A DNA stretch of 61,540 bases from IMG/VR virus record IMGVR_UViG_3300031379_000001, positions 1 through 61,540 of that record, one strand, 5' to 3'. Each line of letters begins with the position of its first letter. Position 1 is the first letter of the stretch. The notes under the pieces were generated by a model. It made no database searches. It was not told the origin of the DNA and was given only the letters and a program-made list of their open reading frames with translations. Source of the DNA: a virus. Below, piece after piece: positions 1 to 61,540 of the stretch. A program made the translations under genes and the position numbers.

Positions 1-108
1 CCCATGCTATATAGGGTACTATATACACCCATGCTATATAGGGTACTATATACACCCATGCTATATAGGGTACTATATACACCCATGCTATATAGGGTAC
101 TATATAGA
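1..108. repeat. 27-bp tandem direct repeats, left-end array
   Basis: Four head-to-tail copies of a 27-bp unit start at 1, 28, 55 and 82. Each begins CCCATGCTATATAGGG and ends TACTATATACA; the fourth diverges near 107. The same unit in the same orientation fills 61369-61540. The unit has no stop codon in one frame of either strand, so it gives repetitive open frames that I regard as non-coding. The simplest reading is a single array cut by linearisation of a circular molecule. Confidence 0.95.
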
Positions 109-234
109 CAGTACTATATAGATAGTACTACATACACACACACACATACACACACCACCATAGACAGTGGTTATAATAGAGCAAGTACAGAGCGTACCTT
201 ATAGTAAAGAGTTGATATCGTTTACTATGTATAC

Positions 235-263
235 ATTATATCATTGGTTAACATATATGTCAA
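235..263 (-). promoter_or_regulatory. Minus-strand consensus promoter facing the left edge
   Basis: On the minus strand this is TTGACA (258-263), a 17-bp spacer and TATAAT (235-240). The spacer carries the ATGTTAAC...ATGA element shared with the promoters of the right-hand gene cassettes. No minus-strand gene lies to its left within the window. On a circular molecule it would transcribe through the 27-bp repeats into the gene at 61055-61318. Confidence 0.85.
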
Positions 264-500
264 TACATTATCATCAATTAATATTATTGTAATATAATTA
301 CGATTATGTTACACAAAAGTAACATTTGTTTACTTTTTATAAAATTTGATTTCTTATTACATTTATGTTACATGGTGTTACTCTGGGTGACAAAAATTCT
401 GACGTTGTCGTTTTTCCGCCCCAGTCCTACCCAAAAAAAATGTGCGATATATTTTTTACCAAGTTAACGTTGTCACACTTTGTTTATACAGTAATACTCT

Positions 501-625
501 AGCAAACCATAGTTTACATAGTTTACATAGTTTAAATAGCAAACCATAGCAAACCATAGTTTACATAGTTTACATAGTTTAAATAGCAAACCATAGCAAA
601 CCATAGTTTACATAGTTTAAATAAG
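501..625. repeat. Array of 9-10-bp units upstream of an RHH gene
   Basis: Short units alternate: AGCAAACCAT occurs at 501, 538, 548, 585 and 595. Between them lie runs of TAGTTTACA and TAGTTTAAA. The order is a higher-order repeat of about 47 bp. Arrays of short direct repeats beside a ribbon-helix-helix gene resemble plasmid centromeres or operators of Omega/ParR type, but no partition ATPase was found nearby, so the role is open. Confidence 0.85.
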
Positions 626-639
626 TTTATAGAGTTAAT

Positions 640-676
640 CATGGTTGGTTGATGGTCGGTTCATGGTTGGTTGATG
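640..676. repeat. Two 15-bp direct repeats
   Basis: CATGGTTGGTTGATG occurs at 640-654 and again at 662-676, with a related GGTCGGTT between them. The AACCAT core of the preceding array is present here in inverted orientation (ATGGTT), so the two sets may be recognised by the same protein. Confidence 0.85.
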
Positions 677-756
677 TTTTATAAGATATAAATGATAAAG
701 TTATAAAATTATTAAAAACATTAGATATAATTAATACAACTATTTGTATATACAAT

Positions 757-777
757 ATGTTAATTACTTGATATAAT
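757..777 (+). promoter_or_regulatory. Extended -10 promoter of the first operon
   Basis: TGATATAAT (769-777) is an extended -10 element. It is preceded by ATGTTAATTACT, matching the spacer motif of the shared promoter family, but one base longer and without a good -35. It probably drives the operon that starts at 798. Confidence 0.55.
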
Positions 778-797
778 GTATATGAGGTGATTAATTA

Positions 798-1022
798 ATG
801 TATTTTGAGGAAGTTAACAGATCGAAGCAAAAGACTCACACAGGATTTAGGTTAACATGGGAAACATTAGAACAATTAGAAGTATTGGTAAAAAAGTATG
901 AGAAATTATTTGAAGAAAATAATATGAAAGCAAATAGGACAAGTGTATTAGAGTATTTAATACATGAAGCTTTGACAGATCAAGAAAGGTGGGAAATACG
1001 TGAACGTTTTCGACAAAGATAA
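798..1022 (+). CDS. Small ribbon-helix-helix-like DNA-binding protein
   Basis: 74 residues. A short beta-strand-like segment (THTGFRLT, residues 14-21) is followed by two helices, the second containing NRTSVLEYLIHEAL (residues 46-59). This is the layout of CopG/Arc-type regulators. It opens the first + strand operon, behind AGGTG at about 784 and downstream of two short repeat arrays that could be its binding sites. Its last 23 bases overlap the next gene. The function is likely transcriptional control or segregation. The family call is by pattern only. Confidence 0.55.
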   Translation: MYFEEVNRSKQKTHTGFRLTWETLEQLEVLVKKYEKLFEENNMKANRTSVLEYLIHEALTDQERWEIRERFRQR

Positions 1023-1314
1023 TAATTTTATAACCAAGTTATCATTAGATGTAGGGTTACAGCTAAAGGTATGTGATATCTTAGAGATTAACAATAATAC
1101 ATATATTGTTGAATCTATTATTTTAAACAATGTAAACAGTCAGCACATAGTATATGTTGACACACTATTAAATCACAAATTAAAGCATCATATCTTAACA
1201 TTCACTTATGATTATTACACACCTGAGGAAATTCAGCATCATTTAGACAAAATAGGATTAGAGATAAAATTAAAGGATGATATTGAGGAAAACAGTATAA
1301 AAAAGATCATCTAG
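1000..1314 (+). CDS. Hypothetical protein, 104 aa
   Basis: It uses a GTG start inside the end of the upstream gene, preceded by AAAGGTGGG at 985-993, which supports translational coupling. It is soluble, with alternating strand-forming segments in the first 70 residues (for example VCDILEINNNTYIVESI, which looks like a small beta barrel) and a charged C-terminus. I do not recognise the family. It sits second in a five- or six-gene early-type operon. Confidence 0.6.
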   Translation: MNVFDKDNNFITKLSLDVGLQLKVCDILEINNNTYIVESIILNNVNSQHIVYVDTLLNHKLKHHILTFTYDYYTPEEIQHHLDKIGLEIKLKDDIEENSIKKII

Positions 1315-1347
1315 AATTATTTTTTTAATTGAAATGGAGTGTAATAT

Positions 1348-1557
1348 ATGTTAATTGTGATTATTATATCTTTTTTAATCGTGGTTTACCTAACATCAAT
1401 TAGTATGTATTGGAATTTAATCAAGGAATACCAGAGGTATGTAGATATAGAATATAAAACGAGTTTACTTAATCTTATAATAATGATTTTACCTATTATA
1501 AATAGTATATATTGCTTAATATTATATTTTCAAATAAAGGAGAATACAGAATTATGA
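1348..1557 (+). CDS. Small two-helix membrane protein
   Basis: 69 residues with hydrophobic segments at about 2-21 and 44-65 joined by a polar, charged middle. Preceded by AATGGAGTG with good spacing. Its TGA overlaps the ATG of the next gene (ATGA), so the pair is probably translationally coupled. No family is recognised; small inner-membrane proteins in phages often act in exclusion, but nothing here proves that. Confidence 0.6.
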   Translation: MLIVIIISFLIVVYLTSISMYWNLIKEYQRYVDIEYKTSLLNLIIMILPIINSIYCLILYFQIKENTEL

Positions 1558-1946
1558 ATGTTGATAATTATAGTGACAAAAGAATATTTAAGGTTAAGTT
1601 AGATTATGACTATTTCAGATTAAATAATTTAGGTTCTAAGGTAAGAGATACCTTAGAGCAAATTGAGGAAAACCAGTCTTTTTTAATTGTCTACACATTA
1701 GACAATGAGTTAAACGAGTTAAACGAGCCACTAGGGTATTACTTGTATAACACAAGAATCATTATATCACCATTGGCGATAAAGCAAAAGAAGGAGATAA
1801 CTAAGTCACTTGTTGAGCTTATTAAGAATAGTAAATTTGATGAAGAGATAAAAATTAATACAGATGATAATTTAGGTAAATTAGACAATGATGGTGTATT
1901 AATAGTTGAAGAGGATAAGAAAAAAATTAATAGTATAACTAGATAA
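1554..1946 (+). CDS. Hypothetical protein, 130 aa
   Basis: The start chosen is ATG 1554, which overlaps the preceding stop and has AAAGGAGAA at about 1537-1545. A longer reading from 1512 would run through the upstream gene and is not needed. The protein is soluble and acidic, with an internal tandem ELNELNEPL segment. No recognisable motif. Confidence 0.6.
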   Translation: MNVDNYSDKRIFKVKLDYDYFRLNNLGSKVRDTLEQIEENQSFLIVYTLDNELNELNEPLGYYLYNTRIIISPLAIKQKKEITKSLVELIKNSKFDEEIKINTDDNLGKLDNDGVLIVEEDKKKINSITR

Positions 1947-1963
1947 GAGGTGTGAATTAAAAA

Positions 1964-2293
1964 ATGGATATACTTAATGATTTAATAGATGAAGAGTTAA
2001 AAAGTGCAAATGAGAAATTTCCATTATTTCAAACTATGCATGAAGCATATGGGGTAATGCGTGAGGAATTAGAGGAAACTAATGACGAATTTAAGGATAT
2101 TAAGCAAGCAATACTAATTGAATATTGGAACTTATGTAAAAATAGCAAAAAAGAGAATACTAAATATCTTAGTGGTAAATTATTAGATTCATTAGATAAC
2201 GCTATATTACATAATTTGAGGGAATTAATACAACTTGGTGCAATGGTTAGAAAAAGTAAATTGTTAAATAAAGGAGACCAATGTGATAAATAA
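1964..2293 (+). CDS. MazG-like NTP pyrophosphohydrolase-family protein
   Basis: 109 residues. The segment FPLFQTMHEAYGVMREELEE (residues 19-38) followed by an acidic helix matches the first helix pair of phage MazG-like all-alpha proteins (typical pattern F-x-S-x-H-E-x-Y-x-V-x-x-E-E-x-x-E). These enzymes hydrolyse NTPs or related nucleotides in a metal-dependent way. Here the second metal-binding E-x-x-D is not obvious, so catalytic activity is uncertain. RBS AAGAGGTGTG upstream; the end overlaps the next gene by 11 bases. Confidence 0.6.
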   Translation: MDILNDLIDEELKSANEKFPLFQTMHEAYGVMREELEETNDEFKDIKQAILIEYWNLCKNSKKENTKYLSGKLLDSLDNAILHNLRELIQLGAMVRKSKLLNKGDQCDK

Positions 2294-3116
2294 TAAGTTT
2301 AATTATTGGTTAATATTATTAATTTCTATATTTTTTGGATATTTCGGTATTGATAGATTTATAATTGGTGATTATAAGTTTGGATTAATAAAATTATTTT
2401 CTTGTGGTGGTTGTGGTATTTTATGGTTAATAGATATTATTTTATTTGCAACAAAGACAAATAATAATATTGAATATACTACAAGTAAGAATAGTAAAAT
2501 AATTGGGATATCTATATTAGGATTTTTATGTTTTTATGGTTTAATATTTAATATTTCAAAGAGTTATGTTAAAAATAATAAAAAATTATCATCAAGTATA
2601 AGTACACCAATTAAATCTACTGATAACAATAAAGTAACATCAACATCAACACCAAATATTACAATTAACCCTACACCTACAAGAACATTGACACCAGAAG
2701 AAATAAAAAAACAAAAAGAAGCAGAAGAAAAACTTGATAAATATATAAAAGAATATGAAAATACAATTACACCAAAACCAACAAAAGAAACTGAAATTAA
2801 ATATGATTCTAAAATAACTTATAATAATTTATCAAGAAATCCAGAAAAATATAAAGGTAAAGGTATAGTATTTACTGGTAAAATCATTCAAGTTATAGAA
2901 TCAGATAGTGGTAGTACTTATAGAATAGCAATAAATTCAAATTATAATAATGTAATGGTAGCATATTATTTTATAAAAAATAATGAAAATAGACTTTTAG
3001 AAAACGATATAATACGATTTAAAGGATTATATACAGGTTTATATACATATAAAACGGTTTTAGGAGCAAGTCAAACTGTACCATCAGTTATAATTAATGA
3101 TGTTAAAATTCAATAA
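2283..3116 (+). CDS. TM2-domain membrane protein with C-terminal OB-like domain
   Basis: GTG start inside the previous gene behind AAAGGAGACC (2271-2280). Residues about 5-58 form a TM2 domain: two membrane helices with GYFGIDRFIIG and CGILWLIDIIL. A third helix lies at about 72-92, then a Thr/Pro-rich linker (105-150) and a coil. Residues about 178-277 (NPEKYKGKGIVFTGKIIQV onwards) resemble the OB-fold nucleic-acid-binding-like domain often attached to TM2 proteins in Bacillota. The outer domain is probably extracellular. Last gene of the operon; role unknown. Confidence 0.65.
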   Translation: MINNKFNYWLILLISIFFGYFGIDRFIIGDYKFGLIKLFSCGGCGILWLIDIILFATKTNNNIEYTTSKNSKIIGISILGFLCFYGLIFNISKSYVKNNKKLSSSISTPIKSTDNNKVTSTSTPNITINPTPTRTLTPEEIKKQKEAEEKLDKYIKEYENTITPKPTKETEIKYDSKITYNNLSRNPEKYKGKGIVFTGKIIQVIESDSGSTYRIAINSNYNNVMVAYYFIKNNENRLLENDIIRFKGLYTGLYTYKTVLGASQTVPSVIINDVKIQ

Positions 3117-3345
3117 TCTTATTGATATTAACAATTAAACATAGTATAATAGATAAGCAAGTATAGTCTACTTTTTTTAATTGTTATATTTAGTAATTAC
3201 CAATAAACCTATATAATATATCTTAATAATAAAACATTATAAGTACTTTCAAATTATAAGATATTTAAAATAAATTTCATGGTTAGTGATATAATAATAT
3301 ATAGTGATAATTAGTACTTTTAACTAATTATTTTCCCTTAATGAA

Positions 3346-3369
3346 AATAAGACATATGTCTTATTTTTT
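3346..3369 (+). terminator. Terminator of the first operon
   Basis: AATAAGACATATGTCTTATT is a perfect palindrome followed by a run of T. It lies about 230 bases after the TM2 gene. Confidence 0.7.
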
Positions 3370-3407
3370 TATGATATTAATTATTTTATAGATAAATAAA
3401 TTTACTA

Positions 3408-3436
3408 TTGATTTGTAATAATAAATTTATTATAAT
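3408..3436 (+). promoter_or_regulatory. Strong promoter without a protein gene
   Basis: TTGATT (3408-3413), exactly 17 bp, then TATAAT (3431-3436). Nothing longer than a 6-codon frame follows before the terminator at 3569. Confidence 0.75.
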
Positions 3437-3442
3437 ATATTA

Positions 3443-3598
3443 ATGTAAAGCTTATAAGGCTAAGGATTGGGATAAATGGATAAATTTGATTACTAAATAA
3501 TGTTTCAAAGTTTCAAAAATTAACCCTTTTTTAAATTGTTTTTGTAAATAAATATACCAATATGTTAAAGCTATGATAGAGATATCATAGCTTTTTAC
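3443..3598 (+). ncRNA. Possible small RNA of about 155 nt
   Basis: A promoter with 17-bp spacing upstream and a hairpin terminator downstream (AAGCTATGATA / TATCATAGCTT followed by T5 at 3569-3597) delimit a short transcript with no real ORF. The only frame with a spaced purine-rich leader is six codons long near 3477. I could not match it to a known RNA family, including tRNA, by eye. Confidence 0.45.
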
Positions 3599-3700
3599 TT
3601 TAGTTTTAAATATTTTTAATTTAGTTTATTTTCTAATAGGATTATTGAATCTTAATACAACATAGTGATAAAATGGTATTATACATAAGGAGGTATAGAT

Positions 3701-4000
3701 ATGAATAACAGTGAATTAAACAGTGAACTTAACAGTGAATTAAATAATGTAACAAATATTGAAACTATTAAATTAGAGGATTTAACTATATATTTACATA
3801 ATAATAATAAAATAAGTACGAATAATTATTTTATGTCTGTATTATCACTTAATATTTTTAATCATCCATTAAACACATCATGTATTGAGGTAGCAAGAAC
3901 TAAATGTATACAGCATCTTGAGCGATTATTACGTATAAGCATTAATAAATATCATGATAATCTAGTTATAATTAATAATATGTTAAAGAAAACTAATTAA
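3701..4000 (+). CDS. Hypothetical protein, 99 aa, upstream of terminase
   Basis: Begins with three tandem NSEL units (12-bp DNA repeats) and continues as a soluble, probably helical protein. AAGGAGG lies at about 3687-3693 with good spacing to ATG. It immediately precedes the small terminase gene and may belong to the packaging operon. No family recognised. Confidence 0.65.
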   Translation: MNNSELNSELNSELNNVTNIETIKLEDLTIYLHNNNKISTNNYFMSVLSLNIFNHPLNTSCIEVARTKCIQHLERLLRISINKYHDNLVIINNMLKKTN

Positions 4001-4025
4001 CAAAAAGAAAGGAGTTGTTTTTTAA

Positions 4026-4712
4026 TTGGATAAGAAGAATATTAATGATCATAGTTATTACAGGGTAAGAATTCATAGGGCGAAGTGTCCTATATGTAGT
4101 TTTACCAGTAAGATAAAAGAATTTACTAATAAGAAGATACTTAGAGGTGATTCTATTGAATCTATAACAGACTATATTTTAAAAAAGCATCCAATATATG
4201 ATGAAGATGATAGAGAGAATTTTAATTTTATTATTAGATCACATGCTGAATATTTGGAATTATTATTAGAAGATATTTTGACTAAATCAATGTTTAAATC
4301 AATTAGAGAATCTTTGAAAGATGTAGATTTAGATGATTTAAAAATGAATGATAAGGTTAAACTTATTAAAAAGGTAGAAGAGGATATGTTAATAGAGTCT
4401 GATAATTTAGATGATGAAAAATTATCTATATCTAAGGCTTTACTTAACGATACTTTACCTCTTTTAATTGGTCGGTTCAATAAAGAGATTAAACAAGGTG
4501 GTCCACAGGGTATTAGATTATTATCTAATTCTTTAAGTATGACTTTAGATTCTATAACTGAATTGAATAAGAAACCTAAAGATACTTCTAAAACAAAAGA
4601 GGAAGATAAAGAGGTTGATGAAATGGAGTTGTTAGAAATTGACTCAAGTAGAAAAGAAAAAATTGTATCCTTATCCGACAGAATACAACAAGCAGTGGGA
4701 ACTAGAAACTAA
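4026..4712 (+). CDS. terS: Terminase small subunit
   Basis: 228 residues, directly upstream of the large subunit and overlapping it by 74 bases. A CPICSF segment near residue 18 suggests half of a metal-binding or DNA-contact region, and the rest is helical and highly charged, as in small terminases that recognise the packaging site and stimulate the large-subunit ATPase. TTG start in the recurrent context GGAGTTGTTTTTTAATTG. The call rests on position and composition more than on a strong motif. Confidence 0.75.
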   Translation: MDKKNINDHSYYRVRIHRAKCPICSFTSKIKEFTNKKILRGDSIESITDYILKKHPIYDEDDRENFNFIIRSHAEYLELLLEDILTKSMFKSIRESLKDVDLDDLKMNDKVKLIKKVEEDMLIESDNLDDEKLSISKALLNDTLPLLIGRFNKEIKQGGPQGIRLLSNSLSMTLDSITELNKKPKDTSKTKEEDKEVDEMELLEIDSSRKEKIVSLSDRIQQAVGTRN

Positions 4713-6177
4713 TGCAGTTAGAGATATATTTTGGAACGCTAGTAAATCAGAGCGTAGACAATACGCTCTTTCAAATCCTTGTATATTTGGAGAACAATAT
4801 ATAAAACCTTATATCAGATTATGGAATACTAATACAGCAAAGCATCAGTATTATATGTTATATGAAGCGTTAACATATAATTCCATAATTATCCATGTAC
4901 CTATAGAACATGCTAAGAGTACTTGGTTCAGCTTAGTTCTTCCTTTGTGGTTTTTAATTAATGATCGTAATACACATGGTGCGATTATTTCAAATACTGC
5001 TACACAGGCATATGGTTTTTTATCTGCTATTAAATGGCATATTGAGTATAATGAGCGTTTAAATAAAGATTTTCCTGAATTAATGCCAGATTATAAATCT
5101 AAATGGTCTGAATCTGAGATAATGGTTGTTCGTGATAAAGATAAGCAATCTAAGGATTCATCTATTGTGGCTAAAGGTACTGGAAATGCCATATTAGGTG
5201 CTAGATTTGAATGGGTTATAGCAGATGATATATGTGATTTAGATAATACAGCTAGTGAAGCACAAAGAAATAAGACATTTAATTGGTGGAATGAAATAGT
5301 TGATTCAAGGGTAATTGAGGGTGGACGTAAAATTATACTTGGTACACTACAGCATAATAAAGACCTTTTATGTACTTTATCAGATAATGATACTTATAAA
5401 TATATAAATTTAAAAGGTTTAGATAAAGTAAATAATATTCCGCTATGGGAAGAGAAATGGTCGGTTAAAAGACTTTTAGACAAGAAAAAAGCAATAGGTA
5501 CTTTAGCATGGAATAAGACAATACAGAATGATAGAACATCAACTCAGAATAAAACATTAAATGCTGATTGGTTAAATTATTATGGTGAAACTGAACAATA
5601 TAATTTTAATATGTTTTCAGAAGATGTACAATGTTATATTGGGGTTGACCCTGCTATAGCAGATGATAGAGAGACAGCAGAGAAAAAAAGACTAGATAAA
5701 TTTGCTTTAGCTGTTGTAGGTTTTGATAAAATATCAAAACTAATGTTTTTATGGGAATATTACACAGGTTATTTAACATTTCCAGAGCAATTAAAGATCA
5801 TAGAGAAATATTATCTTAAGTATCAAGATAGTGGTGGAAATGTTAAGAAAATAGGAATAGAATTAGCAGCTTATCAAAAGGCATTGGCTCAATCGGCTTT
5901 TTTATTAGAATCATTACCACCAATTGAGGGCATAAAAACTGGGGGTAGTTCAAAGGCTGCTAAGATAGAATCTTTTGGTGTTTATTCGGAAACAAAAAGA
6001 TTTTGGATAAAAAGGTCACATGATGATTTTATAGATGAATTTATTGAATTTGAGCCGGGCGGTAAATCTCCAAATATTCTTGATGCTTGTACTGTATGTG
6101 TTGCAATGATAAAAGGTTGTGGCTCAGTATCAGATATTAATGTTTTTAAACGTCCAAGAATACATAATGTATGGTGA
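4639..6177 (+). CDS. terL: Terminase large subunit
   Basis: 512 residues, normal for the family. The N-terminal ATPase has a variant Walker A (IEHAKST, near residue 90) and Walker B (WVIADDICDLD, near residue 190). The C-terminal RNase H-like nuclease starts with YIGVDPAIADD (near residue 333) and ends with the DACTVC segment near 490. It cuts concatemers and pumps DNA through the portal. TTG start at 4639 is supported by GGAG at 4625-4628; an alternative TTG lies at 4663. Confidence 0.93.
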   Translation: MTQVEKKKLYPYPTEYNKQWELETNAVRDIFWNASKSERRQYALSNPCIFGEQYIKPYIRLWNTNTAKHQYYMLYEALTYNSIIIHVPIEHAKSTWFSLVLPLWFLINDRNTHGAIISNTATQAYGFLSAIKWHIEYNERLNKDFPELMPDYKSKWSESEIMVVRDKDKQSKDSSIVAKGTGNAILGARFEWVIADDICDLDNTASEAQRNKTFNWWNEIVDSRVIEGGRKIILGTLQHNKDLLCTLSDNDTYKYINLKGLDKVNNIPLWEEKWSVKRLLDKKKAIGTLAWNKTIQNDRTSTQNKTLNADWLNYYGETEQYNFNMFSEDVQCYIGVDPAIADDRETAEKKRLDKFALAVVGFDKISKLMFLWEYYTGYLTFPEQLKIIEKYYLKYQDSGGNVKKIGIELAAYQKALAQSAFLLESLPPIEGIKTGGSSKAAKIESFGVYSETKRFWIKRSHDDFIDEFIEFEPGGKSPNILDACTVCVAMIKGCGSVSDINVFKRPRIHNVW

Positions 6178-6181
6178 TAAT

Positions 6182-6379
6182 ATGAGAACATTTAATAAAG
6201 AGGGTACTATCTATGGTGTATATAATGGTTATTGGGTAGATACTGAATTAGGTGATGATTTAAATGGTAATGGTACTTTTGAAAAACCATTTAAATCATT
6301 AGATAAAATATTAGAATTATTACATGAATTGGCAAATATACATAATGAAATTAAAGATATATTAAAAGATATTGATTAG
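6182..6379 (+). CDS. Small protein with beta-helix-cap-like motif
   Basis: 65 residues; start taken at ATG 6182, five bases after the terminase stop in the recurrent GTGATAATATG junction. WVDTELGDDLNGNGTFEKPF resembles the N-terminal turn that opens pectate-lyase-like beta-helix proteins of phages (compare the 507-aa protein at 13935), then a helix follows. Probably a small structural or accessory protein. Confidence 0.5.
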   Translation: MRTFNKEGTIYGVYNGYWVDTELGDDLNGNGTFEKPFKSLDKILELLHELANIHNEIKDILKDID

Positions 6380-6395
6380 AGAAAGGAAGTATAAA

Positions 6396-6599
6396 ATGAT
6401 TGTATTTAAAACTAAAATGAAAGAGTTACCTAAGTCTTGTAATGATTGTGAATTATTCGATAAGATGTGTAAATTGTCGTTTAAAACATTGAGATATAAG
6501 AAAGAAAGATATAAATATTGTCCATTATTAGTAATGTTAGAACCAAAAGTTACATTAGATAACACATATAATGAAAATGAGAATTGGAATGATGATTAA
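6396..6599 (+). CDS. Small cysteine-rich protein
   Basis: 67 residues; ATG 6396 follows GAAAGGAAG. Contains CNDCELFDKMC near residues 15-25 and a later YCPL, a spacing common in short phage proteins thought to bind zinc. Role unknown; it lies in the packaging module. Confidence 0.55.
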   Translation: MIVFKTKMKELPKSCNDCELFDKMCKLSFKTLRYKKERYKYCPLLVMLEPKVTLDNTYNENENWNDD

Positions 6600-6641
6600 A
6601 TAAAGAATAAAATAATAAATTATAAGGAGTAAAATAATAAA

Positions 6642-6881
6642 ATGAACTTACAAAAAGCTTTAGATATTATAGACACAGGTGAGAAATTACTCAAAATAGA
6701 TGATATAATTAATAGTATTCAATATATCGACAAAAACAAGAACTTAACTAATATATTACAAGAAGCAAAAAACGATATTATTATTGAAATGTTCAATCTT
6801 TATCAAAAAAAGTATAATATAAATACTAAGAGTAAAAGTAAAGCTAAAAGTGCTAATACCAATAGTACTAGATATCCATGA
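6642..6881 (+). CDS. Hypothetical helical protein, 79 aa
   Basis: Behind AAGGAG at about 6624. Mostly helical with a basic Lys/Ser-rich tail. No motif recognised. Lies just before the portal leader region. Confidence 0.55.
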   Translation: MNLQKALDIIDTGEKLLKIDDIINSIQYIDKNKNLTNILQEAKNDIIIEMFNLYQKKYNINTKSKSKAKSANTNSTRYP

Positions 6882-6905
6882 TAATAATATACTTTAAAGT
6901 AGTAT

Positions 6906-6953
6906 ACTCGTAAGTATAATATTTGTAAGAATAATTAATATACTTATGAGTTT
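6906..6953. promoter_or_regulatory. Inverted repeat in the portal leader
   Basis: ACTCGTAAGTAT (6906-6917) and ATACTTATGAGT (6942-6953) are inverted copies with one mismatch, separated by 24 bases. A TATAAT-like hexamer lies at the first arm. The following 60 bases are rich in GATAAT. There is no T-run, so an operator or mRNA structure is more likely than a terminator. Confidence 0.45.
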
Positions 6954-7069
6954 GCAAATTATAAGTATATTCTATATTAAACAATAATTGATAATGATTG
7001 ATAATATTCGATAATATTTAATGATAATTGGTAATGTATAAATCAATAAATGCAGAAAGGAGTATTTTG

Positions 7070-8794
7070 ATGACAAGACGTAGAGAATTGGGTTCAACAG
7101 GTAGGTCTAGCCGATCAATGTATCAATATACATTAGATACTGACGAATATTTATCATCATTAAAGCACCCTTCTAATATTCCTATATATGAAAGAATGGG
7201 AAGATCAGATTCACAGATAAAAGCAATTTTATTAATGTTAGAACTTCCTATAAGATCGACACAATGGTTTATTAAATCTTGTGATAATTCAGATAAAGCA
7301 AAAGAGATATCTAATTTTGTAAATGATTGTTTATTTGGTGATTATCCGAATGGTATTTTAAATGGTTTTGATGAATTTTTAAAAAACATATGTACTATGT
7401 TTCAATTTGGACATTCAATATTTGAAAAAGTATTTGAAGTAAAACAAGGTAAACTTAAATGGAAAAAATTCGCTGTTAGACCACAATCAACTATTTATGA
7501 TTTTTTATATGATAGTGTTGGTGATGTTAAAGGTATAACACAAACTTTAGTCAATCAAGGATTTAAAACAATAGATATAGGAATAAATAAGCTTTTGATA
7601 TTTACTCATGATAAACAGCAAGGAAATATTGAAGGTATATCGGCTCTAAGATCGGCTTATAAACATTGGTCAATAAAAGATTTTCTATATAAGATTTTAA
7701 ATGTAGGTGTTGAGCGTAATTTAGTTGGAACACCTGTTTTAAATTTACCAGAAAATTATACTCAAAATGATTTTAATTTAGCTAAAGAGATAGTTACAGA
7801 TTTAAGGTCTTCTGAATTTGGCGGTGTAACAATGCCAAATGATTTTGTATTAGAAATGTTTGAGGGTAAGAGGACATTAATAGATGTATTACCATATATA
7901 GAATATCAAGATAGACTTATTTCAAAATCAATATTAGCTCAATTTATGGATTTAGGTTCTAATAGTGGAAGTTTTGCTTTATCTTATGATCAATCACAAA
8001 TGTTTCTTATGATGCTAGAAGCAGCAGCAAAAAATATTTGTAATATTGTAAATTCACATGCTATACCTGAATTAGTAAATCATAACTTTTCTTCTGACTT
8101 ATACCCTAAGTTAACATTTAAACCTTTAAATTCTGGAAGATTAATAAATGTACTTAAAACATTAACAGATGGTGGATTAGTTGTACCAGATGAAGATTTA
8201 GAGAATTGGGTTAGAGATATGTTAGACCTTCCAGATAAAAAAGAGGAAGAAGATGAAATGTATAATCCAATGGAAAATCCAGATCAAAACATAGACGGAA
8301 ATCCAGATAGTGAAGCTAATGAGGAAAAAGCAGAAGATGATATTAAATCGGATGATGAAAAAGGTTCTACAGACAATGAAAATATAGCTAATAATGCTAC
8401 TTATAAAAATAGAATTAAAGACAATAACTTAAATAATACTAAGAAAATGAGTGAAAATTATAATATGAATTTATTTAAATGTAAGAATATTAAAGATATT
8501 ATGTTAAAGCAATTACATGATATGAATGAGAAAGTAATTAAACTTGAGACTTCTAAGTGGTGTACTATTAAACCTAGATATATAAAAGAATTAACTGAAA
8601 GTATATTTGATTATATGAAACATATTAAGTTAGATGAATCAAATAATTTATATCTTAGAGCATCATTAAAAGCATCAGATGTTACTAATAAATTAAAAAA
8701 TAATTTTTTAAATCAACAATTAAATAATGAAAATTGTATAATGAATTTTGAATTAATTGTCGATAATGTAATTAGAATATCAAATAGGTATTAA
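7070..8794 (+). CDS. Portal protein (DUF935 / Mu gp29-like)
   Basis: 574 residues from ATG 7070, which has GAAAGGAG at 7055-7062; an upstream in-frame ATG at 7028 lacks an RBS. The segment IYERMGRSDSQIKAILLMLE and the following LPIRSTQWF are typical of DUF935 portals, which form the dodecameric DNA gate of the head and dock the terminase. The C-terminal 150 residues are acidic, then helical, and longer than the core family. Gene order terS-terL-portal supports the call. Confidence 0.88.
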   Translation: MTRRRELGSTGRSSRSMYQYTLDTDEYLSSLKHPSNIPIYERMGRSDSQIKAILLMLELPIRSTQWFIKSCDNSDKAKEISNFVNDCLFGDYPNGILNGFDEFLKNICTMFQFGHSIFEKVFEVKQGKLKWKKFAVRPQSTIYDFLYDSVGDVKGITQTLVNQGFKTIDIGINKLLIFTHDKQQGNIEGISALRSAYKHWSIKDFLYKILNVGVERNLVGTPVLNLPENYTQNDFNLAKEIVTDLRSSEFGGVTMPNDFVLEMFEGKRTLIDVLPYIEYQDRLISKSILAQFMDLGSNSGSFALSYDQSQMFLMMLEAAAKNICNIVNSHAIPELVNHNFSSDLYPKLTFKPLNSGRLINVLKTLTDGGLVVPDEDLENWVRDMLDLPDKKEEEDEMYNPMENPDQNIDGNPDSEANEEKAEDDIKSDDEKGSTDNENIANNATYKNRIKDNNLNNTKKMSENYNMNLFKCKNIKDIMLKQLHDMNEKVIKLETSKWCTIKPRYIKELTESIFDYMKHIKLDESNNLYLRASLKASDVTNKLKNNFLNQQLNNENCIMNFELIVDNVIRISNRY

Positions 8795-8811
8795 CGCTAG
8801 GGTATTAAATA

Positions 8812-8840
8812 TTGACGATAAGGTAATTTATTAGTATAAT
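8812..8840 (+). promoter_or_regulatory. Promoter of the head and tail genes
   Basis: TTGACG (8812-8817), 17 bp, TATAAT (8835-8840), about 200 bases before the first structural gene at 9040. It lacks the shared GTTAA operator of the early cassettes, fitting separate, probably late, control. Confidence 0.75.
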
Positions 8841-9039
8841 TATTAAATAATAAAGTTATTTAAATGTCATAAAAAAGCTGATACACAAAGTACAGTATAT
8901 GAGTTTAAATAATGAGTACTTGTCTAATAAATAATACTATTAAGGTATTATATCGAATAAATATTATTACTCAATTTATAAATTAATAAATATATAAGAT
9001 TATTATTAATGTATTTTAATAATAAGAAAGGAGTAATAA

Positions 9040-9561
9040 ATGAACGTTGTTAGAAGAATAGACGGATATTATTCACGTTCTATTTGTGGAAGTTCATTAG
9101 CATCTATTACAAGACCAGATGATACTACACAATATACGGTTGGTGATGTTGTCGGTACTAGTCCAGCTACTAATATAGAGTTTGAAAATATATTACCAAC
9201 TGGTGTTAATGATGGACATTTTTATATAACTGATGCTAAGTTAGAAATTGAAAAATCGGCAGTACCAGCGAATATGAGTAGTTTTACATTACATTTATTT
9301 AGTGAAGCACCGACAGCAATAGCCGATAATTCAGCATGGACATTATTATTAGCTGATGGTGGTAAATATTTAGGTTCAATTGATTTCAATACACCAGAAG
9401 ATTTGGGAACAACATTAATTATGTGGGTTGAGAATATTAATATAAAACGTAAATTAGCCACAGATTCTACATCTATATATGGTCAATTAGTAACTAATGG
9501 TGATTTTACACCAGCAGCAGAGGATGTATTTAATATTCAATTAGAAACAGTAGGAGCGTGA
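9040..9561 (+). CDS. Putative virion protein, 173 aa
   Basis: Rich in beta-forming residues, with no membrane or coiled segments. It lies between the portal and the protease, in the head module, behind GAAAGGAG. Similar-looking small beta proteins beside MCP genes are usually head decoration or minor structural proteins, but I cannot assign a family. Confidence 0.6.
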   Translation: MNVVRRIDGYYSRSICGSSLASITRPDDTTQYTVGDVVGTSPATNIEFENILPTGVNDGHFYITDAKLEIEKSAVPANMSSFTLHLFSEAPTAIADNSAWTLLLADGGKYLGSIDFNTPEDLGTTLIMWVENINIKRKLATDSTSIYGQLVTNGDFTPAAEDVFNIQLETVGA

Positions 9562-9565
9562 TAAA

Positions 9566-11215
9566 ATGCGTTCTACTATAAGAATTAAGAAAATGCATTT
9601 TTCAGGTGAACTTGATAAAAAAAGTATAGCAAAAAAAGCTACTACTATTTTTAGTCCTTTAAAAAGATTAACTAATAAATATAGAGGTAATCTTGTTAAA
9701 GTTTTAAGAAATAGTGATGATGCTCAAAAATGGTTTGGTTGTGATTTCAAAGGAAATATTAGATCAATTAAAATCCTTATTTGGTTAAATGGTAGTAATG
9801 GTTTAGTATCAGAGGTAACTAATCAAGCAAGACCAAATGATAATTTTAAACAAACAACTAAGGCAAATATGCCTTTAATTGTTAGTTCAAATACTTTTTT
9901 AAATTTTGGTTTATTATTTGATGGTACTAATGATGGATTTACATGTAATTCTGATGGACTAAATACTACTACTTTACAATTGTTTACAATATATGCTAAT
10001 GTGTTTCAGACTGCTATAGGTAACAAAAGAATAGTTACTAAAAATATAGCTGGAAATGATTATTCATATAGTTTAGGTTCACGTAATACAAATAATCATT
10101 ATTGGCATATAGTTAGGACTGAATTTGGATATAGTGGTTTAGCACCAAGCCCATTGATGCCAACAGTTATTAATTCACATGTTGAATTAATAATGATAAG
10201 AGATAGGGCAAATTCTGATACTAGAAGGATTAAGAATTTATTAGAATATGCTGCTAATTCAATTTCTGGTGCTGTTGATTATAGTACAAGTTATCCATTG
10301 TATATTTCTGGTGCTGCTCTTGGAGAATATTTTCAGGGGTATATGAAATATTTAGTTATACTTAAAAATTCATATCCTAAATTATCTTTAATTACAACTT
10401 CGAAATCATCATACATATTAGATGTAGATGATATGTACTATAATGTTATAACTGCTGTTAGTTTGAAACGTTTAACCAAATGGTATGATGGACCATGTAT
10501 TAAAATTAGAAGAAGTTCTGATGATGCAGAAACAGATATTTATTTTAATGGGTTAGATGTTGATACATCTGCTATAGAAACATTTTGTGGTGCTGGTGAT
10601 GGTTATGTAGTTAGATGGTATGATCAAGGAATTAATAGTAAATATTTAGAAGAAACAACTAAAGCTAATCAACCTAAAATATGTTCGTCAGGTAGTTATA
10701 TACAAAATGGTATTGAATTTACTGATAGTTCAGAAACAAGATTAAATAGACAAACTACTGGTAGGATTTGTAGAGGTATTTATATAAATTTCATAACTAA
10801 AACAGAAGTAACAACAAGTAGTTCATATAAAGTATCATGGAATATAGAAAATTTATATGGTGGTATAAAATTTGGAGATACGACAGGATATGCAACAAAT
10901 GAGATAATTAATATAGGTAATTATGGTCCAACACCAGAACGATCAAGTTGGTCGGATGCTTCTGCTGTTATTACAGCTAATACAACACATAAATTATTAT
11001 GTACATTTGATGCAGCTACACCTAAATGGAATATTAAATATGATGGTGATGATAAACCAATTACAACATATGGAACACCTGTAATATTGAATGCTGATGA
11101 TATCAGAATAGGTGGTCGTGGTGATGGTGCTAGTCAATGGTTTAATGGCTATTGTACTAGTTTCATAGTATTTGATACTGCAACATTGAATTATTCTGAG
11201 TTAGATAAAGTTTAG
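9566..11215 (+). CDS. Two-domain lectin-like virion protein
   Basis: 549 residues with two related halves. The first begins near residue 35 (KVLRNSDDAQKWFG); the second near residue 310 (IKIRRSSDDAETDIYFNG, then GYVVRWYDQ). The pattern matches the arabinofuranosidase-B/concanavalin-like module seen in phage structural proteins that bind glycans. The first half lacks the WYDQ segment and may be degenerate. It lies five bases after the preceding gene. A sugar-binding capsid or neck appendage is the likely role. Confidence 0.65.
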   Translation: MRSTIRIKKMHFSGELDKKSIAKKATTIFSPLKRLTNKYRGNLVKVLRNSDDAQKWFGCDFKGNIRSIKILIWLNGSNGLVSEVTNQARPNDNFKQTTKANMPLIVSSNTFLNFGLLFDGTNDGFTCNSDGLNTTTLQLFTIYANVFQTAIGNKRIVTKNIAGNDYSYSLGSRNTNNHYWHIVRTEFGYSGLAPSPLMPTVINSHVELIMIRDRANSDTRRIKNLLEYAANSISGAVDYSTSYPLYISGAALGEYFQGYMKYLVILKNSYPKLSLITTSKSSYILDVDDMYYNVITAVSLKRLTKWYDGPCIKIRRSSDDAETDIYFNGLDVDTSAIETFCGAGDGYVVRWYDQGINSKYLEETTKANQPKICSSGSYIQNGIEFTDSSETRLNRQTTGRICRGIYINFITKTEVTTSSSYKVSWNIENLYGGIKFGDTTGYATNEIINIGNYGPTPERSSWSDASAVITANTTHKLLCTFDAATPKWNIKYDGDDKPITTYGTPVILNADDIRIGGRGDGASQWFNGYCTSFIVFDTATLNYSELDKV

Positions 11216-11226
11216 GAGGTGTAAAA

Positions 11227-12522
11227 TTGCCTTATACTAAAAAGAATATGCCTGAAAGAATAAAAAAATTACCAAGTAATGCTCAAGATATTTTTATTGC
11301 TGCTTTTAATAGTGCCTTTAAGCAATATGATGGTAATGAAGAAAAATCAAATGCGACAGCATGGGCAGCAGTTAAAAAGATGTTTAAAAAAGATAATATG
11401 GGTAACTGGATTAAAGCATGTGAAGGTTTTAATTATCTGGTATCTTTATCTGAAAATAGTAATCTAGTAGAAATTATGAGAACTGGTAACTGGAAACATC
11501 CTGAATATGGTGATTTAGTAATTACTGATAATACATTAGATAATATCATTATTAATTTTAATGATAGAGTTAGAGGTGTAGACATAGCCATAGATTTGGA
11601 ACATGGTGAATCTAGTTATAAGGGTGAAGCTGCTGGATGGATTAAGAGATTAGAAAAGAAAGATGGTCGATTATTGGCAGAGATCGATTGGACTAAATTA
11701 GGTAAAGAGAAATTAAAAGATAAGATATATCAATATTTTAGTCCTGAGTTTAAGTTTGTATATCAAGATGCTGAAACAGGTAAAATACATAATAATGTTT
11801 TATTTGGTGGTTCATTGACAAATAGACCGTTTATAAAGAAAATGAATCCTGTTATGTTATCAGAGGATATAAACACAAATCATTGTGAATATATAGAATT
11901 AACTAAAAAGGAGGATGAGAATAATATGAATCCAGAATTAATGAAAGTCTTAAAGCTAGATGAGAAAGCTACAGATAAACAAGTAATTGAAGCTATTAAT
12001 AAATTACAAGAATCTAGTGTTAAATTGGATGAATTGAATAAATCTGTAGAAACTTTGACTAATGATAATAATGAGTTGAAAAAAGAAAATGAAACTTTGA
12101 CTACTAAGTTATCAGAAGTTAATAAAACTAAATCTACAGTAGAAGAGGATAATATTAAATTATCTGAAAAGGTTAAAAATATTGAATCTCAATTATTAAA
12201 TGCAGAATGGGAAAAGGTATCTTCTATTGCTTTATCAGAAGGTAAACTTACTCAAAAAATGCTACCTGTTTATGAAAAAAGTTTCAAAGTTGATCCAGAA
12301 GCAACTAAAGAAATGATGAAAGTTTTAGAACCAGTCATAGACCTTAGTGAAAAAGGTTCATCTACTGGAAGTGAAGGAACAACTAATATTCAATTATTTG
12401 AACAAGAAGTTACAAAATATATGGGTGAGAACAAAGTAGATTATAATCAAGCAATTATAGCAGTTGAAAGAAATAATCCTCAATTGTTCAAATTATTTGA
12501 TGCAGAAAGGAGAGGTGTATAA
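11227..12522 (+). CDS. ChaB-like / Mu gpI-like head maturation protease with scaffold
   Basis: 431 residues in three parts. Residues 1-60 (PYTKKNMPERIKKLP onwards) match ChaB. Residues about 70-225 match the Mu gpI protease, with DLEHGE near 130 and the GWIKRLE...YFSPEF...GGSLTNRPF pattern. Residues 234-431 are a long coiled coil typical of a scaffold. The enzyme cleaves scaffold during prohead maturation. TTG start behind AGGAGGTG. The next gene starts at the final base of its stop codon. Confidence 0.87.
   Translation: MPYTKKNMPERIKKLPSNAQDIFIAAFNSAFKQYDGNEEKSNATAWAAVKKMFKKDNMGNWIKACEGFNYLVSLSENSNLVEIMRTGNWKHPEYGDLVITDNTLDNIIINFNDRVRGVDIAIDLEHGESSYKGEAAGWIKRLEKKDGRLLAEIDWTKLGKEKLKDKIYQYFSPEFKFVYQDAETGKIHNNVLFGGSLTNRPFIKKMNPVMLSEDINTNHCEYIELTKKEDENNMNPELMKVLKLDEKATDKQVIEAINKLQESSVKLDELNKSVETLTNDNNELKKENETLTTKLSEVNKTKSTVEEDNIKLSEKVKNIESQLLNAEWEKVSSIALSEGKLTQKMLPVYEKSFKVDPEATKEMMKVLEPVIDLSEKGSSTGSEGTTNIQLFEQEVTKYMGENKVDYNQAIIAVERNNPQLFKLFDAERRGV
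11926..12522 (+). CDS. Nested scaffold protein (internal start)
   Basis: Inside the protease gene and in the same frame, AAGGAGG at 11908-11914 precedes ATG 11926 by 11 bases. The product would be the 198-residue coiled-coil C-terminus, starting MNPELMKVLKLDEK. This mirrors the nested scaffolds of lambda (C/Nu3) and Mu (I/Z). Such an exact SD inside a coding region is unlikely by chance, but expression is inferred. Confidence 0.7.
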   Translation: MNPELMKVLKLDEKATDKQVIEAINKLQESSVKLDELNKSVETLTNDNNELKKENETLTTKLSEVNKTKSTVEEDNIKLSEKVKNIESQLLNAEWEKVSSIALSEGKLTQKMLPVYEKSFKVDPEATKEMMKVLEPVIDLSEKGSSTGSEGTTNIQLFEQEVTKYMGENKVDYNQAIIAVERNNPQLFKLFDAERRGV

Positions 12523-12899
12523 TGGCTGGTGAAAATGCTATTCTTTGTAAAACTTATGAAGCAAATGGAGATTTGTCCGATTATCAATACAGATTTGTTA
12601 AATTAGAAGCTGCTGGAACGGTTGCTATTTGTGGTAATGGTGAAGTACCTCTAGGTATTCTTCAAAATGACCCAGAAGACGGAGAGCAAGCAAATGTTAT
12701 GTTAATGGGAATATCTAATTTAGTTGCTCATGCTGCTATATCTGCTAATGATAAATTAGGTTCTCAAGCATCAGGTAGAGCAGTAGCAGTTACAGCAGAT
12801 ACTAATACATATAATGCTATAGCTTTAGAAGCTGCTACAGCACAAGATGATGAAATTAAAGTTCTTCTAACTAGCGGAGTTCAATATATAGCTGGATAA
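12522..12899 (+). CDS. Head decoration protein (DUF2190-like)
   Basis: 125 residues, beta-rich, between protease/scaffold and major capsid. The VKLEAAGTVAICGNGEVPLG and LGSQASGRAVAV segments resemble DUF2190, a capsid-stabilising decoration family. Starts in the last base of the upstream stop codon behind GAAAGGAGAGG. Confidence 0.7.
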   Translation: MAGENAILCKTYEANGDLSDYQYRFVKLEAAGTVAICGNGEVPLGILQNDPEDGEQANVMLMGISNLVAHAAISANDKLGSQASGRAVAVTADTNTYNAIALEAATAQDDEIKVLLTSGVQYIAG

Positions 12900-12929
12900 T
12901 AATTAAAATTTAAAGAGAGGTGAATATAA

Positions 12930-13862
12930 ATGAGACCAACAACTAATAGTGTACATGTTGACCAAGTTTTATCAAAAATATCTATTAAATATAAAAATCA
13001 TATGTATATAGCGGATAACGTTGCCCCTTTAGTACCTGTTACTAATCAAAGTGATAAGTATTATATATTCAATAAGGCAGATGATTTCACAGATACAGCA
13101 GAATATAGAGCACCGGGTACAGCTTCAACTAGACATGGATTTAGAGTTTCAACTACTCCTTATATGTGTGAAGAAATAGCAGATGCTACAGTTCTTGAAG
13201 ATGAAACTAGAGATAATGCGGATTCAGTATTGAGAATTGAAACAGCTAAAACTAATTTTGTAACTAATAAGGTTCTTTTGAAACTTGAGAGACTAGTAGA
13301 ATCATTATGTATGACTACTGCTAACTGGGATAATTCTTCTACACCAAGTAATTTATGGGATGATTATGTAAATAGTGACCCTATTACTGATATTGAAACA
13401 GCTATTGATACAGTGGAAGACGGTACTGGTGCTAAAGTTAACAAGATGATAATTTCTAATGATGTATGGAAGAAATTAAAGCATCATCCACAAATTTTGG
13501 CAAGAAAACCAAATGATAGTTTTAGAGTTGCAAGACTTGAAGATTTAAAAGCAATCTTTGAAATAGATGATATTATGATCGGTAGAGCATCATATAATAC
13601 AGCTAATCAAGGTCAAACTGCTTCATTTTCAAGAATTTGGACAGGTGATGTATGGTTAGGTCATGTAACTAATTCACCAGCAATAGAAGAACCATCTGCA
13701 TTATATACTTTTGTATGGGGTAGAGATGGCGGTCAAATGCGTGGTGTAAGAAGATGGAGAGATGAAAATGTACATAGTGATATCATAGAAGCATTTATGA
13801 ACTTCGATTGTAAAGTTACTGCTTCTGATATGGGTTATGTATTAGAAGGTTGTATATCTTAA
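12930..13862 (+). CDS. Major capsid protein
   Basis: 310 residues directly after the decoration gene, with IADNVAPLVPVTNQSDKYY near residue 27 and the C-terminal GRDGGQMRGVRRWRDENVHS. This agrees with the gpE/Mu-T-like capsid group that follows Mu-type proteases. It forms the icosahedral shell. RBS AGAGAGGTG. A hairpin follows the stop codon. Confidence 0.85.
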   Translation: MRPTTNSVHVDQVLSKISIKYKNHMYIADNVAPLVPVTNQSDKYYIFNKADDFTDTAEYRAPGTASTRHGFRVSTTPYMCEEIADATVLEDETRDNADSVLRIETAKTNFVTNKVLLKLERLVESLCMTTANWDNSSTPSNLWDDYVNSDPITDIETAIDTVEDGTGAKVNKMIISNDVWKKLKHHPQILARKPNDSFRVARLEDLKAIFEIDDIMIGRASYNTANQGQTASFSRIWTGDVWLGHVTNSPAIEEPSALYTFVWGRDGGQMRGVRRWRDENVHSDIIEAFMNFDCKVTASDMGYVLEGCIS

Positions 13863-13879
13863 TTAATAATATAAGTGTC

Positions 13880-13902
13880 CTACCACTAATATAGTGGTAG
13901 TG
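13880..13902 (+). terminator. Hairpin after the capsid gene
   Basis: CTACCACTA ATA TAGTGGTAG forms a stable stem just after the capsid stop, with only a weak T-run. It may be a partial terminator or an mRNA-stabilising hairpin that helps raise capsid expression. Confidence 0.5.
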
Positions 13903-13934
13903 TTTCCCTTATCAAATATAAGGAGGTCTATATT

Positions 13935-15458
13935 ATGGGAATGAATGATTTTATTTATAACGGTAGAGTTGCAACATTTGATAAACTTAATGTAAAAGAA
14001 AGTTTATTAGTAGGAAACCAAGCAATTATAGCTAATCAAGGAACTACTTATTATGTTGATAGTGGTTCAGGTAGCTCAACTAATACTGGTAGATCGTGGG
14101 CAAAAGCTTTAGCAACATTAGATCAAGCAATTAATAAATGTACTGCTAATCAAGGTGATGTAATTATTGTTGCAGAAGGTCATAGTGAATCGTATACTAC
14201 TACAGGAGCAAAAGCGACATTTGATGTAGCTGGAATTACTGTAATTTGTCTTGGTCAAGGTTCAGACAGACCAACATTTTCATTTGGTCACACAGGTGCA
14301 ACATGGACTATTTCAGCAGCTAATATTAAAATTTATAATGCATTATTTGTTACAGCAGTAGACCAAGTTGTTACATATGGAACTATCTCAGGTGCGGATT
14401 GTGCTTTAATTAATTGTGAAACAAGGGATGTAACAGATAAAGAGGTAGTTAGTGATTTCACAATTACTGGTGATAGATTTGTAGCGATAAATCATTTTAA
14501 AAATGGTTATGTGGATGGTAATGCAAATGCTAGAGTATTTTCGTTGAATGGTGTAGATAATGCTTTAATCAAAAATTGTATTTTTATGACTAAAGTTACA
14601 ACTGCAATTGTAAACTTTGTTTCAAATGCTTGTACAAATATTTTAGTTAATGATTGTCAATTTTATGTTAAAGGTACAACTGATTTTACAAAAACTGTAG
14701 TAGATACTATTACAGGTTCTACATGGCAAGTTAATAGTGGTTTTGATTTAGGTGTTGGAAGTAAGTTTTCTGGTGGTTCTGGTGCTGCTTTAGCTGGTGA
14801 TGATGTTTCAGCAGTAAGTGCAGCAGTAGCAACATTGCAAGCTGAACTTTCAGGAGCAGCGGGTATAGCTAGTTTTCCAGCAGCAGCAGCACCAGCAAAC
14901 AATATTTCTATGGCAGAAGTACTAAGAGATATATGGGATGCCCTTAGAAATGGTACTGGTGGAAGTGAGCCAGCTACTAATTTATCAATAATTGATGAAA
15001 TTAGAAAAAATGCACTTACTTATAATAATGCTAATTATTTAACAGTAACAGCGGATTTAACTAGTGCTACATGGAATACTGCTGCCACACATGAATTATT
15101 CACAGTAACAGGTCTTGTGAGAATGAGAATAGTTGCAGAAGTTACAACAACTGGTGATGATACTAGTGGAAATACTGCAAATATTCAATTAGGTGTTGAA
15201 AATACTACAAATGCCTTTATTGCTGCTACTGAGGTTGATGATTTAGCTGCTGGTGAATTATGGTTTGATGCTACACCAACAGAAGTAACAAATGATACTT
15301 CTAGTGTTGTAATTGATAAGGTTGTAAATAGTGAAGATGTAGGATATGAAATTACTGGTGAAGCTGCAACAGATGGTGTTATTGTATTCCATTGTTGGTG
15401 GGAAGCATTAAATGCTACTGGTAATGTTGCTGCTGGTGACGGTTCTGCAATGGTATAA
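13935..15458 (+). CDS. Beta-helix virion structural protein
   Basis: 507 residues. Residues about 30-270 show the N-terminal signature TTYYVDSGSGSSTNTGRSW and a series of short strands typical of a right-handed parallel beta-helix. Residues about 290-320 are Ala-rich, and the last 150 form another beta domain. Located between capsid and connector genes, so probably a head or neck decoration. AAGGAGG precedes ATG. Confidence 0.65.
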   Translation: MGMNDFIYNGRVATFDKLNVKESLLVGNQAIIANQGTTYYVDSGSGSSTNTGRSWAKALATLDQAINKCTANQGDVIIVAEGHSESYTTTGAKATFDVAGITVICLGQGSDRPTFSFGHTGATWTISAANIKIYNALFVTAVDQVVTYGTISGADCALINCETRDVTDKEVVSDFTITGDRFVAINHFKNGYVDGNANARVFSLNGVDNALIKNCIFMTKVTTAIVNFVSNACTNILVNDCQFYVKGTTDFTKTVVDTITGSTWQVNSGFDLGVGSKFSGGSGAALAGDDVSAVSAAVATLQAELSGAAGIASFPAAAAPANNISMAEVLRDIWDALRNGTGGSEPATNLSIIDEIRKNALTYNNANYLTVTADLTSATWNTAATHELFTVTGLVRMRIVAEVTTTGDDTSGNTANIQLGVENTTNAFIAATEVDDLAAGELWFDATPTEVTNDTSSVVIDKVVNSEDVGYEITGEAATDGVIVFHCWWEALNATGNVAAGDGSAMV

Positions 15459-15503
15459 GTTGATTAAATATTAATATTAAAAAAATGGAGGTGAAAGAAT
15501 AAT

Positions 15504-15947
15504 ATGGCATATACGACATATCAAGAAGTAGATAGATTGTTGAAATGGTTTAGTTTTTCAGCTAGTTCTAAGGTAACTATAACAGATGTAAATACTTATT
15601 TTATACCAGAGGTAGACGCAATTATTGACGGTTATATTGGTAGAGTATACGAATTACCTATAACTGATTCAGATGATTTATTAATACTTAAGTATATTGC
15701 AACAAGAATGGTTGCGTGTGAGATAGCACATGTATTAGTTTTACAGGCTAGTGGTGAAATTAGTCCTATTGTTCAAAGATGGTGTGATACTGCAAAACAG
15801 AAGTTAAAAGATATTTTAACTAGAGATTTACCATTAGAGAATTCAACATTGAAATCTACTGATAGACTATATTCTTTCACATCACATGGTAATAGTGAAT
15901 ATGAAGCACCAGACCCAAAATGGTACTTAAATGTAGAACAGTGGTGA
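15504..15947 (+). CDS. Head-tail connector (DUF1320 / gp36-like)
   Basis: 147 residues. TYQEVDRLLKWF at the N-terminus and the helical YFIPEVDAIIDGYIGRVYELP segment fit the DUF1320 adaptor that extends the portal channel. Position between capsid and tail genes agrees. Confidence 0.75.
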   Translation: MAYTTYQEVDRLLKWFSFSASSKVTITDVNTYFIPEVDAIIDGYIGRVYELPITDSDDLLILKYIATRMVACEIAHVLVLQASGEISPIVQRWCDTAKQKLKDILTRDLPLENSTLKSTDRLYSFTSHGNSEYEAPDPKWYLNVEQW

Positions 15948-15951
15948 TAAT

Positions 15952-16422
15952 ATGTTACAAATAACAGTAAGTGGAATGAGTCAGGTTACACGTAATTTGG
16001 GAAGTATAGCTAAAGGATTTAAAAACTTTAGACCTGTTTTTGAAAAGATAAGTGATGATTTTAGGAAAACTCAATCTGCTGTTTTTAGATCGGAAGGTTC
16101 ATTTGAAGGTCGTAGTGGATGGGTTGCGTTAAGTCCTCAATATAGACTTCAAAAAGCTAAAAAATATGGTGGTAAACCTATATTACAGGCTACTGGTGCT
16201 TTAAGAAATTCATTTACTAGAAAAGGTGGGAATCATATTTGCCAGATATCAAATGATAGAATTATATTAGGTTCTCGTGACCCTAAAGGTGGTTATCATC
16301 AAAATGGTACATCTAAAATGCCAGCAAGACCACCTTTAACAGCTAGTAATACAACTAATAGAAGATGGGTAAGGATAGCACACAAGGAAATTATGAGTAA
16401 TATAAGAAAGGGGTTGATTTAG
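15952..16422 (+). CDS. Phage virion morphogenesis protein (Mu gpG-like)
   Basis: 156 residues. FEGRSGWVALSPQYRLQKAK near residue 60 and ILQATGALRNSF with YHQNGTSKMPARP later are hallmarks of the virion morphogenesis / tail completion family. Starts five bases after the previous stop in the GTGATAATATG junction. Confidence 0.85.
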   Translation: MLQITVSGMSQVTRNLGSIAKGFKNFRPVFEKISDDFRKTQSAVFRSEGSFEGRSGWVALSPQYRLQKAKKYGGKPILQATGALRNSFTRKGGNHICQISNDRIILGSRDPKGGYHQNGTSKMPARPPLTASNTTNRRWVRIAHKEIMSNIRKGLI

Positions 16423-16423
16423 T

Positions 16424-16888
16424 TTGAATAGTGAATATGCATTAGACAATATAAAAAGTATGATGGAAACTTATTTAACTGCAATGCTTAGAACTATTGA
16501 AACTGAAGCATCTGCAACTACTCAAACTACTGACCCTCAAGAGTATGTTATAGGTGAACGTGATTTAGATATATTAACAATGTTTCCTTGTATACTAGTT
16601 TATGCTAAAAATTCGGCAGATAATGATGATGAATTTGGATATCAAGAGCGAATATTAACATATGAAATTGTCTCTTGGGTTGTTGAAAATGACCAAGAGA
16701 ATTTACATAGATTTGTAGTTAGATATGGTGATGCAATTGTAAGAATATTAAGAAAAGAAAATTATTGGGCAACAAACTTACATACACCTATTGTCAAGAT
16801 TTGTACCTTTACTGATTTATTTAAATCAAATATAGGTTATGCACAAGGTGTAATGGTTAGTGGAGAAATTAGATATATAATATCATAA
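16424..16888 (+). CDS. Putative tail terminator protein
   Basis: 154 residues, TTG start one base after the previous stop, behind AAAGGGG. Helical N-terminus, then mixed alpha/beta with FPCILVYAKN near residue 65. Position between gpG-like and tube genes and size fit a tail terminator that caps the tube. Confidence 0.65.
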   Translation: MNSEYALDNIKSMMETYLTAMLRTIETEASATTQTTDPQEYVIGERDLDILTMFPCILVYAKNSADNDDEFGYQERILTYEIVSWVVENDQENLHRFVVRYGDAIVRILRKENYWATNLHTPIVKICTFTDLFKSNIGYAQGVMVSGEIRYIIS

Positions 16889-16903
16889 GGAAGGGGTGTA
16901 TAT

Positions 16904-17770
16904 ATGGGAACTCCAAGTAAAATACATGTAGGTGCTGGTAATATTAATTTAAATCCTGACTCTTCACCAATTGATTTAGGTTACACTAGTGAAGGTGGTA
17001 CACTTACATATAATGCAGAAATAGAACCAATTTCAGTTGACCAAGTTTTAGCACCAGTAGGATATTTTATTCCAGCAGAGGAATGTATGTTTGAATCAAT
17101 ATTAGATGAATCTGGTGTTGATACAATGCAATATACAGTTGTTGGAGGTACTAAAACAACTCAGGCAGCTGGAGCGGGAGATAAAGGATATGATAAATTA
17201 GAATTTGGTGGTCAATATATATTAACTGATTATGTTTTTGAATATTTTGCACCAAAAAGAAACGCATCTAATTTATATGTAAGAGTTAGATTATATAAAG
17301 TTAATATTAGTCCTAATTTAGAAACTGTATTTAAAAAGGATGGTAAAACAGGTTGGAAATTTACTTGTAAAGCTGCTGCCGATACAACTAAGGACGCTGG
17401 TAAACAATTAGGTTATTACTTAGAAGAAACAGCAGATTTAACAGGTACTACACCAACATTAGCAGTAAGTTCAACAGTACCAGCAGATGCAGCAGCAGCC
17501 GTCGCAGTTGATGCCACAATTGTTGTAACATTTAATAGAAATGTTCATCCAGAATCAGTAATACAAGGTAATTTCTTAATGGCAGAAGCGGACGGAACTC
17601 CTGTTAGTGGTACAGTTAGTCAAACTGATTCAGACGAAGTAACATTTACACCAGATGCTAATATGGATGGTTCAACAGTTCATATTTTTGCTATTAGTGA
17701 AAATGTAAGAGCTTTAGATGATTATTCACCTATGGCTGACAATGAGATCATTAATTTTACTACTGCATAA
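16904..17770 (+). CDS. Major tail tube protein with C-terminal Ig-like domain
   Basis: 288 residues. Residues 1-185 form the tube domain. From about 188 (TPTLAVSSTVPADAAAAVAV onward) the sequence matches a Big_5-type bacterial Ig-like domain, with ATIVVTFNRNV and VTFTPDANM. Ig-like additions on tail tubes are displayed outside and can bind cell-surface glycans. Behind AAGGAAGGGG. Confidence 0.82.
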   Translation: MGTPSKIHVGAGNINLNPDSSPIDLGYTSEGGTLTYNAEIEPISVDQVLAPVGYFIPAEECMFESILDESGVDTMQYTVVGGTKTTQAAGAGDKGYDKLEFGGQYILTDYVFEYFAPKRNASNLYVRVRLYKVNISPNLETVFKKDGKTGWKFTCKAAADTTKDAGKQLGYYLEETADLTGTTPTLAVSSTVPADAAAAVAVDATIVVTFNRNVHPESVIQGNFLMAEADGTPVSGTVSQTDSDEVTFTPDANMDGSTVHIFAISENVRALDDYSPMADNEIINFTTA

Positions 17771-17830
17771 TTTTGATATATAATATGATTATGGTAAAAT
17801 GATAATAATATTAATAACAGAGGTGAAATA

Positions 17831-18274
17831 ATGAATAAAAAGAATACTCTTAATAATGAACAAAAAAAGCAAGTTTTTGAGGTAGCTAAAAAAAGAAGTG
17901 AAAGAGATAAAATAGTAAACAAAGGAATAGAAGTACCATTCGGTAATGTTACAGTAACATTGACTGCATTAGACTGGGATGCATCAAATGAATTTGAAGA
18001 TACAATAGTAGAACTATCAAAACGGTTTAGTTTTTTAACTGGTAGCGATATTATGAAAACTGGAATTGATGCGTTAATTGAAGTAGTGGTATCAATATTG
18101 AGAGATGATTTAGTGAAATTATGTACTATAGCAACTAATGGTAAAATAACTATAGAATATATTAGGGAAGTAAAAGCTGTTAAAAATGATGTTATAACAG
18201 TCGTAATAAAAGCATTTGAAGCAAATTATAGTTATCTAAAAAACTTGATGACCCTAGCTCAAGGATTGAAATAA
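17831..18274 (+). CDS. Tail assembly chaperone, short form
   Basis: 147 residues; the lambda gpG-equivalent by position between tube and tape measure. Soluble, mixed helix and strand. It carries a canonical slippery heptamer near its end (18238-18244), so it is also the N-terminal part of a longer frameshift product. Confidence 0.8.
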   Translation: MNKKNTLNNEQKKQVFEVAKKRSERDKIVNKGIEVPFGNVTVTLTALDWDASNEFEDTIVELSKRFSFLTGSDIMKTGIDALIEVVVSILRDDLVKLCTIATNGKITIEYIREVKAVKNDVITVVIKAFEANYSYLKNLMTLAQGLK

Positions 18275-18540
18275 ATCAAAGAAATGTAGGCTGGGGTAAT
18301 ATTTTTGATGAAATAATGAGTGAATATAATATGTCAATCACAGATGTACGGAAATTGACAAGGGAACAAATGTTTTTGTTTATTGAAAAGATAAGAGATC
18401 GAAAAGAAGATGAATTAAAAAATGAAGTTCGTTTACATGGTGGAAAGTGGAAGACTAACGGATTAGATACAGATGGAGCAGTACCAATTGAGGATATAAT
18501 AGATTCTCAAAAGAAACTAGGTAAACAAACAACTATGTGA
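17831..18540 (+). CDS. Tail assembly chaperone, -1 frameshift form
   Basis: A shift of -1 at A AAA AAC (18238-18244, in phase with the upstream frame) joins the 147-aa frame to a second frame that stays open to 18540. That frame has a stop (TAG) only five codons before the heptamer and an ATG at 18316 without a clear SD, as expected for an extension rather than a separate gene. This matches the G/GT arrangement of lambda-like tails. The extension is charged and helical (LTREQMFLFIEKIRDRKEDE). Confidence 0.8.
18238..18244 (+). promoter_or_regulatory. -1 ribosomal slippery site
   Basis: The heptamer A AAA AAC is in the X XXY YYZ register of the upstream frame. tRNA re-pairing after a -1 step keeps base pairing for both sites. 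No other heptamer fits in the short window where the two frames are both open. Confidence 0.8.
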
Positions 18541-18561
18541 TTTAACTTTTGTAACAAGTAG

Positions 18562-18597
18562 TAAGCCGATTTATAATTTTTTATAAATCGGCTTTAT
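18562..18597 (+). terminator. Hairpin between tail chaperone and tape measure
   Basis: TAAGCCGATTTATAA pairs with TTATAAATCGGCTTTA across a short T loop. A strong stem but few T residues after it, so partial termination or attenuation is likely. Confidence 0.65.
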
Positions 18598-18619
18598 TAA
18601 TAGAAAGTGAGGTGATCTA

Positions 18620-21600
18620 ATGGCTACTATAGGTGATTTAATATTAAATTTACGAGTTGATGGTGGTAATCAAGCAGCTAGTACTATGACTAATCTTGGA
18701 AGTAGAATTCAAAAATTTGGAGCAAGTGTTAGTAATGTTGGAAGAACTTTAACAAATTCATTAACTAAACCAATTTTAGGTTTAATAGCACAATCAATTA
18801 AACTGGCAGTAACTTTTGAACAACAGATGTCTAGGGTGCAAGCTGCATCTAATGCTAGTGGTGTTGAGATAGAAACTTTAAGAAAATTAGCATTAAAAAT
18901 GGGTATAAATACAACTAAAACATCAACACAAGCAGCAGAAGCAATGGAACACATGGCAAAAGCTGGATGGGATGTTGGTAAAATTCAAAAAGGAATAGAA
19001 CCGATATTAAGAGCTAGTGAAGCTGGTATGATGGACTTAGGATTAACATCTAACTTAGTAACTAAATCTATGGGTGCATTGGGTATAGGTGTAAATGATA
19101 TAACACGTTATTTAGATATAGCAGCTAAAACATCATCAAATAGTGAACAAACTTTTAGAGAATTTTTAGAAGCAATGCAGATTGCTGGTGGTGTATTTAG
19201 TAATTTTAAAGTACCTTTAGAAGAATCTGCATCATTATTATCTACATTAGCTAAACGTGGATTTACAGGCACAAAAGCTGGTAATGCTTTAATATCTGTT
19301 TTAAATAATTTAACAGTTAAAACAGGTGCATCTGGTAAAGCTATGAAAGCATTAAATATTGAAGCGTATGATGCTCATGGTAATTTTAGAGGATTTACAA
19401 CAATATTACAGGATATAAATAAGAAATTTAGCACTATGACAGATGAACAAAAATTAACATACTTACAGATGTTAGGTGGTAAAAGAAGAACTAAAGAACT
19501 TGCAGCAATGTTAGAGGGTGCTAAAGGACAATTAAGCAGTTTTACAAAAGAACTTTATAATGCTGATGGTTCATTAAATAAAATGGCTAAAACTATGCAA
19601 TCTAATTTAGCTGGTGAAGTTACAAGATTAAAAAGTGTACTAGAAGGTATTGGAATTATGATAGGTGATAAATTTACACCTATAATTAAAGTTGTTGTTG
19701 ATGTTCTTAAAGATTTAGCAAATAAATTTTTAAATTTAGACCCAACAATTCAAAACATCATTTTAGGTGTTGGATTATTAGTTGCTGGAATTGGTCCATT
19801 ATTGACTATATTTGGTTTTTTAATTACATCAGTTGGTGCGGTTATTGCAAGTTTAGGAGTCATAGGCGGTGTAATATCGGCAATAGGTTTACCAATTACA
19901 ATTGTAATTGGTGTTATTGGTGCTTTAGTTGCTGCTTTTGTAGGTATGTTAGCTACTAGTGAAGATGTGAGATCAAAAGTTGTAACAGTATTTAAAGGTA
20001 TTGGTACAGCAATCCAACAGGCTGCTGGATTTATTAAAACACATATAACTGATATTAAAAATGCAGTCATAGGTTTTTTTAAAGCTATATCAAGTGGTGA
20101 TACAACAACATTTAAAGATGCTATGATGAATATGATTCCACCAGAATTAAAAGGTAAAATAGATGATATTGCTATAGGTTTACAAGATTTTTGGTTATTT
20201 GTAACTAAAGTTAAAGATGCAGTTATGGGTTTTATAAATGGTGCTATTAAAACATTAACACCAGCAGTTAACGAATTAATAGAAACATTTAAAAAATTTG
20301 ATATAAACACAATAGTAATGAGTTTTAATGAATTAAAAAGTTCACTTGGTCCAGTTTTAGAAATATTAGGTATGTTAGGTGCTGTTTTACTAGGTACTCT
20401 TATTGGTGCAATAACAGGGGTTGTTAATGCTTTAGATAATTTTATTGCTGGTATATTAAATGCAGTAGGTGTAATAGGTAGTGCTATTGGTTTAATATGG
20501 AATGTTTTAACTTTAAATTTTGAAGGTATCAAAGAATCATGGGATAGTTTATGGTCAAATATGGAAGGTCTTTTAGGTAATGCCATTCAAACAATTATTG
20601 ATTTAGTTGGTGGTTTTGTTAATGGTTTTGTAGAATTTTTTAATGGTTTATATGAAACACTTGTTGGTGGTTCAATCATACCAGATATGGTAAATGCTAT
20701 TATAGATTGGTTTAATACTCTTGTTAGTTTTGTAACTGGTATAGTACAAGGTTTTGTCAATATTGTTACAACATTATTTAATGCAATGAAAAATAATGCT
20801 AGTAATGTATTTAATGCAATGAAAGCAGTTATAACAACTGTAATTAATGTTATTAAAACAGTTATAACAACTGGATTCAATGCAGCTAAAACTATTGTAA
20901 CAAGTGTAGTTAATGCCATTAAATCAGTAGTAACAAGTGGATTTAATGCAGCTAGATCAATTATAAGTAGTGTAATTAATTCTATTAAATCAGTTATATC
21001 AAGTGGATTTAATGCAGCTAAGTCAATCGTAAGTAGTGTAATTAATTCAATAAGATCAACTGTGAGTTCTGGATTTAATTCAGCTAAGTCTACTATAAGA
21101 GGTGCTGTTAATTCGGCAAAATCAGCTTTATCTAGTGCTTTTAATTCTATGAGATCAACTGTTAGCAGTGTTGTAAGTTCAGTAACATCTAAAGTTAATA
21201 CATTACGAAGTAAATTTAGTAGTGCTGTTAGTGGTGCTGTTAGTGCCATAAAAGGTGCTGCCAGTAAAATGTTTAGTGCTGGTGCTAACTTAGTAGGTAA
21301 TTTAATAAGAGGTGTAACTAGCAAAATAGCAGCATTTAAAGCTAAAGTAGGTGAATTGGCACAAGCAGCTAAAAATTTAATAGGATTTTCATCACCAACA
21401 AAAGAAGGTCCGGGAAGAACAGCGGACAAATGGATTCCTAATCTAATTAATATGATGGTTGGTGGATTAGAAGATGGTGTATCTAGATTTAGTAAGGCAG
21501 GTGCTAATTTAGCTAAAGCATTACAAAGATCAACAATGTCTGGTATAGAAACTAATATAAATGCTAGAATACCTAATCAAATCGCAGCAGCACCAACTAA

Positions 21601-21703
21601 TGTAATGTTTAAAATAGATGCTTCACATATGGATGTAGATCAATTAGGAAGAATGTTAGTAAGCAAGTTTAGATCGTATGGAATAAGGTCACAAACAGAA
21701 TAG
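18620..21703 (+). CDS. Tape measure protein
   Basis: 1027 residues. The N-terminus (NLRVDGGNQAASTMTNLGSR) and the TMP core with GGKRRTKELAAMLEGA near 285 are typical. Hydrophobic segments lie at about 380-450 and 585-630. Residues about 745-870 are tandem repeats of a roughly 21-aa NAAKSIVSSVINSIKS unit. It sets tail length (about 150 nm if the usual 1.5 A per residue applies) and is ejected with the DNA. Long antisense frames inside it are artefacts. Confidence 0.93.
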   Translation: MATIGDLILNLRVDGGNQAASTMTNLGSRIQKFGASVSNVGRTLTNSLTKPILGLIAQSIKLAVTFEQQMSRVQAASNASGVEIETLRKLALKMGINTTKTSTQAAEAMEHMAKAGWDVGKIQKGIEPILRASEAGMMDLGLTSNLVTKSMGALGIGVNDITRYLDIAAKTSSNSEQTFREFLEAMQIAGGVFSNFKVPLEESASLLSTLAKRGFTGTKAGNALISVLNNLTVKTGASGKAMKALNIEAYDAHGNFRGFTTILQDINKKFSTMTDEQKLTYLQMLGGKRRTKELAAMLEGAKGQLSSFTKELYNADGSLNKMAKTMQSNLAGEVTRLKSVLEGIGIMIGDKFTPIIKVVVDVLKDLANKFLNLDPTIQNIILGVGLLVAGIGPLLTIFGFLITSVGAVIASLGVIGGVISAIGLPITIVIGVIGALVAAFVGMLATSEDVRSKVVTVFKGIGTAIQQAAGFIKTHITDIKNAVIGFFKAISSGDTTTFKDAMMNMIPPELKGKIDDIAIGLQDFWLFVTKVKDAVMGFINGAIKTLTPAVNELIETFKKFDINTIVMSFNELKSSLGPVLEILGMLGAVLLGTLIGAITGVVNALDNFIAGILNAVGVIGSAIGLIWNVLTLNFEGIKESWDSLWSNMEGLLGNAIQTIIDLVGGFVNGFVEFFNGLYETLVGGSIIPDMVNAIIDWFNTLVSFVTGIVQGFVNIVTTLFNAMKNNASNVFNAMKAVITTVINVIKTVITTGFNAAKTIVTSVVNAIKSVVTSGFNAARSIISSVINSIKSVISSGFNAAKSIVSSVINSIRSTVSSGFNSAKSTIRGAVNSAKSALSSAFNSMRSTVSSVVSSVTSKVNTLRSKFSSAVSGAVSAIKGAASKMFSAGANLVGNLIRGVTSKIAAFKAKVGELAQAAKNLIGFSSPTKEGPGRTADKWIPNLINMMVGGLEDGVSRFSKAGANLAKALQRSTMSGIETNINARIPNQIAAAPTNVMFKIDASHMDVDQLGRMLVSKFRSYGIRSQTE

Positions 21704-21717
21704 GAGGTGTTTTTTAA

Positions 21718-23166
21718 TTGGGATTAAGACATTTATATATAGATGGTATAGCTGGTGTTGGAACAGAAATACAAATAGGCAATTCATGGACTATAGAGCA
21801 AAAAATAAATGGTAAAGATACTTTTTCATTTACTGTAGAAGATACTAATGGTGCAACAATAGAACCATTAAAAGAAATATATTTTTATGATGATACTACT
21901 TATATATGGGGTGGAGTAATAAAAACAGTAGATATATCAAAAGTAAATCCTATTAGAGCGGTTTATTCAGTTAAAGCGGAGGATTTTACTGCTTTAATTG
22001 AAAGACCTTTAATTATTAGATCATATGAAGATAAAACAATTGCACAAATAGTAAGTAGTTTAATAACTACTTACTTTAGTGCTTATGGTATAACAGAAGG
22101 TACTAATACAATATCAACAGTTATAAAACTTATTACATTTAATTATGAAAATGGCGATAATGTAATGAATCAATTAAAGAATTTTGGTAATTTTCAATGG
22201 AATGTTGATAAAGATAAAGTTTTAAGTTTTACATTAATTAATGCAATAACTAGTACAACTGCATTAACTGATGAATTAAGCTTAACTAAGAATTTAAGTG
22301 CGGATAATTATCGTAATACTCAATATGCTAAAGGTAAAAAGAAAAGAACAATATATCAATCTGAAAAACCTATGACACCTAAACCAGATGGTAAGACAAG
22401 AGAATTCTTTTCAACTTATCCAATAGCAGAAGAACCATTAATAGAAACTAATGTCAATGGTGCTGGATGGGTTGAAAAAACTATAGGTGTCAGAGGGTTA
22501 CAAACTGATAAAGATTTTTATTGGTCATATAATGACACTCAGGTTTCACAGGATGATGCTGGGACTGTTTTAACTGATGCTAATCCTACAGATGATGAAA
22601 TAAGAATTAGTTATTATGGACTTATTCCATTATTAGTTGTATCAAAAGATACAGCAGAGGTAACAGAACATGGAGCAATAGAACACTATATTTATAATAA
22701 ACATCTTGAGAACTCAATAGATGCTAAGAATTATGTTATGACTTTATTAGATAAATACGCTAATGATGCCGATCAAATTAGTTTTACAATTCAAAGTAAA
22801 ATATACAATGTAGGTGAACAGATACCTATAACAGATTCATTATTAAATATATCTGGTGATTTTTTAGCTGAAAGTTGTCAATGGAGTCCAAGAGGTGTAG
22901 ATTCAATAAATTATACATATAAAGTATTAGATGGTGTTGCTCTTGGTGGATGGGAAGAATTCTTTAAAAACTTATTTGCACCAGAAGTCATTGAATTAAA
23001 TGATCAAGAAATAGTTATAAGAATTTATGATTGGGATGAGCCAACAAATCATGATGGTGAATATACTATAACTGTTTATTCTCCATTAGTACCAGAAACA
23101 ACATTATATCCAGAAGACACACGTTATCCAAATACTTATGTGAGTGATAGTACAGTTAATGATTAA
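21718..23166 (+). CDS. Tail tip / hub protein
   Basis: 482 residues after the tape measure. Beta-rich N-terminus (SWTIEQKINGKDTFSFTVED) and the WGGVIKTVDIS segment resemble the hub domain (gp27/Tal-like) of siphophage tail tips. The C-terminus has YDWDEPTNHDGEYTITVYSP. TTG start in the GGAGGTGTTTTTTAATTG context. Confidence 0.78.
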   Translation: MGLRHLYIDGIAGVGTEIQIGNSWTIEQKINGKDTFSFTVEDTNGATIEPLKEIYFYDDTTYIWGGVIKTVDISKVNPIRAVYSVKAEDFTALIERPLIIRSYEDKTIAQIVSSLITTYFSAYGITEGTNTISTVIKLITFNYENGDNVMNQLKNFGNFQWNVDKDKVLSFTLINAITSTTALTDELSLTKNLSADNYRNTQYAKGKKKRTIYQSEKPMTPKPDGKTREFFSTYPIAEEPLIETNVNGAGWVEKTIGVRGLQTDKDFYWSYNDTQVSQDDAGTVLTDANPTDDEIRISYYGLIPLLVVSKDTAEVTEHGAIEHYIYNKHLENSIDAKNYVMTLLDKYANDADQISFTIQSKIYNVGEQIPITDSLLNISGDFLAESCQWSPRGVDSINYTYKVLDGVALGGWEEFFKNLFAPEVIELNDQEIVIRIYDWDEPTNHDGEYTITVYSPLVPETTLYPEDTRYPNTYVSDSTVND

Positions 23167-23182
23167 AAGGAGGTGTTTTTAA

Positions 23183-23731
23183 TTGTATAGAATTTATAGA
23201 CCAACTAAAAAAATACATAGAGTTAAACCAAAAAGAATTAACCAAATAATTAATGAAGCTCATGGACACAGAGGAATAATGAGAGTATGGAAATTTAATG
23301 TAGATACTGGTGAAAAAGAATTAAGATTAAATAAACATAATTTAATTATGGATGATACATTTAATTATGATATGCAATATTTAAAAGGTGTAAATATTTC
23401 TAATGATGCTAAAATAATGCATCTTGGTATAGGTGATGATAATACAGCACCAACAGGAAGTGATACAGAATTAGGAAATGAGACTTATAGAGTACCTTTT
23501 GTATCACAAGTTGAGACAGGAACAGGCGAATTAACAACAGAGTTTTATATAACTGCTACAGAATTTACAGGAACAATTGAGGAATTAGGTATATTTGGTG
23601 GAATATATTCATATGATTATGATGGTGGTCTAGGTTTAGATAGTGGTGAATTATTAGCTAGAGTATTATATAGTGATACAAAAGGTAGTAATGAAGAATT
23701 GTTGATACAAAGAATAGATACATTTAGTTAA
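23183..23731 (+). CDS. Tail tip or baseplate component
   Basis: 182 residues. The IMHLGIGDDNTAPTGSDTEL motif followed by FTGTIEELGIFG is frequent in small phage tail-tip/fibre-network proteins. TTG start behind AAGGAGGTG. In the tail cluster between hub and fibre. Confidence 0.65.
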   Translation: MYRIYRPTKKIHRVKPKRINQIINEAHGHRGIMRVWKFNVDTGEKELRLNKHNLIMDDTFNYDMQYLKGVNISNDAKIMHLGIGDDNTAPTGSDTELGNETYRVPFVSQVETGTGELTTEFYITATEFTGTIEELGIFGGIYSYDYDGGLGLDSGELLARVLYSDTKGSNEELLIQRIDTFS

Positions 23732-23744
23732 GGGAGGTTTATAT

Positions 23745-24212
23745 ATGTTAAATTTTAATAGAGATTATGAAATTCCAGAGGATGGTATAACAGATCAATT
23801 TAAACTAAATTCATATGCCAGTTTTTCTATGGAATTATTAAATATTGTAAAAGATGAAAAAAAAATGATAACAGTATATGAAATCAAAGAGTGGGAAGGA
23901 GAAAAGGAATATACTGAATTTATAGATGTAACAGATGAAGATGGTAATATAACTAAAGCTGAAAAGAAATTTAAAAAGAATGTAATAAGTTATACAGCAG
24001 TAATGAATAGCAATATACAAGTTGTTATTAATGGCAAAAGAAAAGCTAAAAAACAAATAAGACCATTACCAAATCCGGATAAAAATAAAGATCAATCTGA
24101 TTCTGGTAAAGATGTCTCTAAAAAACCATCTCAGCCTACACCAGAACCAAAACCAAATAAACCTACTAAACCTATAGGTCACACAAAAGAACCAGTTAAA
24201 AATAAAAAATAA
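23745..24212 (+). CDS. Hypothetical tail-region protein with Pro/Lys-rich tail
   Basis: 155 residues. Residues 1-105 are mixed; the last 50 are low-complexity Pro/Lys/Thr (SQPTPEPKPNKPTKPIG), which could bind a wall polymer or act as a flexible linker. No family recognised. RBS AGGGAGG. Confidence 0.6.
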   Translation: MLNFNRDYEIPEDGITDQFKLNSYASFSMELLNIVKDEKKMITVYEIKEWEGEKEYTEFIDVTDEDGNITKAEKKFKKNVISYTAVMNSNIQVVINGKRKAKKQIRPLPNPDKNKDQSDSGKDVSKKPSQPTPEPKPNKPTKPIGHTKEPVKNKK

Positions 24213-24224
24213 GGAGGTGTAGGT

Positions 24225-25994
24225 ATGTCGGTACATGGTAATTTTAACGAGTTAACTTTTGTTAATTCTACAACACCAGCAATTAACGCAGTTAATTTAA
24301 ATGCTATTGAAGCTACATTAAAAATAGCAGATACAGAGTTAGCACGTAGTTTAAGTTTTTCGTGGGATTTTTATAAAAAAATGTTTTTTAATTGTTCTCA
24401 AAAAACTATAAATAGATTCTTAACATATACTGATTGGGATAGTACTAATGGTCCAACTGTTAGTGAAGGTGGACAATCATCATCATTAATACATGGTAGA
24501 TCAGTTAAAATGCTTCAACCTAGTAATGATGAAGAAGAATTAGCTATATTTAATGCTTCACATACACAACAAGATTTAACAAAATTTGAATCAAATGATT
24601 CAGCTAATACAGATCAATTAATATGTTTACTTGTATATATATCTGATACAACTTATATAACAAGAATAACTGTAAGATTAGGAGAGGACACTAGTAATTA
24701 TTATTATTATAATTGGACTACAGGGTTAGTAAATGGATGGAATATACTTACTGTTGCTAAAAGTTCAATGAGTACAACAGGTTCACCAACTGGATGGACT
24801 GCAATAGACTATGTTGCTTACAGGGCATATTTTCAGGCTAATGCTGCAAATGAATATGTTTTATATAATCATTGTGCAATGGTTAGAGCAGATCAAACAA
24901 CAGCAACATTAATGAATCCTTTTGTTGGTAATGATTATAGTGATAATTGGGATGTTGATTTAATGACACCCAGTTCTCAATTTTTAATTTATCAAGATGC
25001 ACAATTTGAAGAAATAAGTTTACTTAGTTGTATGTTAAATGGTATTGCTTCAACTAGTCCAGATTTTATCGGTACAGGATTAATATGCTCTAGTTTTTCA
25101 GCATCATTTAGAGTAATAGCAAGAAATACAAAAGATACTCAAGGTATAATGTGGTATGTGGATGATGATAATTATTTATTATTTCATATAGATGATGCAG
25201 ATATAAACCTTAGTATAATGTACGGTGGCTCATTATCATATTATTATACATCTTATGCTAGTGATGCTTTATTAGTAGGTTCTACACTTAAATTAAATAT
25301 TGAAAAAATAGGTGGTAGTACTATTAGAATGATGTTAGAAGATGAATCTGGTAGTAATGAAACAATAGAGGTATCGGGTGATGCTTTATTATTTACAGAT
25401 ACAACAGAAGGTGAAGTGGGTATTGGTGCTTATACAACAGGTCAAAAATCATCTATACAAGATTTTGTTGTAACTAATAGAAGACCAGATAATATTAATT
25501 TACCTGAAATGAGAATAAATAATAATAAAATTTATCAATATATACAAAAGACTAGTGATGAATTAAGAGTTGCTAATACCACTTTAACAGATGATAATGA
25601 TCTACATGTAAGATTATTACCATATGGTGTATATAAAATAACTGCTAGATTTAGTTTTAGTGCCGGTCTTAATACGCCAGATTTTAAAAGTGCATGGGCT
25701 TATTCAACAGATATAACACCATTAACTTTTAAAAATATGATTGGTCCTACTGTACCTTCAACAGATTCCACAAATACATCTGTAAGGTGTACTGCATTAG
25801 CTATTGATGCAGTAACTAATTATGGTGCTGATGGAACTCATATATCACAAGCTCATGAAGAATTTATTGTATCAACTGGTAATACTGGTGGTATATTAAA
25901 ATTACAATGGGCTCAAAATACATCTATAGCTGCAACACTTACATTATATGAAGAATCTTATATGATAGTAGAAAAAATAGCAGATAATTTTTAA
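24225..25994 (+). CDS. Putative tail fibre / receptor-binding protein
   Basis: 589 residues, last gene of the tail module. Begins with NELTFVNSTTPAINAVNLNA, a common start of Bacillota phage fibres. Residues about 240-420 look like a concanavalin/LamG-type jelly roll (GIMWYVDDDNYLLFHIDD, then TVGEVGIGAYT-like end). The C-terminal domain is beta-rich. Likely role: recognition of host surface glycans. Confidence 0.7.
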   Translation: MSVHGNFNELTFVNSTTPAINAVNLNAIEATLKIADTELARSLSFSWDFYKKMFFNCSQKTINRFLTYTDWDSTNGPTVSEGGQSSSLIHGRSVKMLQPSNDEEELAIFNASHTQQDLTKFESNDSANTDQLICLLVYISDTTYITRITVRLGEDTSNYYYYNWTTGLVNGWNILTVAKSSMSTTGSPTGWTAIDYVAYRAYFQANAANEYVLYNHCAMVRADQTTATLMNPFVGNDYSDNWDVDLMTPSSQFLIYQDAQFEEISLLSCMLNGIASTSPDFIGTGLICSSFSASFRVIARNTKDTQGIMWYVDDDNYLLFHIDDADINLSIMYGGSLSYYYTSYASDALLVGSTLKLNIEKIGGSTIRMMLEDESGSNETIEVSGDALLFTDTTEGEVGIGAYTTGQKSSIQDFVVTNRRPDNINLPEMRINNNKIYQYIQKTSDELRVANTTLTDDNDLHVRLLPYGVYKITARFSFSAGLNTPDFKSAWAYSTDITPLTFKNMIGPTVPSTDSTNTSVRCTALAIDAVTNYGADGTHISQAHEEFIVSTGNTGGILKLQWAQNTSIAATLTLYEESYMIVEKIADNF

Positions 25995-26002
25995 TACAAT
26001 TA

Positions 26003-26036
26003 AAAAACCACTATATATTTTAATATAGTGGTTTTT
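26003..26036. terminator. Bidirectional terminator between fibre and endolysin
   Basis: AAAAACCACTATAT pairs with ATATAGTGGTTTTT across a 6-base loop, with A and T runs on either side, between convergent genes. CAATTAAAAA flanks its left arm, as for other terminators here. Confidence 0.88.
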
Positions 26037-26094
26037 AGGACAAAATTACTTATTAGTTATTTACTATTACCTAGTATAAGATATTAATATTATA

Positions 26095-26829
26095 TCATTT
26101 AGGATTAGTATAATAAAGTTTTTCAATTAAACCTTTCCAATTATGACCATCTTTATGAATAGTTTTTAAATCCTCTAGATAAACATTAGACCATTTTGAG
26201 ACTTCTTTTAATATGGTGTCATAATCTTTTTTAACTGGTGTATTATTAGTACCTTTGTATTTTATACCATACCATTTGCAAATTAATTTAACATAAGCTT
26301 GTACTTGATTATTAATGAATTTTTCGTAATTATTTTTAATATAATCTGCATTAGATTTATTAGTTAATACTGCTGCTTCACCTAATATGACACTTGCTTT
26401 TGTTTCTCTTATCATACCATAGTAATCAATACCAGAAGACCCTTTACGTTGCAATAAACCTCTATTCTTGAATCCACAAGATTTACACATTTCATTAACC
26501 CAATATTTAGCAAGGTCAATAGTTTTACTATTAGAAAATATAGAGCATAAAGCCATAGTACCATTAATATCTTTATTGTCATTACCATCATGATGAATAC
26601 TACATAATAAATAATTATTATTTGTTAGATTATTGTTATACCATGCATATCTATCTTGGATTTGACCATATATAGATATAACTTTGAATCCATAATCGTT
26701 TATTACTATTGGTCTAAGCCTTTTGTATACGTCCATGTTTAAGTCACGTTCTGATAGTCCATTAGCAACAGCACCAGTGTACACAGGATCGTCAATATGA
26801 CCTACATCAATACCGACAATTTTATCCAT
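26095..26829 (-). CDS. Endolysin, N-acetylmuramoyl-L-alanine amidase
   Basis: 244 residues; Amidase_3-type zinc hydrolase that cuts the peptidoglycan stem peptide from the glycan. Likely zinc ligands are in GIDVGH (residue 11), LSERDLN (Glu) and SIHHDG, and the general base Glu is in ILGEAAVLTN. The C-terminal 60 residues (after a KYKGTNN linker) may be a small wall-binding or helical domain. Translated behind AAGGAGGG from the minus strand with the XhlA-like gene upstream. Confidence 0.88.
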   Translation of the reverse strand: MDKIVGIDVGHIDDPVYTGAVANGLSERDLNMDVYKRLRPIVINDYGFKVISIYGQIQDRYAWYNNNLTNNNYLLCSIHHDGNDNKDINGTMALCSIFSNSKTIDLAKYWVNEMCKSCGFKNRGLLQRKGSSGIDYYGMIRETKASVILGEAAVLTNKSNADYIKNNYEKFINNQVQAYVKLICKWYGIKYKGTNNTPVKKDYDTILKEVSKWSNVYLEDLKTIHKDGHNWKGLIEKLYYTNPK

Positions 26830-26845
26830 AAAAAACCCTCCTTTT

Positions 26846-27073
26846 TTAATTGTTACCTAAAAATATAGATATTATACCTATTAAACATATAATTACGCTC
26901 ACTAAAGAAGATATGACTAATGTAGTATTAGTTTTTAATGTTTTTCTTAGTTCGTCTATTTCTTTTTTTTGTTCATCATTTGAATATTTTAATAATTCAA
27001 TTTTAGTATTTAATTCTAGTATATATCGCAATTGATGGCAATCTTTACTACTATTATTTGATGTTTGAGTCAT
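26846..27073 (-). CDS. XhlA-like holin/lysis accessory protein
   Basis: 75 residues: a heptad-patterned coiled coil (about 15-48) followed by one C-terminal membrane helix (about 52-72) and a short tail. This is the XhlA/haemolysin-like layout found next to endolysins. Ends 16 bases before the amidase start, so one operon. Confidence 0.75.
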   Translation of the reverse strand: MTQTSNNSSKDCHQLRYILELNTKIELLKYSNDEQKKEIDELRKTLKTNTTLVISSLVSVIICLIGIISIFLGNN

Positions 27074-27104
27074 AATAAAACCTTCTTTACATTAGTATGT
27101 CTAC

Positions 27105-27134
27105 ATTTTATCATACATTATTATTTATTATCAA
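27105..27134 (-). promoter_or_regulatory. Minus promoter of the endolysin operon
   Basis: On the minus strand TTGATA (27129-27134), 18 bp, TAAAAT (27105-27110). It is a near mirror image of the plus promoter at 27162-27190. Confidence 0.65.
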
Positions 27135-27161
27135 TAATGTATACAATATGGCATTATATTA

Positions 27162-27190
27162 TTGATAGTAAATAATTTATATGATAAAAT
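27162..27190 (+). promoter_or_regulatory. Plus promoter of the holin gene
   Basis: TTGATA (27162-27167), 17 bp, TAAAAT (27185-27190), about 100 bases before the holin start. With the minus promoter it forms an inverted pair spanning 27105-27190. Confidence 0.7.
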
Positions 27191-27288
27191 GTAATTAGAG
27201 TGATTCAAACTATTTTTACATACTAATTCACAGCATATCTTATTAACATAGATATGCTTTTGTTATTAGTATATGGAAGGGTGATTTA

Positions 27289-27489
27289 ATGTCTAACGAT
27301 ACTCAAAGTAGATTGAAAAGTAAAGTTTTATGGTTAGGTATATGTACACAATTAGGCATAATTTTAGTTACATTAGGAGTTTTCGATAATACAATGTTAG
27401 AAGATTATAAGATAGTAGTAAATGCGATATTAGCCATTTTAAGTGCCTTTTCAATAATTAATAACCCTACTTCCAAAAATACTCTTTAA
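27289..27489 (+). CDS. Holin, phiLC3-like
   Basis: 66 residues with two hydrophobic segments (about 13-31 and 42-57). RLKSKVLWLGICTQLGIILV and the C-terminal FSIINNPTSKN are typical of the phiLC3 holin family, which forms membrane lesions at lysis. It is separated from the endolysin by divergent transcription. RBS GGAAGGGTG. Confidence 0.87.
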   Translation: MSNDTQSRLKSKVLWLGICTQLGIILVTLGVFDNTMLEDYKIVVNAILAILSAFSIINNPTSKNTL

Positions 27490-27517
27490 GTAAATATTTA
27501 ATAATTGTTGATTCTAT

Positions 27518-27545
27518 TTAGACTATTCTTAGTCTAATTTTTTTA
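27518..27545 (+). terminator. Holin terminator
   Basis: TTAGACT ATTCTT AGTCTAA followed by seven or more T residues. Confidence 0.85.
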
Positions 27546-27572
27546 ATAATTAATAACATTATTAATTACTAA

Positions 27573-27601
27573 TTGAAGTATCAATAATTAAATGATATCA
27601 T
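27573..27601 (+). promoter_or_regulatory. Promoter of the Cro/CI-type gene
   Basis: TTGAAG (27573-27578), 17 bp, TATCAT (27596-27601), about 30 bases before the start codon. Confidence 0.6.
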
Positions 27602-27631
27602 ATAAATATCAGATAAACGGAGGGTATTTGT

Positions 27632-27898
27632 ATGTCAATTACAGTTAAAAACGAATATAATTTAAATCCTGTATATATTAGAAAATTGGTACAACAAAAA
27701 GGAATTAATAAAAACGATTTAATGCAGTTGTTTGGCAAAAGTCAAGCAGCAGTTTACGCTAGGTTAAGTGGTGCTAAAATTATGACAATCGAAGAAGGAT
27801 TTAAACTAGCTAATTTATTAAATATAGATATTCATAAGGTATTTGCACCAAGTCAACAAGATATAATAGATGTATTATGTAATAATAAGGTGGTATAA
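27632..27898 (+). CDS. Cro/CI-family helix-turn-helix regulator
   Basis: 88 residues, essentially one HTH_3 domain: YIRKLVQQKGINKNDLMQLF, then SQAAVYARLSGAK (recognition helix) and TIEEGFKLANLL. Too short for a CI with a dimer/oligomer domain, so Cro-like. RBS CGGAGGG. Its stop overlaps the next start. It is a prime candidate for the regulator of the shared promoter family. Confidence 0.8.
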   Translation: MSITVKNEYNLNPVYIRKLVQQKGINKNDLMQLFGKSQAAVYARLSGAKIMTIEEGFKLANLLNIDIHKVFAPSQQDIIDVLCNNKVV

Positions 27899-28236
27899 TG
27901 AATAATTGTAGTGAAAAATCGATTACTGAAAATTCTTACTCTTCATTTAAAGATACGATTAATAAAAAATACTTTAACAGTGAGTTACATAAGATCGCAT
28001 ATGTTATAAATGGTAATGAATTAGTAAATAAAATTAGGGAAGAATTAAAAATAAATGATAAGTTATTATCTATTGGTGAATTAGATAATAATATATATGC
28101 AACTATTTTATATAATAATTCAATAATTTTCGATAAAATACCAAGCGATTACTTGAAACCTTTAAAAATTCATGAAGTTTACAATTGGTTATGTAATTTA
28201 TATATAAATGATAATATTAATAATGAATATTTGTGA
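27898..28236 (+). CDS. Hypothetical protein, 112 aa
   Basis: Second gene of the regulator operon; ATG overlaps the upstream TAATG junction behind AAGGTGG. Soluble, mixed composition, no recognised motif. Confidence 0.6.
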   Translation: MNNCSEKSITENSYSSFKDTINKKYFNSELHKIAYVINGNELVNKIREELKINDKLLSIGELDNNIYATILYNNSIIFDKIPSDYLKPLKIHEVYNWLCNLYINDNINNEYL

Positions 28237-28244
28237 GGTATAAA

Positions 28245-28484
28245 ATGATTAATAAGATTAAATATATGACAGATAAAGAATTAGCAGAATATCAAGCTAT
28301 ATGTGGATTAGTCTATTTAAAAGAAGATAAACATATAAATGTATTAGAATTAAAAGAGTTAATTATAGATTATGCTTCAAGATCGACAATGTCTTATCTA
28401 GAATGTCTTATATCATTCAGAATAGATATTTTTAAAAATAAATCTTATCAAGAAACTTTTAATAAATTCCTTAACAACAAATAA
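28245..28484 (+). CDS. Hypothetical protein, 79 aa
   Basis: Start taken at ATG 28245 with GAGG at 28235-28238, eight bases after the previous stop; an in-frame GTG at 28233 lies inside the upstream gene. Helical. No recognised family. Confidence 0.6.
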   Translation: MINKIKYMTDKELAEYQAICGLVYLKEDKHINVLELKELIIDYASRSTMSYLECLISFRIDIFKNKSYQETFNKFLNNK

Positions 28485-28517
28485 TAAATAGATTATTTAA
28501 AATCTATTTATTATTCT
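28481..28517. terminator. Bidirectional terminator
   Basis: AATAATAAATAGATT and AATCTATTTATTATT form a long AT-rich stem between convergent genes; it overlaps both gene ends. Confidence 0.75.
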
Positions 28518-28957
28518 AAAACTCTTGTTGCATATGGTATAAATCTAAAATCACCATTTTTCTTTTCTTTTTTACTTAATTTTATTTTAGATTCATCTGA
28601 GAACTCAAATGTTTGATTGTAATAACCTAGTACATTTTTTTCTAAATTTACACTCCTTACATTTTCATCAATTTCCTGTAATACATATATTACTGTTATA
28701 AAATCTTCATCAATCATATTATCAGTTTTTAACTTTTCATAGGCTTTATGTGCCATAGTATTTTTATCAATCTCTTTCTTTTTAATTGGTTTATTTGTAT
28801 TACTTGTTGATTTAACATTATTAGCTGCTTTTGTTTTAATTGGTTCATTTGTTTGTGAAGGTTTTTTATTATTCTTCATATCACCTAATAATGGTATACA
28901 AACTATTATAAAAATACATAATATAATTCCGTATGCTACTATTGAACTTATTTTCAT
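28511..28957 (-). CDS. Membrane-anchored protein, 148 aa
   Basis: One N-terminal membrane helix (about 7-26), a Lys/Thr/Asn-rich linker (30-60), then a soluble domain with VIYVLQEIDENVRSVNLEKN. Likely faces outward, tethered to the membrane. Last gene of a - strand operon starting near 29749. Start behind AAGGAGTGTTTTTAAATG, the recurrent start context. A surface role such as exclusion is possible but unproved. Confidence 0.6.
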   Translation of the reverse strand: MKISSIVAYGIILCIFIIVCIPLLGDMKNNKKPSQTNEPIKTKAANNVKSTSNTNKPIKKKEIDKNTMAHKAYEKLKTDNMIDEDFITVIYVLQEIDENVRSVNLEKNVLGYYNQTFEFSDESKIKLSKKEKKNGDFRFIPYATRVLE

Positions 28958-28972
28958 TTAAAAACACTCCTT

Positions 28973-29122
28973 TTAAAATATATTACTTAATAAATCCTTA
29001 AACCATTCAATGTTTCCACCTATGGTATAAGCTATGATAATAATCATAGCTAGTATTATAAAAAATATAAAACATATAAACATAAAGAAACCAAATATTT
29101 GATCGTAATCTTTATCGCTCAT
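28973..29122 (-). CDS. Small membrane protein, 49 aa
   Basis: Translation on the minus strand gives a short polar N-terminus, a hydrophobic segment (about 11-33) and a polar C-terminus ending LLSNIF. Its ATG overlaps the TGA of the upstream gene (ATGA), with an AAAGGAAT-like RBS. No family recognised. Confidence 0.6.
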   Translation of the reverse strand: MSDKDYDQIFGFFMFICFIFFIILAMIIIIAYTIGGNIEWFKDLLSNIF

Positions 29123-29325
29123 TTTTTAATATTATTCCTTTCATTTATAGATAATTTTATATATTTCTTAAATTCTTCTAAGTGTTTCCTAGATTTATCT
29201 ATATTTTCACTTTTAACATCATTGTCTATTAATTGTTTTAATTGTATATCAATAAACTCAATATATTCATCAATTTCATTGACATACTTATATATTATAT
29301 TTATTAGTTCTTCATAAATATCCAC
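29119..29325 (-). CDS. Small coiled-coil protein, 68 aa
   Basis: Highly helical and charged (IDIQLKQLIDNDVKSENIDK). Overlaps the small membrane protein gene by four bases and starts two bases after the preceding gene ends, so tightly coupled in the operon. The + strand frame over the same bases is a shadow. Confidence 0.6.
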   Translation of the reverse strand: MDIYEELINIIYKYVNEIDEYIEFIDIQLKQLIDNDVKSENIDKSRKHLEEFKKYIKLSINERNNIKK

Positions 29326-29327
29326 TA

Positions 29328-29594
29328 TTACACCAACTTATTATTACATTCATCACAGTAATGAAACATATTATCAACGTTATATATTGCACACTGTTGA
29401 CATAGCCTAATGCCACAATTTTCACATTCTCTATGGTCACTATAACATACAGTATCACTACATTCATCACATTGTAATGTGTGTTCTTTAGCACAATCTA
29501 AGCAATAATTACTAAAACAAGTATTACAAGTTTCATAGTCTCCATCTTCTTGTCTAACTGAATCAATCTTTTTATCGCAAATTATACATTTCAT
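29328..29594 (-). CDS. Cysteine-rich zinc-binding protein, 88 aa
   Basis: Has 17 cysteines, most in C-x2-C pairs (CIIC, CNTC, CLDC, CDEC, CENC, CQQC, CDEC), which gives a chain of zinc-binding knuckles like B-box/RING-like or rubredoxin-like folds. RBS AAAGGTGAA. It follows the RHH gene by two bases. Function unknown; protein or nucleic acid contacts are likely. Confidence 0.65.
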   Translation of the reverse strand: MKCIICDKKIDSVRQEDGDYETCNTCFSNYCLDCAKEHTLQCDECSDTVCYSDHRECENCGIRLCQQCAIYNVDNMFHYCDECNNKLV

Positions 29595-29596
29595 AA

Positions 29597-29749
29597 CTAT
29601 TCACCTTTCTTTTTATTTGCATTTTCTATGTATTTCTTCATCATCTTAATAATTTCATGTGACATATTTCTTCCATCACATGCAACTCTAAATTCTTCTT
29701 TTAACTGATCGCCTGTTATTACAACTAATCTAGCTTTATTCTTACTCAA
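29597..29749 (-). CDS. Small ribbon-helix-helix-like protein, 50 aa
   Basis: TTG start behind AAGGAGTGATC. A beta-strand-like ARLVVITGDQLKEEFRVACD segment is followed by NMSHEIIKMMKKYIENA, the CopG/MetJ-type strand-helix-helix order. First gene of the 29749-28511 operon, directly downstream of a member of the shared promoter family. Confidence 0.6.
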   Translation of the reverse strand: MSKNKARLVVITGDQLKEEFRVACDGRNMSHEIIKMMKKYIENANKKKGE

Positions 29750-29780
29750 TTTGATCACTCCTTATTTTTATTATGTATAC

Positions 29781-29809
29781 ATATTATCATAGATATTAAC
29801 CAATGTCAA
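29781..29809 (-). promoter_or_regulatory. Shared-family promoter for the 29.7-28.5 kb operon
   Basis: Minus strand: TTGACA (29804-29809), 17 bp with GGTTAATATCTATGA, TAATAT (29781-29786), then GTATAC. Confidence 0.85.
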
Positions 29810-29846
29810 TATTTATATTAATTAATGTTAATAATTATAATAAGAA

Positions 29847-29876
29847 AACAAGGTATACGTAGGTGTATACCTTGTT
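29847..29876 (-). terminator. Terminator after the PrimPol-helicase gene
   Basis: AAACAAGGTATAC pairs with GTATACCTTGTTT across a 6-base loop, in the 250-base gap between the two minus operons. Downstream, on the minus strand, the T-run is moderate. The remainder (29883-29930) has ATGTACATTT-like short repeats but no gene. Confidence 0.7.
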
Positions 29877-30000
29877 TGCTTGAATGTACATTTAAGTACA
29901 TTTAGGCTTCTAATGTACTCATTAGTGTATATTCTGGATTTTAGTATAATTTTATGTTATAATGATAATGTAATTAATTTTTGATAATTTATTGTTAATT

Positions 30001-32346
30001 TCATATATTCAAAGTATCTTGATATTCTGCCAAAATATCTTGTTTAATTCTTAATCCAGCTAAACCTCTTGCCGTAGGTTTTTTTGTTTTAGGATTTATT
30101 AAATTTTTACTTTCTTTAATATCTTTAAACTTTGAAGATATTTCATTTCTTAATTGTACACCAGTTTTTTTACATTTAATATTTTCTTCATTACAATACA
30201 TTTTGTAATAGCTTAGTAAATCACTGCCAAGTATATAACCATTTTTAGTTACTTCACAATATTGATCAACAAAATCTACTACAGGACTATCTTGTTTAAT
30301 ATAGTCTTTTATAATATTTTCATTTTCTTTATTTGTAGTAAAGTTTAAATTATTTTTCATAAGTCTCAATAGACCTTCAAACATCCAATTAAAAATAGCA
30401 TCATAATTAAATTTTTCTAATAATTTCTTATCTTGTTTTTCTTTAGGTACAACATTATTAAATGGTATAATTATAAATCTATTAAAAAATTCTTGTGATT
30501 TATCATAAGAACTAGGTAAATGATTCATACTAAAATACATCCTAGCTTTATTGTATACAAATATAGAATCTCTACCTTTTTTCTCACATTTAAATTTATC
30601 ATCACCAGTTAATATTTTAATTGAGCTTGTGTCTTCTAATGGTGTGGCTGGTATGTCACCACACACATTTATTAATTTACCTAATAATGCGGAAGTATCA
30701 AATCTTGAATTTCTTCTTGTTAAATCTTGTAATGGTAATGCAGAGGTATTATCATCACCGATAACATTAGTAAGTATTCTAAGTACTACCGATTTACCAG
30801 TATCACCTTTACCATAGAAACCAAAAAACTTTTTTGCTCTATTGTTATTAATTAAAGCATATCCCATAATTTCTTGTAATAAAATTTGTTGATCTTTTGG
30901 TAATGTTTCATTTATAAATTTCTCAAAAACTTCACATTTAGCATCTGGATTATATGTGAATTTATATTGAATAGTATTTAAGTTATCTGGTGAATGTTCT
31001 TCTTTAGTAAATTCAGAAGAACCATATTTAACATTTAAAATACAATCATTTAAATTAATTTGTGTATCTGATGTATTGAATTTTTCAAACTTTATAAAAT
31101 GCCTTTGTAATTGTTTGTAAACTTCATCTACATAATGAGTGGATTTAAACTTATTTTTTTCATTATCTATCATATGATTTTCAATTAACTTTGTTAACTG
31201 TGGTTTTTCTATCTCATTATATGTACCATTTTTATAAATAAATGACCCAATTTCAGTATGTATAATATTATGTTCATTTGTTAAATGATTCCTTAATACA
31301 GTGAAATCTAATTGATATTTATCTTTATTGTTTAAATAAAACCATTCTTTCGATAAAGCTTTGTTTTGTGCTTCAAAGTCTATATTTAATTTAAACATAT
31401 CATTTAGTTTAACAACTGCTTTGAATGGTTCTATATCTTCCATTAAAGCAACAAAATCAATTACACTACCGCCTTTTTCACATCCAAAACAATTAAAACT
31501 ATTAGTTGTTTCATAAATACTCATACTTGGTGTCTTGTCTTCATGTTCTGGTAATGGGCAGTTAATAAGAGTGCCATTATAGTCAATTCCATATTTGTTT
31601 AAAAGATCAATTATATCAATTTCACTTTTAACATAATCAAATATATTACTAATATCTTCTTTGTTAGTTTCAGTGTTTCTATCATATTTAGTTTTTACTT
31701 TTTTTACATCTATCTTTTTTAATAGTTCGACTTTTTTGTATAGATTTACTATCGTCCTATTGGCTTCTGGTAGTTCATCACATTTATAATCTTCATATAC
31801 ATTGCCTGTTAATATCATACAATGTTTATTTATGAATACTTCTACACCGCATTTTTGTGGTAAATGTGAATATTTAGAATGTACTTTATGTAATTTAACA
31901 CTTTGATTATTCTTTTTATTAAATGATTTTGTTGTCTTATATATAATGTGTAAACCATAACCACTAATAGAGTATTCTATATATGGTCTAATATTTTCTA
32001 TATCTAAATCATTTAATATCTCTTTTGCCCAAGTATATAAATTTTTTTCTTCATCAAAGCATTTATCTAAATCAATGATTACATAGTCATTATCAAGAAA
32101 ATAACTATAATATAGGTTATTAGGATTATCAGTTATAACACTTACAAATGTCTTTAGATTATTTTTATTGGTCCAATCGACATTATAACCATTAACATCA
32201 ACTGGTGCTTTTTTAGAATTACCATATAACCATTGATTTTTATCTTTTATTTCTTTAGGTATATTATGTATTTTTGCATTATCAACGTTTAATACTTCTT
32301 TTAATTGATTATTCTGCATATTAGTTACATTATAAGCATTTTTCAT
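30001..32346 (-). CDS. PrimPol / CHC2-type zinc finger / SF3 helicase replication protein
   Basis: 781 residues in three parts. An AEP primase-polymerase has IIDLDKC (D92, D94), SGYGLH (128-133) and the VEVF segment near 170. A DnaG-type zinc finger has C263, H268, C286 and C289, with the GGSVIDFV tail. A D5-type SF3 helicase has Walker A GKGDTGKS (512-519), Walker B LINVCGD near 565 and the YFSMNHLP sensor near 605. It should synthesise primers and unwind DNA, probably at the origin. Second gene after a CopG-like regulator. Confidence 0.88.
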   Translation of the reverse strand: MKNAYNVTNMQNNQLKEVLNVDNAKIHNIPKEIKDKNQWLYGNSKKAPVDVNGYNVDWTNKNNLKTFVSVITDNPNNLYYSYFLDNDYVIIDLDKCFDEEKNLYTWAKEILNDLDIENIRPYIEYSISGYGLHIIYKTTKSFNKKNNQSVKLHKVHSKYSHLPQKCGVEVFINKHCMILTGNVYEDYKCDELPEANRTIVNLYKKVELLKKIDVKKVKTKYDRNTETNKEDISNIFDYVKSEIDIIDLLNKYGIDYNGTLINCPLPEHEDKTPSMSIYETTNSFNCFGCEKGGSVIDFVALMEDIEPFKAVVKLNDMFKLNIDFEAQNKALSKEWFYLNNKDKYQLDFTVLRNHLTNEHNIIHTEIGSFIYKNGTYNEIEKPQLTKLIENHMIDNEKNKFKSTHYVDEVYKQLQRHFIKFEKFNTSDTQINLNDCILNVKYGSSEFTKEEHSPDNLNTIQYKFTYNPDAKCEVFEKFINETLPKDQQILLQEIMGYALINNNRAKKFFGFYGKGDTGKSVVLRILTNVIGDDNTSALPLQDLTRRNSRFDTSALLGKLINVCGDIPATPLEDTSSIKILTGDDKFKCEKKGRDSIFVYNKARMYFSMNHLPSSYDKSQEFFNRFIIIPFNNVVPKEKQDKKLLEKFNYDAIFNWMFEGLLRLMKNNLNFTTNKENENIIKDYIKQDSPVVDFVDQYCEVTKNGYILGSDLLSYYKMYCNEENIKCKKTGVQLRNEISSKFKDIKESKNLINPKTKKPTARGLAGLRIKQDILAEYQDTLNI

Positions 32347-32358
32347 TCTTATACCTCC

Positions 32359-32562
32359 TTATTTAACATTTGTTTTTCTACAATCACAATCATCTTTTAA
32401 TACTAATTTATCAAAATTATCTATTAAATACTCTAATACTGTTGTCATACTCTTACCTTGTTGTTTAGATATTTTTTCTAATTGTTCTATTGTTTTAGGA
32501 TAAAATTTGTAAGATACCATTTTTTTCTTAGGTTTATTTGAAACTATTTTTAAATAAGCCAT
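32359..32562 (-). CDS. CopG-like ribbon-helix-helix repressor
   Basis: 67 residues: MVSYKFYPKTIEQLEKISKQ (strand and first helix), SMTTVLEYLIDNF (second helix), then a short Cys/Lys tail. Twelve bases before the primase-helicase gene in one operon, with a 14-bp palindrome in the operon promoter. In plasmids such as pMV158 this arrangement lets CopG limit rep expression and copy number; the same is inferred here. Confidence 0.72.
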   Translation of the reverse strand: MAYLKIVSNKPKKKMVSYKFYPKTIEQLEKISKQQGKSMTTVLEYLIDNFDKLVLKDDCDCRKTNVK

Positions 32563-32604
32563 TTTTTGTTACCTCCATATATTTTATTATTTTTCGATAA
32601 TACT

Positions 32605-32633
32605 ATTGTATATTAGTATATACTAAAAGTCAA
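32605..32633 (-). promoter_or_regulatory. Promoter and palindromic operator of copG-like/primase operon
   Basis: Minus strand: TTGACT (32628-32633), 17 bp, TACAAT (32605-32610). TTAGTATATACTAA (32613-32626), a perfect 14-bp palindrome, fills the spacer, so a bound repressor would block RNA polymerase. Confidence 0.8.
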
Positions 32634-32712
32634 TAACATTCGAATGATATTTATCGTTAATACTTTAACAATTAGTGATATTGGTAATTACAAGAAATTT
32701 TATTATTACGTA

Positions 32713-32741
32713 TTTACATTAATATAACTATATGATAATAT
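32713..32741 (+). promoter_or_regulatory. Plus promoter of a short transcript
   Basis: TTTACA (32713-32718), 17 bp ending TATGA, TAATAT (32736-32741). The only thing downstream before a terminator is about 40 bases. Confidence 0.6.
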
Positions 32742-32747
32742 ATATTT

Positions 32748-32820
32748 ATGATGAGTTTTCTAAAAAATCTTGATATGGTTATATAAAAAAAAGAAGATGG
32801 TTCTCTTCTTTTTTTTATTA
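32748..32820 (+). ncRNA. Possible very short RNA, about 70 nt
   Basis: Bounded by the promoter above and the terminator hairpin at 32784-32817 (AAAAGAAGA / TCTTCTTTT with flanking A and T runs). It contains a 12-codon ATG frame at 32748 with no SD. It could be a small RNA, a leader, or only a premature-termination unit before the LPXTG gene. Confidence 0.35.
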
Positions 32821-32922
32821 TTATACAAAAATATATTAAATATTCAGAAAAATTATGGAAAAATAGACAATAATGTGATAGTATAAATTAGTCAAAATAA
32901 TACAATAAATGGAGGAAAGAAC

Positions 32923-34134
32923 ATGAAAAAAGTCACAATATTGTTAACAATTGTTACATTATTAACTTTTAGTACTTCTGTTTTTGCTACAGATCAAAGT
33001 AATTCAAATACTAATAATCAATCCAATTCAAATACATATGGTACAACTAATCAATCTAATAGTAATAATAATGATCAAAGCAATAGTAATTCAGTTGGTA
33101 CAGCTAAACAAAGTAATGATAATAAAAACAATCAAGAGAACGAAAACAAATTTGGTAAAGCTAATCAATCTAATAAAAATAGTAATACCCAAGAAAATAA
33201 GAGCAAACTTGGTATAACTAATCAATCTAATAGTAATAATAATGATCAAAGTAATAGTAACTCATTTGGTAAAGCTAATCAATCTAATAGTAATAATAAT
33301 GATCAAAGTAATGTAAGTAAGTTTGGTAAAGCTAATCAATCTAATGAAAACAATAATGAACAAAGTAACACTAATATAGGCGGTAAAGTAAATCAATCTA
33401 ATGAAAATAGTAATACTCAAGAAAATAGTAACTCATTTGGTAAAGGTAAACAAACTAATAGTAATACTAATGAACAAAATAATACGAATAAAACATTATA
33501 TCTAAAAAAATATGAAGTAAAGAAAAATGATTTAAAAGTAGAAAAATTCAAAATAGAAACAATTAAAAAAGAAGGAAAAAAAGCTAAAGTATTCATTAAA
33601 TTATATGGTAAAAAATTTGGTAAATGTGTAATCAATAAAGATGTTAAATTAAAAAAAGGATTAAATAAAGTAAAGTATGAAGTAATAAAAGAAGGTCAAA
33701 AATATATTAATTATATTAATATATATTCAGATGTAGAAAATTTATTATGTAATGTTCAAACTAATATCAATGAAAACAATCAAACTAATGTAAACTATGG
33801 TTCTAATGTAACTCAGTCAAATTCAAATAGTAATAGTCAAAGTAATACAAATAATAGCTCAAGTTCAAATACAACAGTTAGTACAACTACAGGAACAGAA
33901 TCAACCACAGTAACAACTACAGGAAATGAAGAAAAAGAAGTAAAAATAGAAACAACTAATCTAAGTGCTAATGGTATTTTAGCAGATAAAGCATCAACAG
34001 ATGTTAAAACTGTTTCAAGTAATGATACATTACCAAAAACAGGTGATGAAGTACCAGTATTACCATTCGTTATAGGTTCTTTAATTTTATTAGGTGGAGT
34101 AAGTTTACTATTAAAAAAAGTTTTAATCAATTAA
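32923..34134 (+). CDS. LPXTG cell-wall-anchored repeat protein
   Basis: 403 residues. Signal peptide 1-22 (TILLTIVTLLTFSTSVFA). Residues about 24-190 and 280-310 are N/Q/S repeats of the form NQSNSNNNDQSNSN with a roughly 22-aa period, reminiscent of curlin-type beta-solenoid repeats. A charged middle domain lies at 195-270, a Thr-rich stalk follows, then LPKTGDE near 368, a membrane helix and a basic tail: a complete sortase substrate. A phage-borne surface protein suggests lysogenic conversion, adhesion or receptor masking. It is monocistronic. Confidence 0.85.
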   Translation: MKKVTILLTIVTLLTFSTSVFATDQSNSNTNNQSNSNTYGTTNQSNSNNNDQSNSNSVGTAKQSNDNKNNQENENKFGKANQSNKNSNTQENKSKLGITNQSNSNNNDQSNSNSFGKANQSNSNNNDQSNVSKFGKANQSNENNNEQSNTNIGGKVNQSNENSNTQENSNSFGKGKQTNSNTNEQNNTNKTLYLKKYEVKKNDLKVEKFKIETIKKEGKKAKVFIKLYGKKFGKCVINKDVKLKKGLNKVKYEVIKEGQKYINYINIYSDVENLLCNVQTNINENNQTNVNYGSNVTQSNSNSNSQSNTNNSSSSNTTVSTTTGTESTTVTTTGNEEKEVKIETTNLSANGILADKASTDVKTVSSNDTLPKTGDEVPVLPFVIGSLILLGGVSLLLKKVLIN

Positions 34135-34167
34135 AAAAGACTTATTTATAAGTCTTTTTTTTTAATT
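34127..34167. terminator. Bidirectional terminator with AT flanks
   Basis: AAGACTTAT and ATAAGTCTT form the core, extended outward by CAATTAAAAA on the left and TTTTTAATTG on the right. Confidence 0.88.
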
Positions 34168-34168
34168 G

Positions 34169-34486
34169 TTATATGTATGTTCCTATTATTTTTTTATCGT
34201 CTGTCTCATTTCTACCAATAAACCACATACATTCTGGAATATCATTTGTTAATTGTTTTATTGTTTTACTTATCATAATATATGGTGTACATTTATTATT
34301 AAAGAATAATCTAGCTACAAAGTACCCATAGTAATCTTTTGTTTCATTGTTATATATGGTTATTATGGGTATTTTAGATTCATAATTATATTTTTTAGTT
34401 AAATTGATTAACCTAAAATCTTTAAATGAATCTAATAAAATATCATCATCTTTCCTATAAGGGTTATAAAATTTTTTTAATATCAT
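34169..34486 (-). CDS. Hypothetical protein, 105 aa
   Basis: Soluble, mixed alpha/beta, behind AAAAGGAGAATTA. Residues 25-75 (DFRLINLTKKYNYESKIPII) alternate strands. Last gene of the 36.5-34.2 kb minus operon. No family recognised. Confidence 0.6.
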   Translation of the reverse strand: MILKKFYNPYRKDDDILLDSFKDFRLINLTKKYNYESKIPIITIYNNETKDYYGYFVARLFFNNKCTPYIMISKTIKQLTNDIPECMWFIGRNETDDKKIIGTYI

Positions 34487-34500
34487 AATTAATTCTCCTT

Positions 34501-35787
34501 TTATTTTATTATTTTAAATTTATCTTTGTTATCTATTTGTATTCTTTCTAACCTTTTGTTTTCATTTAATTTAGCACTAGTTAAATTATTAATAATTTTG
34601 TCCTTCCATAATCTATCTTTTATATTGAACTCTTTTTTTAATTGTCCTACTTTTATTAAATCACCACTTTTATATTTAAGGACAATATATTCATCTATAT
34701 TTTTAATCAAGTCCTCAAGTCCTAAATTTATTTTGTCCTGTGTCCTAAGTTTAATTTTGTCCTCACTTATTATATGTCCTGAGACATTTTTATTTTGTCC
34801 TGTCTTCATGTCCTGTGTTTGTTCTTTAATTTTGTCCTGTGTCCTAAGTTTAATTTTGTCCTCACTTTGTCCTATGTCTTCACTTTTTTGTTTTGGTACG
34901 TCCTGAATACATTTAGGACTTTTAGATATATCTACCTTTTTAGTAATATTTGTATTAATAGGTTCTATGTTTTTACTTAATGGTTTTAAAGACTTACTAA
35001 GATTTACCACTTTATTATTTATAACTTTGTCCTGAGTTACTATATTATTTTTTTGTCCCAAGTTATTATTAGTTTGTCCCAAGTTATTATTAGTTTGTCC
35101 CAAGTTATTATTAGTTTGTCCCAAGTTATTATTAGTTTGTCCTAAGTTATTATTAGTTTGTCCTAAGTTTTTGTCCTCAATTATTCCTAACTCAATACAT
35201 TTGTTATCAATAAAACTTTTAGGATAATAAGTAACTAATTTAAATATTTTTACTAAGTAACTATTATTATTCAAATTAATTTTTTGTTTAGTAGATATTC
35301 CAGTTATCAAATCACTACCAATTGAAGGAAAATACATACTCATTAAGTCTATTACTATACATGATAACCATATAAGAGTCATATTAGTTAAATTATCTAC
35401 AAGCCATGTATTATTGTTAAGGTTTAAAAAAGGTATGCTATATAGTAAATCTTTTATTACATCTTTCCTTGCTAACTTATCAAACTGATTAAAAAATGAT
35501 ATAGTTGATAATACTGAGATTATAAAACATATATTGGTAAACCATACTATTTTAAAGTAATGTTGTGGTGTTCGTTGGTATACTATCCCTTTAACTATAG
35601 AACCAACTAACACCATAATTTGTAATAATACGATAAAACCAATTACAACTAAAGTCAAATTTTCATCAGTAGTAAGATTAGAAAAAAATGCTATAGATAA
35701 ACCAGTTGATACTACACTAGATAGGATTGATAATAAAATAATAATCAATCCAAAAAATATAGCCATAAACTTACTAAATTTATTCAT
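34501..35787 (-). CDS. Multi-pass membrane protein with repeat linker and winged-helix-like tail
   Basis: 428 residues. About four hydrophobic segments (9-33, 45-67, 80-101, 137-155). Then five to six tandem copies of a 7-aa NNLGQTN unit (21-bp DNA repeats, 35050-35165) and two DKIKLRTQDKI units. The last 70 residues (VGQLKKEFNIKDRLWKDKII) look like a winged helix. A membrane anchor joined to a DNA-binding-like tail would fit tethering of DNA, but this is inference. Unknown family. Confidence 0.65.
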   Translation of the reverse strand: MNKFSKFMAIFFGLIIILLSILSSVVSTGLSIAFFSNLTTDENLTLVVIGFIVLLQIMVLVGSIVKGIVYQRTPQHYFKIVWFTNICFIISVLSTISFFNQFDKLARKDVIKDLLYSIPFLNLNNNTWLVDNLTNMTLIWLSCIVIDLMSMYFPSIGSDLITGISTKQKINLNNNSYLVKIFKLVTYYPKSFIDNKCIELGIIEDKNLGQTNNNLGQTNNNLGQTNNNLGQTNNNLGQTNNNLGQKNNIVTQDKVINNKVVNLSKSLKPLSKNIEPINTNITKKVDISKSPKCIQDVPKQKSEDIGQSEDKIKLRTQDKIKEQTQDMKTGQNKNVSGHIISEDKIKLRTQDKINLGLEDLIKNIDEYIVLKYKSGDLIKVGQLKKEFNIKDRLWKDKIINNLTSAKLNENKRLERIQIDNKDKFKIIK

Positions 35788-35805
35788 AATCTCACTTCCT
35801 TTCTA

Positions 35806-36252
35806 TTATCCGAATATCATATCTTTATTAGCTTTAATACATTCTTTCATGAAATCAATTAGTCTAAAATGAAAATCAGTTAATAAACTACTATGTAAGA
35901 ATTCTCTAAAATCAACTTTTTCTAACTCAGGTAAAATTAGTTTCATTTCGTTAACTGTTAGTTTACCTTCAACATCACTATGATTAATTAGATACTTTAG
36001 ATTATTTTTAACTGTATTCCAGCTACTCAATTTAGTACATTTATTACAATCACCATAACACATAATTTCTTTACAAAACCCTTGCATATTATGAATCCAT
36101 CTGTTATCAAATGTATTAAATAATATTGCTCTATATTCAAAAAATTTACCATAATGTATGCCTTTTTTCATACATTTTCTTTCATATACTTTACCTTCTT
36201 CCTCACATTCATATAACAATTTATCAGTGTTATAATATAAATCTAATCCCAT
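35806..36252 (-). CDS. Hypothetical cysteine-containing protein, 148 aa
   Basis: Start set at ATG 36252, eight bases from AGGAGG; an in-frame TTG lies one codon upstream. Contains CKEIMCYGDCNKC near residue 80, a possible metal site, and a helical C-terminus. The start GLDLYYNTD and overall look resemble small conserved phage/plasmid proteins, function unknown. Confidence 0.6.
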   Translation of the reverse strand: MGLDLYYNTDKLLYECEEEGKVYERKCMKKGIHYGKFFEYRAILFNTFDNRWIHNMQGFCKEIMCYGDCNKCTKLSSWNTVKNNLKYLINHSDVEGKLTVNEMKLILPELEKVDFREFLHSSLLTDFHFRLIDFMKECIKANKDMIFG

Positions 36253-36331
36253 CAAAATTACCTCCTTTGTTCATATGCAAAACCATTGTTATAACTAAGT
36301 TTTGCTTAAAAAATACCTATTTTAGATCCCC

Positions 36332-36469
36332 TTAAAATTGTTCCTTTAAATATTCTTCAATCAATCTAGTTATTACCTTTGACATATTTTTGTCTTGAGA
36401 TTCACAAAATTCCTTGAATTTATCTTTCAATTCCTTAGTAACTAATACTCTTATTTGTTCTGTTTTCAT
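36332..36469 (-). CDS. Ribbon-helix-helix regulator, 45 aa
   Basis: Translation from ATG 36469: a TEQIRVLVTKELKDKFKEFC segment then MSKVITRLIEEYL, a minimal CopG-type strand-helix-helix. It has AGGAGG upstream and a 16-bp palindrome over its promoter -35. First gene of the minus operon running to 34169; probably autoregulatory. Confidence 0.72.
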   Translation of the reverse strand: MKTEQIRVLVTKELKDKFKEFCESQDKNMSKVITRLIEEYLKEQF

Positions 36470-36491
36470 AATAATAACCTCCTTTTGTAAT

Positions 36492-36525
36492 ATATTATAA
36501 TATTATATAAAACATTGCAATGTTT
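36492..36525 (-). promoter_or_regulatory. Promoter with 16-bp palindromic operator
   Basis: Minus strand TTGCAA (36515-36520), 17 bp, TAATAT (36492-36497). AAACATTGCAATGTTT (36510-36525) is a perfect palindrome centred on the -35. Confidence 0.75.
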
Positions 36526-36623
36526 ATAATAATCCATATAACATAAATACCTTTGACTTATGTGGTTATACTCACAAAATTACTATGTCTTTTGTGATTA
36601 CTTATTCATTTTAAATAAAATTA

Positions 36624-36652
36624 TTGAAAAATATAAAAATTCTTAGTAAACT
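36624..36652 (+). promoter_or_regulatory. Promoter of the membrane protein/FtsK pair
   Basis: TTGAAA (36624-36629), 17 bp, TAAACT (36647-36652). A moderate match, divergent from the RHH operon. Confidence 0.5.
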
Positions 36653-36683
36653 ATAAATAGTATATTAATTAAGGGGAATTTGT

Positions 36684-37010
36684 ATGAATAAATTATTATT
36701 AGTTATAACCAATACATATATACCTGATGTAAATTTTAATGAAAATATGGAGAAATTTAATCCAAATTTTGCAATGGAATTATTAAGAGGGTTTATATTA
36801 CCTATAGGAATACTTATAATATTTGCAATTGTTATTATTAATAGTTGTAAATATTATAGTAGAAACTATATAAAAGGAATTATACAGAATATATTTATAG
36901 GTGCGGTATTAATTATATTACTATTGAAACCTACATTAATATTCCAGCTAGGAGAACAAATTATCAAGGTATTTAGTTATATAATAGGAGGATTTATTAA
37001 AAATGTTTAA
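36684..37010 (+). CDS. Small membrane protein paired with the FtsK-like gene
   Basis: 108 residues. N-terminal polar region, two hydrophobic helices (about 35-57 and 68-85) and an amphipathic C-terminus. It overlaps the FtsK-like gene by eight bases, so they are coupled. The layout resembles small membrane partners of conjugation ATPases in Gram-positive plasmids and ICEs, but no specific family can be named. Confidence 0.62.
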   Translation: MNKLLLVITNTYIPDVNFNENMEKFNPNFAMELLRGFILPIGILIIFAIVIINSCKYYSRNYIKGIIQNIFIGAVLIILLLKPTLIFQLGEQIIKVFSYIIGGFIKNV

Positions 37011-38748
37011 TAGGTTTTTACATCATATTAAAAGAGAAATAAAAAGTTTTAAAAGATCGCATATTAAACAATATGCGATTTATACTTTAGGGTATTTATT
37101 TGTGATTTATTTGTTGGAAGTTTATATTTTCTTTATTATAACACCTTTTATATACTTTGTAATAAAAAGTATACCTAGTTTTAGTAAAGAATTCTATTAT
37201 CATCTAAGGTATCTTAGTATAAGAAATATAAACGAAAAGTTAGCAATAATAAATGTTAGTAAACAAGATGATGAAATAAGATACAAGATGTTAACTTATG
37301 AGCCATTAGAACGGTTAGAAAAGATTAGATCACAGTTAGCAATATATTTTAATACTAATATCCTAGCAATAGAACAATCTAGCAGAAGTAAGAGAATAGC
37401 TTACTTAGTGACAGCTAAAACAGTTAAAAATAATAATAAGAATAAAACAAGATACATATTAAACCAGTTAGCAATACCTAATAATAACCTAGCAATTAAA
37501 GAGAATGATTTTATTAAGCAGATTTCTTTTAATTGCTATGATACTAAAAAGGTACTTAGCAATAAAGATAATATTGCTATGCTGCTAAATGTAGACCCTA
37601 GCAAACTTAGTATTAAACTTAGCAAAAATGTAATTCTAGAGGTTAGTAAGCAAAACGACAAGATATACTATTTACAAGATCATATAATTAGTTTGAATAA
37701 ACCTAACAAGGATTATCAATTTTTACTAGGTATCAATAAGTCTAATGGTGAGTTATTAATTGGTAACATTAAAGAATACCTTCATACACTCATATTTGGT
37801 GCTTCTGGCTCAGGTAAATCATGTTTTTTCAATGTTGTTCTGCAATCATTAATGTATTGGAATGATAAGATCGTATATTGTTTAATTGATTATAAGATAC
37901 TAGAATTTAAACGTTATGGACAGTTAAAAAACACACTATATATTTCAGATCATAATGATACCTTGATGCTATTTAAGGCTTTAATGGCTGAAATGAATAG
38001 ACGTTTTGATATATTCTCTAAACATGATGTTCTTGATATATATGAGTATAACGAAGAGATACAATATTTACCTATGATATTTGTGGCTATAGATGAAATA
38101 GCAGACTTAAGACTCACTAAATCAGATGTTGCAGAAGAAATTGAGGAAACATTTAAAAAACTTATGAATAAAGGTCGTGCCAGTGGAATAATATTTTGGG
38201 TAGCTTGTCAAAGACCTAGTCATGGACAGATAGACACAGATGTTAGGGCAAATTTAGATTCAAGAATAGCATTTAAGGTATCTGATAGTAAAGAAGCATC
38301 ATTGGCTAATGTACCAGATGCACATAATTTAATAAGGGCAAATGCTATTGTTAAATCACAGATAAGCACAAACCAAATAAAAGGTTTATTTATAGATAAG
38401 AAACATAACGAGGTTTTTAATGGGCTAAAAATGAGGGCATCATTTGGGCAACAGGGCAACGTTGTTAACCTAAGTAAAACACCATCAACCATAACTCACA
38501 GTAATGATTTAATTGTGCAACAATTAAAGAAAAACGTTGCCTTTAAACGTGAAGATCAAGCAAGTACTTATATTGACTTTAAGCGGTATATCTGGGATTC
38601 AACGCAATCTAGTGATACTATACCTAAGAACCAGATATATATTGATGCTCTAGGTCTAACAGATAAACAAGTAAGAACTATGAAAGAAAAGTGTCTCAAG
38701 GAAGGAATATTTGTCAAAAACAAGTCTGGTAGATATGTAAGAGTCTAA
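37003..38748 (+). CDS. FtsK/SpoIIIE-like DNA translocase (TcpA/ICE type)
   Basis: 581 residues. Two N-terminal membrane helices (about 25-50 and 50-65), an intermediate domain, Walker A GASGSGKS near 266, Walker B IFVAIDEIADL near 360, then RASGIIFWVACQRPS near 395 and a C-terminal winged-helix-like end. The order fits the small membrane-bound FtsK/HerA motors that act as coupling proteins in Gram-positive conjugative elements. It could pump DNA during transfer or segregation. No relaxase is visible. Confidence 0.87.
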   Translation: MFNRFLHHIKREIKSFKRSHIKQYAIYTLGYLFVIYLLEVYIFFIITPFIYFVIKSIPSFSKEFYYHLRYLSIRNINEKLAIINVSKQDDEIRYKMLTYEPLERLEKIRSQLAIYFNTNILAIEQSSRSKRIAYLVTAKTVKNNNKNKTRYILNQLAIPNNNLAIKENDFIKQISFNCYDTKKVLSNKDNIAMLLNVDPSKLSIKLSKNVILEVSKQNDKIYYLQDHIISLNKPNKDYQFLLGINKSNGELLIGNIKEYLHTLIFGASGSGKSCFFNVVLQSLMYWNDKIVYCLIDYKILEFKRYGQLKNTLYISDHNDTLMLFKALMAEMNRRFDIFSKHDVLDIYEYNEEIQYLPMIFVAIDEIADLRLTKSDVAEEIEETFKKLMNKGRASGIIFWVACQRPSHGQIDTDVRANLDSRIAFKVSDSKEASLANVPDAHNLIRANAIVKSQISTNQIKGLFIDKKHNEVFNGLKMRASFGQQGNVVNLSKTPSTITHSNDLIVQQLKKNVAFKREDQASTYIDFKRYIWDSTQSSDTIPKNQIYIDALGLTDKQVRTMKEKCLKEGIFVKNKSGRYVRV

Positions 38749-38779
38749 CCGTATACTCTTAGCTTCATCTGTATACATT

Positions 38780-38820
38780 GCGACTAATGTAAAACACCAT
38801 TTTATATTAGTCGCTTTTTT
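38780..38820 (+). terminator. Terminator of the FtsK-like gene
   Basis: GCGACTAAT and ATTAGTCGC form a stem, followed by T6. Confidence 0.9.
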
Positions 38821-38825
38821 ATTAC

Positions 38826-39248
38826 CAATTAAAAAAAATACCATCATTTTAAAATAATACGACACCCTTTAGGCATCACTGCCAGAACGATTGGGCATAG
38901 GTCAGGTAAAATTCAGGCACTGTGTATCACTGTCTATAACTAACTTACATATACATTGGCATTTTAGGCTTATTTATTCCATTAAAAAATTATGAAAAAA
39001 AGATATATATAAATAAATAAAATATAAAAAAAATATAAAATATAAATATATATGAGAACTAAACCTTGCCTAAAACGCCCAAAATGCCTAAAGTAAACTA
39101 GTAGTTTAGATTCCAGAGATATTTTTTTGCCTGAATTTATCCACATTTTGCCTAAGTCAACTAGGAGTGATGCCTAGCTATGCCTGAAATTATTTATCCA
39201 CAAAGTTATCCACAGTTTATTTAATATGATGGTATTTTTTTTTAATTG
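38826..39248. other. Putative replication origin, locus 1
   Basis: The module is bounded by 22/23-bp inverted repeats (38826-38847, beginning CAATTAAAAAAAATACC, and 39226-39248, beginning ATGATGGTATTT). The left half has AGGCA-type motifs (38871, 38895, 38915, 38964); the right half has their complement TGCCT (39067, 39085, 39129, 39149, 39171, 39181). Between them is an almost pure A/T tract (about 38970-39055). Three perfect DnaA boxes TTATCCACA lie at 39137, 39194 and 39206. A symmetrical set of sites around an AT-rich unwinding tract is typical of origins. Confidence 0.7.
39137..39214 (+). promoter_or_regulatory. Three DnaA boxes
   Basis: TTATCCACA occurs at 39137-39145, 39194-39202 and 39206-39214, all in the same orientation and all perfect matches to the bacterial consensus TTATNCACA. 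The last two are 12 bp apart. Confidence 0.85.
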
Positions 39249-39273
39249 TTATGCAGTAAAAACCTTGTAACTA

Positions 39274-39302
39274 TTGTAATATGTGTTAACTTATGATAAT
39301 AT
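39274..39302 (+). promoter_or_regulatory. Shared-family promoter for the 39.4 kb operon
   Basis: TTGTAA (39274-39279), 17 bp with GTGTTAACTTATGA, TAATAT (39297-39302). A second GTTAAC follows at about 39313. Confidence 0.8.
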
Positions 39303-39388
39303 ATACATATAAGTTAACACTAAGTATTTAAATTAATGCAATGGGTATTACAGTAATGAAGGTTACAATAGATTAAAAGGAGGATATT

Positions 39389-39583
39389 ATGAATTTCGAT
39401 CGTAATGGTCAAATGATTATAGTAATACAGATATTAAAGCATGGTAGGAAAGTAAGTGAACTTAGTTACAATAATCGTATAAGTAATACTAGTATTTATA
39501 ACTGGATTAAGAAATATAAAGATGAAATTGAAAAGCCAGAAAACAAATGGATGTATGATGAACGTTATATTAATGAATTTTAA
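39389..39583 (+). CDS. Small helix-turn-helix protein
   Basis: 64 residues; VIQILKHGRKVSELSYNNRI followed by SNTSIYNWIKKYKDEI is the HTH_23/transposase-type trihelical pattern. First gene after origin-like locus 1, behind AAAGGAGG. It may bind the nearby DNA. It is far too short for a transposase. Confidence 0.6.
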   Translation: MNFDRNGQMIIVIQILKHGRKVSELSYNNRISNTSIYNWIKKYKDEIEKPENKWMYDERYINEF

Positions 39584-39596
39584 GGAGGGTTAAACA

Positions 39597-39839
39597 ATGA
39601 TAAACAGAAGGAAAATAGATGAATTAAAGAAAGTCATTGAAGAATTATCACATGTAGGGTATCTGAATTGCAAGAATAATACAAATTTAAACATGATTAC
39701 AAGTAATAAGACTATGGTAGATTCCAACTTAATTGTATTAAGCCTAGAGAACACAAGATTGATTGATGAATACATTAATAAAAACATTCAGACTTTAATA
39801 AATCTAGCTTATTATTTGGAGGAAAAAGCTAATGGATAA
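39597..39839 (+). CDS. Hypothetical helical protein, 80 aa
   Basis: Behind AAGGAGGG. Helical with RLIDEYINKNIQTLINLAYY near the C-terminus. Overlaps the next gene by eight bases. No family recognised. Confidence 0.6.
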   Translation: MINRRKIDELKKVIEELSHVGYLNCKNNTNLNMITSNKTMVDSNLIVLSLENTRLIDEYINKNIQTLINLAYYLEEKANG

Positions 39840-39954
39840 GTTTGACAAAGATAAACTAAGGCATTTAGAGAACTTATTGATAGCAGATATCGTTTATTGC
39901 ACTATAGTATTTGCAATAATGATAGCACTATTAATAAAAATACTGAATAAATAA
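39832..39954 (+). CDS. Small membrane protein, 40 aa
   Basis: ATG at 39832 inside the end of the upstream gene, RBS GGAGGAAA. A charged N-terminus (MDKFDKDKLRHLENLL) and a single membrane helix (about 18-36). Probably translationally coupled. Confidence 0.55.
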   Translation: MDKFDKDKLRHLENLLIADIVYCTIVFAIMIALLIKILNK

Positions 39955-39969
39955 GGAGGACAAAGAATA

Positions 39970-40281
39970 ATGAGTAATATAGTAAAATCAATAATTCAAA
40001 AGTATCATTTTAGAAAAGCAGTTAATTCAATAAATAATAAGTTAAATAATATGAATGATGAAGATAAAAATCAATATTTAGATCATATTAATAGATTAAA
40101 TAATATGAATGATGAAGAATTACAAGAATACTTAAGGAGGAAAAAGATAATGAATAATAAAAAAGATGAACAAGTAAAACCACATAAGAATAATATGGAT
40201 TTATTAGACCCACATGGATTTTGGGCAAAATTTTCAGAATTTGATGATGATAATCAAAAAAAACAGGAGGACAAAGAATAA
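39970..40281 (+). CDS. Hypothetical protein, 103 aa (paralogue family)
   Basis: Starts MSNIVKSIIQK; contains two copies of an N-N-M-N-D-E-(D/E) unit. The block INNKLNNMNDEDKNQYLDH resembles INAKLEKMSEEEREQYMND of the 52-aa protein at 40756. Its 5' end and RBS (AGGAGGACAAAGAATAATG) are duplicated at 40264-40283. Confidence 0.6.
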   Translation: MSNIVKSIIQKYHFRKAVNSINNKLNNMNDEDKNQYLDHINRLNNMNDEELQEYLRRKKIMNNKKDEQVKPHKNNMDLLDPHGFWAKFSEFDDDNQKKQEDKE

Positions 40282-40514
40282 TGAGTAATATAGTAAACAC
40301 TTTAATTCAAAAAGGAATATTATATTTTGTTAAGAAAAATAAATATATATGCGTTTACAGAGATTGGCTTTTAATTATTGTAGGTACGGATGAAGAAAGA
40401 GAATTCCAGTTGTATTTTAAAAGTGTACTTATTAATACAGAGTATACGTGGAATGAAAAGTTTACTTATGAAACCAATGATTTTGAGGAATTACTAGATT
40501 ATATAGTTTATTAA
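40281..40514 (+). CDS. Hypothetical protein, 77 aa
   Basis: Starts MSNIVNTLIQK, a duplicate of the start of the 39970 gene, but then diverges to a beta-rich sequence (YICVYRDWLLIIVGTDEERE). Its ATG shares a base with the upstream stop. The shared start looks like a recombined gene head. Confidence 0.6.
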   Translation: MSNIVNTLIQKGILYFVKKNKYICVYRDWLLIIVGTDEEREFQLYFKSVLINTEYTWNEKFTYETNDFEELLDYIVY

Positions 40515-40529
40515 TTGGAGGGTTTAACA

Positions 40530-40745
40530 ATGGAATTTAATCATTTAAAAAAAGAATTTCAAACAGATTTAGAAAAACTGATAAATAAACATAGTGTAGA
40601 TAATGATTTAAATTTATCAGATCGAATAATAGCAGAATATTTAATTCAAGAAATACATAATTTAAGATTATTAATTAGTAAGTACAATCGTGAAAACAAT
40701 GAATCACAGGATATGACTTTAAAAGAACTATGGAAAACTATATAA
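40530..40745 (+). CDS. Hypothetical helical protein, 71 aa
   Basis: Start at ATG 40530 with GGAGGG before it; the in-frame TTG at 40515 is rejected because it lies at the RBS. Starts MEFNHLKKEFQ, matching MEFNNLKKRTS of the next gene. Helical. No family. Confidence 0.6.
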   Translation: MEFNHLKKEFQTDLEKLINKHSVDNDLNLSDRIIAEYLIQEIHNLRLLISKYNRENNESQDMTLKELWKTI

Positions 40746-40755
40746 AGGAGGATTT

Positions 40756-40914
40756 ATGGAATTTAACAATTTAAAAAAAAGAACATCAATGGGATTACTT
40801 AAATTAGCTATAAATAAAATAAATGCTAAATTAGAGAAAATGAGTGAAGAAGAAAGAGAACAATATATGAATGATGTAATTAAGAAATTGGAGGGTTCAG
40901 AGAATGTCAGATAA
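40756..40914 (+). CDS. Hypothetical helical protein, 52 aa
   Basis: ATG behind AAAGGAGG. The first seven residues copy the preceding gene; the remainder (NKINAKLEKMSEEEREQYM) copies the middle of the 39970 protein. A mosaic of its neighbours, about 11 bases overlapping the next gene. Confidence 0.55.
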   Translation: MEFNNLKKRTSMGLLKLAINKINAKLEKMSEEEREQYMNDVIKKLEGSENVR

Positions 40915-41134
40915 ATTAGAGGACTTAAAAGATTATTTAGAACGACAATTAAAACAAGCTCAGGAATCAGTTTTAGAATGTGCTGAAAGGTTAGATAAAT
41001 TCACTAATAAAAAAGGTGAATGGGATGATATTTATGATCATATGTGCCAAGGAGAAATAGAGAAAGAACTAAGTTATAAAAGGGAAAAAGTAAACGATTT
41101 AAAACAAGAGATAGAAAGGTTAGAAAATGAATGA
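40904..41134 (+). CDS. Coiled-coil protein, 76 aa
   Basis: Almost entirely helical with heptads (LERQLKQAQESVLECAERLD; YKREKVNDLKQEIERLENE). RBS TTGGAGGG. Overlaps the next gene by eight bases. Confidence 0.6.
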   Translation: MSDKLEDLKDYLERQLKQAQESVLECAERLDKFTNKKGEWDDIYDHMCQGEIEKELSYKREKVNDLKQEIERLENE

Positions 41135-41324
41135 AAATAATATTGATATTTTAAAAAGTGATTTATTAATCGTTAAACAGCAGTATGAGGAATTAATTTC
41201 ATATGATAAAGGATTCAAGGATAAACAAGAGTTACAAGAGTATTATACAAAACTAGGAGAGCTAAGTATTACTATTAAACAATTAAATGAACAAATAGAA
41301 GAATTGGAAGGTGATAACAAATGA
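41127..41324 (+). CDS. Coiled-coil protein, 65 aa
   Basis: Helical, ending ITIKQLNEQIEELEGDNK, similar to the ends of the neighbours. ATG lies inside the upstream gene end behind AGAAAGG. Overlaps the next gene by four bases. Confidence 0.6.
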   Translation: MNENNIDILKSDLLIVKQQYEELISYDKGFKDKQELQEYYTKLGELSITIKQLNEQIEELEGDNK

Positions 41325-41707
41325 ATAATAATATTGATTTAAAAGGTAAAACAATTAAAGATATGAAAGTTAAATATGATGATAATAAATTAATTTGTAT
41401 AATATTAGATTTCACAGATGATACAAATATATCTATATCACCTTATGATAATGATGATTTTTTATTTATCACAAAGTTATCAATATCATCCACGAAATTA
41501 GCTAATTTAGAAAAAAATTTATTAATACTTAAAGATCAATATATAAAAGATAGAGTTAAATATAATGATTTTGTTGATAGATCATACCCTGACAATATAG
41601 ATGATTTAAGATATAGAAGTCAATGGATTAGTAATTTAATGCAGCAACAAATTAAAATAGAAGACATAGAGAATCAAATAAAAGAGTTAGAAGGTGATAG
41701 TAAATGA
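41321..41707 (+). CDS. Hypothetical protein, 128 aa
   Basis: N-terminal 55 residues are beta-rich (MKVKYDDNKLICIILDFTDD), the rest a coil ending IKIEDIENQIKELEGDSK, again the IEELEGD-type tail of the gene before. ATGA overlaps at both ends: a tightly packed cascade. Confidence 0.6.
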   Translation: MNNNIDLKGKTIKDMKVKYDDNKLICIILDFTDDTNISISPYDNDDFLFITKLSISSTKLANLEKNLLILKDQYIKDRVKYNDFVDRSYPDNIDDLRYRSQWISNLMQQQIKIEDIENQIKELEGDSK

Positions 41708-41883
41708 ATCTTGAAAAAATGGAAAAGTTATTATCTGAATCAATCAATAAATTAAAAGAATTAGATATTAATTATTTAGATTTAGAAAAAAGAGATATGA
41801 AAGATATAACTAATGAGGTGGTTATTGATTTAGTCGTTGTAATAATGGAAATACAAAATAAGTTATATTTTGAAAGGAAGTGA
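41704..41883 (+). CDS. Hypothetical helical protein, 59 aa
   Basis: ATG overlaps the previous stop. Helical (MEKLLSESINKLKELDINYL; VVIDLVVVIMEIQNKLYFER). Its last codons contain the AAAGGAAG RBS of the resolvase gene. Confidence 0.55.
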   Translation: MNLEKMEKLLSESINKLKELDINYLDLEKRDMKDITNEVVIDLVVVIMEIQNKLYFERK

Positions 41884-41888
41884 TTAAA

Positions 41889-42297
41889 ATGTGTCTAAAC
41901 CACTATATTATGGGTTTAGACCCTTGAGCTAGGTGGTTCAACGGGTTTTGTGGTAGTAAAGATTGAAACAAATGAGATCATGGAGTACAAAACATTAGAT
42001 GGTTACAAAGAGATATTTAATGAGCTAAAGCAAGCTAAAGGAAACTATCATATAGTATGTGAGGACTACAGGGCAAATATTAGAACTAAAGATCAATTAT
42101 ATGCTAATAAGCTTGTAGGATTCATAGAAGGCTATTGTATAGCAAATGGCATCAAGATTAAGACACAGATGCCAAGTGTTAGAAAGGGTTATTTAAATCA
42201 ATCTAAACAGACATTAAAAACATATGGGTGCAATATTAAGCATATTATTGATGCTTATGCACATGTGTTAAGATATATTAGAATGGAATTAAAATAA
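41889..42297 (+). CDS. RuvC-like Holliday junction resolvase, expressed through a +1 frameshift
   Basis: ATG 41889 has GAAAGGAAG upstream but the frame stops at TGA 41925 after 12 codons ending MGLDP. Skipping one base (CCT TGA G to CCT GAG) joins GLDP to ELGGSTGFVVVK and continues to 42297: 135 residues. GLDP...STGF is the RuvC-fold first strand with catalytic Asp (D11); E58 (VCEDYR) and D121/H125 (DAYAH) complete the site. Without the shift the protein lacks its first Asp. A 9-bp hairpin (41893-41901 / 41913-41921) ends at the shift codon. It should resolve branched DNA before packaging. Confidence 0.75.
41922..41927 (+). promoter_or_regulatory. Putative +1 frameshift site CCT TGA
   Basis: CCU followed by the UGA stop and G. 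Slow-decoded UGA after a Pro codon that can re-pair in +1 (CUU) is the type of site used by prfB (CUU UGA) and by Listeria phage PSA (CCC UGA). The hairpin immediately 5' is in position to influence the event. A simple mutation is the alternative. Confidence 0.6.
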
Positions 42298-42317
42298 TTA
42301 ACAAAGGTGTTGATAAT

Positions 42318-42770
42318 GTGGATAAGGATTTAATGATATTAATTTTAGTTGGATTTTGTGTGATAATAGCTATTACTTGTACTGTTTTATGCATCTATAT
42401 ACTAAAGATAAACAATTTTAAAAAGCTTAAAAAAGATATACTTACATTTAGTAATACATTAGAATACTTAAAAACAGATGCAAGTAATAGCTATAATACA
42501 CTTCTATCTGATATAAGAGATACTAAAAAAGATTATATAACAACTTTAGCAACAGCTAAAGACAAAGCAAAAATAATGTCTAATAGATTAGATTTATTAA
42601 TCAAAGAATTAAATGCTATCTTAATCAATAATAGTAAAGTATCTAGGGATTACTTAATTAAAAAATACCCTGAAAATAGACCTAATTTTAATATAAAAGT
42701 AAGACCAAATCACCTAAGTGAAAAAGAAATAACTATAGGTGATTTAGTAAACAAAAATAATAAGGAGTGA
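42318..42770 (+). CDS. Membrane-anchored coiled-coil protein, 150 aa
   Basis: GTG start behind AAAGGTGTTG. One N-terminal membrane helix (about 5-28) followed by a long helical region (35-115) facing the cytoplasm or outside, then a basic tail. Similar in layout to small DUF-type spanin-free lysis or membrane tether proteins; no family assigned. Confidence 0.6.
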   Translation: MDKDLMILILVGFCVIIAITCTVLCIYILKINNFKKLKKDILTFSNTLEYLKTDASNSYNTLLSDIRDTKKDYITTLATAKDKAKIMSNRLDLLIKELNAILINNSKVSRDYLIKKYPENRPNFNIKVRPNHLSEKEITIGDLVNKNNKE

Positions 42771-42780
42771 TTTTTTTTAA

Positions 42781-42888
42781 ATGAAAAAAGAATCTAAAGA
42801 AGATCAAAAGCCAATAAGAAAAATAGAAGATAACACAAGTAAAATAGGTAAGCTTATTAAAAAAATATTATGGAAGATAGATTTATAA
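42781..42888 (+). CDS. Small basic protein, 35 aa
   Basis: ATG behind AAGGAGTGATTTTTTTTAA. Very Lys-rich, ending KIGKLIKKILWKIDL, an amphipathic helix. The same leader precedes the next gene, so it is probably real despite its size. Confidence 0.5.
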   Translation: MKKESKEDQKPIRKIEDNTSKIGKLIKKILWKIDL

Positions 42889-42902
42889 GGAGTGATTTTT
42901 AA

Positions 42903-43334
42903 ATGAATATTGTAAAAAATGTACCAATTAAAAGATTTCTAGAATTAAGTAATAAAGCAGAGATAGCAAGTGAAAAATTGAAACAATTAGAAAACACAAT
43001 TCATAATTGTTTTGAAATAAGAAGGAAAGACCCTGTAAAATATATGGATTCTGATAGATATTATGTATTTTTAGAAAATGAATTTGATTCTTTAATTGCT
43101 AAGTTTGATAGAGAAATAGTACTACAAGATAAATTTCGACCAGAGGTCGAAGAGTATCTAAATTATCAAATGGATGTAGATATAAAAGTCTACATGAATA
43201 TGGTCGAAACTGTAAACCAATATATAGACAAAAAACTCTACCATAAAACATTAGTCACCACAGAAGAAAAAGAAAAATACGCTCAATTCATGGTAGAAGG
43301 AATTAAGACTAAAAAAAATATAAATACGAGGTGA
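42903..43334 (+). CDS. Hypothetical helical protein, 143 aa
   Basis: ATG behind AAGGAGTGATTTTTAA. Helical and charged throughout (EYLNYQMDVDIKVYMNMVET). No family recognised. Between the resolvase and the helicase. Confidence 0.6.
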   Translation: MNIVKNVPIKRFLELSNKAEIASEKLKQLENTIHNCFEIRRKDPVKYMDSDRYYVFLENEFDSLIAKFDREIVLQDKFRPEVEEYLNYQMDVDIKVYMNMVETVNQYIDKKLYHKTLVTTEEKEKYAQFMVEGIKTKKNINTR

Positions 43335-43338
43335 TTTA

Positions 43339-43506
43339 ATGAATATAGAAGAGTTAACTACTGATATTTTAAGCTATGATGATTATGTGGAAGTTAGAAT
43401 AAAACATGAAGGTAAAATATACAATATAACAAGAAAAGTAATAAAACCTAAAAAAGATAATGAATGTATTTATTTAACATTAAAAGAAATAAAGAATAAT
43501 AAATAA
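43339..43506 (+). CDS. Hypothetical small beta-rich protein, 55 aa
   Basis: ATG behind CGAGGTGA. Alternating strands (DYVEVRIKHEGKIYNITRKV) suggest a small beta barrel. The shared-family promoter at 43507 begins directly after its stop. Confidence 0.55.
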   Translation: MNIEELTTDILSYDDYVEVRIKHEGKIYNITRKVIKPKKDNECIYLTLKEIKNNK

Positions 43507-43535
43507 TTGATATGTATGTTAACACATGATACAAT
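43507..43535 (+). promoter_or_regulatory. Shared-family promoter of the helicase gene
   Basis: TTGATA (43507-43512), 17 bp with ATGTTAACACATGA, TACAAT (43530-43535), then ATATAC and the conserved leader AAACTAAATTAAAAC. Confidence 0.85.
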
Positions 43536-43583
43536 ATATACATTAATTAAACTAAATTAAAACAAAAAGGAGACTTATAAACA

Positions 43584-45284
43584 ATGTTAATTAAAAAGGG
43601 AAACAAATTAATCTTAGAAGGGACTAATTATCCAGAGCAATTAAATAGTGTACAGGGAGCGACTAGAATCAAAGGTGGATGGAGTTTTCCAATAGATTAT
43701 TTTTGTGTAAACAAAATAAGCACTATATTAGGTACAAGATTGACTTCTAGCGACGAGGTTAAAAAGTGGTACTATGAAGAAAGAGAACGCCAAATTTTAG
43801 CCAATAAGGTACTTAAAAACGATATTAAAGACATATCTAGTTTAAATAATATAAAAGGGTTAAATAAAGAATTAAAAGATTACCAGTTACAAGCAGTTAG
43901 ATTCTTCTTAGCTACTAATAGGTGTATGATAGCCTTTGATGCTGGATTAGGAAAAACACTTGTAGCTATTAATTGTATAAAAGCAATTAAAGCCAAAAAG
44001 GTATTAGTAGTTTGTCCTAGTTATCTTAAGTATAACTGGGAAGATGAAATAAACAAGTGGTCTAAATTAACATGTAGTGTTATTAATGGCACATCAAGTC
44101 AAAGGGAAGAAGGATTCAAAGATTATAAGTCTAATAATAAAAATGTACTTATAATCAACTATGAACAAATAAGATACAAAGTAACTAAAGGAGAGAATAA
44201 CAAGGTAATTAATAGAGAAATTAAGATACATAAGGATATCTTAGAACCAATATGGGATTTAATAATTATGGACGAATCCCATAGATTAAAAAGCAGAGAT
44301 TCACAGGTATCTGAGGGTATGTTAAAGCTTAAATCTAAGGGTAAATTAATGTTAACAGGTACACCAATTAATAAATGTGAAACAGAGATATGGAAACCAT
44401 TTAAAATATTGGATAAACAAAGGTTTACATCTTACTGGAAGTTTGCAAATTATTATTGTCATGTTGAAGATGGGTTTTATAGCAAAGAAATCAAAGGACT
44501 AAGGAATAAAAAAGAATATAATAAACTTCTTAGTCGTTACATGCTTAGAAAGAAAAAGGAGGATGTAATAGATTTACCAGATAAAGTTGTAAAAACGATC
44601 AAGATTGATTTAACAGGGAAACAATTAGCAATATATAAACAAGCTGAGAAAGACTATTTGAATCCTAAAGGTAAAATAATAGAGTCAGATGTAGAAAAGT
44701 TTATTAGAATCAATCAAATAGTGCAAAATCCAGCTATACTTGACGGTGAAAATGTATCTTGTTTAACCGATACAGCAATAGAAATATTAAATGATAAAGA
44801 GGAAAAATTTATTATAGGTTGTGTATACATTGGTATGTCTGAATTGGTATATGAAGCAATTAAAAAAAAGTTTCCTAAAAGAAACGTATTTCTTGTTAAT
44901 GGCACAATTAAAGTAAGAGAAAGATATGAAATAATCGAAGACTGGAAGAAAGCACGTAATAGTATAATTATAACAACAATTAAAGCTATGAGTGAAGGTT
45001 TAAACCTAGATATCTGTGATAATATGATGTATTTAGATTATGATTGGAGCAATTCAGCAAATTCTCAATTTAGCAATAGAATTCATAGAATGACAAGTAC
45101 TGAGATTAAATTCTATTATCATTTAATAGTAAGAAACACATGTCATGAATATAAGTATTATAAGCTAATGAATGAGGATAAAAGAATGTCTGAGGCTATC
45201 AATGATACACCAAGTAATATTAAGTATTTAGCAGAACAATATATAGACTATGTTAATAACAGCAAGGAGGTTGACCAATGTTAG
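43584..45284 (+). CDS. SNF2/superfamily 2 DNA helicase
   Basis: 566 residues. An N-terminal accessory region of about 85, then helicase motifs: Q-like KDYQLQAVRF, Walker A FDAGLGKT (near 118), DESHRLK (motif II, near 229), LTGTPINKCETEIW (motif III) and C-terminal motifs AMSEGLNLDICDNMMYLDYDWS and QFSNRIHR (motifs V-VI). A dsDNA translocase acting in replication, repair or recombination. Conserved phage neighbours (resolvase, SSB, polymerase) agree. RBS AAAAAGGAG. Confidence 0.88.
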   Translation: MLIKKGNKLILEGTNYPEQLNSVQGATRIKGGWSFPIDYFCVNKISTILGTRLTSSDEVKKWYYEERERQILANKVLKNDIKDISSLNNIKGLNKELKDYQLQAVRFFLATNRCMIAFDAGLGKTLVAINCIKAIKAKKVLVVCPSYLKYNWEDEINKWSKLTCSVINGTSSQREEGFKDYKSNNKNVLIINYEQIRYKVTKGENNKVINREIKIHKDILEPIWDLIIMDESHRLKSRDSQVSEGMLKLKSKGKLMLTGTPINKCETEIWKPFKILDKQRFTSYWKFANYYCHVEDGFYSKEIKGLRNKKEYNKLLSRYMLRKKKEDVIDLPDKVVKTIKIDLTGKQLAIYKQAEKDYLNPKGKIIESDVEKFIRINQIVQNPAILDGENVSCLTDTAIEILNDKEEKFIIGCVYIGMSELVYEAIKKKFPKRNVFLVNGTIKVRERYEIIEDWKKARNSIIITTIKAMSEGLNLDICDNMMYLDYDWSNSANSQFSNRIHRMTSTEIKFYYHLIVRNTCHEYKYYKLMNEDKRMSEAINDTPSNIKYLAEQYIDYVNNSKEVDQC

Positions 45285-45526
45285 ATAAAATAGTATTAAG
45301 AGGAAAATTAGATAATCTTGATAATGAGTGTGAATTTTCAAAGATTATGGATGAATTATTTAAAAAATCATCAGATCATATTTTAGATATTTGTATAAGA
45401 AAATTTGCAACAGCTAAAATATTAGACTTTGAATTTAAAACAATATCAAAAATAGGTATTATGGAATTAACTGTGTTTATTGAATTAACACAGTTACCTA
45501 ATGCAAGTAAAGTTTATTCTAATTGA
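45278..45526 (+). CDS. Hypothetical protein, 82 aa
   Basis: Begins inside the helicase gene end behind AAGGAGG. Mixed structure with IMELTVFIELTQLP at the C-terminus. No family. Confidence 0.6.
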   Translation: MLDKIVLRGKLDNLDNECEFSKIMDELFKKSSDHILDICIRKFATAKILDFEFKTISKIGIMELTVFIELTQLPNASKVYSN

Positions 45527-45538
45527 AAGAGTGATAAT

Positions 45539-45625
45539 ATGGATTTGAAATTATATATTTCAGTATTTATAATTGCATTTATTATATCAATAGTTTTACA
45601 AAAATTATTAAATAAAATAAAGTAA
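45539..45625 (+). CDS. Single-helix membrane peptide, 28 aa
   Basis: Behind AAAGAGTG. Reads as one hydrophobic helix (YISVFIIAFIISIVLQKLL) with a basic end. Small but well placed between two coupled genes. Confidence 0.45.
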   Translation: MDLKLYISVFIIAFIISIVLQKLLNKIK

Positions 45626-45640
45626 AGAAGGTGTTTTTAA

Positions 45641-45817
45641 TTGGAAAACAAAGATACACAGATATTAGATTTAAAAATGTTAGGAACATCTACAAAAGGA
45701 AACTACAGTATTAAAGAATCACTAGATATGATTAAGTTTTTAGTTATTTTAGATATAATATTCAATATAATAATATTTATAGCAATTGTTATTATATTAT
45801 CTATATATAAATTTTAA
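45641..45817 (+). CDS. Small membrane protein, 58 aa
   Basis: TTG start in GAAGGTGTTTTTAATTG. Polar N-terminus, C-terminal membrane helix (about 32-56). No family. Confidence 0.55.
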   Translation: MENKDTQILDLKMLGTSTKGNYSIKESLDMIKFLVILDIIFNIIIFIAIVIILSIYKF

Positions 45818-45832
45818 AGGAGTTGTTTTTAA

Positions 45833-46045
45833 TTGAATAAAGATTATTTTATTAAAAGTTTTAGTCACCAACAGCCTACAAATGACCAATTACGAAGAAT
45901 AGAGCATTTAAGACTATCATACAAGTTACTACTAAATGAGATATATGAGAACTGTATAGACTCAAGAGAACTAAGTTTAGCATTGAATAACCTTGAGAAC
46001 TCTCTAATGTATGCAGTTAAAAGCATAGTATTAGAAAAGAGATAG
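45833..46045 (+). CDS. Hypothetical helical protein, 70 aa
   Basis: TTG start in GGAGTTGTTTTTAATTG. Helical (DQLRRIEHLRLSYKLLLNEI). No family; a conserved leader supports translation. Confidence 0.58.
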   Translation: MNKDYFIKSFSHQQPTNDQLRRIEHLRLSYKLLLNEIYENCIDSRELSLALNNLENSLMYAVKSIVLEKR

Positions 46046-46059
46046 GAGTTGTTTTTTAA

Positions 46060-46308
46060 TTGGATAAGGTTAATAAAATTATCAAGTATCATCAATGTAT
46101 ATCTGATAGTATATTAAATAACCATTTAACCGACAAAGAGAACTACTATAATATAAAGAAGATATCAAGTAATTGTTTAGATAATGCTATATATAACTAC
46201 AATGAAAATCCTTTACCAATTAAAACAGTAAAGGATTTACTTTATAATACTAGGTTAAATGCAGTATATAAAGCCTTATATTATTATATACTATATATAA
46301 AAAAATAA
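46060..46308 (+). CDS. Hypothetical protein, 82 aa
   Basis: TTG start in GGAGTTGTTTTTTAATTG. Helical with a Tyr-rich C-terminus. No family. Last gene before the SSB promoter. Confidence 0.55.
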   Translation: MDKVNKIIKYHQCISDSILNNHLTDKENYYNIKKISSNCLDNAIYNYNENPLPIKTVKDLLYNTRLNAVYKALYYYILYIKK

Positions 46309-46341
46309 ATTATCAAAAATCAATAATTTTTTTAAAATCTA

Positions 46342-46370
46342 TTGACTTCTATGTACATAGATGATAATAT
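46342..46370 (+). promoter_or_regulatory. Promoter of the SSB gene (TGTACA-core variant)
   Basis: TTGACT (46342-46347), 17 bp with ATGTACATAGATGA, TAATAT (46365-46370). GTAC-rich palindrome GTACCAACGAGGTAC follows at 46378. Confidence 0.8.
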
Positions 46371-46424
46371 ATAAATGTACCAACGAGGTACACAAAAAAT
46401 AAACAATTAAAGGAGATTAAAAAA

Positions 46425-47180
46425 ATGGGAACAAAAACATCAAAAGGAACTAAATATATAAGTGGAAAGGTAGATTTAATTTTTCCAGCAATAGCAACAC
46501 CACAATATTATGTGGCTAAAGATAACAGATTCATAAAAATTGATAAAGAAGAATTATTAAAAACAGAATGTAAAAAAAATGACAAAGGTGTATGGTATAA
46601 AGTAATAAATGATGAAAAAGTTGATCTAGGTTATGTAATTACAGTATTGATACCAAAAAATTCAGCCGAAGCTAAAAAGATTAAACATGTAATAGATACA
46701 GAATGGGAAAATGGAAAAAAAGCTGGTATGATTACTAAAAAATCACTTTATCCATTGATTGATGGTGATGAAAAAGCAGACGAATTGGAAGCTAAAGATA
46801 AGAATGGAGAATACTATAGAGGATGCTATAGCATACAAGCAAAATCTAAGTATAAACCGATTATCGTCGAAGGTAAAAGAAAAATTAAGCCAACATCAAG
46901 TGAGTTTGATGTAGATCATAATGGATGGGTAGGAAGAGTGTCTATAACATGTAGACCATATCAGTTTGGAGCAAACTCAGGTGTAAGTATTAAACTTAAT
47001 CAAATATGTTTCTTAGAAGATAATCCAGATTTAGATTTTGGTGGTGGTTGTGACTTTGAGATAGAAGAGGAAGAAGAATCCACAGATTTTGGAAAAAATG
47101 CAAACAATGGATTAATTAATGAAAATATTAATGTACAATCTTGTTATGATGATGATGAAGAAGAACCACCAGCTATATAA
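46425..47180 (+). CDS. ssDNA-binding protein, DUF2815-like
   Basis: 251 residues. KTSKGTKYISGKVDLIFPAI at the start, and GWVGRVSITCRPYQFGANSG with NQICFLEDNPDLDFGGG near 165-210, match the DUF2815/T7 gp2.5-like OB fold. The last 45 residues are acidic (EIEEEEEST), as in SSBs that recruit replication proteins. Behind AAAGGAGATTA, directly before the DNA polymerase gene. Confidence 0.8.
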   Translation: MGTKTSKGTKYISGKVDLIFPAIATPQYYVAKDNRFIKIDKEELLKTECKKNDKGVWYKVINDEKVDLGYVITVLIPKNSAEAKKIKHVIDTEWENGKKAGMITKKSLYPLIDGDEKADELEAKDKNGEYYRGCYSIQAKSKYKPIIVEGKRKIKPTSSEFDVDHNGWVGRVSITCRPYQFGANSGVSIKLNQICFLEDNPDLDFGGGCDFEIEEEEESTDFGKNANNGLINENINVQSCYDDDEEEPPAI

Positions 47181-47196
47181 TAATTTTTACCTCATA

Positions 47197-47230
47197 GAAA
47201 AAAGAGATTTAATTTTAAATCTCTTTTTTC
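47197..47230 (+). terminator. Terminator of the SSB gene
   Basis: GAAAAAAGAGATTTA pairs with TAAATCTCTTTTTTC, with ACCT/AGGT flanks that lengthen the stem. Confidence 0.88.
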
Positions 47231-47316
47231 ATACATAGGTAAAAAATAATGAATAATACCTACAATTATATCACGTAGGTAAAAATAAACTAAAGTTTAC
47301 TAAGGAGATTAAAAGA
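47231..47316 (+). promoter_or_regulatory. Polymerase gene leader with repeated TAGGTAAAAA
   Basis: TAGGTAAAAA occurs at 47236 and 47276, and CCTAC...GTAGG (47259-47278) forms an inverted repeat. No good -35/-10 pair. The element may be an operator or autoregulatory RNA site for the polymerase. Confidence 0.45.
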
Positions 47317-49980
47317 ATGGATATTAAAGATATTAAATATAATATTATAGATACTGAGTGTCTATATTATAAAAAAGAAGGTGTAAACACTGGATATTTT
47401 AGTTATCAGTATTTAACCGATGAAATGGAAAAAGCTAAAATATTCGAGTGTAGGGAAGATAAAAACTTTCATACACTTTATAAAGCACTGTCAAATACAA
47501 CTAGACCAATGTATTGTTACAGTATAGACTATGACAAACTTATGATTAACTGTCTTTGTAAGATGGTTGAAAAGGGTATAACTAATATTGCATGGAAACT
47601 AAGAAATATATCAGATTTTATGATAAATGGTGACGTAAATTTCTTTCAATTAAATAAAGAGTTTTGGGTTGATATTTACTTCAAGAATCAAGATTCTTTT
47701 GATGGTGATGATTTATATCAATGGTCACTAGACCGATTAAAAGAAAATAAATCTGATTATGAAATAGATTTTATTAATCGTTATGACTGGCTATTTGGTA
47801 AATCTCAGTTATTCAAGCGACTAAATATATTAGAGATTCCAAAAATTATGTATTATTACACCATAAGACAAGATAATAAACCAAGAATGAATATATCACT
47901 AAAGAAACTACAGTTATACTATGAGAACTATAATATAAAATTTGATTTCTCTAAGTATATGAATATGGCAGATATAGAGAAAGATGGATTATATGATGAA
48001 TTTACAAAGTATTCCTTAAATGATGTTGATTTCCTTAAACGTTTTTGGGATAAGAAACCTAAAGATGATATTATAAAAAGAATTTATGCAGTTAAAGCAG
48101 TTAAGAAACTAAAGCCAGAATTTGAAGTATCAGAACGTGCTATATATTCAGAAAATAATACACAGTTAATTAATGAGATACTAAAGATTGATAATCCTAA
48201 AAAGGATATTGAAATAAATTATCTAGATTATGTTAAAACTCCATATGATGATTTTAATCGTTTTGCCCAATTTGTAACAGATAATAAAGATATTGAAAAA
48301 GATTCACAATTAAAGAAGTTATATTGTGAAACTTATGAGAAACTATATGAAAATGATGATAAAAAGAAATATGAAGATGGACAAATAGAAACTATTGTTA
48401 ATACTATTGATGAATTAAATATCAATGATGTTATGGTTAAATATGGTCTTGGTGGTTTGCATGGTTCTAAAGAAAACTATATTCAAGATGATTTAATCCA
48501 TCTTGACTACAGGTCACAATATCCATCAATTATACTACAGTATAAAGAGTTATTCCGTAATATAATAAATGTTGAGTTGTATGAAGAAATATATAACATG
48601 CGTAATTTTGAGATCAAACCCAAGTTAAAAGAATTGAAAAAGGAATACAAACAATTGGACCAAGATATAAAAGATCAATTAGTTATAATTGAAAAAGGTG
48701 GTAATGATGGGGCAGATATAGCAGTATGTCAAGATTATTACAAAAGATTTGAAGAAATAGAGAAAGAGATCACAGAGTTAACAGAGTTGGAACAAGGTTT
48801 AAAACTTATATTAAATACTGCTTATGGTCTTATCAATAGTAACTTTAGATTACCAATAGCAAGTAAGAAACTAGGTCGATTGATTTGTTTAAAAGGTCAA
48901 TCAATGTTATTAAATCTTATGTATAAACTTGGTAAAACTGAGATAGCAAATGTTAACACAGATGGAATAATAATTAAAAATACTGAAAATCTAGATATAG
49001 ATCAAATTGTTAAAGATGATGAAGATGGGTATTTTGTATTAGGTGTTGATACCATTGAAAAACTTATACAAAAATCAGTAAATAGTTATATTAAGATATC
49101 TAATGGTTACATGAAAACTAAAGGCGAATTTAATATATCAATTAAAAATGTAATAAATAAACATGATAAATTTATAGGCTTACCGAATGCAATTAGAATG
49201 ATTGAGAAAAAAAGTAATGAAATATATCCTATTTATTTTAATCGTAAATATGTTGATATTCAAGGTCATGAAGATAGTTTCAAAGATAATGCATGGTATT
49301 TAACTGATAAAGAAAATGGTGCAATGGCAATTAAGAAAACTATAAGACCATTAATACTAGGTTGTGAAGGTGAAATTATGTATTTTACAGCAGACAAAGA
49401 AAAGGCAAGAATAGCAGAGTATACAAAATTTGCACAACTAACCTATAATAAAATCATGGAACATAGATTAAGTGATAGTTCTAAGAGTATTAAGTATTAT
49501 AAATACAAAATAGTACCAGATGAAGATCAAGAAATGATAAAAGAAAAAAGATCAATTAAAAGAAGATTAAGTAAAATACTTAATCGTGATGAAATAATGA
49601 TTACTGGTAAACTTGATATTAATAACAATAACAAAGATGTATTATGTATTGGTAATAATCCGATAAAAGAACTAAATAATTACACAATGAGCGATATATT
49701 AAAATCTAAACATGTTATTGGTTTTTATCTGGATAAAAATAGTTATCATATGCTTAGTACGGATAATTTAGAGCAACAAGAATATCTTGATAATTTTGAT
49801 ACATTAACAGTAACACATAAAAACGGTAGAAGGTGCTATATATTCAAAGAATTTGATAAAGAATATATTAATTGTTTTAAAGATGTTAAATATCAAAAAG
49901 GAATATCTATTCCTTTACATACATTAGATGAAACTTATATATCTAATTTCAATGAGTTACAAAGTTTAACTAGTTTGTAG
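47317..49980 (+). CDS. Family B DNA polymerase
   Basis: 887 residues. A 3'-5' exonuclease domain has YNIIDTECL (Exo I, near 10) and YSLNDVDFL (Exo III, near 233). The polymerase has motif A HLDYRSQYPSII near 396, motif B NTAYGLINSNF near 500 and motif C VNTDGIII near 547. Motif C reads NTDG instead of the usual DTDS, a variant seen in some phage-type enzymes. No terminal-protein region was recognised, so priming by the PrimPol is more likely. RBS AAGGAGATTA. Confidence 0.9.
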   Translation: MDIKDIKYNIIDTECLYYKKEGVNTGYFSYQYLTDEMEKAKIFECREDKNFHTLYKALSNTTRPMYCYSIDYDKLMINCLCKMVEKGITNIAWKLRNISDFMINGDVNFFQLNKEFWVDIYFKNQDSFDGDDLYQWSLDRLKENKSDYEIDFINRYDWLFGKSQLFKRLNILEIPKIMYYYTIRQDNKPRMNISLKKLQLYYENYNIKFDFSKYMNMADIEKDGLYDEFTKYSLNDVDFLKRFWDKKPKDDIIKRIYAVKAVKKLKPEFEVSERAIYSENNTQLINEILKIDNPKKDIEINYLDYVKTPYDDFNRFAQFVTDNKDIEKDSQLKKLYCETYEKLYENDDKKKYEDGQIETIVNTIDELNINDVMVKYGLGGLHGSKENYIQDDLIHLDYRSQYPSIILQYKELFRNIINVELYEEIYNMRNFEIKPKLKELKKEYKQLDQDIKDQLVIIEKGGNDGADIAVCQDYYKRFEEIEKEITELTELEQGLKLILNTAYGLINSNFRLPIASKKLGRLICLKGQSMLLNLMYKLGKTEIANVNTDGIIIKNTENLDIDQIVKDDEDGYFVLGVDTIEKLIQKSVNSYIKISNGYMKTKGEFNISIKNVINKHDKFIGLPNAIRMIEKKSNEIYPIYFNRKYVDIQGHEDSFKDNAWYLTDKENGAMAIKKTIRPLILGCEGEIMYFTADKEKARIAEYTKFAQLTYNKIMEHRLSDSSKSIKYYKYKIVPDEDQEMIKEKRSIKRRLSKILNRDEIMITGKLDINNNNKDVLCIGNNPIKELNNYTMSDILKSKHVIGFYLDKNSYHMLSTDNLEQQEYLDNFDTLTVTHKNGRRCYIFKEFDKEYINCFKDVKYQKGISIPLHTLDETYISNFNELQSLTSL

Positions 49981-49988
49981 GTGATAAT

Positions 49989-50288
49989 ATGACATTTGAC
50001 GAATTAATAAATAAATTGATAGAAAACAAAATATGTCTTAAGTGTCTATACAATCCACAATGCATAAGCGATTGTAAGACATGTTACCATAGATTATTTG
50101 AAGAAACAGGATATAGTAAAATAATAAAAGCCATAGATCATAGGAGAAACCAATTGGATATTTTAAAATATTTATTAATAGTATATGATTCTAATTGTGT
50201 CAAACTTATCAAGGAAGATAAAGAAGATAATGAAGATAAAGAAGATAATGAAAATAAAGAAGATAATGAAAATACAGGTGATACCTAA
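49989..50288 (+). CDS. Cysteine-containing protein with acidic repeat tail, 99 aa
   Basis: CLKCLYNPQCISDCKTC near residue 17 suggests a metal site. The last 25 residues repeat KEDNEDKEDNEN. Starts eight bases after the polymerase in the GTGATAATATG junction. Its end forms the first arm of a terminator. Confidence 0.6.
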   Translation: MTFDELINKLIENKICLKCLYNPQCISDCKTCYHRLFEETGYSKIIKAIDHRRNQLDILKYLLIVYDSNCVKLIKEDKEDNEDKEDNENKEDNENTGDT

Positions 50289-50307
50289 AATATCACCTGT
50301 ATTTTTT
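50271..50307 (+). terminator. Terminator ending the rightward operons
   Basis: AATACAGGTGATA and TATCACCTGTATT with a 7-base loop and T-run; the left arm overlaps the last codons of the gene. Confidence 0.92.
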
Positions 50308-50878
50308 AATAAGAGCTAAAGACAAAAAACAATTGAAAACAACATATCTAATGAAGAACATTACAATATAAACAAAAAAAATAATTAAAAAGTCTTATTA
50401 TCACTATTATTTCTTAATAATTATATCAAATTTTAATATAATTTACTATTAAAAATCTTAGAAAAATCTTAGAAAAAATCCTAAGGAAAACCTCATGGAA
50501 TTCCTAGGGAAAACCTCATGGAATTCCTAGGGAAAACCTCATGGAATTCCTAGGGAAAACCTCAGGGAATTCCTAGGGAAAACCTCAGGGAATTCCTAGG
50601 GAAAACCTCAGGGAATTCCTAGGGAAAACCTCAGGGAATTCCTAGGGAAAACCTCAGGGAATTCCTAGGGAAAACCTCATGGAATTCCTAGGGAAAACCT
50701 CAGGGAATTCCTAGGGAAAACCTCAGGGAATTCCTAGGGAAAACCTCAGGGAATTCCTAGGGAAAACCTCAGGGAAAACCTCAGGGAAAACCTCAGGGAA
50801 ATCCTCAGGGAAATTTACCTTACCAGTATTTTACATTGTCAATATCTTACATTACCAGTATTTTACATTACCAATATC
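50289..50878. other. Convergent non-coding region with tandem arrays
   Basis: Between the end of + transcription and the end of - transcription. Holds the terminator, an AT-rich stretch (50310-50460), the 23-bp array and a second short array. Confidence 0.8.
50480..50815. repeat. Array of 23-bp tandem direct repeats
   Basis: About twelve copies, 23 bp apart, of GGGAAAACCTCA(T/G)GGAATTCCTA from about 50485 to 50763, then three 12-13-bp units GGGAAAACCTCA and a degenerate one. Each full unit contains GAATTC and, at its junction, CCTAGG. Copies 1-3 and 9 have CATGG, the others CAGGG. The period is near two helical turns, as in iterons. No spacers, so not CRISPR. Confidence 0.95.
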
Positions 50879-50884
50879 TTACAA
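50816..50884. repeat. Short tandem repeat of TTACATTACCARTAT type
   Basis: About four copies of TTACATTRCCARTATYT with a 17-bp step follow the 23-bp array and touch the end of the 60-aa minus gene. Confidence 0.85.
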
Positions 50885-51061
50885 TTCCATAATATTCCTT
50901 TGTCTAATTTCGTATTGAATTTTATGCATTATGGAATATAATTCCTCATTTGTATATAATGCGATAAATGCATCAATGAAAGTATTGTTATTTTTTTGTT
51001 CCCTCATTAATAGAAGCAATTCAAGTTCTTTTTGTTTCTTTTTAGTTACCTTGTTATCCAT
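50879..51061 (-). CDS. Hypothetical helical protein, 60 aa
   Basis: Behind AAAGGAGAATTA. Basic N-terminus (MDNKVTKKKQKELELLLL) then a helical part. It is the last gene of the right-hand minus block and lies beside the repeat arrays, which could be its target, but no DNA-binding fold is clear. Confidence 0.55.
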   Translation of the reverse strand: MDNKVTKKKQKELELLLLMREQKNNNTFIDAFIALYTNEELYSIMHKIQYEIRQRNIMEL

Positions 51062-51081
51062 TGTTTTAATTCTCCTTTCAG

Positions 51082-51678
51082 TTAAGAAAACATATCCGTA
51101 AATATTTTTGCCTTTTCTTTTAATTGGTTTAAGTATCCATCATTTAAAATAATATGGTCATAATTTATATCGTTAAATTTATTACTTTGATCTATATCGG
51201 ATAAATCAATATCATTTTGATTTAAATTAGGATTAACAACTAATACCTTTACACATTGCCCGTAATCTTTAAACTCGTTTTCCTCTCTTACATGTATGAA
51301 GTTTAACGTGTTTTCCCTAAGTCTACCATTAACATAATGTATGAAATAATTGGGATTATATTTTTTAATCATTCTTTTTAAATAATATAAAAAGTTTCTA
51401 TACTCTTTAGACTTATCAATACTTGGTGTATCATATTCATAATAAAATACCTGATTAGCTAAAAACCTTAATGAATCAATAGTACTTATATTATTACATA
51501 GTACATATTGAGAGCAATAATCAATAAAAGTATCTTTACCATTATTACATTTACCATTAATAATAATGTTATATGCTTTCTTTAGTGATCTTGGTAAACT
51601 ATTAGAACCATACAATTTACATATATCACACCACCCATCATTATTAATATCATTACCACAACGTTTACAATAATTCAT
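51082..51678 (-). CDS. P-loop nucleoside monophosphate kinase-like protein with zinc ribbon
   Basis: 198 residues. Zinc ribbon CKRCGND...CDIC (residues 4-20), then P-loop NGKCNNGKDTF near 40, STIDSLRFLANQVF near 66 and YRNFLYYLKRMIKKY, the order found in phage dNMP kinase-like proteins (T4 gp1 type, GKxxSGKDT). FIHVREENEF near 128 agrees. It would raise dNTP supply. The zinc ribbon at the front is unusual. Confidence 0.68.
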   Translation of the reverse strand: MNYCKRCGNDINNDGWCDICKLYGSNSLPRSLKKAYNIIINGKCNNGKDTFIDYCSQYVLCNNISTIDSLRFLANQVFYYEYDTPSIDKSKEYRNFLYYLKRMIKKYNPNYFIHYVNGRLRENTLNFIHVREENEFKDYGQCVKVLVVNPNLNQNDIDLSDIDQSNKFNDINYDHIILNDGYLNQLKEKAKIFTDMFS

Positions 51679-51700
51679 TTTGTTATCCTTTCTAACTAAG

Positions 51701-51853
51701 TTATAAATATGACTTTAAAAATATCAATGTTAATTTTAACCATATTAATGCATTAATTAAACCCACAATTAATATTATTAATAAAGTTTTCCAATTAGAT
51801 TTAATATTTAATTTCAATCCTTCTAATAGTTCGGATAGCTCTTTTTTATTCAT
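51701..51853 (-). CDS. Small membrane protein, 50 aa
   Basis: Minus ATG 51853 behind GAAAGGATAT. Polar start (MNKKELSELLEGLKLNI), membrane helix about 22-45. No family. Confidence 0.55.
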   Translation of the reverse strand: MNKKELSELLEGLKLNIKSNWKTLLIILIVGLINALIWLKLTLIFLKSYL

Positions 51854-51868
51854 TTATTTATATCCTTT

Positions 51869-52435
51869 CTAACTAATTGTATTTGGTTTGAAATCTATGT
51901 CTATATTAAATATGTTAGGTTTAACCAAACTATTGTTATCATAAATCAAAGTAACACCATTTATTTTTTGTTGGTCCTCATTATAGACATAGTATAATGA
52001 TATCTCTTTAACTATATTAGGTTTTATCTTATGGTCTTTATCATATTGGGTTATATGTTCACTTAATACCTTTTTGTTATCGGTTATACATCTAAATTCA
52101 CCAATGTATGTATTATAGTTACTATTATTTGTTATCTTAATATTTATCCTTAATATCTTATCATTTTCTTTTAATTGCTTATGGTCAATATTGGTTTTAA
52201 AGTTTTCATGAGTATCTAAAACCGTTAAAAATACATCTGGTAAGATTTCTATATTTTCACTAGGTTTATATATAGCCAAGTTATTAAAACTCTTTTTATT
52301 ATCAGTCATTTTATTTTTTTTAATCGGTTCATTTTTAATACTATCACGATAATAATTAACATGATTAGTTATAGACAATATAATAATTATAAATACAAAT
52401 ATTGCAAATATTACTTTTATCTTATTTGTTATCAT
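51869..52435 (-). CDS. Membrane-anchored DUF4352-like protein
   Basis: 188 residues. N-terminal membrane helix (about 6-24), linker, then a beta-sandwich-like domain with LKENDKILRINIKITNNSNY near 105 and a conserved end, similar to DUF4352/Ig-like lipoprotein domains of Bacillota. Likely outside the cell, attached to the membrane. Overlaps the upstream gene by 14 bases. Confidence 0.62.
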   Translation of the reverse strand: MITNKIKVIFAIFVFIIIILSITNHVNYYRDSIKNEPIKKNKMTDNKKSFNNLAIYKPSENIEILPDVFLTVLDTHENFKTNIDHKQLKENDKILRINIKITNNSNYNTYIGEFRCITDNKKVLSEHITQYDKDHKIKPNIVKEISLYYVYNEDQQKINGVTLIYDNNSLVKPNIFNIDIDFKPNTIS

Positions 52436-52763
52436 CTTTAACCACCTTTTTATAATTAAGATTTAATGGTTTTCCTCTGATAGCGGTTATTTTACCGTAT
52501 ATATCTATAAACATGATATCGCGATTTCTCATTTCTCTAATATCTTCTATTTGATATTTGATATCTCTATTAATCATATTGCAATCATTTAATAATTCAT
52601 CTGGTATTATTGCATGTACATATACACCCATGTGTGTCTTAATAATCATTTTAGTAAATTTTACCTGTTTTCCCTTCAATATTATAGTTGTCCCTATATG
52701 TAATGCCATTACTTGTTGAATTGGCATTCTAATAGATGCTATTTTTATAAAATCATCAATCAT
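52422..52763 (-). CDS. Hypothetical protein, 113 aa
   Basis: Beta-rich centre (GTTIILKGKQVKFTKMIIKT; GVYVHAIIPDEL). RBS GGAGG eight bases before ATG, inside the upstream RHH gene end. No family. Confidence 0.6.
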   Translation of the reverse strand: MIDDFIKIASIRMPIQQVMALHIGTTIILKGKQVKFTKMIIKTHMGVYVHAIIPDELLNDCNMINRDIKYQIEDIREMRNRDIMFIDIYGKITAIRGKPLNLNYKKVVKDDNK

Positions 52764-52909
52764 TTTTTTTCCTCCTTTTTCGACTCTTTTATTAAATTTG
52801 TCAACATATCGTTGACATAGTTACTCTCAGTTTTCCCAGCCTTTAAGGCTAAAACCTTAATACTTATAATTACATTTTCATCTAAAGAATATAATTTTCT
52901 TTTAGCCAT
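52760..52909 (-). CDS. Ribbon-helix-helix-like protein, 49 aa
   Basis: Minus ATG 52909 behind AAAGGAG. RKLYSLDENVIISIKVLALK then ESNYVNDMLTNLI give the strand-helix-helix order. TGA overlaps the next ATG. First gene of the 52.9-50.9 kb block, downstream of a promoter with an ATGTATACAT palindrome, so likely autoregulatory. Confidence 0.62.
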   Translation of the reverse strand: MAKRKLYSLDENVIISIKVLALKAGKTESNYVNDMLTNLIKESKKEEKK

Positions 52910-52947
52910 TCCTTGTTATCTCCTTTCAATATGTTACGTTTTATACA

Positions 52948-52976
52948 ATTGTAACATATGTATACATGGATAACAA
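52948..52976 (-). promoter_or_regulatory. Promoter of the 52.9-50.9 kb operon
   Basis: Minus strand TTGTTA (52971-52976), 17 bp with the palindrome ATGTATACAT, TACAAT (52948-52953). Confidence 0.72.
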
Positions 52977-53027
52977 TTAAAAAAACTAACAAATCTAAAT
53001 TTGACAAATCATGATTTTACAAAAAAA

Positions 53028-53049
53028 TAAACCGAATATATTCGGTTTA
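53028..53049. terminator. Palindromic terminator
   Basis: TAAACCGAATA followed by its complement TATTCGGTTTA, a perfect 22-bp palindrome with an A-run before it (T-run for the minus strand), after the gene ending at 53067. Confidence 0.85.
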
Positions 53050-53066
53050 TCTGTGGTTTAAATATA

Positions 53067-53393
53067 TTAAATAGTCTCTAAGTCGTTTATAGTTCTTAAT
53101 GCATTTATTATTTGTTTTCCCTTTTGAAAACTCATTTTGTTTAATTGGATTCTTTTAACTATATTTCTTGCTATTACTTTTAGTGCCTTGTTTAAATCTT
53201 CTTTTTTAATTTTACCAATTAATATATTATGCTCTATAGTCTTAATTTCTTGTGTTAACTTAGAGATATAAAAACCCGCTTGCTTTTTACTAAGTTTTCT
53301 AAGTTTTAAGATATTACTTGACGTTCCATACCTAATATACTTTAGGTTACTTAAGTATACGACTTGCTTTTCAGTTATTAAATAATTACTCAT
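53067..53393 (-). CDS. Hypothetical helical protein, 108 aa
   Basis: LITEKQVVYLSNLKYIRYG then LRKLSKKQAGFYISKLTQEI resembles small phage/plasmid proteins with an N-terminal DUF3072-like helix pair, but the match is weak. Conserved leader ending AAAAGGAGACTAAAA before ATG. Confidence 0.55.
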   Translation of the reverse strand: MSNYLITEKQVVYLSNLKYIRYGTSSNILKLRKLSKKQAGFYISKLTQEIKTIEHNILIGKIKKEDLNKALKVIARNIVKRIQLNKMSFQKGKQIINALRTINDLETI

Positions 53394-53445
53394 AATTTTT
53401 TAGTCTCCTTTTAGTTTAATTTAGTTTTAATTTAGTTTCTTACTT

Positions 53446-53793
53446 TTAAAATTTGAATTTAAATTTAATTTCCTTAACCTGAGATTTAATTATTAATTTG
53501 TCATAATTGTTATATTCATCTACAATTAATATAATAATTTTCCTAGATTCCATTATTATTCCAGTTACCCACCTTTTAACCTTGTTACTATATCTAAAAG
53601 TCTCTAGTTTTTGAATTTTACTGTTATACTTTTGTAACAATGGTTTATGGCTAAATTTTACCTTGATACAATGATTTAATATTAAGGTCTTATCTTTTAT
53701 ATCTGTTATTTCTTTATCAACAATATAGCTTAAATCATACAATCTATTGTTATCATGTATTCTTTTGTAATCTTCTAATTTTAACCCATTCAA
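53446..53793 (-). CDS. Hypothetical beta-rich protein, 115 aa
   Basis: HCIKVKFSHKPLLQKYNSK and IIMESRKIIILIVDEYNNYD suggest a beta-barrel or SH3-like fold. RBS GGAGGGG. Driven by the promoter at 53857. Confidence 0.6.
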   Translation of the reverse strand: MNGLKLEDYKRIHDNNRLYDLSYIVDKEITDIKDKTLILNHCIKVKFSHKPLLQKYNSKIQKLETFRYSNKVKRWVTGIIMESRKIIILIVDEYNNYDKLIIKSQVKEIKFKFKF

Positions 53794-53856
53794 CCTTTTT
53801 CCCCTCCGATCGGTAAGAATTTTTATATCGTTAATTTAATTATTTACTATATGATT

Positions 53857-53885
53857 ATATTATCATACGTGTACATCTGTGTCAA
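53857..53885 (-). promoter_or_regulatory. Shared-family promoter (TGTACA-core variant)
   Basis: Minus strand TTGACA (53880-53885), 17 bp with ATGTACACGTATGA, TAATAT (53857-53862). Confidence 0.85.
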
Positions 53886-53990
53886 TTGTATTATTGAAAC
53901 TTAATAATTTTTTTGATATAATTGCATTGGTTATGATGTTTAGTTTTAAATTAATGTTTACCAATGTACATTTAAACATTGTAGATTCAA

Positions 53991-54014
53991 AAGAGGGTTT
54001 ATATAAACCCTCTT
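53991..54014 (-). terminator. Palindromic terminator
   Basis: AAGAGGGTTTAT followed by its complement ATAAACCCTCTT, a perfect 24-bp palindrome just after the stop of the 457-aa gene. Confidence 0.85.
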
Positions 54015-54015
54015 A

Positions 54016-55389
54016 TTAACTTAGTTTAGATAGTTTATATTCTAAGTAATCATGGTATAATTGTAAGTTATTATATATTTGTTTTACTTCTTCTTTATTA
54101 GTGAACATAATAGTATTAAAATATTTAAAAAGAAATTGACTTTCTTTTTGTTTTCTTAGATATACTCTAAATTTAAATGTTTCTGTTTTATCTTCTTTAT
54201 CTATATTATTACTTATCATTAATATATTAATAATTTCATCTTTAACCTTTTTAATTGATTCCTCTAATTTATTGATTTTTATAAATAAATTTAATATATC
54301 CTCAATATTACAATAGTCTCTATATGTTAATCTTGAGCTATCAATTAAAACATTTATATCATTATGTCTTAATTCATTATTTACTATATTGAATCTATTA
54401 TAGTAATCTGTCTCAGTTTCTAATGGTATATAGAAAGTTTTACCATGTATATTATTGTCTCTTAATAATCTTGATAGCCTTAATGTTATACTTTCTTTAA
54501 CATCTAAAGAATTTGAAATATTTAAATTTATCTCTTCTTTAACCCTATTATCCATAGTTTTTTTAGTCTCCTTTTCAGTAGCTTTTTTTTCTTCTTTCTT
54601 AACCTTTCCATCCCTACCATATGAAACTATTGGCAGTAATAAACATACTGGGTTATTATCAATTAAAATACTTAATCCCATATTACCCTTAATATCTATT
54701 AATTGGATAGTATAATTAAAGTTATCATACAGCTTTAACATATTTACATATAAAGTTTTATAATTGATTTTTTCGCCATCATATTCAATATACTTAGTAC
54801 CTTTAGAGTCTAACCTAGTACCATCATCAACAAAGGTTAATTCATTTTTGTCATATGTTGCTATGATACCATTAGAATTTTTTAATATGAACTCTGAAAA
54901 ATCAACTTTTTCCATTGGATGGTTTTTACTTTGTTTAACATATTTACATAATTCTTTAGGTATCTCATAGAATCCGCAACAATCACTTACATATCTATGT
55001 TTAATAAGTCCATTCTTGATAGTATCATTCTTGTTTAATGTACTATCAATATAATGATTAACTAGTCTTAAGTTTGATTTTAATTGATTACTGATACCTG
55101 TATTGTCTAGGTCTTTAGTAGATTTTACGGCGTTTTCCATAGCTTGAATACTTTTTTTCATTGATTCAATTGACGAATAATTCCAAAACTTTTTATTATT
55201 GTTATCAATTATAAAATTTAAAGGACTTATTTTATTTATATTTGTATATTTTTCTGTCACTTCTACCGATCTTTTGTCAAGCTGACTAAATAACTCATAT
55301 CCCCAAGACCTACCATTCTTATAAATACATACCGTATTATTACAACGCAATTCATACCTTACATATTTTGATAATTTAATAATATTCAT
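54016..55389 (-). CDS. Large accessory protein, 457 aa, unknown function
   Basis: Starts MNIIKLSKYVRYEL, similar to the MNIKLSNRIRVEL start of the 56012 gene. A Lys/Glu-rich linker lies at about 262-290. The N-terminal half has an alpha/beta look; the end is a long helix. No catalytic motif seen. Single-gene cassette with its own promoter (55441) and terminator (53991). Confidence 0.65.
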   Translation of the reverse strand: MNIIKLSKYVRYELRCNNTVCIYKNGRSWGYELFSQLDKRSVEVTEKYTNINKISPLNFIIDNNNKKFWNYSSIESMKKSIQAMENAVKSTKDLDNTGISNQLKSNLRLVNHYIDSTLNKNDTIKNGLIKHRYVSDCCGFYEIPKELCKYVKQSKNHPMEKVDFSEFILKNSNGIIATYDKNELTFVDDGTRLDSKGTKYIEYDGEKINYKTLYVNMLKLYDNFNYTIQLIDIKGNMGLSILIDNNPVCLLLPIVSYGRDGKVKKEEKKATEKETKKTMDNRVKEEINLNISNSLDVKESITLRLSRLLRDNNIHGKTFYIPLETETDYYNRFNIVNNELRHNDINVLIDSSRLTYRDYCNIEDILNLFIKINKLEESIKKVKDEIINILMISNNIDKEDKTETFKFRVYLRKQKESQFLFKYFNTIMFTNKEEVKQIYNNLQLYHDYLEYKLSKLS

Positions 55390-55440
55390 AATTTTTTAAT
55401 CTCCTTTTTGTTTAGTTTATTTAATTTATCTTATGTATAT

Positions 55441-55469
55441 ATATTATCACCTATTAACATTGATGTCAA
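55441..55469 (-). promoter_or_regulatory. Shared-family promoter
   Basis: Minus strand TTGACA (55464-55469), 17 bp with ATGTTAATAGGTGA, TAATAT (55441-55446), then ATATAC. Confidence 0.9.
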
Positions 55470-55540
55470 TAGATTTTATATTACAGATAAATTACATGTG
55501 GTACAATTAAAAATAATATTGTTACTTCTATGATTTTGAT

Positions 55541-55604
55541 TTTTAATTGTTTATTCATGGTTAACTAGGTTTATTTAGTTAACCATAGTAAGCAATTAAA
55601 AAAC
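55541..55604 (-). terminator. Extended hairpin terminator
   Basis: ATGGTTAACTA pairs with TAGTTAACCAT, flanked by TTTTTAATTG and CAATTAAAAA, which also pair. The stem carries GTTAAC, the core of the shared operator. Confidence 0.8.
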
Positions 55605-55882
55605 TAATAGTTATATTTAAGAATTTTATATAAATGTCTGGTAACTGGTATAAACTTAATTTGTTTTAGTTCTTCTATATCAAACCTATTTAAAAATCTG
55701 TTATCATATAAACTATCATAACTAACATTTATCTGGATTAACTCAATATCTACAATATCATTATAATTATTAATGCTGGTATGGAGTTTATTAAATTGTT
55801 CTAAATATTCGTTATGGTCTATAGTTATACCTCTATTTAATGTTAACCCTTGTTTGTTCTTGATTTCTAATAAATACATCAT
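55604..55882 (-). CDS. Hypothetical protein, 92 aa
   Basis: MYLLEIKNKQGLTLNRGITI start, then helical/beta mix. Leader AAAAAAGGAGATTA. No clear promoter of the shared family directly upstream. Unknown family. Confidence 0.6.
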   Translation of the reverse strand: MMYLLEIKNKQGLTLNRGITIDHNEYLEQFNKLHTSINNYNDIVDIELIQINVSYDSLYDNRFLNRFDIEELKQIKFIPVTRHLYKILKYNY

Positions 55883-55966
55883 AATATATTAATCTCCTTT
55901 TTTATTTGGTATAATTTAGTTGTTGTTTATTTGAAAAAAATCCTTTATACTAGTTAGAATTATTAG

Positions 55967-55997
55967 TGAATTATGATTAAGTTAATCATAATTCACT
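55967..55997 (-). terminator. Palindromic hairpin
   Basis: GTGAATTATGATTAA and TTAATCATAATTCAC, separated by one base, lie just after the gene ending at 56012. Confidence 0.75.
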
Positions 55998-56011
55998 AAC
56001 TTAATTCGACA

Positions 56012-56728
56012 TTAATAAGTATTAAGTAAGTTTTGTAATGGTTCTCCACTAATATAAAACATTTCCCTTTTATATTTGAATCCGTCTACCTTTGTCAAAT
56101 CATACCTAGATAATGCCATTGTATACAAGTCTTCTAATTTTGACTTTGTTCCATCTGTTTTAATTATCCATACTGATTTTTTATTTTGAAACCATTTTAA
56201 AATCTGTATTAATTCCTTGTAATCCTCTGGTACTGTACCTATATCATACTGATACATGATTAACATGTTTCTAAGATCGTTATTTGGAATCAATGTATAT
56301 ATAAGTGGACGATTAAAACCACCATTTATTAAATCATACTCAATATGACTTTTAGTATCATAATTGCTTTTATTCCAATCGTATACAATAATTATACCTT
56401 CTAGTATTTTCTCATAGCTTATATTAATATTAACGTCCTCTATTGCCTTACTTGGAGTTTTAGGTATAGAATAGAATCTATTGTTATAATTGTTTTCAGT
56501 TTTGATATTAGTGTTTTTGTTAGATTCGAAATAATTTGATAATTCATTATCTAATTGAATTGATATTCTTTGTTCTATATACCTTCTAAAGTCTTGCATT
56601 TTATTAGCAGTATACCCAATAGCATACTTAATGTTATCAATGTTAATTGCTTCTATCTCTAATTTTCCGTCATGTGATACCTTATTGCTTAATTCTACTC
56701 TTATTCTATTTGATAATTTAATATTCAT
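56012..56728 (-). CDS. Accessory protein, 238 aa, unknown function
   Basis: Start set at ATG 56728, after AAAAGGAGATTAAAAGTT; an upstream in-frame start lies inside the hairpin and is rejected. N-terminus (MNIKLSNRIRVEL) is related to the 54016 product. It has GTVPEDYKELIQILKWF near 185 and a mixed fold. No motif recognised. Confidence 0.62.
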   Translation of the reverse strand: MNIKLSNRIRVELSNKVSHDGKLEIEAINIDNIKYAIGYTANKMQDFRRYIEQRISIQLDNELSNYFESNKNTNIKTENNYNNRFYSIPKTPSKAIEDVNINISYEKILEGIIIVYDWNKSNYDTKSHIEYDLINGGFNRPLIYTLIPNNDLRNMLIMYQYDIGTVPEDYKELIQILKWFQNKKSVWIIKTDGTKSKLEDLYTMALSRYDLTKVDGFKYKREMFYISGEPLQNLLNTY

Positions 56729-56751
56729 AACTTTTAATCTCCTTTTAGTTG

Positions 56752-56776
56752 CTATGGTTAACATAAGTTAACCATA
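56752..56776 (-). terminator. GTTAAC hairpin between cassettes
   Basis: TATGGTTAAC ataa GTTAACCATA, between the 47-aa gene and the 56012 gene. Confidence 0.7.
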
Positions 56777-56794
56777 GACTTATTTTTTTTTTAT

Positions 56795-56938
56795 TTATTT
56801 TTCATACTCTGAAATATTTGTATATCCCATGCTTAACCATAGTTTTCTTATTTCCTCATACTCTTTTTTACTTTTGTAAACTGAATATGCTTTTTTACCT
56901 GTATTACTTATACCTGTTATTGATTTCTTGTTATCCAA
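56795..56938 (-). CDS. Small protein, 47 aa
   Basis: TTG start in AAGGAGGTTTTATTAATTG. Residues 17-47 (AYSVYKSKKEYEEIRKLWLS) are helical and charged. No family. 19 bases after the 197-aa gene, so cotranscribed. Confidence 0.55.
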   Translation of the reverse strand: MDNKKSITGISNTGKKAYSVYKSKKEYEEIRKLWLSMGYTNISEYEK

Positions 56939-56957
56939 TTAATAAAACCTCCTTATA

Positions 56958-57551
56958 TTATAATCGACAAAGTATTTCGTACCATTGATCTATGATACTA
57001 ATATTATTATTAATTTCTAAGTGTCCTAATAAATCAAAATTAGTTTCATCTTCACCATATAGAAAAACATAGGGCGATTGTATTCCATTGATGCAATATT
57101 TCACAAATGCATCAAATGGTAATGGATTGACAACTAATTTATCGTAAACATATGTATTCTCAATTTTTTCTACCTCTTTTTTTATCTCTTCATACTTAGC
57201 TAAATATGAAGAATATTTATTATTATTTATAAATCTTTCATTTCTTTCTAGAAGATATGTTATTATTTGTTCTCTGTATAAATGCTTTTTATACATTTTT
57301 GGCAATAATATAAATGTTTTTACTAATTTGTTACCTATGAAACTTGTTACCGCAAATTTTACCTTGTTTGTATCTAATCTTATACTTATTAAATCGTCTT
57401 TATCTTGTGCTATCTTATATGTACATTCGTTACTATTTGCCTTGTAGTTTCTATTAGTAACAAATGTTTTTTCTTGGATAATATCCTCTGTATTAAACAA
57501 ATAACCACCATAATTTTTTACCTCTTTTAATAATTTAGCAAATTTATTCAT
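56958..57551 (-). CDS. Accessory protein, 197 aa, unknown function
   Basis: Soluble. YKIAQDKDDLISIRLDTNKV then KFAVTSFIGNKLVKTFILLP suggest a beta sheet, followed by a coil (120-150) and a C-terminal acidic domain. No motif. Heads a cassette with the promoter at 57605. Confidence 0.62.
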   Translation of the reverse strand: MNKFAKLLKEVKNYGGYLFNTEDIIQEKTFVTNRNYKANSNECTYKIAQDKDDLISIRLDTNKVKFAVTSFIGNKLVKTFILLPKMYKKHLYREQIITYLLERNERFINNNKYSSYLAKYEEIKKEVEKIENTYVYDKLVVNPLPFDAFVKYCINGIQSPYVFLYGEDETNFDLLGHLEINNNISIIDQWYEILCRL

Positions 57552-57604
57552 AATCTTTTAATCTCCTTTTTTTTATTATTTAATTTAATTTATCTTATGT
57601 ATAT

Positions 57605-57633
57605 ATATTATCATCTGTTAACATGTATGTCAA
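57605..57633 (-). promoter_or_regulatory. Shared-family promoter
   Basis: Minus strand TTGACA (57628-57633), 17 bp with ATGTTAACAGATGA, TAATAT (57605-57610), then ATATAC. Confidence 0.9.
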
Positions 57634-57728
57634 TAAGTTTTTGAAATTTTTTTCTGATTTTTTAATAAAATTTTTTATGTTATAATTTATACAAGGTTAT
57701 TAATTTTTTTACTCATTAGATATTATTT

Positions 57729-57768
57729 GTTTAATTGCTAGGTGGCTATTATGCCACCTTAACAATTA
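57729..57768 (-). terminator. GC-stemmed terminator with AT flanks
   Basis: GGTGGC TATTAT GCCACC, flanked by TTTAATTG and CAATTAAA, which extend the stem. Confidence 0.85.
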
Positions 57769-57777
57769 AAATAAAGG

Positions 57778-57906
57778 TTATTTACTTAATTCAACTATCC
57801 ATGTATTACCACAATTACGACATGTATAATATATCTTACCGTCTTTAATTGTGCCTTTAACATTTTTACTATTGCATTTTGGGCAACTATTTATTTTTTC
57901 TGCCAT
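57778..57906 (-). CDS. Zinc-ribbon protein, 42 aa
   Basis: Minus ATG 57906 behind AAAGGAGGTG. CPKC (residues 8-11) and CRNC (29-32), with an aromatic GNTW, make a complete zinc ribbon. Probably a nucleic-acid or RNA polymerase contact protein; unknown target. Confidence 0.68.
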   Translation of the reverse strand: MAEKINSCPKCNSKNVKGTIKDGKIYYTCRNCGNTWIVELSK

Positions 57907-57950
57907 AGGATTTCACCTCCTTTCAATTAAAACAATAATATTTATAATTG

Positions 57951-58547
57951 TTAGGCTGATATTTTAATAAAATTCTTTTTTGGTTTCCTAGTTTTCTTTT
58001 TGCTCTTAGTGCTGTCATATATTGTCTTTTCACCATATTTATTAACTATCTCTTTTTTACTTCTTCCTCTTCTACCGTCTTTTTTAAAATTCTTACTATC
58101 TGGTAAAAACCATTCTTTTTTACCACTGGAATAAAAGAAACCTAATTGTTTTAATTGTTCTCTTATCTGGTAAGTATCGCCAGATATCCACATGTAGACA
58201 CCTCGCATTACTATTTTTATATTCTCTTTCTTTAATAAATCTATTATTGCCTGTTTGAATTTATCGTCTTTTAAATCATCTTCCTTGATATTGTCTTTAT
58301 CAAAAGAACTATTATACTTTTTAGCGTTCTCTTCCATATGAGATACTTTAAGTATCTTATAATAACTATCATAATCATTTGACATTTCCTTAAAATAGAT
58401 ATCTGATAAACCATGATTGACATCTGGATGTAATAACTTGGAAAATCTTTTAAATGCATTTTTTAATTCGCTCAAGTCCTTACAATTAGAAAAGAATTCT
58501 AAATTTAAAACACCTTTTTCTTTTAATACTACCTCATACTTTTTCAT
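57951..58547 (-). CDS. J-domain protein with basic C-terminus
   Basis: 198 residues. ELKNAFKRFSKLLHPDVNHG (residues 27-46) holds the HPD tripeptide of DnaJ-type J-domains, the Hsp70-stimulating loop. Residues about 115-175 (GVYMWISGDTYQIREQLKQL, FFYSSGKKEWF, then an R-G-R-S segment and KYG) are a conserved module often joined to J-domains in phages and plasmids. Could recruit host DnaK to replication or other complexes. Confidence 0.78.
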   Translation of the reverse strand: MKKYEVVLKEKGVLNLEFFSNCKDLSELKNAFKRFSKLLHPDVNHGLSDIYFKEMSNDYDSYYKILKVSHMEENAKKYNSSFDKDNIKEDDLKDDKFKQAIIDLLKKENIKIVMRGVYMWISGDTYQIREQLKQLGFFYSSGKKEWFLPDSKNFKKDGRRGRSKKEIVNKYGEKTIYDSTKSKKKTRKPKKNFIKISA

Positions 58548-58607
58548 GTTTTTAGTCTCCTTTTTGTTTAATTTAGTTTAATTTAGTTTGTGTTAACTTA
58601 TGATAAT

Positions 58608-58636
58608 ATCTTATCATGTATTAACATTTATATCAA
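58608..58636 (-). promoter_or_regulatory. Shared-family promoter
   Basis: Minus strand TTGATA (58631-58636), 17 bp with ATGTTAATACATGA, TAAGAT (58608-58613). Slightly weaker hexamers than its siblings. Confidence 0.82.
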
Positions 58637-58658
58637 TGTGTTTTATGTTACACTTTTG

Positions 58659-58769
58659 TTACCTAGTATACACTGGTAAATTATATTTAAATAAGTCCTC
58701 ATTTTTTACATTGTATCTCTTTTCAATCTCTGCTTTACGATTAAAAAAATTTCTTATTTTTTTTAACAT
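58659..58769 (-). CDS. Small basic protein, 36 aa
   Basis: Minus ATG 58769 behind AAAAAGGAGACTAAAAG, the conserved leader. Begins MLKKIRNFFNRKAEIEKRY, an amphipathic basic helix. The 31-aa product at 59209 starts similarly (MLKRIIENRKKQ). The leader supports expression. Confidence 0.5.
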   Translation of the reverse strand: MLKKIRNFFNRKAEIEKRYNVKNEDLFKYNLPVYTR

Positions 58770-58803
58770 AATCTTTTAGTCTCCTTTTTGTTTTAATTTA
58801 GTT

Positions 58804-58829
58804 GCTATGGGTAACTTAGTTACCCATAG
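58804..58829 (-). terminator. GGGTAAC hairpin
   Basis: CTATGGGTAAC tta GTTACCCATAG, just after the gene ending at 58844. Confidence 0.75.
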
Positions 58830-58843
58830 TATTTATACCGTTT

Positions 58844-59119
58844 TTATCCTCTAGTTTCCACTAGTATATTGCTTATACCTTTATTTTCATCTATTACGCA
58901 ATCTATAACCTTACTAGGTGTTTTTGAGTTCTTATAAATGTCTATGTTTATAAAATCTCTTAAATATTTTTTTGTTGTTCTCCAATCTCTCTTATACACT
59001 GTTATTCCGTGTATCTCTTGATTTAAATAAACCTTACCACATTTATAAACCTTAACCACCCATGTTTTACTTAAATTATACTTATCCTTCATTCTTATTA
59101 TTATCATTTTATTATTCAT
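58844..59119 (-). CDS. Hypothetical protein, 91 aa
   Basis: Beta-rich N-terminus (MIIIRMKDKYNLSKTWVVKV; CGKVYLNQEIHGITVYKRD), charged end. Leader AAAAAGGAGATTAAAAG. One-gene cassette with its own promoter and hairpin. No family. Confidence 0.6.
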   Translation of the reverse strand: MNNKMIIIRMKDKYNLSKTWVVKVYKCGKVYLNQEIHGITVYKRDWRTTKKYLRDFINIDIYKNSKTPSKVIDCVIDENKGISNILVETRG

Positions 59120-59170
59120 ATCTTTTAATCTCCTTTTTGTTTAATTTGTTTTGTGTTAACTTATGTTAAT

Positions 59171-59199
59171 ATGTTATCATGTATTAACATCTATGTCAA
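59171..59199 (-). promoter_or_regulatory. Shared-family promoter
   Basis: Minus strand TTGACA (59194-59199), 17 bp with ATGTTAATACATGA, TAACAT (59171-59176). Confidence 0.85.
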
Positions 59200-59208
59200 T
59201 ACTTTTTT

Positions 59209-59304
59209 CTATTTTTTATTTTCGTTCTCTTTCTTACTATTGTCTACAACTGGAAAAAACTTTTCACCTTGTTTTTTCCTGTTTTCTATTATTCTTTTTA
59301 GCAT
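59209..59304 (-). CDS. Small basic protein, 31 aa
   Basis: Minus ATG 59304 behind AAGGAGGCG. Begins MLKRIIENRKKQGEKFFPVV; rich in Lys and Asn. Its own shared-family promoter at 59357 argues that it is real. Confidence 0.5.
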   Translation of the reverse strand: MLKRIIENRKKQGEKFFPVVDNSKKENENKK

Positions 59305-59356
59305 AATATTTTCGCCTCCTTTTTTTAAATGTTAATGTATTGTTTACTATGTATAC

Positions 59357-59385
59357 ATATTATCATTAGTATTAACACATGTCAA
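59357..59385 (-). promoter_or_regulatory. Shared-family promoter
   Basis: Minus strand TTGACA (59380-59385), 17 bp with GTTAATACTAATGA, TAATAT (59357-59362), then GTATAC. Confidence 0.88.
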
Positions 59386-59537
59386 CACATATTAACATAT
59401 GTAATCTTATTGTAATATATGTTAATTAGTTACTATGTGTTACCAGTTAAAACAAAAGGCTTTAACGATTAAAAAAAAGAAAAGATCAAAACCGATTAAA
59501 AAAATAGAACGATTTTTAAAAATATTTGGTGTTCTTT

Positions 59538-59620
59538 TTGAAACCCTGTGATATCAAGGGTTTCAAGATGTGAATATAAAGCCATTGAAACCCTGTGATA
59601 TCAGTAGTTTTAATGGTATT
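59538..59620. repeat. Two hairpins with the same loop sequence
   Basis: Stem 1: TTGAAACCCT (59538-59547) and AGGGTTTCAA (59557-59566). Stem 2: CCATTGAAAC (59582-59591) and GTTTTAATGG with one wobble pair. Both contain TGAAACCCTGTGATATCA, but pair with different partners, so the structure is kept while the sequence changes. Confidence 0.7.
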
Positions 59621-59780
59621 ATATTTATATCATTAATTTATAGCAATTCTATTTTTCAATTTTGAATAATGATAAGATAACTTTAAATAAAATAGCTAGA
59701 AATGAGTGATATATTTTACCTCTGTGTAACATCTGATAGCTGGCGTTATACCTTTGTAATTTTTATTGATTATATGTAAG

Positions 59781-59960
59781 TTTCTTAGTAACTGGCGTTA
59801 TACTATGGTTTTCAATAGAATTCTTAGTAACTGGCGTTATACTATGGTTTTCAATAGGTTTCTTAGTAACTTGTGTTGTTATTGAGAACTAAAGTATTAC
59901 TATGGTTTTCAATAGGTTTCTTAGTAACTTGTGTTGTTATTGAGAACTAAAGTATTACTA
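59781..59960. repeat. Direct repeats of two types
   Basis: TTCTTAGTAACT occurs at about 59782, 59821, 59860 and 59919, and TATGGTTTTCAATAG follows three of them. Units 1-2 carry GGCGTTATAC (39-bp period); units 3-4 carry TGTGTTGTTATTGAGAACT (59-bp period). A partial AACTGGCGTTATAC copy lies at 59739. Confidence 0.85.
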
Positions 59961-60313
59961 TAGATACATAGTTTGCTTTAGTACTATTTAAAGCTTTATT
60001 TCCACTATTCCCAGTCTTTATTTAGATTTCTAAGTGTACCGATACAATTTATTGTTAACATATCGTTGCTTTTTGTAAAAACTCTGTAATATTATGTAAC
60101 CAAGTATCTAAATGACATTTTAATTAATAATGTTTCTAATTTTAATCATTTATGATAACTAATCTTACTAGGATATACTAGGTCAAAAGAGGTTTATAAT
60201 TATCTCTTCTGTGTTTATTTAAGTTATGAAAAGGTAAATTGTGTACATAATTGATAACTTTAGATTTGAAAATAGTTAGATAAAAGGTAACTTTTGTTCA
60301 CAACTGACTTACA

Positions 60314-60695
60314 ATTAAAAACAACTATCCACAATATACAGTTTAGGCATACGCAGGCATTCGATCAGGCACTCTAGAACCCTTCTCCCAGTTGAGAATA
60401 GGCGGCATGGCGTTTTAGGCATAGGAAAAATACTTATAATATATATAGTTTTTATATTTTTATAATATATATACATATGTATACTTATTTATATATTCCC
60501 TTTTTCATAATTTTTTATATTCCCACACTATGCCTAAATAGCCTAAAGTATATATAGAGTAGATATAAGAAGGGTTTTCGAGTGCCTGAATTTTGCCTGA
60601 CTAGGCATAATGGGCACTTTATGCATTTTTTTTAATTTTTATGCATACCTAAATTTTACATAGTTTTGAAAATGATGGTACTTTTCTTTTAATTG
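60314..60695. other. Putative replication origin, locus 2
   Basis: Same plan as locus 1. The left arm has AGGCA motifs (60346, 60356, 60370, 60416). An A/T tract follows (about 60425-60510). The right arm has TGCCT motifs (60531, 60592, 60604), and the right boundary ATGATGGTACTTTTCTTTT (60672-60690) then AATTG matches the locus 1 boundary. The left side begins CAATTAAAAAC (60314) with one near-DnaA box, CTATCCACA (60327-60335). It lacks the three perfect DnaA boxes of locus 1. Confidence 0.6.
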
Positions 60696-60749
60696 ATAAT
60701 AATTAATTAAAATTTAAAAATATAACTCTAAGTTTACTTTTAACGATAT

Positions 60750-60779
60750 TTGATAATTTATTTATAATTTAGTTATAAT
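60750..60779 (+). promoter_or_regulatory. Isolated promoter within the repeat region
   Basis: TTGATA (60750-60755), 18 bp, TATAAT (60774-60779), reading towards the TTGCCTGAATT repeats and the palindromes; no ORF follows. Confidence 0.6.
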
Positions 60780-60785
60780 TAAAAC

Positions 60786-60960
60786 AATAAATATAAAAAT
60801 AAAAAAAAAATAATTTATTTTTTTTCTTGCCTAGTTTTGCCTGAATTATTTTTTTTGCCTGAATTATTTTTTTTGCCTGAATTATTTTTTTTTGCCTGAA
60901 TTATTTTTTTTTTATACCGCCGTAAACTAAAGGAAGCTAAGAACGTTCTTAGCTTCCTTT
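60786..60960 (+). ncRNA. Possible RNA across the TTGCCTGAATT repeats
   Basis: A transcript from the promoter at 60750 would run over the repeats and could stop at the palindrome 60929-60960. No coding potential. It could be an origin-associated RNA; evidence is limited to the promoter and hairpin. Confidence 0.3.
60838..60912. repeat. Four tandem TTGCCTGAATTATTTT repeats
   Basis: GCCTGAATTATT starts at 60839, 60857, 60875 and 60894 (18-19-bp step), each followed by a T-run. A GCCTAG variant precedes them at 60829. The same sequence occurs once in locus 1 at 39128. Confidence 0.95.
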
Positions 60961-61049
60961 GTAAGCTGGTATTTTTTAATCGGCAACTGACATAAACTAA
61001 AAATACCGCCGTAAACTAAAGGAAGCTAAGAACGTTCTTAGCTTCCTTT
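60914..61049. repeat. Duplicated 47-bp element with perfect 32-bp palindrome
   Basis: Copies at 60914-60960 and 61003-61049 are identical. Each starts ATACCGCCGTAAACT and ends in a palindrome whose 16-bp arm is AAAGGAAGCTAAGAAC, with no loop. The second copy begins five bases after the end of the minus gene at 61055 and could terminate it, although the T-run is displaced. Confidence 0.95.
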
Positions 61050-61054
61050 TATAT

Positions 61055-61318
61055 TTACCAGCTTAATATATTAAAGTGAAATAAATCATCTATATTATAA
61101 AGAACAAATATTAGATCGCCCTTTTTATAATTCTTGTCATTTGGTGTACAAAAGGTCTTATTGCCATCATTATCCATACACCATTTACCGTCGGCACTAT
61201 AGCCATCTACTTCCATTATTTCAAATTTTATTATACCGTCTTGTTCCAAATAAACCATTACACCACATACCACTAATATTACTAATATTACTAATATAAT
61301 ACTTATTATTTTAATCAT
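61055..61318 (-). CDS. Membrane-anchored small protein, 87 aa
   Basis: N-terminal hydrophobic helix (IISIILVILVILVVCGVMVY, residues 3-22), then a short soluble domain with two cysteines (KWCMDNDGNKTFC) that could form a disulphide outside the cell. Conserved leader AAAAAGGAGATTAAA before ATG, then the 27-bp array. The promoter is probably the one at 235-263 if the molecule is circular. Confidence 0.62.
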   Translation of the reverse strand: MIKIISIILVILVILVVCGVMVYLEQDGIIKFEIMEVDGYSADGKWCMDNDGNKTFCTPNDKNYKKGDLIFVLYNIDDLFHFNILSW

Positions 61319-61353
61319 TTTTTTAATCTCCTTTTTGTTTTATTTTGTTTAAT

Positions 61354-61540
61354 AGGGTACTATATACACCCATGCTATATAGGGTACTATATAGGGTACT
61401 ATATACACCCATGCTATATAGGGTACTATATACACCCATGCTATATAGGGTACTATATACACCCATGCTATATAGGGTACTATATACACCCATGCTATAT
61501 AGGGTACTATATACACCCATGCTATATAGGGTACTATATA
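61354..61540. repeat. 27-bp tandem direct repeats, right-end array
   Basis: CCCATGCTATATAGGG units start at 61369, 61408, 61435, 61462, 61489 and 61516; the first is lengthened by an extra TATAGGGTACTA (39 bp). Same unit and orientation as 1-108. Confidence 0.95.

What the first reader, a model, noticed from the sequence alone, without database searches (positions are those of the whole stretch)
41889..42297. RuvC-like resolvase whose catalytic Asp is reached only by a +1 frameshift
The frame from ATG 41889 ends MGLDP-stop (CCT TGA). Moving +1 gives GLDP-ELGGSTGFVVVK and the rest of a RuvC fold with Glu 58 and Asp 121. The first catalytic Asp (D11) would be lost without the shift. CCU UGA resembles known +1 sites (prfB CUU UGA; Listeria phage PSA CCC UGA). 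A 9-bp perfect hairpin (41893-41901 with 41913-41921) ends one base before the shift codon, an unusual 5' position. If real, termination efficiency would set resolvase dose.
Basis: partly seen in the sequence, partly recalled or inferred. Interest (0 to 1): 0.78.

Follow-up and report, generated by a model that had tools for sequence, protein, structure and literature searches.

The report
Phage resolvase made by +1 frameshift
A DNA-repair-type enzyme gene in a bacterial virus is interrupted by a stop signal after 12 codons, and a related virus has kept exactly the same interruption plus two RNA hairpins around it, so ribosomes probably skip one base there on purpose; the upstream hairpin would be, as far as I found, the first natural case in bacteria or their viruses of a folded RNA pulling the ribosome forward by one base.

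Summary
ATG 41889 opens 12 codons ending ...GLDP at CCT TGA (41922-41927), and the rest of a RuvC-like resolvase lies in the +1 frame to 42297. It is not a sequencing error: a relative seen in two other IMG/VR contigs (71% protein identity, 76% DNA identity) has the same 12-codon ORF, the same CCT TGA and the same +1 continuation. dN/dS is about 0.2 for the fused protein. Distant homologues (Bacillus, Weizmannia, Arthrobacter and Oceanotoga phages) carry the gene unshifted before a helicase gene, with D11, E58, H118 and D121 invariant.

The 9-bp hairpin is identical in both lineages, with all three substitutions in its loop. Synonymous-codon shuffling almost never produces it (10 and 8 in 20,000). 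Its 3' arm covers positions -9 to -1 before the shift codon, abutting it directly, where prfB has its Shine-Dalgarno; no Shine-Dalgarno is present here. A second conserved hairpin contains the shift site.

Best reading: programmed +1 frameshifting by tRNA-Pro slipping CCU to CUU at UGA, helped by a refolding 5' hairpin. The frameshift is well supported; the hairpin's role is inferred from published artificial and yeast cases. Only two independent lineages are known.

The parts
41874..41883 (+). Shine-Dalgarno for the start codon (AAGGAAGTGA), overlapping the TGA of the preceding ORF 41704-41883
   Evidence: anti-SD pairing -6.0 kcal/mol here and -7.1 in the relative
41889..41927 (+). zero-frame ORF, 12 codons MCLNHYIMGLDP + UGA; supplies the N-terminal strand and catalytic Asp11
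   Evidence: same ORF in L003/L004 4416-4454
41893..41921 (+). 5' hairpin: 9-bp stem GTCTAAACC/GGTTTAGAC, 11-nt loop; 3' arm at -9 to -1 of the shift codon; proposed +1 stimulator
   Evidence: stem identical in relative, 3 substitutions all in the loop
41922..41927 (+). shift site CCU UGA: P-site CCU re-pairs to CUU, skipping U, next codon GAG/GAA
41921..41945 (+). second conserved hairpin CCCUUGARCU-AGGU-GGUUCAA(C)GGG containing the shift site in its 5' stem; role unknown
   Evidence: 1 of 3000 synonymous recodings as stable, in each lineage; G-U in window becomes A-U in relative
41926..42297 (+). +1-frame ORF, ELGGSTGF... to TAA: rest of the RuvC-like resolvase (Glu58, His118, Asp121)
   Evidence: dN/dS about 0.2
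43584..45284 (+). SNF2-family helicase gene downstream; such a helicase directly follows the unshifted RuvC-like gene in Bacillus, Weizmannia and Oceanotoga phages, and a DNA helicase does in Arthrobacter phage Mimi

Best explanation
This is a functional phage RuvC-like Holliday-junction resolvase gene (135 aa) expressed only through programmed +1 ribosomal frameshifting at codon 12. Ribosomes start at ATG 41889 and reach CCU in the P site with UGA in the A site. While release factor 2 is awaited, tRNA-Pro re-pairs one base forward on CUU, and decoding resumes at GAG (GAA in the relative). The 9-bp hairpin just behind the P site probably refolds as mRNA leaves the ribosome. Six of its base pairs (3' arm at -9 to -4) sit where prfB has its Shine-Dalgarno duplex, and completing the last three pairs draws in the E-site codon GAC and pulls the mRNA by one base, so the hairpin replaces the missing Shine-Dalgarno. 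Ribosomes that terminate release a 12-residue peptide, so shift efficiency sets how much resolvase is made. Shown by sequence: split frame, its conservation, purifying selection on the fused protein, the catalytic residues, non-random hairpins, absence of a Shine-Dalgarno. Inferred: that the shift occurs, its direction and efficiency, the pulling role of the hairpin, and dose control.
For: (1) The relative in two other IMG/VR contigs (identical to each other here) has MCLNRYIIGLDP-UGA and +1 ELGGSTGF at the identical place. (2) Fused-protein dN 0.195, dS 0.877; downstream part 0.21/1.01. (3) Six-sequence alignment: D11, P12, T18, G19, E58, H118, D121 invariant, unshifted homologues continuous across the junction; PHROG Holliday-junction-resolvase match E 7e-5 for the relative. 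The phrog_1981 bits fall from 21.2 to 14.8 and the phrog_1770 match is lost without the zero-frame part. (4) CC[C/U]-[C/U] is a known +1-prone sequence for tRNA-Pro (PMC4519876), and Listeria phage tsh genes shift at CCC_UGA (PMC5009743). (5) Hairpin: synonymous-codon null 10/20,000 and 8/20,000; MFE 0/3000 in both lineages; far more structured than 69 other gene starts; 0 of 18 stem bases changed against 3 of 11 loop bases. (6) Pairing to anti-SD upstream of the shift is only -3.1/-2.2 kcal/mol, against -10.2 for prfB. (7) 5' hairpins stimulate +1 shifting on 70S ribosomes (PMC6321510) and naturally in yeast ABP140 by an mRNA-pulling model that needs P-site re-pairing (PMC12661321), which CCU to CUU allows.
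Against: Only two independent lineages are available. Synonymous-site conservation around the site is only suggestive (P 0.04-0.08). No expression or peptide data exist. In PMC6321510 upstream-hairpin stimulation was seen only without RF2 and was about 60% of the Shine-Dalgarno effect. A stem that reaches -1 cannot be fully paired while the E-site codon is held in the ribosome; without those three pairs its stability falls to -4.3 kcal/mol. A hairpin starting 4 nt after the A of AUG may instead act on initiation.
Confidence: 0.85

Rival explanations
1. The +1 frameshift is real but driven only by CCU-U plus slow termination at UGA; the 5' hairpin does something else, such as throttling initiation of this gene, protecting the RNA, or binding the resolvase or another protein for autoregulation.
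For: The hairpin starts 4 nt after the A of the start codon and is the most structured gene start of the window. CCC_UGA alone shifts in E. coli pheL at 15% (PMC5009743). Full stem closure needs the E-site codon to be free.
Against: The 3' arm ends exactly at the shift codon in both lineages, and position next to the site matters for 5' stimulators (PMC6321510, PMC12661321). It occupies the place of the prfB Shine-Dalgarno. The arm sequence occurs elsewhere in the window only at chance level, so it is not a repeated operator.
Confidence: 0.27
2. Sequencing error or decaying pseudogene: the frame break is not real in the phage, or the gene is dead.
For: A one-base frame break is the commonest artefact in metagenome assemblies; distant homologues have intact frames.
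Against: The same break, at the same base, is in independent assemblies of a lineage with about 24% DNA divergence. No further stop arose, dN/dS is about 0.2, and neighbouring SNF2 and polymerase genes are intact in both.
Confidence: 0.03
3. The downstream frame is translated by itself from an internal start (GTG 41950 or ATG 41980), giving a protein without Asp11.
For: In-frame GTG 41950 and ATG 41980 exist, with an AGGTGG upstream at 41931-41936.
Against: GTG 41950 is not a start codon in the relative, whose first listed start is ATG 4507 at residue 31. ELGGSTGF before any start codon is fully conserved and matches the unshifted homologues. The product would lack strand 1 and the first catalytic Asp.
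Confidence: 0.05
4. A bypass-like event related to T4 gene 60: the 5' stem-loop and a take-off stem-loop holding the P-site codon and stop make the ribosome let go and land, here only one base on.
For: Same anatomy as described for gene 60: independent 5' stem-loop plus a stem-loop containing take-off codon and stop (PMC5009743 section 36; hairpins).
Against: There is no coding gap; CCU to CUU is an overlapping re-pairing, so ordinary +1 slippage explains the frame change without take-off and landing. It may differ from +1 slippage only in name.
Confidence: 0.06

Closest known systems
Listeria phages PSA/A118/A500 tsh +1 frameshift at (AAA) CCC_UGA (PMC5009743)
   Same: phage gene in a low-G+C setting, proline codon followed by UGA, +1 shift
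   Different: there it gives a second product from a tail protein gene; here the shift is at codon 12 and is obligatory for an enzyme; a 5' hairpin abuts the site; CCU instead of CCC
prfB (release factor 2) +1 frameshift, CUU UGA with Shine-Dalgarno 3 nt upstream
   Same: early obligatory +1 shift at a pyrimidine-rich codon before UGA; stimulator at -9 to -4
   Different: stimulator is an intramolecular hairpin, not a Shine-Dalgarno; product is a resolvase, so no obvious feedback on RF2
Yeast ABP140 5' stem-loop +1 stimulator (PMC12661321) and artificial H1 hairpin on E. coli 70S ribosomes (PMC6321510)
   Same: stem-loop behind the ribosome beside a +1 site where P-site re-pairing is possible
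   Different: natural and prokaryotic here; the stem reaches the P-site codon itself (ABP140 is 6 nt away); A-site is a stop codon
T4 gene 60 bypassing signal
   Same: 5' stem-loop plus a stem-loop holding P-site codon and adjacent stop
   Different: one base skipped instead of a long coding gap; no separate matched landing codon; no known nascent-peptide signal
Phage RuvC-like resolvases upstream of SNF2 helicase (Oceanotoga phage vB_OteS-UFV02, Bacillus phage BSP7, Weizmannia phage Youna2)
   Same: catalytic D-E-H-D residues, size and gene order
   Different: those are single unshifted frames; the present protein is two residues longer at the junction

Membership tests
Bacterial/phage programmed +1 frameshifting at a shifty stop | P-site codon whose tRNA can re-pair in the +1 frame, followed by a stop codon | tested here: met
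   CCU to CUU, then UGA; CC[C/U]-[C/U] slippery per PMC4519876
Bacterial/phage programmed +1 frameshifting at a shifty stop | split frame and site conserved in relatives under purifying selection | tested here: met
   only one other independent lineage
Bacterial/phage programmed +1 frameshifting at a shifty stop | fused product made in cells | not testable with these tools
   needs mass spectrometry or a reporter
prfB-type +1 site | internal Shine-Dalgarno about 3 nt before the shift codon | tested here: not met
   anti-SD pairing -3.1 and -2.2 kcal/mol versus -10.2 for prfB
5' stem-loop-stimulated +1 frameshifting (ABP140 type) | conserved stem-loop just upstream of the shift site | tested here: met
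5' stem-loop-stimulated +1 frameshifting (ABP140 type) | stem disruption lowers, and restoration regains, frameshifting | not testable with these tools
   bench reporter needed
RuvC-like resolvase | catalytic acidic residues D, E, D (plus H/D) in order | tested here: met
   D11, E58, H118, D121 invariant in six sequences
RuvC-like resolvase | profile match to a resolvase family | tested here: met
   phrog_1770 E 7e-5 (relative) and 7e-4 (window); no Pfam/NCBIfam match of its own, but the 31%-identical Oceanotoga homologue matches NCBIfam RuvC at E 3e-6, below the curated cut-off
RuvC-like resolvase | RNase H/RuvC fold | tested here: inconclusive
   model of the +1 part only, pLDDT 51; weak Foldseek hits to MOC1 resolvases and integrase cores, E about 0.2 or worse
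T4 gene 60-type bypassing | untranslated coding gap and matched landing codon | tested here: not met
   only one base is skipped

The most novel reading that the evidence does not exclude
The first natural single-base +1 frameshift in bacteria or phages whose stimulator is a 5' mRNA hairpin that stands in for the Shine-Dalgarno and closes through the E-site codon up to the P site, with a second hairpin around the shift codon. The layout lies between prfB frameshifting and T4 gene 60 bypassing, and is used as an obligatory switch for a structure-specific nuclease.
Probability: 0.55. Interest if true: 0.8.

Novelty: new variant of a known kind. Interest (0 to 1): 0.72.

Why it matters
The well-studied +1 sites in bacteria use an internal Shine-Dalgarno or have no known 5' RNA-structure stimulator. 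A 5' hairpin as +1 stimulator was shown on 70S ribosomes only with artificial sequences, and naturally only in yeast in late 2025, where the authors predicted other organisms would use it (PMC12661321). A compact phage site of about 60 bases would make the pulling and E-site-displacement models directly testable on bacterial ribosomes, and would link +1 slippage to bypassing. It also shows a nuclease gene that ordinary gene callers truncate or miss, because its catalytic residue lies in another frame.

Tried and rejected
Peptide-pattern searches with the fused protein found no relatives in viral or genome contigs; the relatives came through the SNF2 neighbour and later with the two-sequence alignment. 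No hit in PLSDB plasmids. A degenerate DNA motif for the split site found only the two known contigs. A looser one added three chance matches (L020-L022) with no RuvC-like frame. More distant polymerase relatives (L025-L027) carry neither the SNF2 nor the RuvC gene in the stretches fetched. No Rfam family, no tRNA gene in the window. Operator repeat idea: the arm occurs elsewhere only at chance level. UGA readthrough or selenocysteine does not fit, because the zero frame soon meets further stops. Transcriptional slippage: no homopolymer run. A -2 shift has the same frame but needs tRNA-Pro to re-pair on ACC, which is poor.

Full report
What is there. The window is a 61.5-kb virus record with phage structural genes, an SNF2 helicase and a polymerase-like gene. 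At 41889 an ATG with a Shine-Dalgarno (41874-41883) opens MCLNHYIMGLDP and meets TGA at 41925-41927. Reading one base further on gives ELGGSTGFVVVK... to a stop at 42297. In the +1 frame there is no start codon before GTG 41950, so the catalytic Asp of a RuvC-like protein can only come from the zero frame. All coordinates in the finding are right, except that the hairpin touches the shift codon instead of leaving one base.

Is it an error? No. The SNF2 neighbour led to two IMG/VR contigs, 56.6 and 23.2 kb, identical to each other here and about 76% identical in DNA to the window. Both have MCLNRYIIGLDP-UGA and then the +1 frame ELGGSTGF, at the same base. The fused proteins are 71% identical and dN/dS is about 0.2. 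A dead gene or a read error would not produce this. Effectively this is two independent lineages, which is the main limit of the evidence.

What protein is it? Weak but consistent matches to a phage Holliday-junction resolvase family are strengthened by unshifted homologues: Bacillus phages BSP7/BSTP5, Weizmannia phage Youna2, Arthrobacter phage Mimi (annotated RuvC-like resolvase) and Oceanotoga phage vB_OteS-UFV02 (annotated RuvC). Their RuvC-like gene sits directly before an SNF2-family or DNA helicase gene. Across the six aligned sequences D11, P12, T18, G19, E58, H118 and D121 are invariant. The unshifted proteins read D-P-G-x-x-T-G where this one reads D-P-|-E-L-G-G-S-T-G, two residues longer exactly at the shift point. 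So the shift site looks like a later acquisition in this lineage; that is an inference. Without the zero-frame residues the profile match weakens or disappears.

The RNA signals. Hairpin 1 (41893-41921) has nine perfect pairs in both lineages, while the three substitutions all lie in its 11-nt loop and change two amino acids. Its stem is built from codons that are uncommon in this genome (CTA, AAC, GAC). Only 10 and 8 of 20,000 synonymous recodings reach nine pairs, and none of 3000 is as stable. No other start of 69 ORFs comes near it. Hairpin 2 (41921-41945) holds CCU UGA in its 5' arm and is similarly unlikely by codon choice (1 of 3000 in each lineage), with a G-U to A-U change between lineages. 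Synonymous conservation by itself is only suggestive (P 0.04-0.08). No Shine-Dalgarno stands before the shift codon.

How it most likely works. CC[C/U]-[C/U] is known to slip +1 with tRNA-Pro (PMC4519876), and proline codon plus UGA is a used phage shift site (PSA, A118, A500; PMC5009743). With CCU in the P site, hairpin 1's 3' arm covers -9 to -1. The six pairs at -9 to -4 match the position of the prfB Shine-Dalgarno duplex, and the last three pairs would take in the E-site codon; their closure is worth about 7 kcal/mol in the calculation. PMC6321510 found that stable 5' hairpins stimulate +1 shifting at the CUU-stop site on 70S ribosomes, and cites work in which pairing into the E-site codon speeds E-site tRNA loss. 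PMC12661321 found a natural 5' stem-loop in yeast ABP140, proposed mRNA pulling, and showed that it works only where the P-site tRNA can re-pair. The present site fits these conditions. Hairpin 2 cannot exist while the ribosome sits on the site, so its role is open; its resemblance to the take-off stem-loop of T4 gene 60 (PMC5009743) is noted but not claimed as kinship.

Verdict. The frameshift is very probably real and required for an active resolvase. The hairpin as +1 stimulator is probable but unproved. In the papers searched I found no earlier natural bacterial or phage +1 site with a 5' hairpin stimulator. PRFect (PMC10885494) lists RusA/RuvC among genes said to be frameshifted, but the RuvC-related reference seen in its list is the 1991 E. 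coli ruvC paper. I rate this as a new variant of a known kind.

Noticed in passing
window 1-106 and 61387-61540: The same 27-bp tandem unit (CCCATGCTATATAGGGTACTATATACA) runs into both ends of the record with 100% match, so the record is probably circular or terminally redundant, joined inside a repeat array.
   Followed up: no
window 50479-50813: 14.5 copies of a 23-bp unit (TCCTAGGGAAAACCTCAGGGAAT), 97% matched, just after the DNA polymerase-like gene; iteron-like, possibly a replication origin.
   Followed up: no
window 47317-49980: 887-aa protein with family-B-polymerase-like motifs (DYRSQYPSI, NTDG) that matches no PHROG or Pfam family at the thresholds used; relatives L025-L027 at 42-45% identity.
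   Followed up: partly
window 32923-34134: 403-aa secreted-looking protein with about eight N/Q/S-rich (QSNSNN) repeats and an LPKTG cell-wall-anchor-like end, an odd cargo for a phage genome; no Pfam match.
   Followed up: no
window 34501-35787 (minus): 428-aa membrane-like protein holding six near-perfect 7-residue repeats (LGQTNNN; 21-bp unit at 35043-35169).
   Followed up: no
L004 4478-4502: The relative has a third stem (TCGTAGTTA/TAACTATGA) just after hairpin 2 that the window lacks.
   Followed up: no
L013 2483-2926: In the Weizmannia phage Youna2 record the intact RuvC-like gene before the helicase is not annotated at all.
   Followed up: yes
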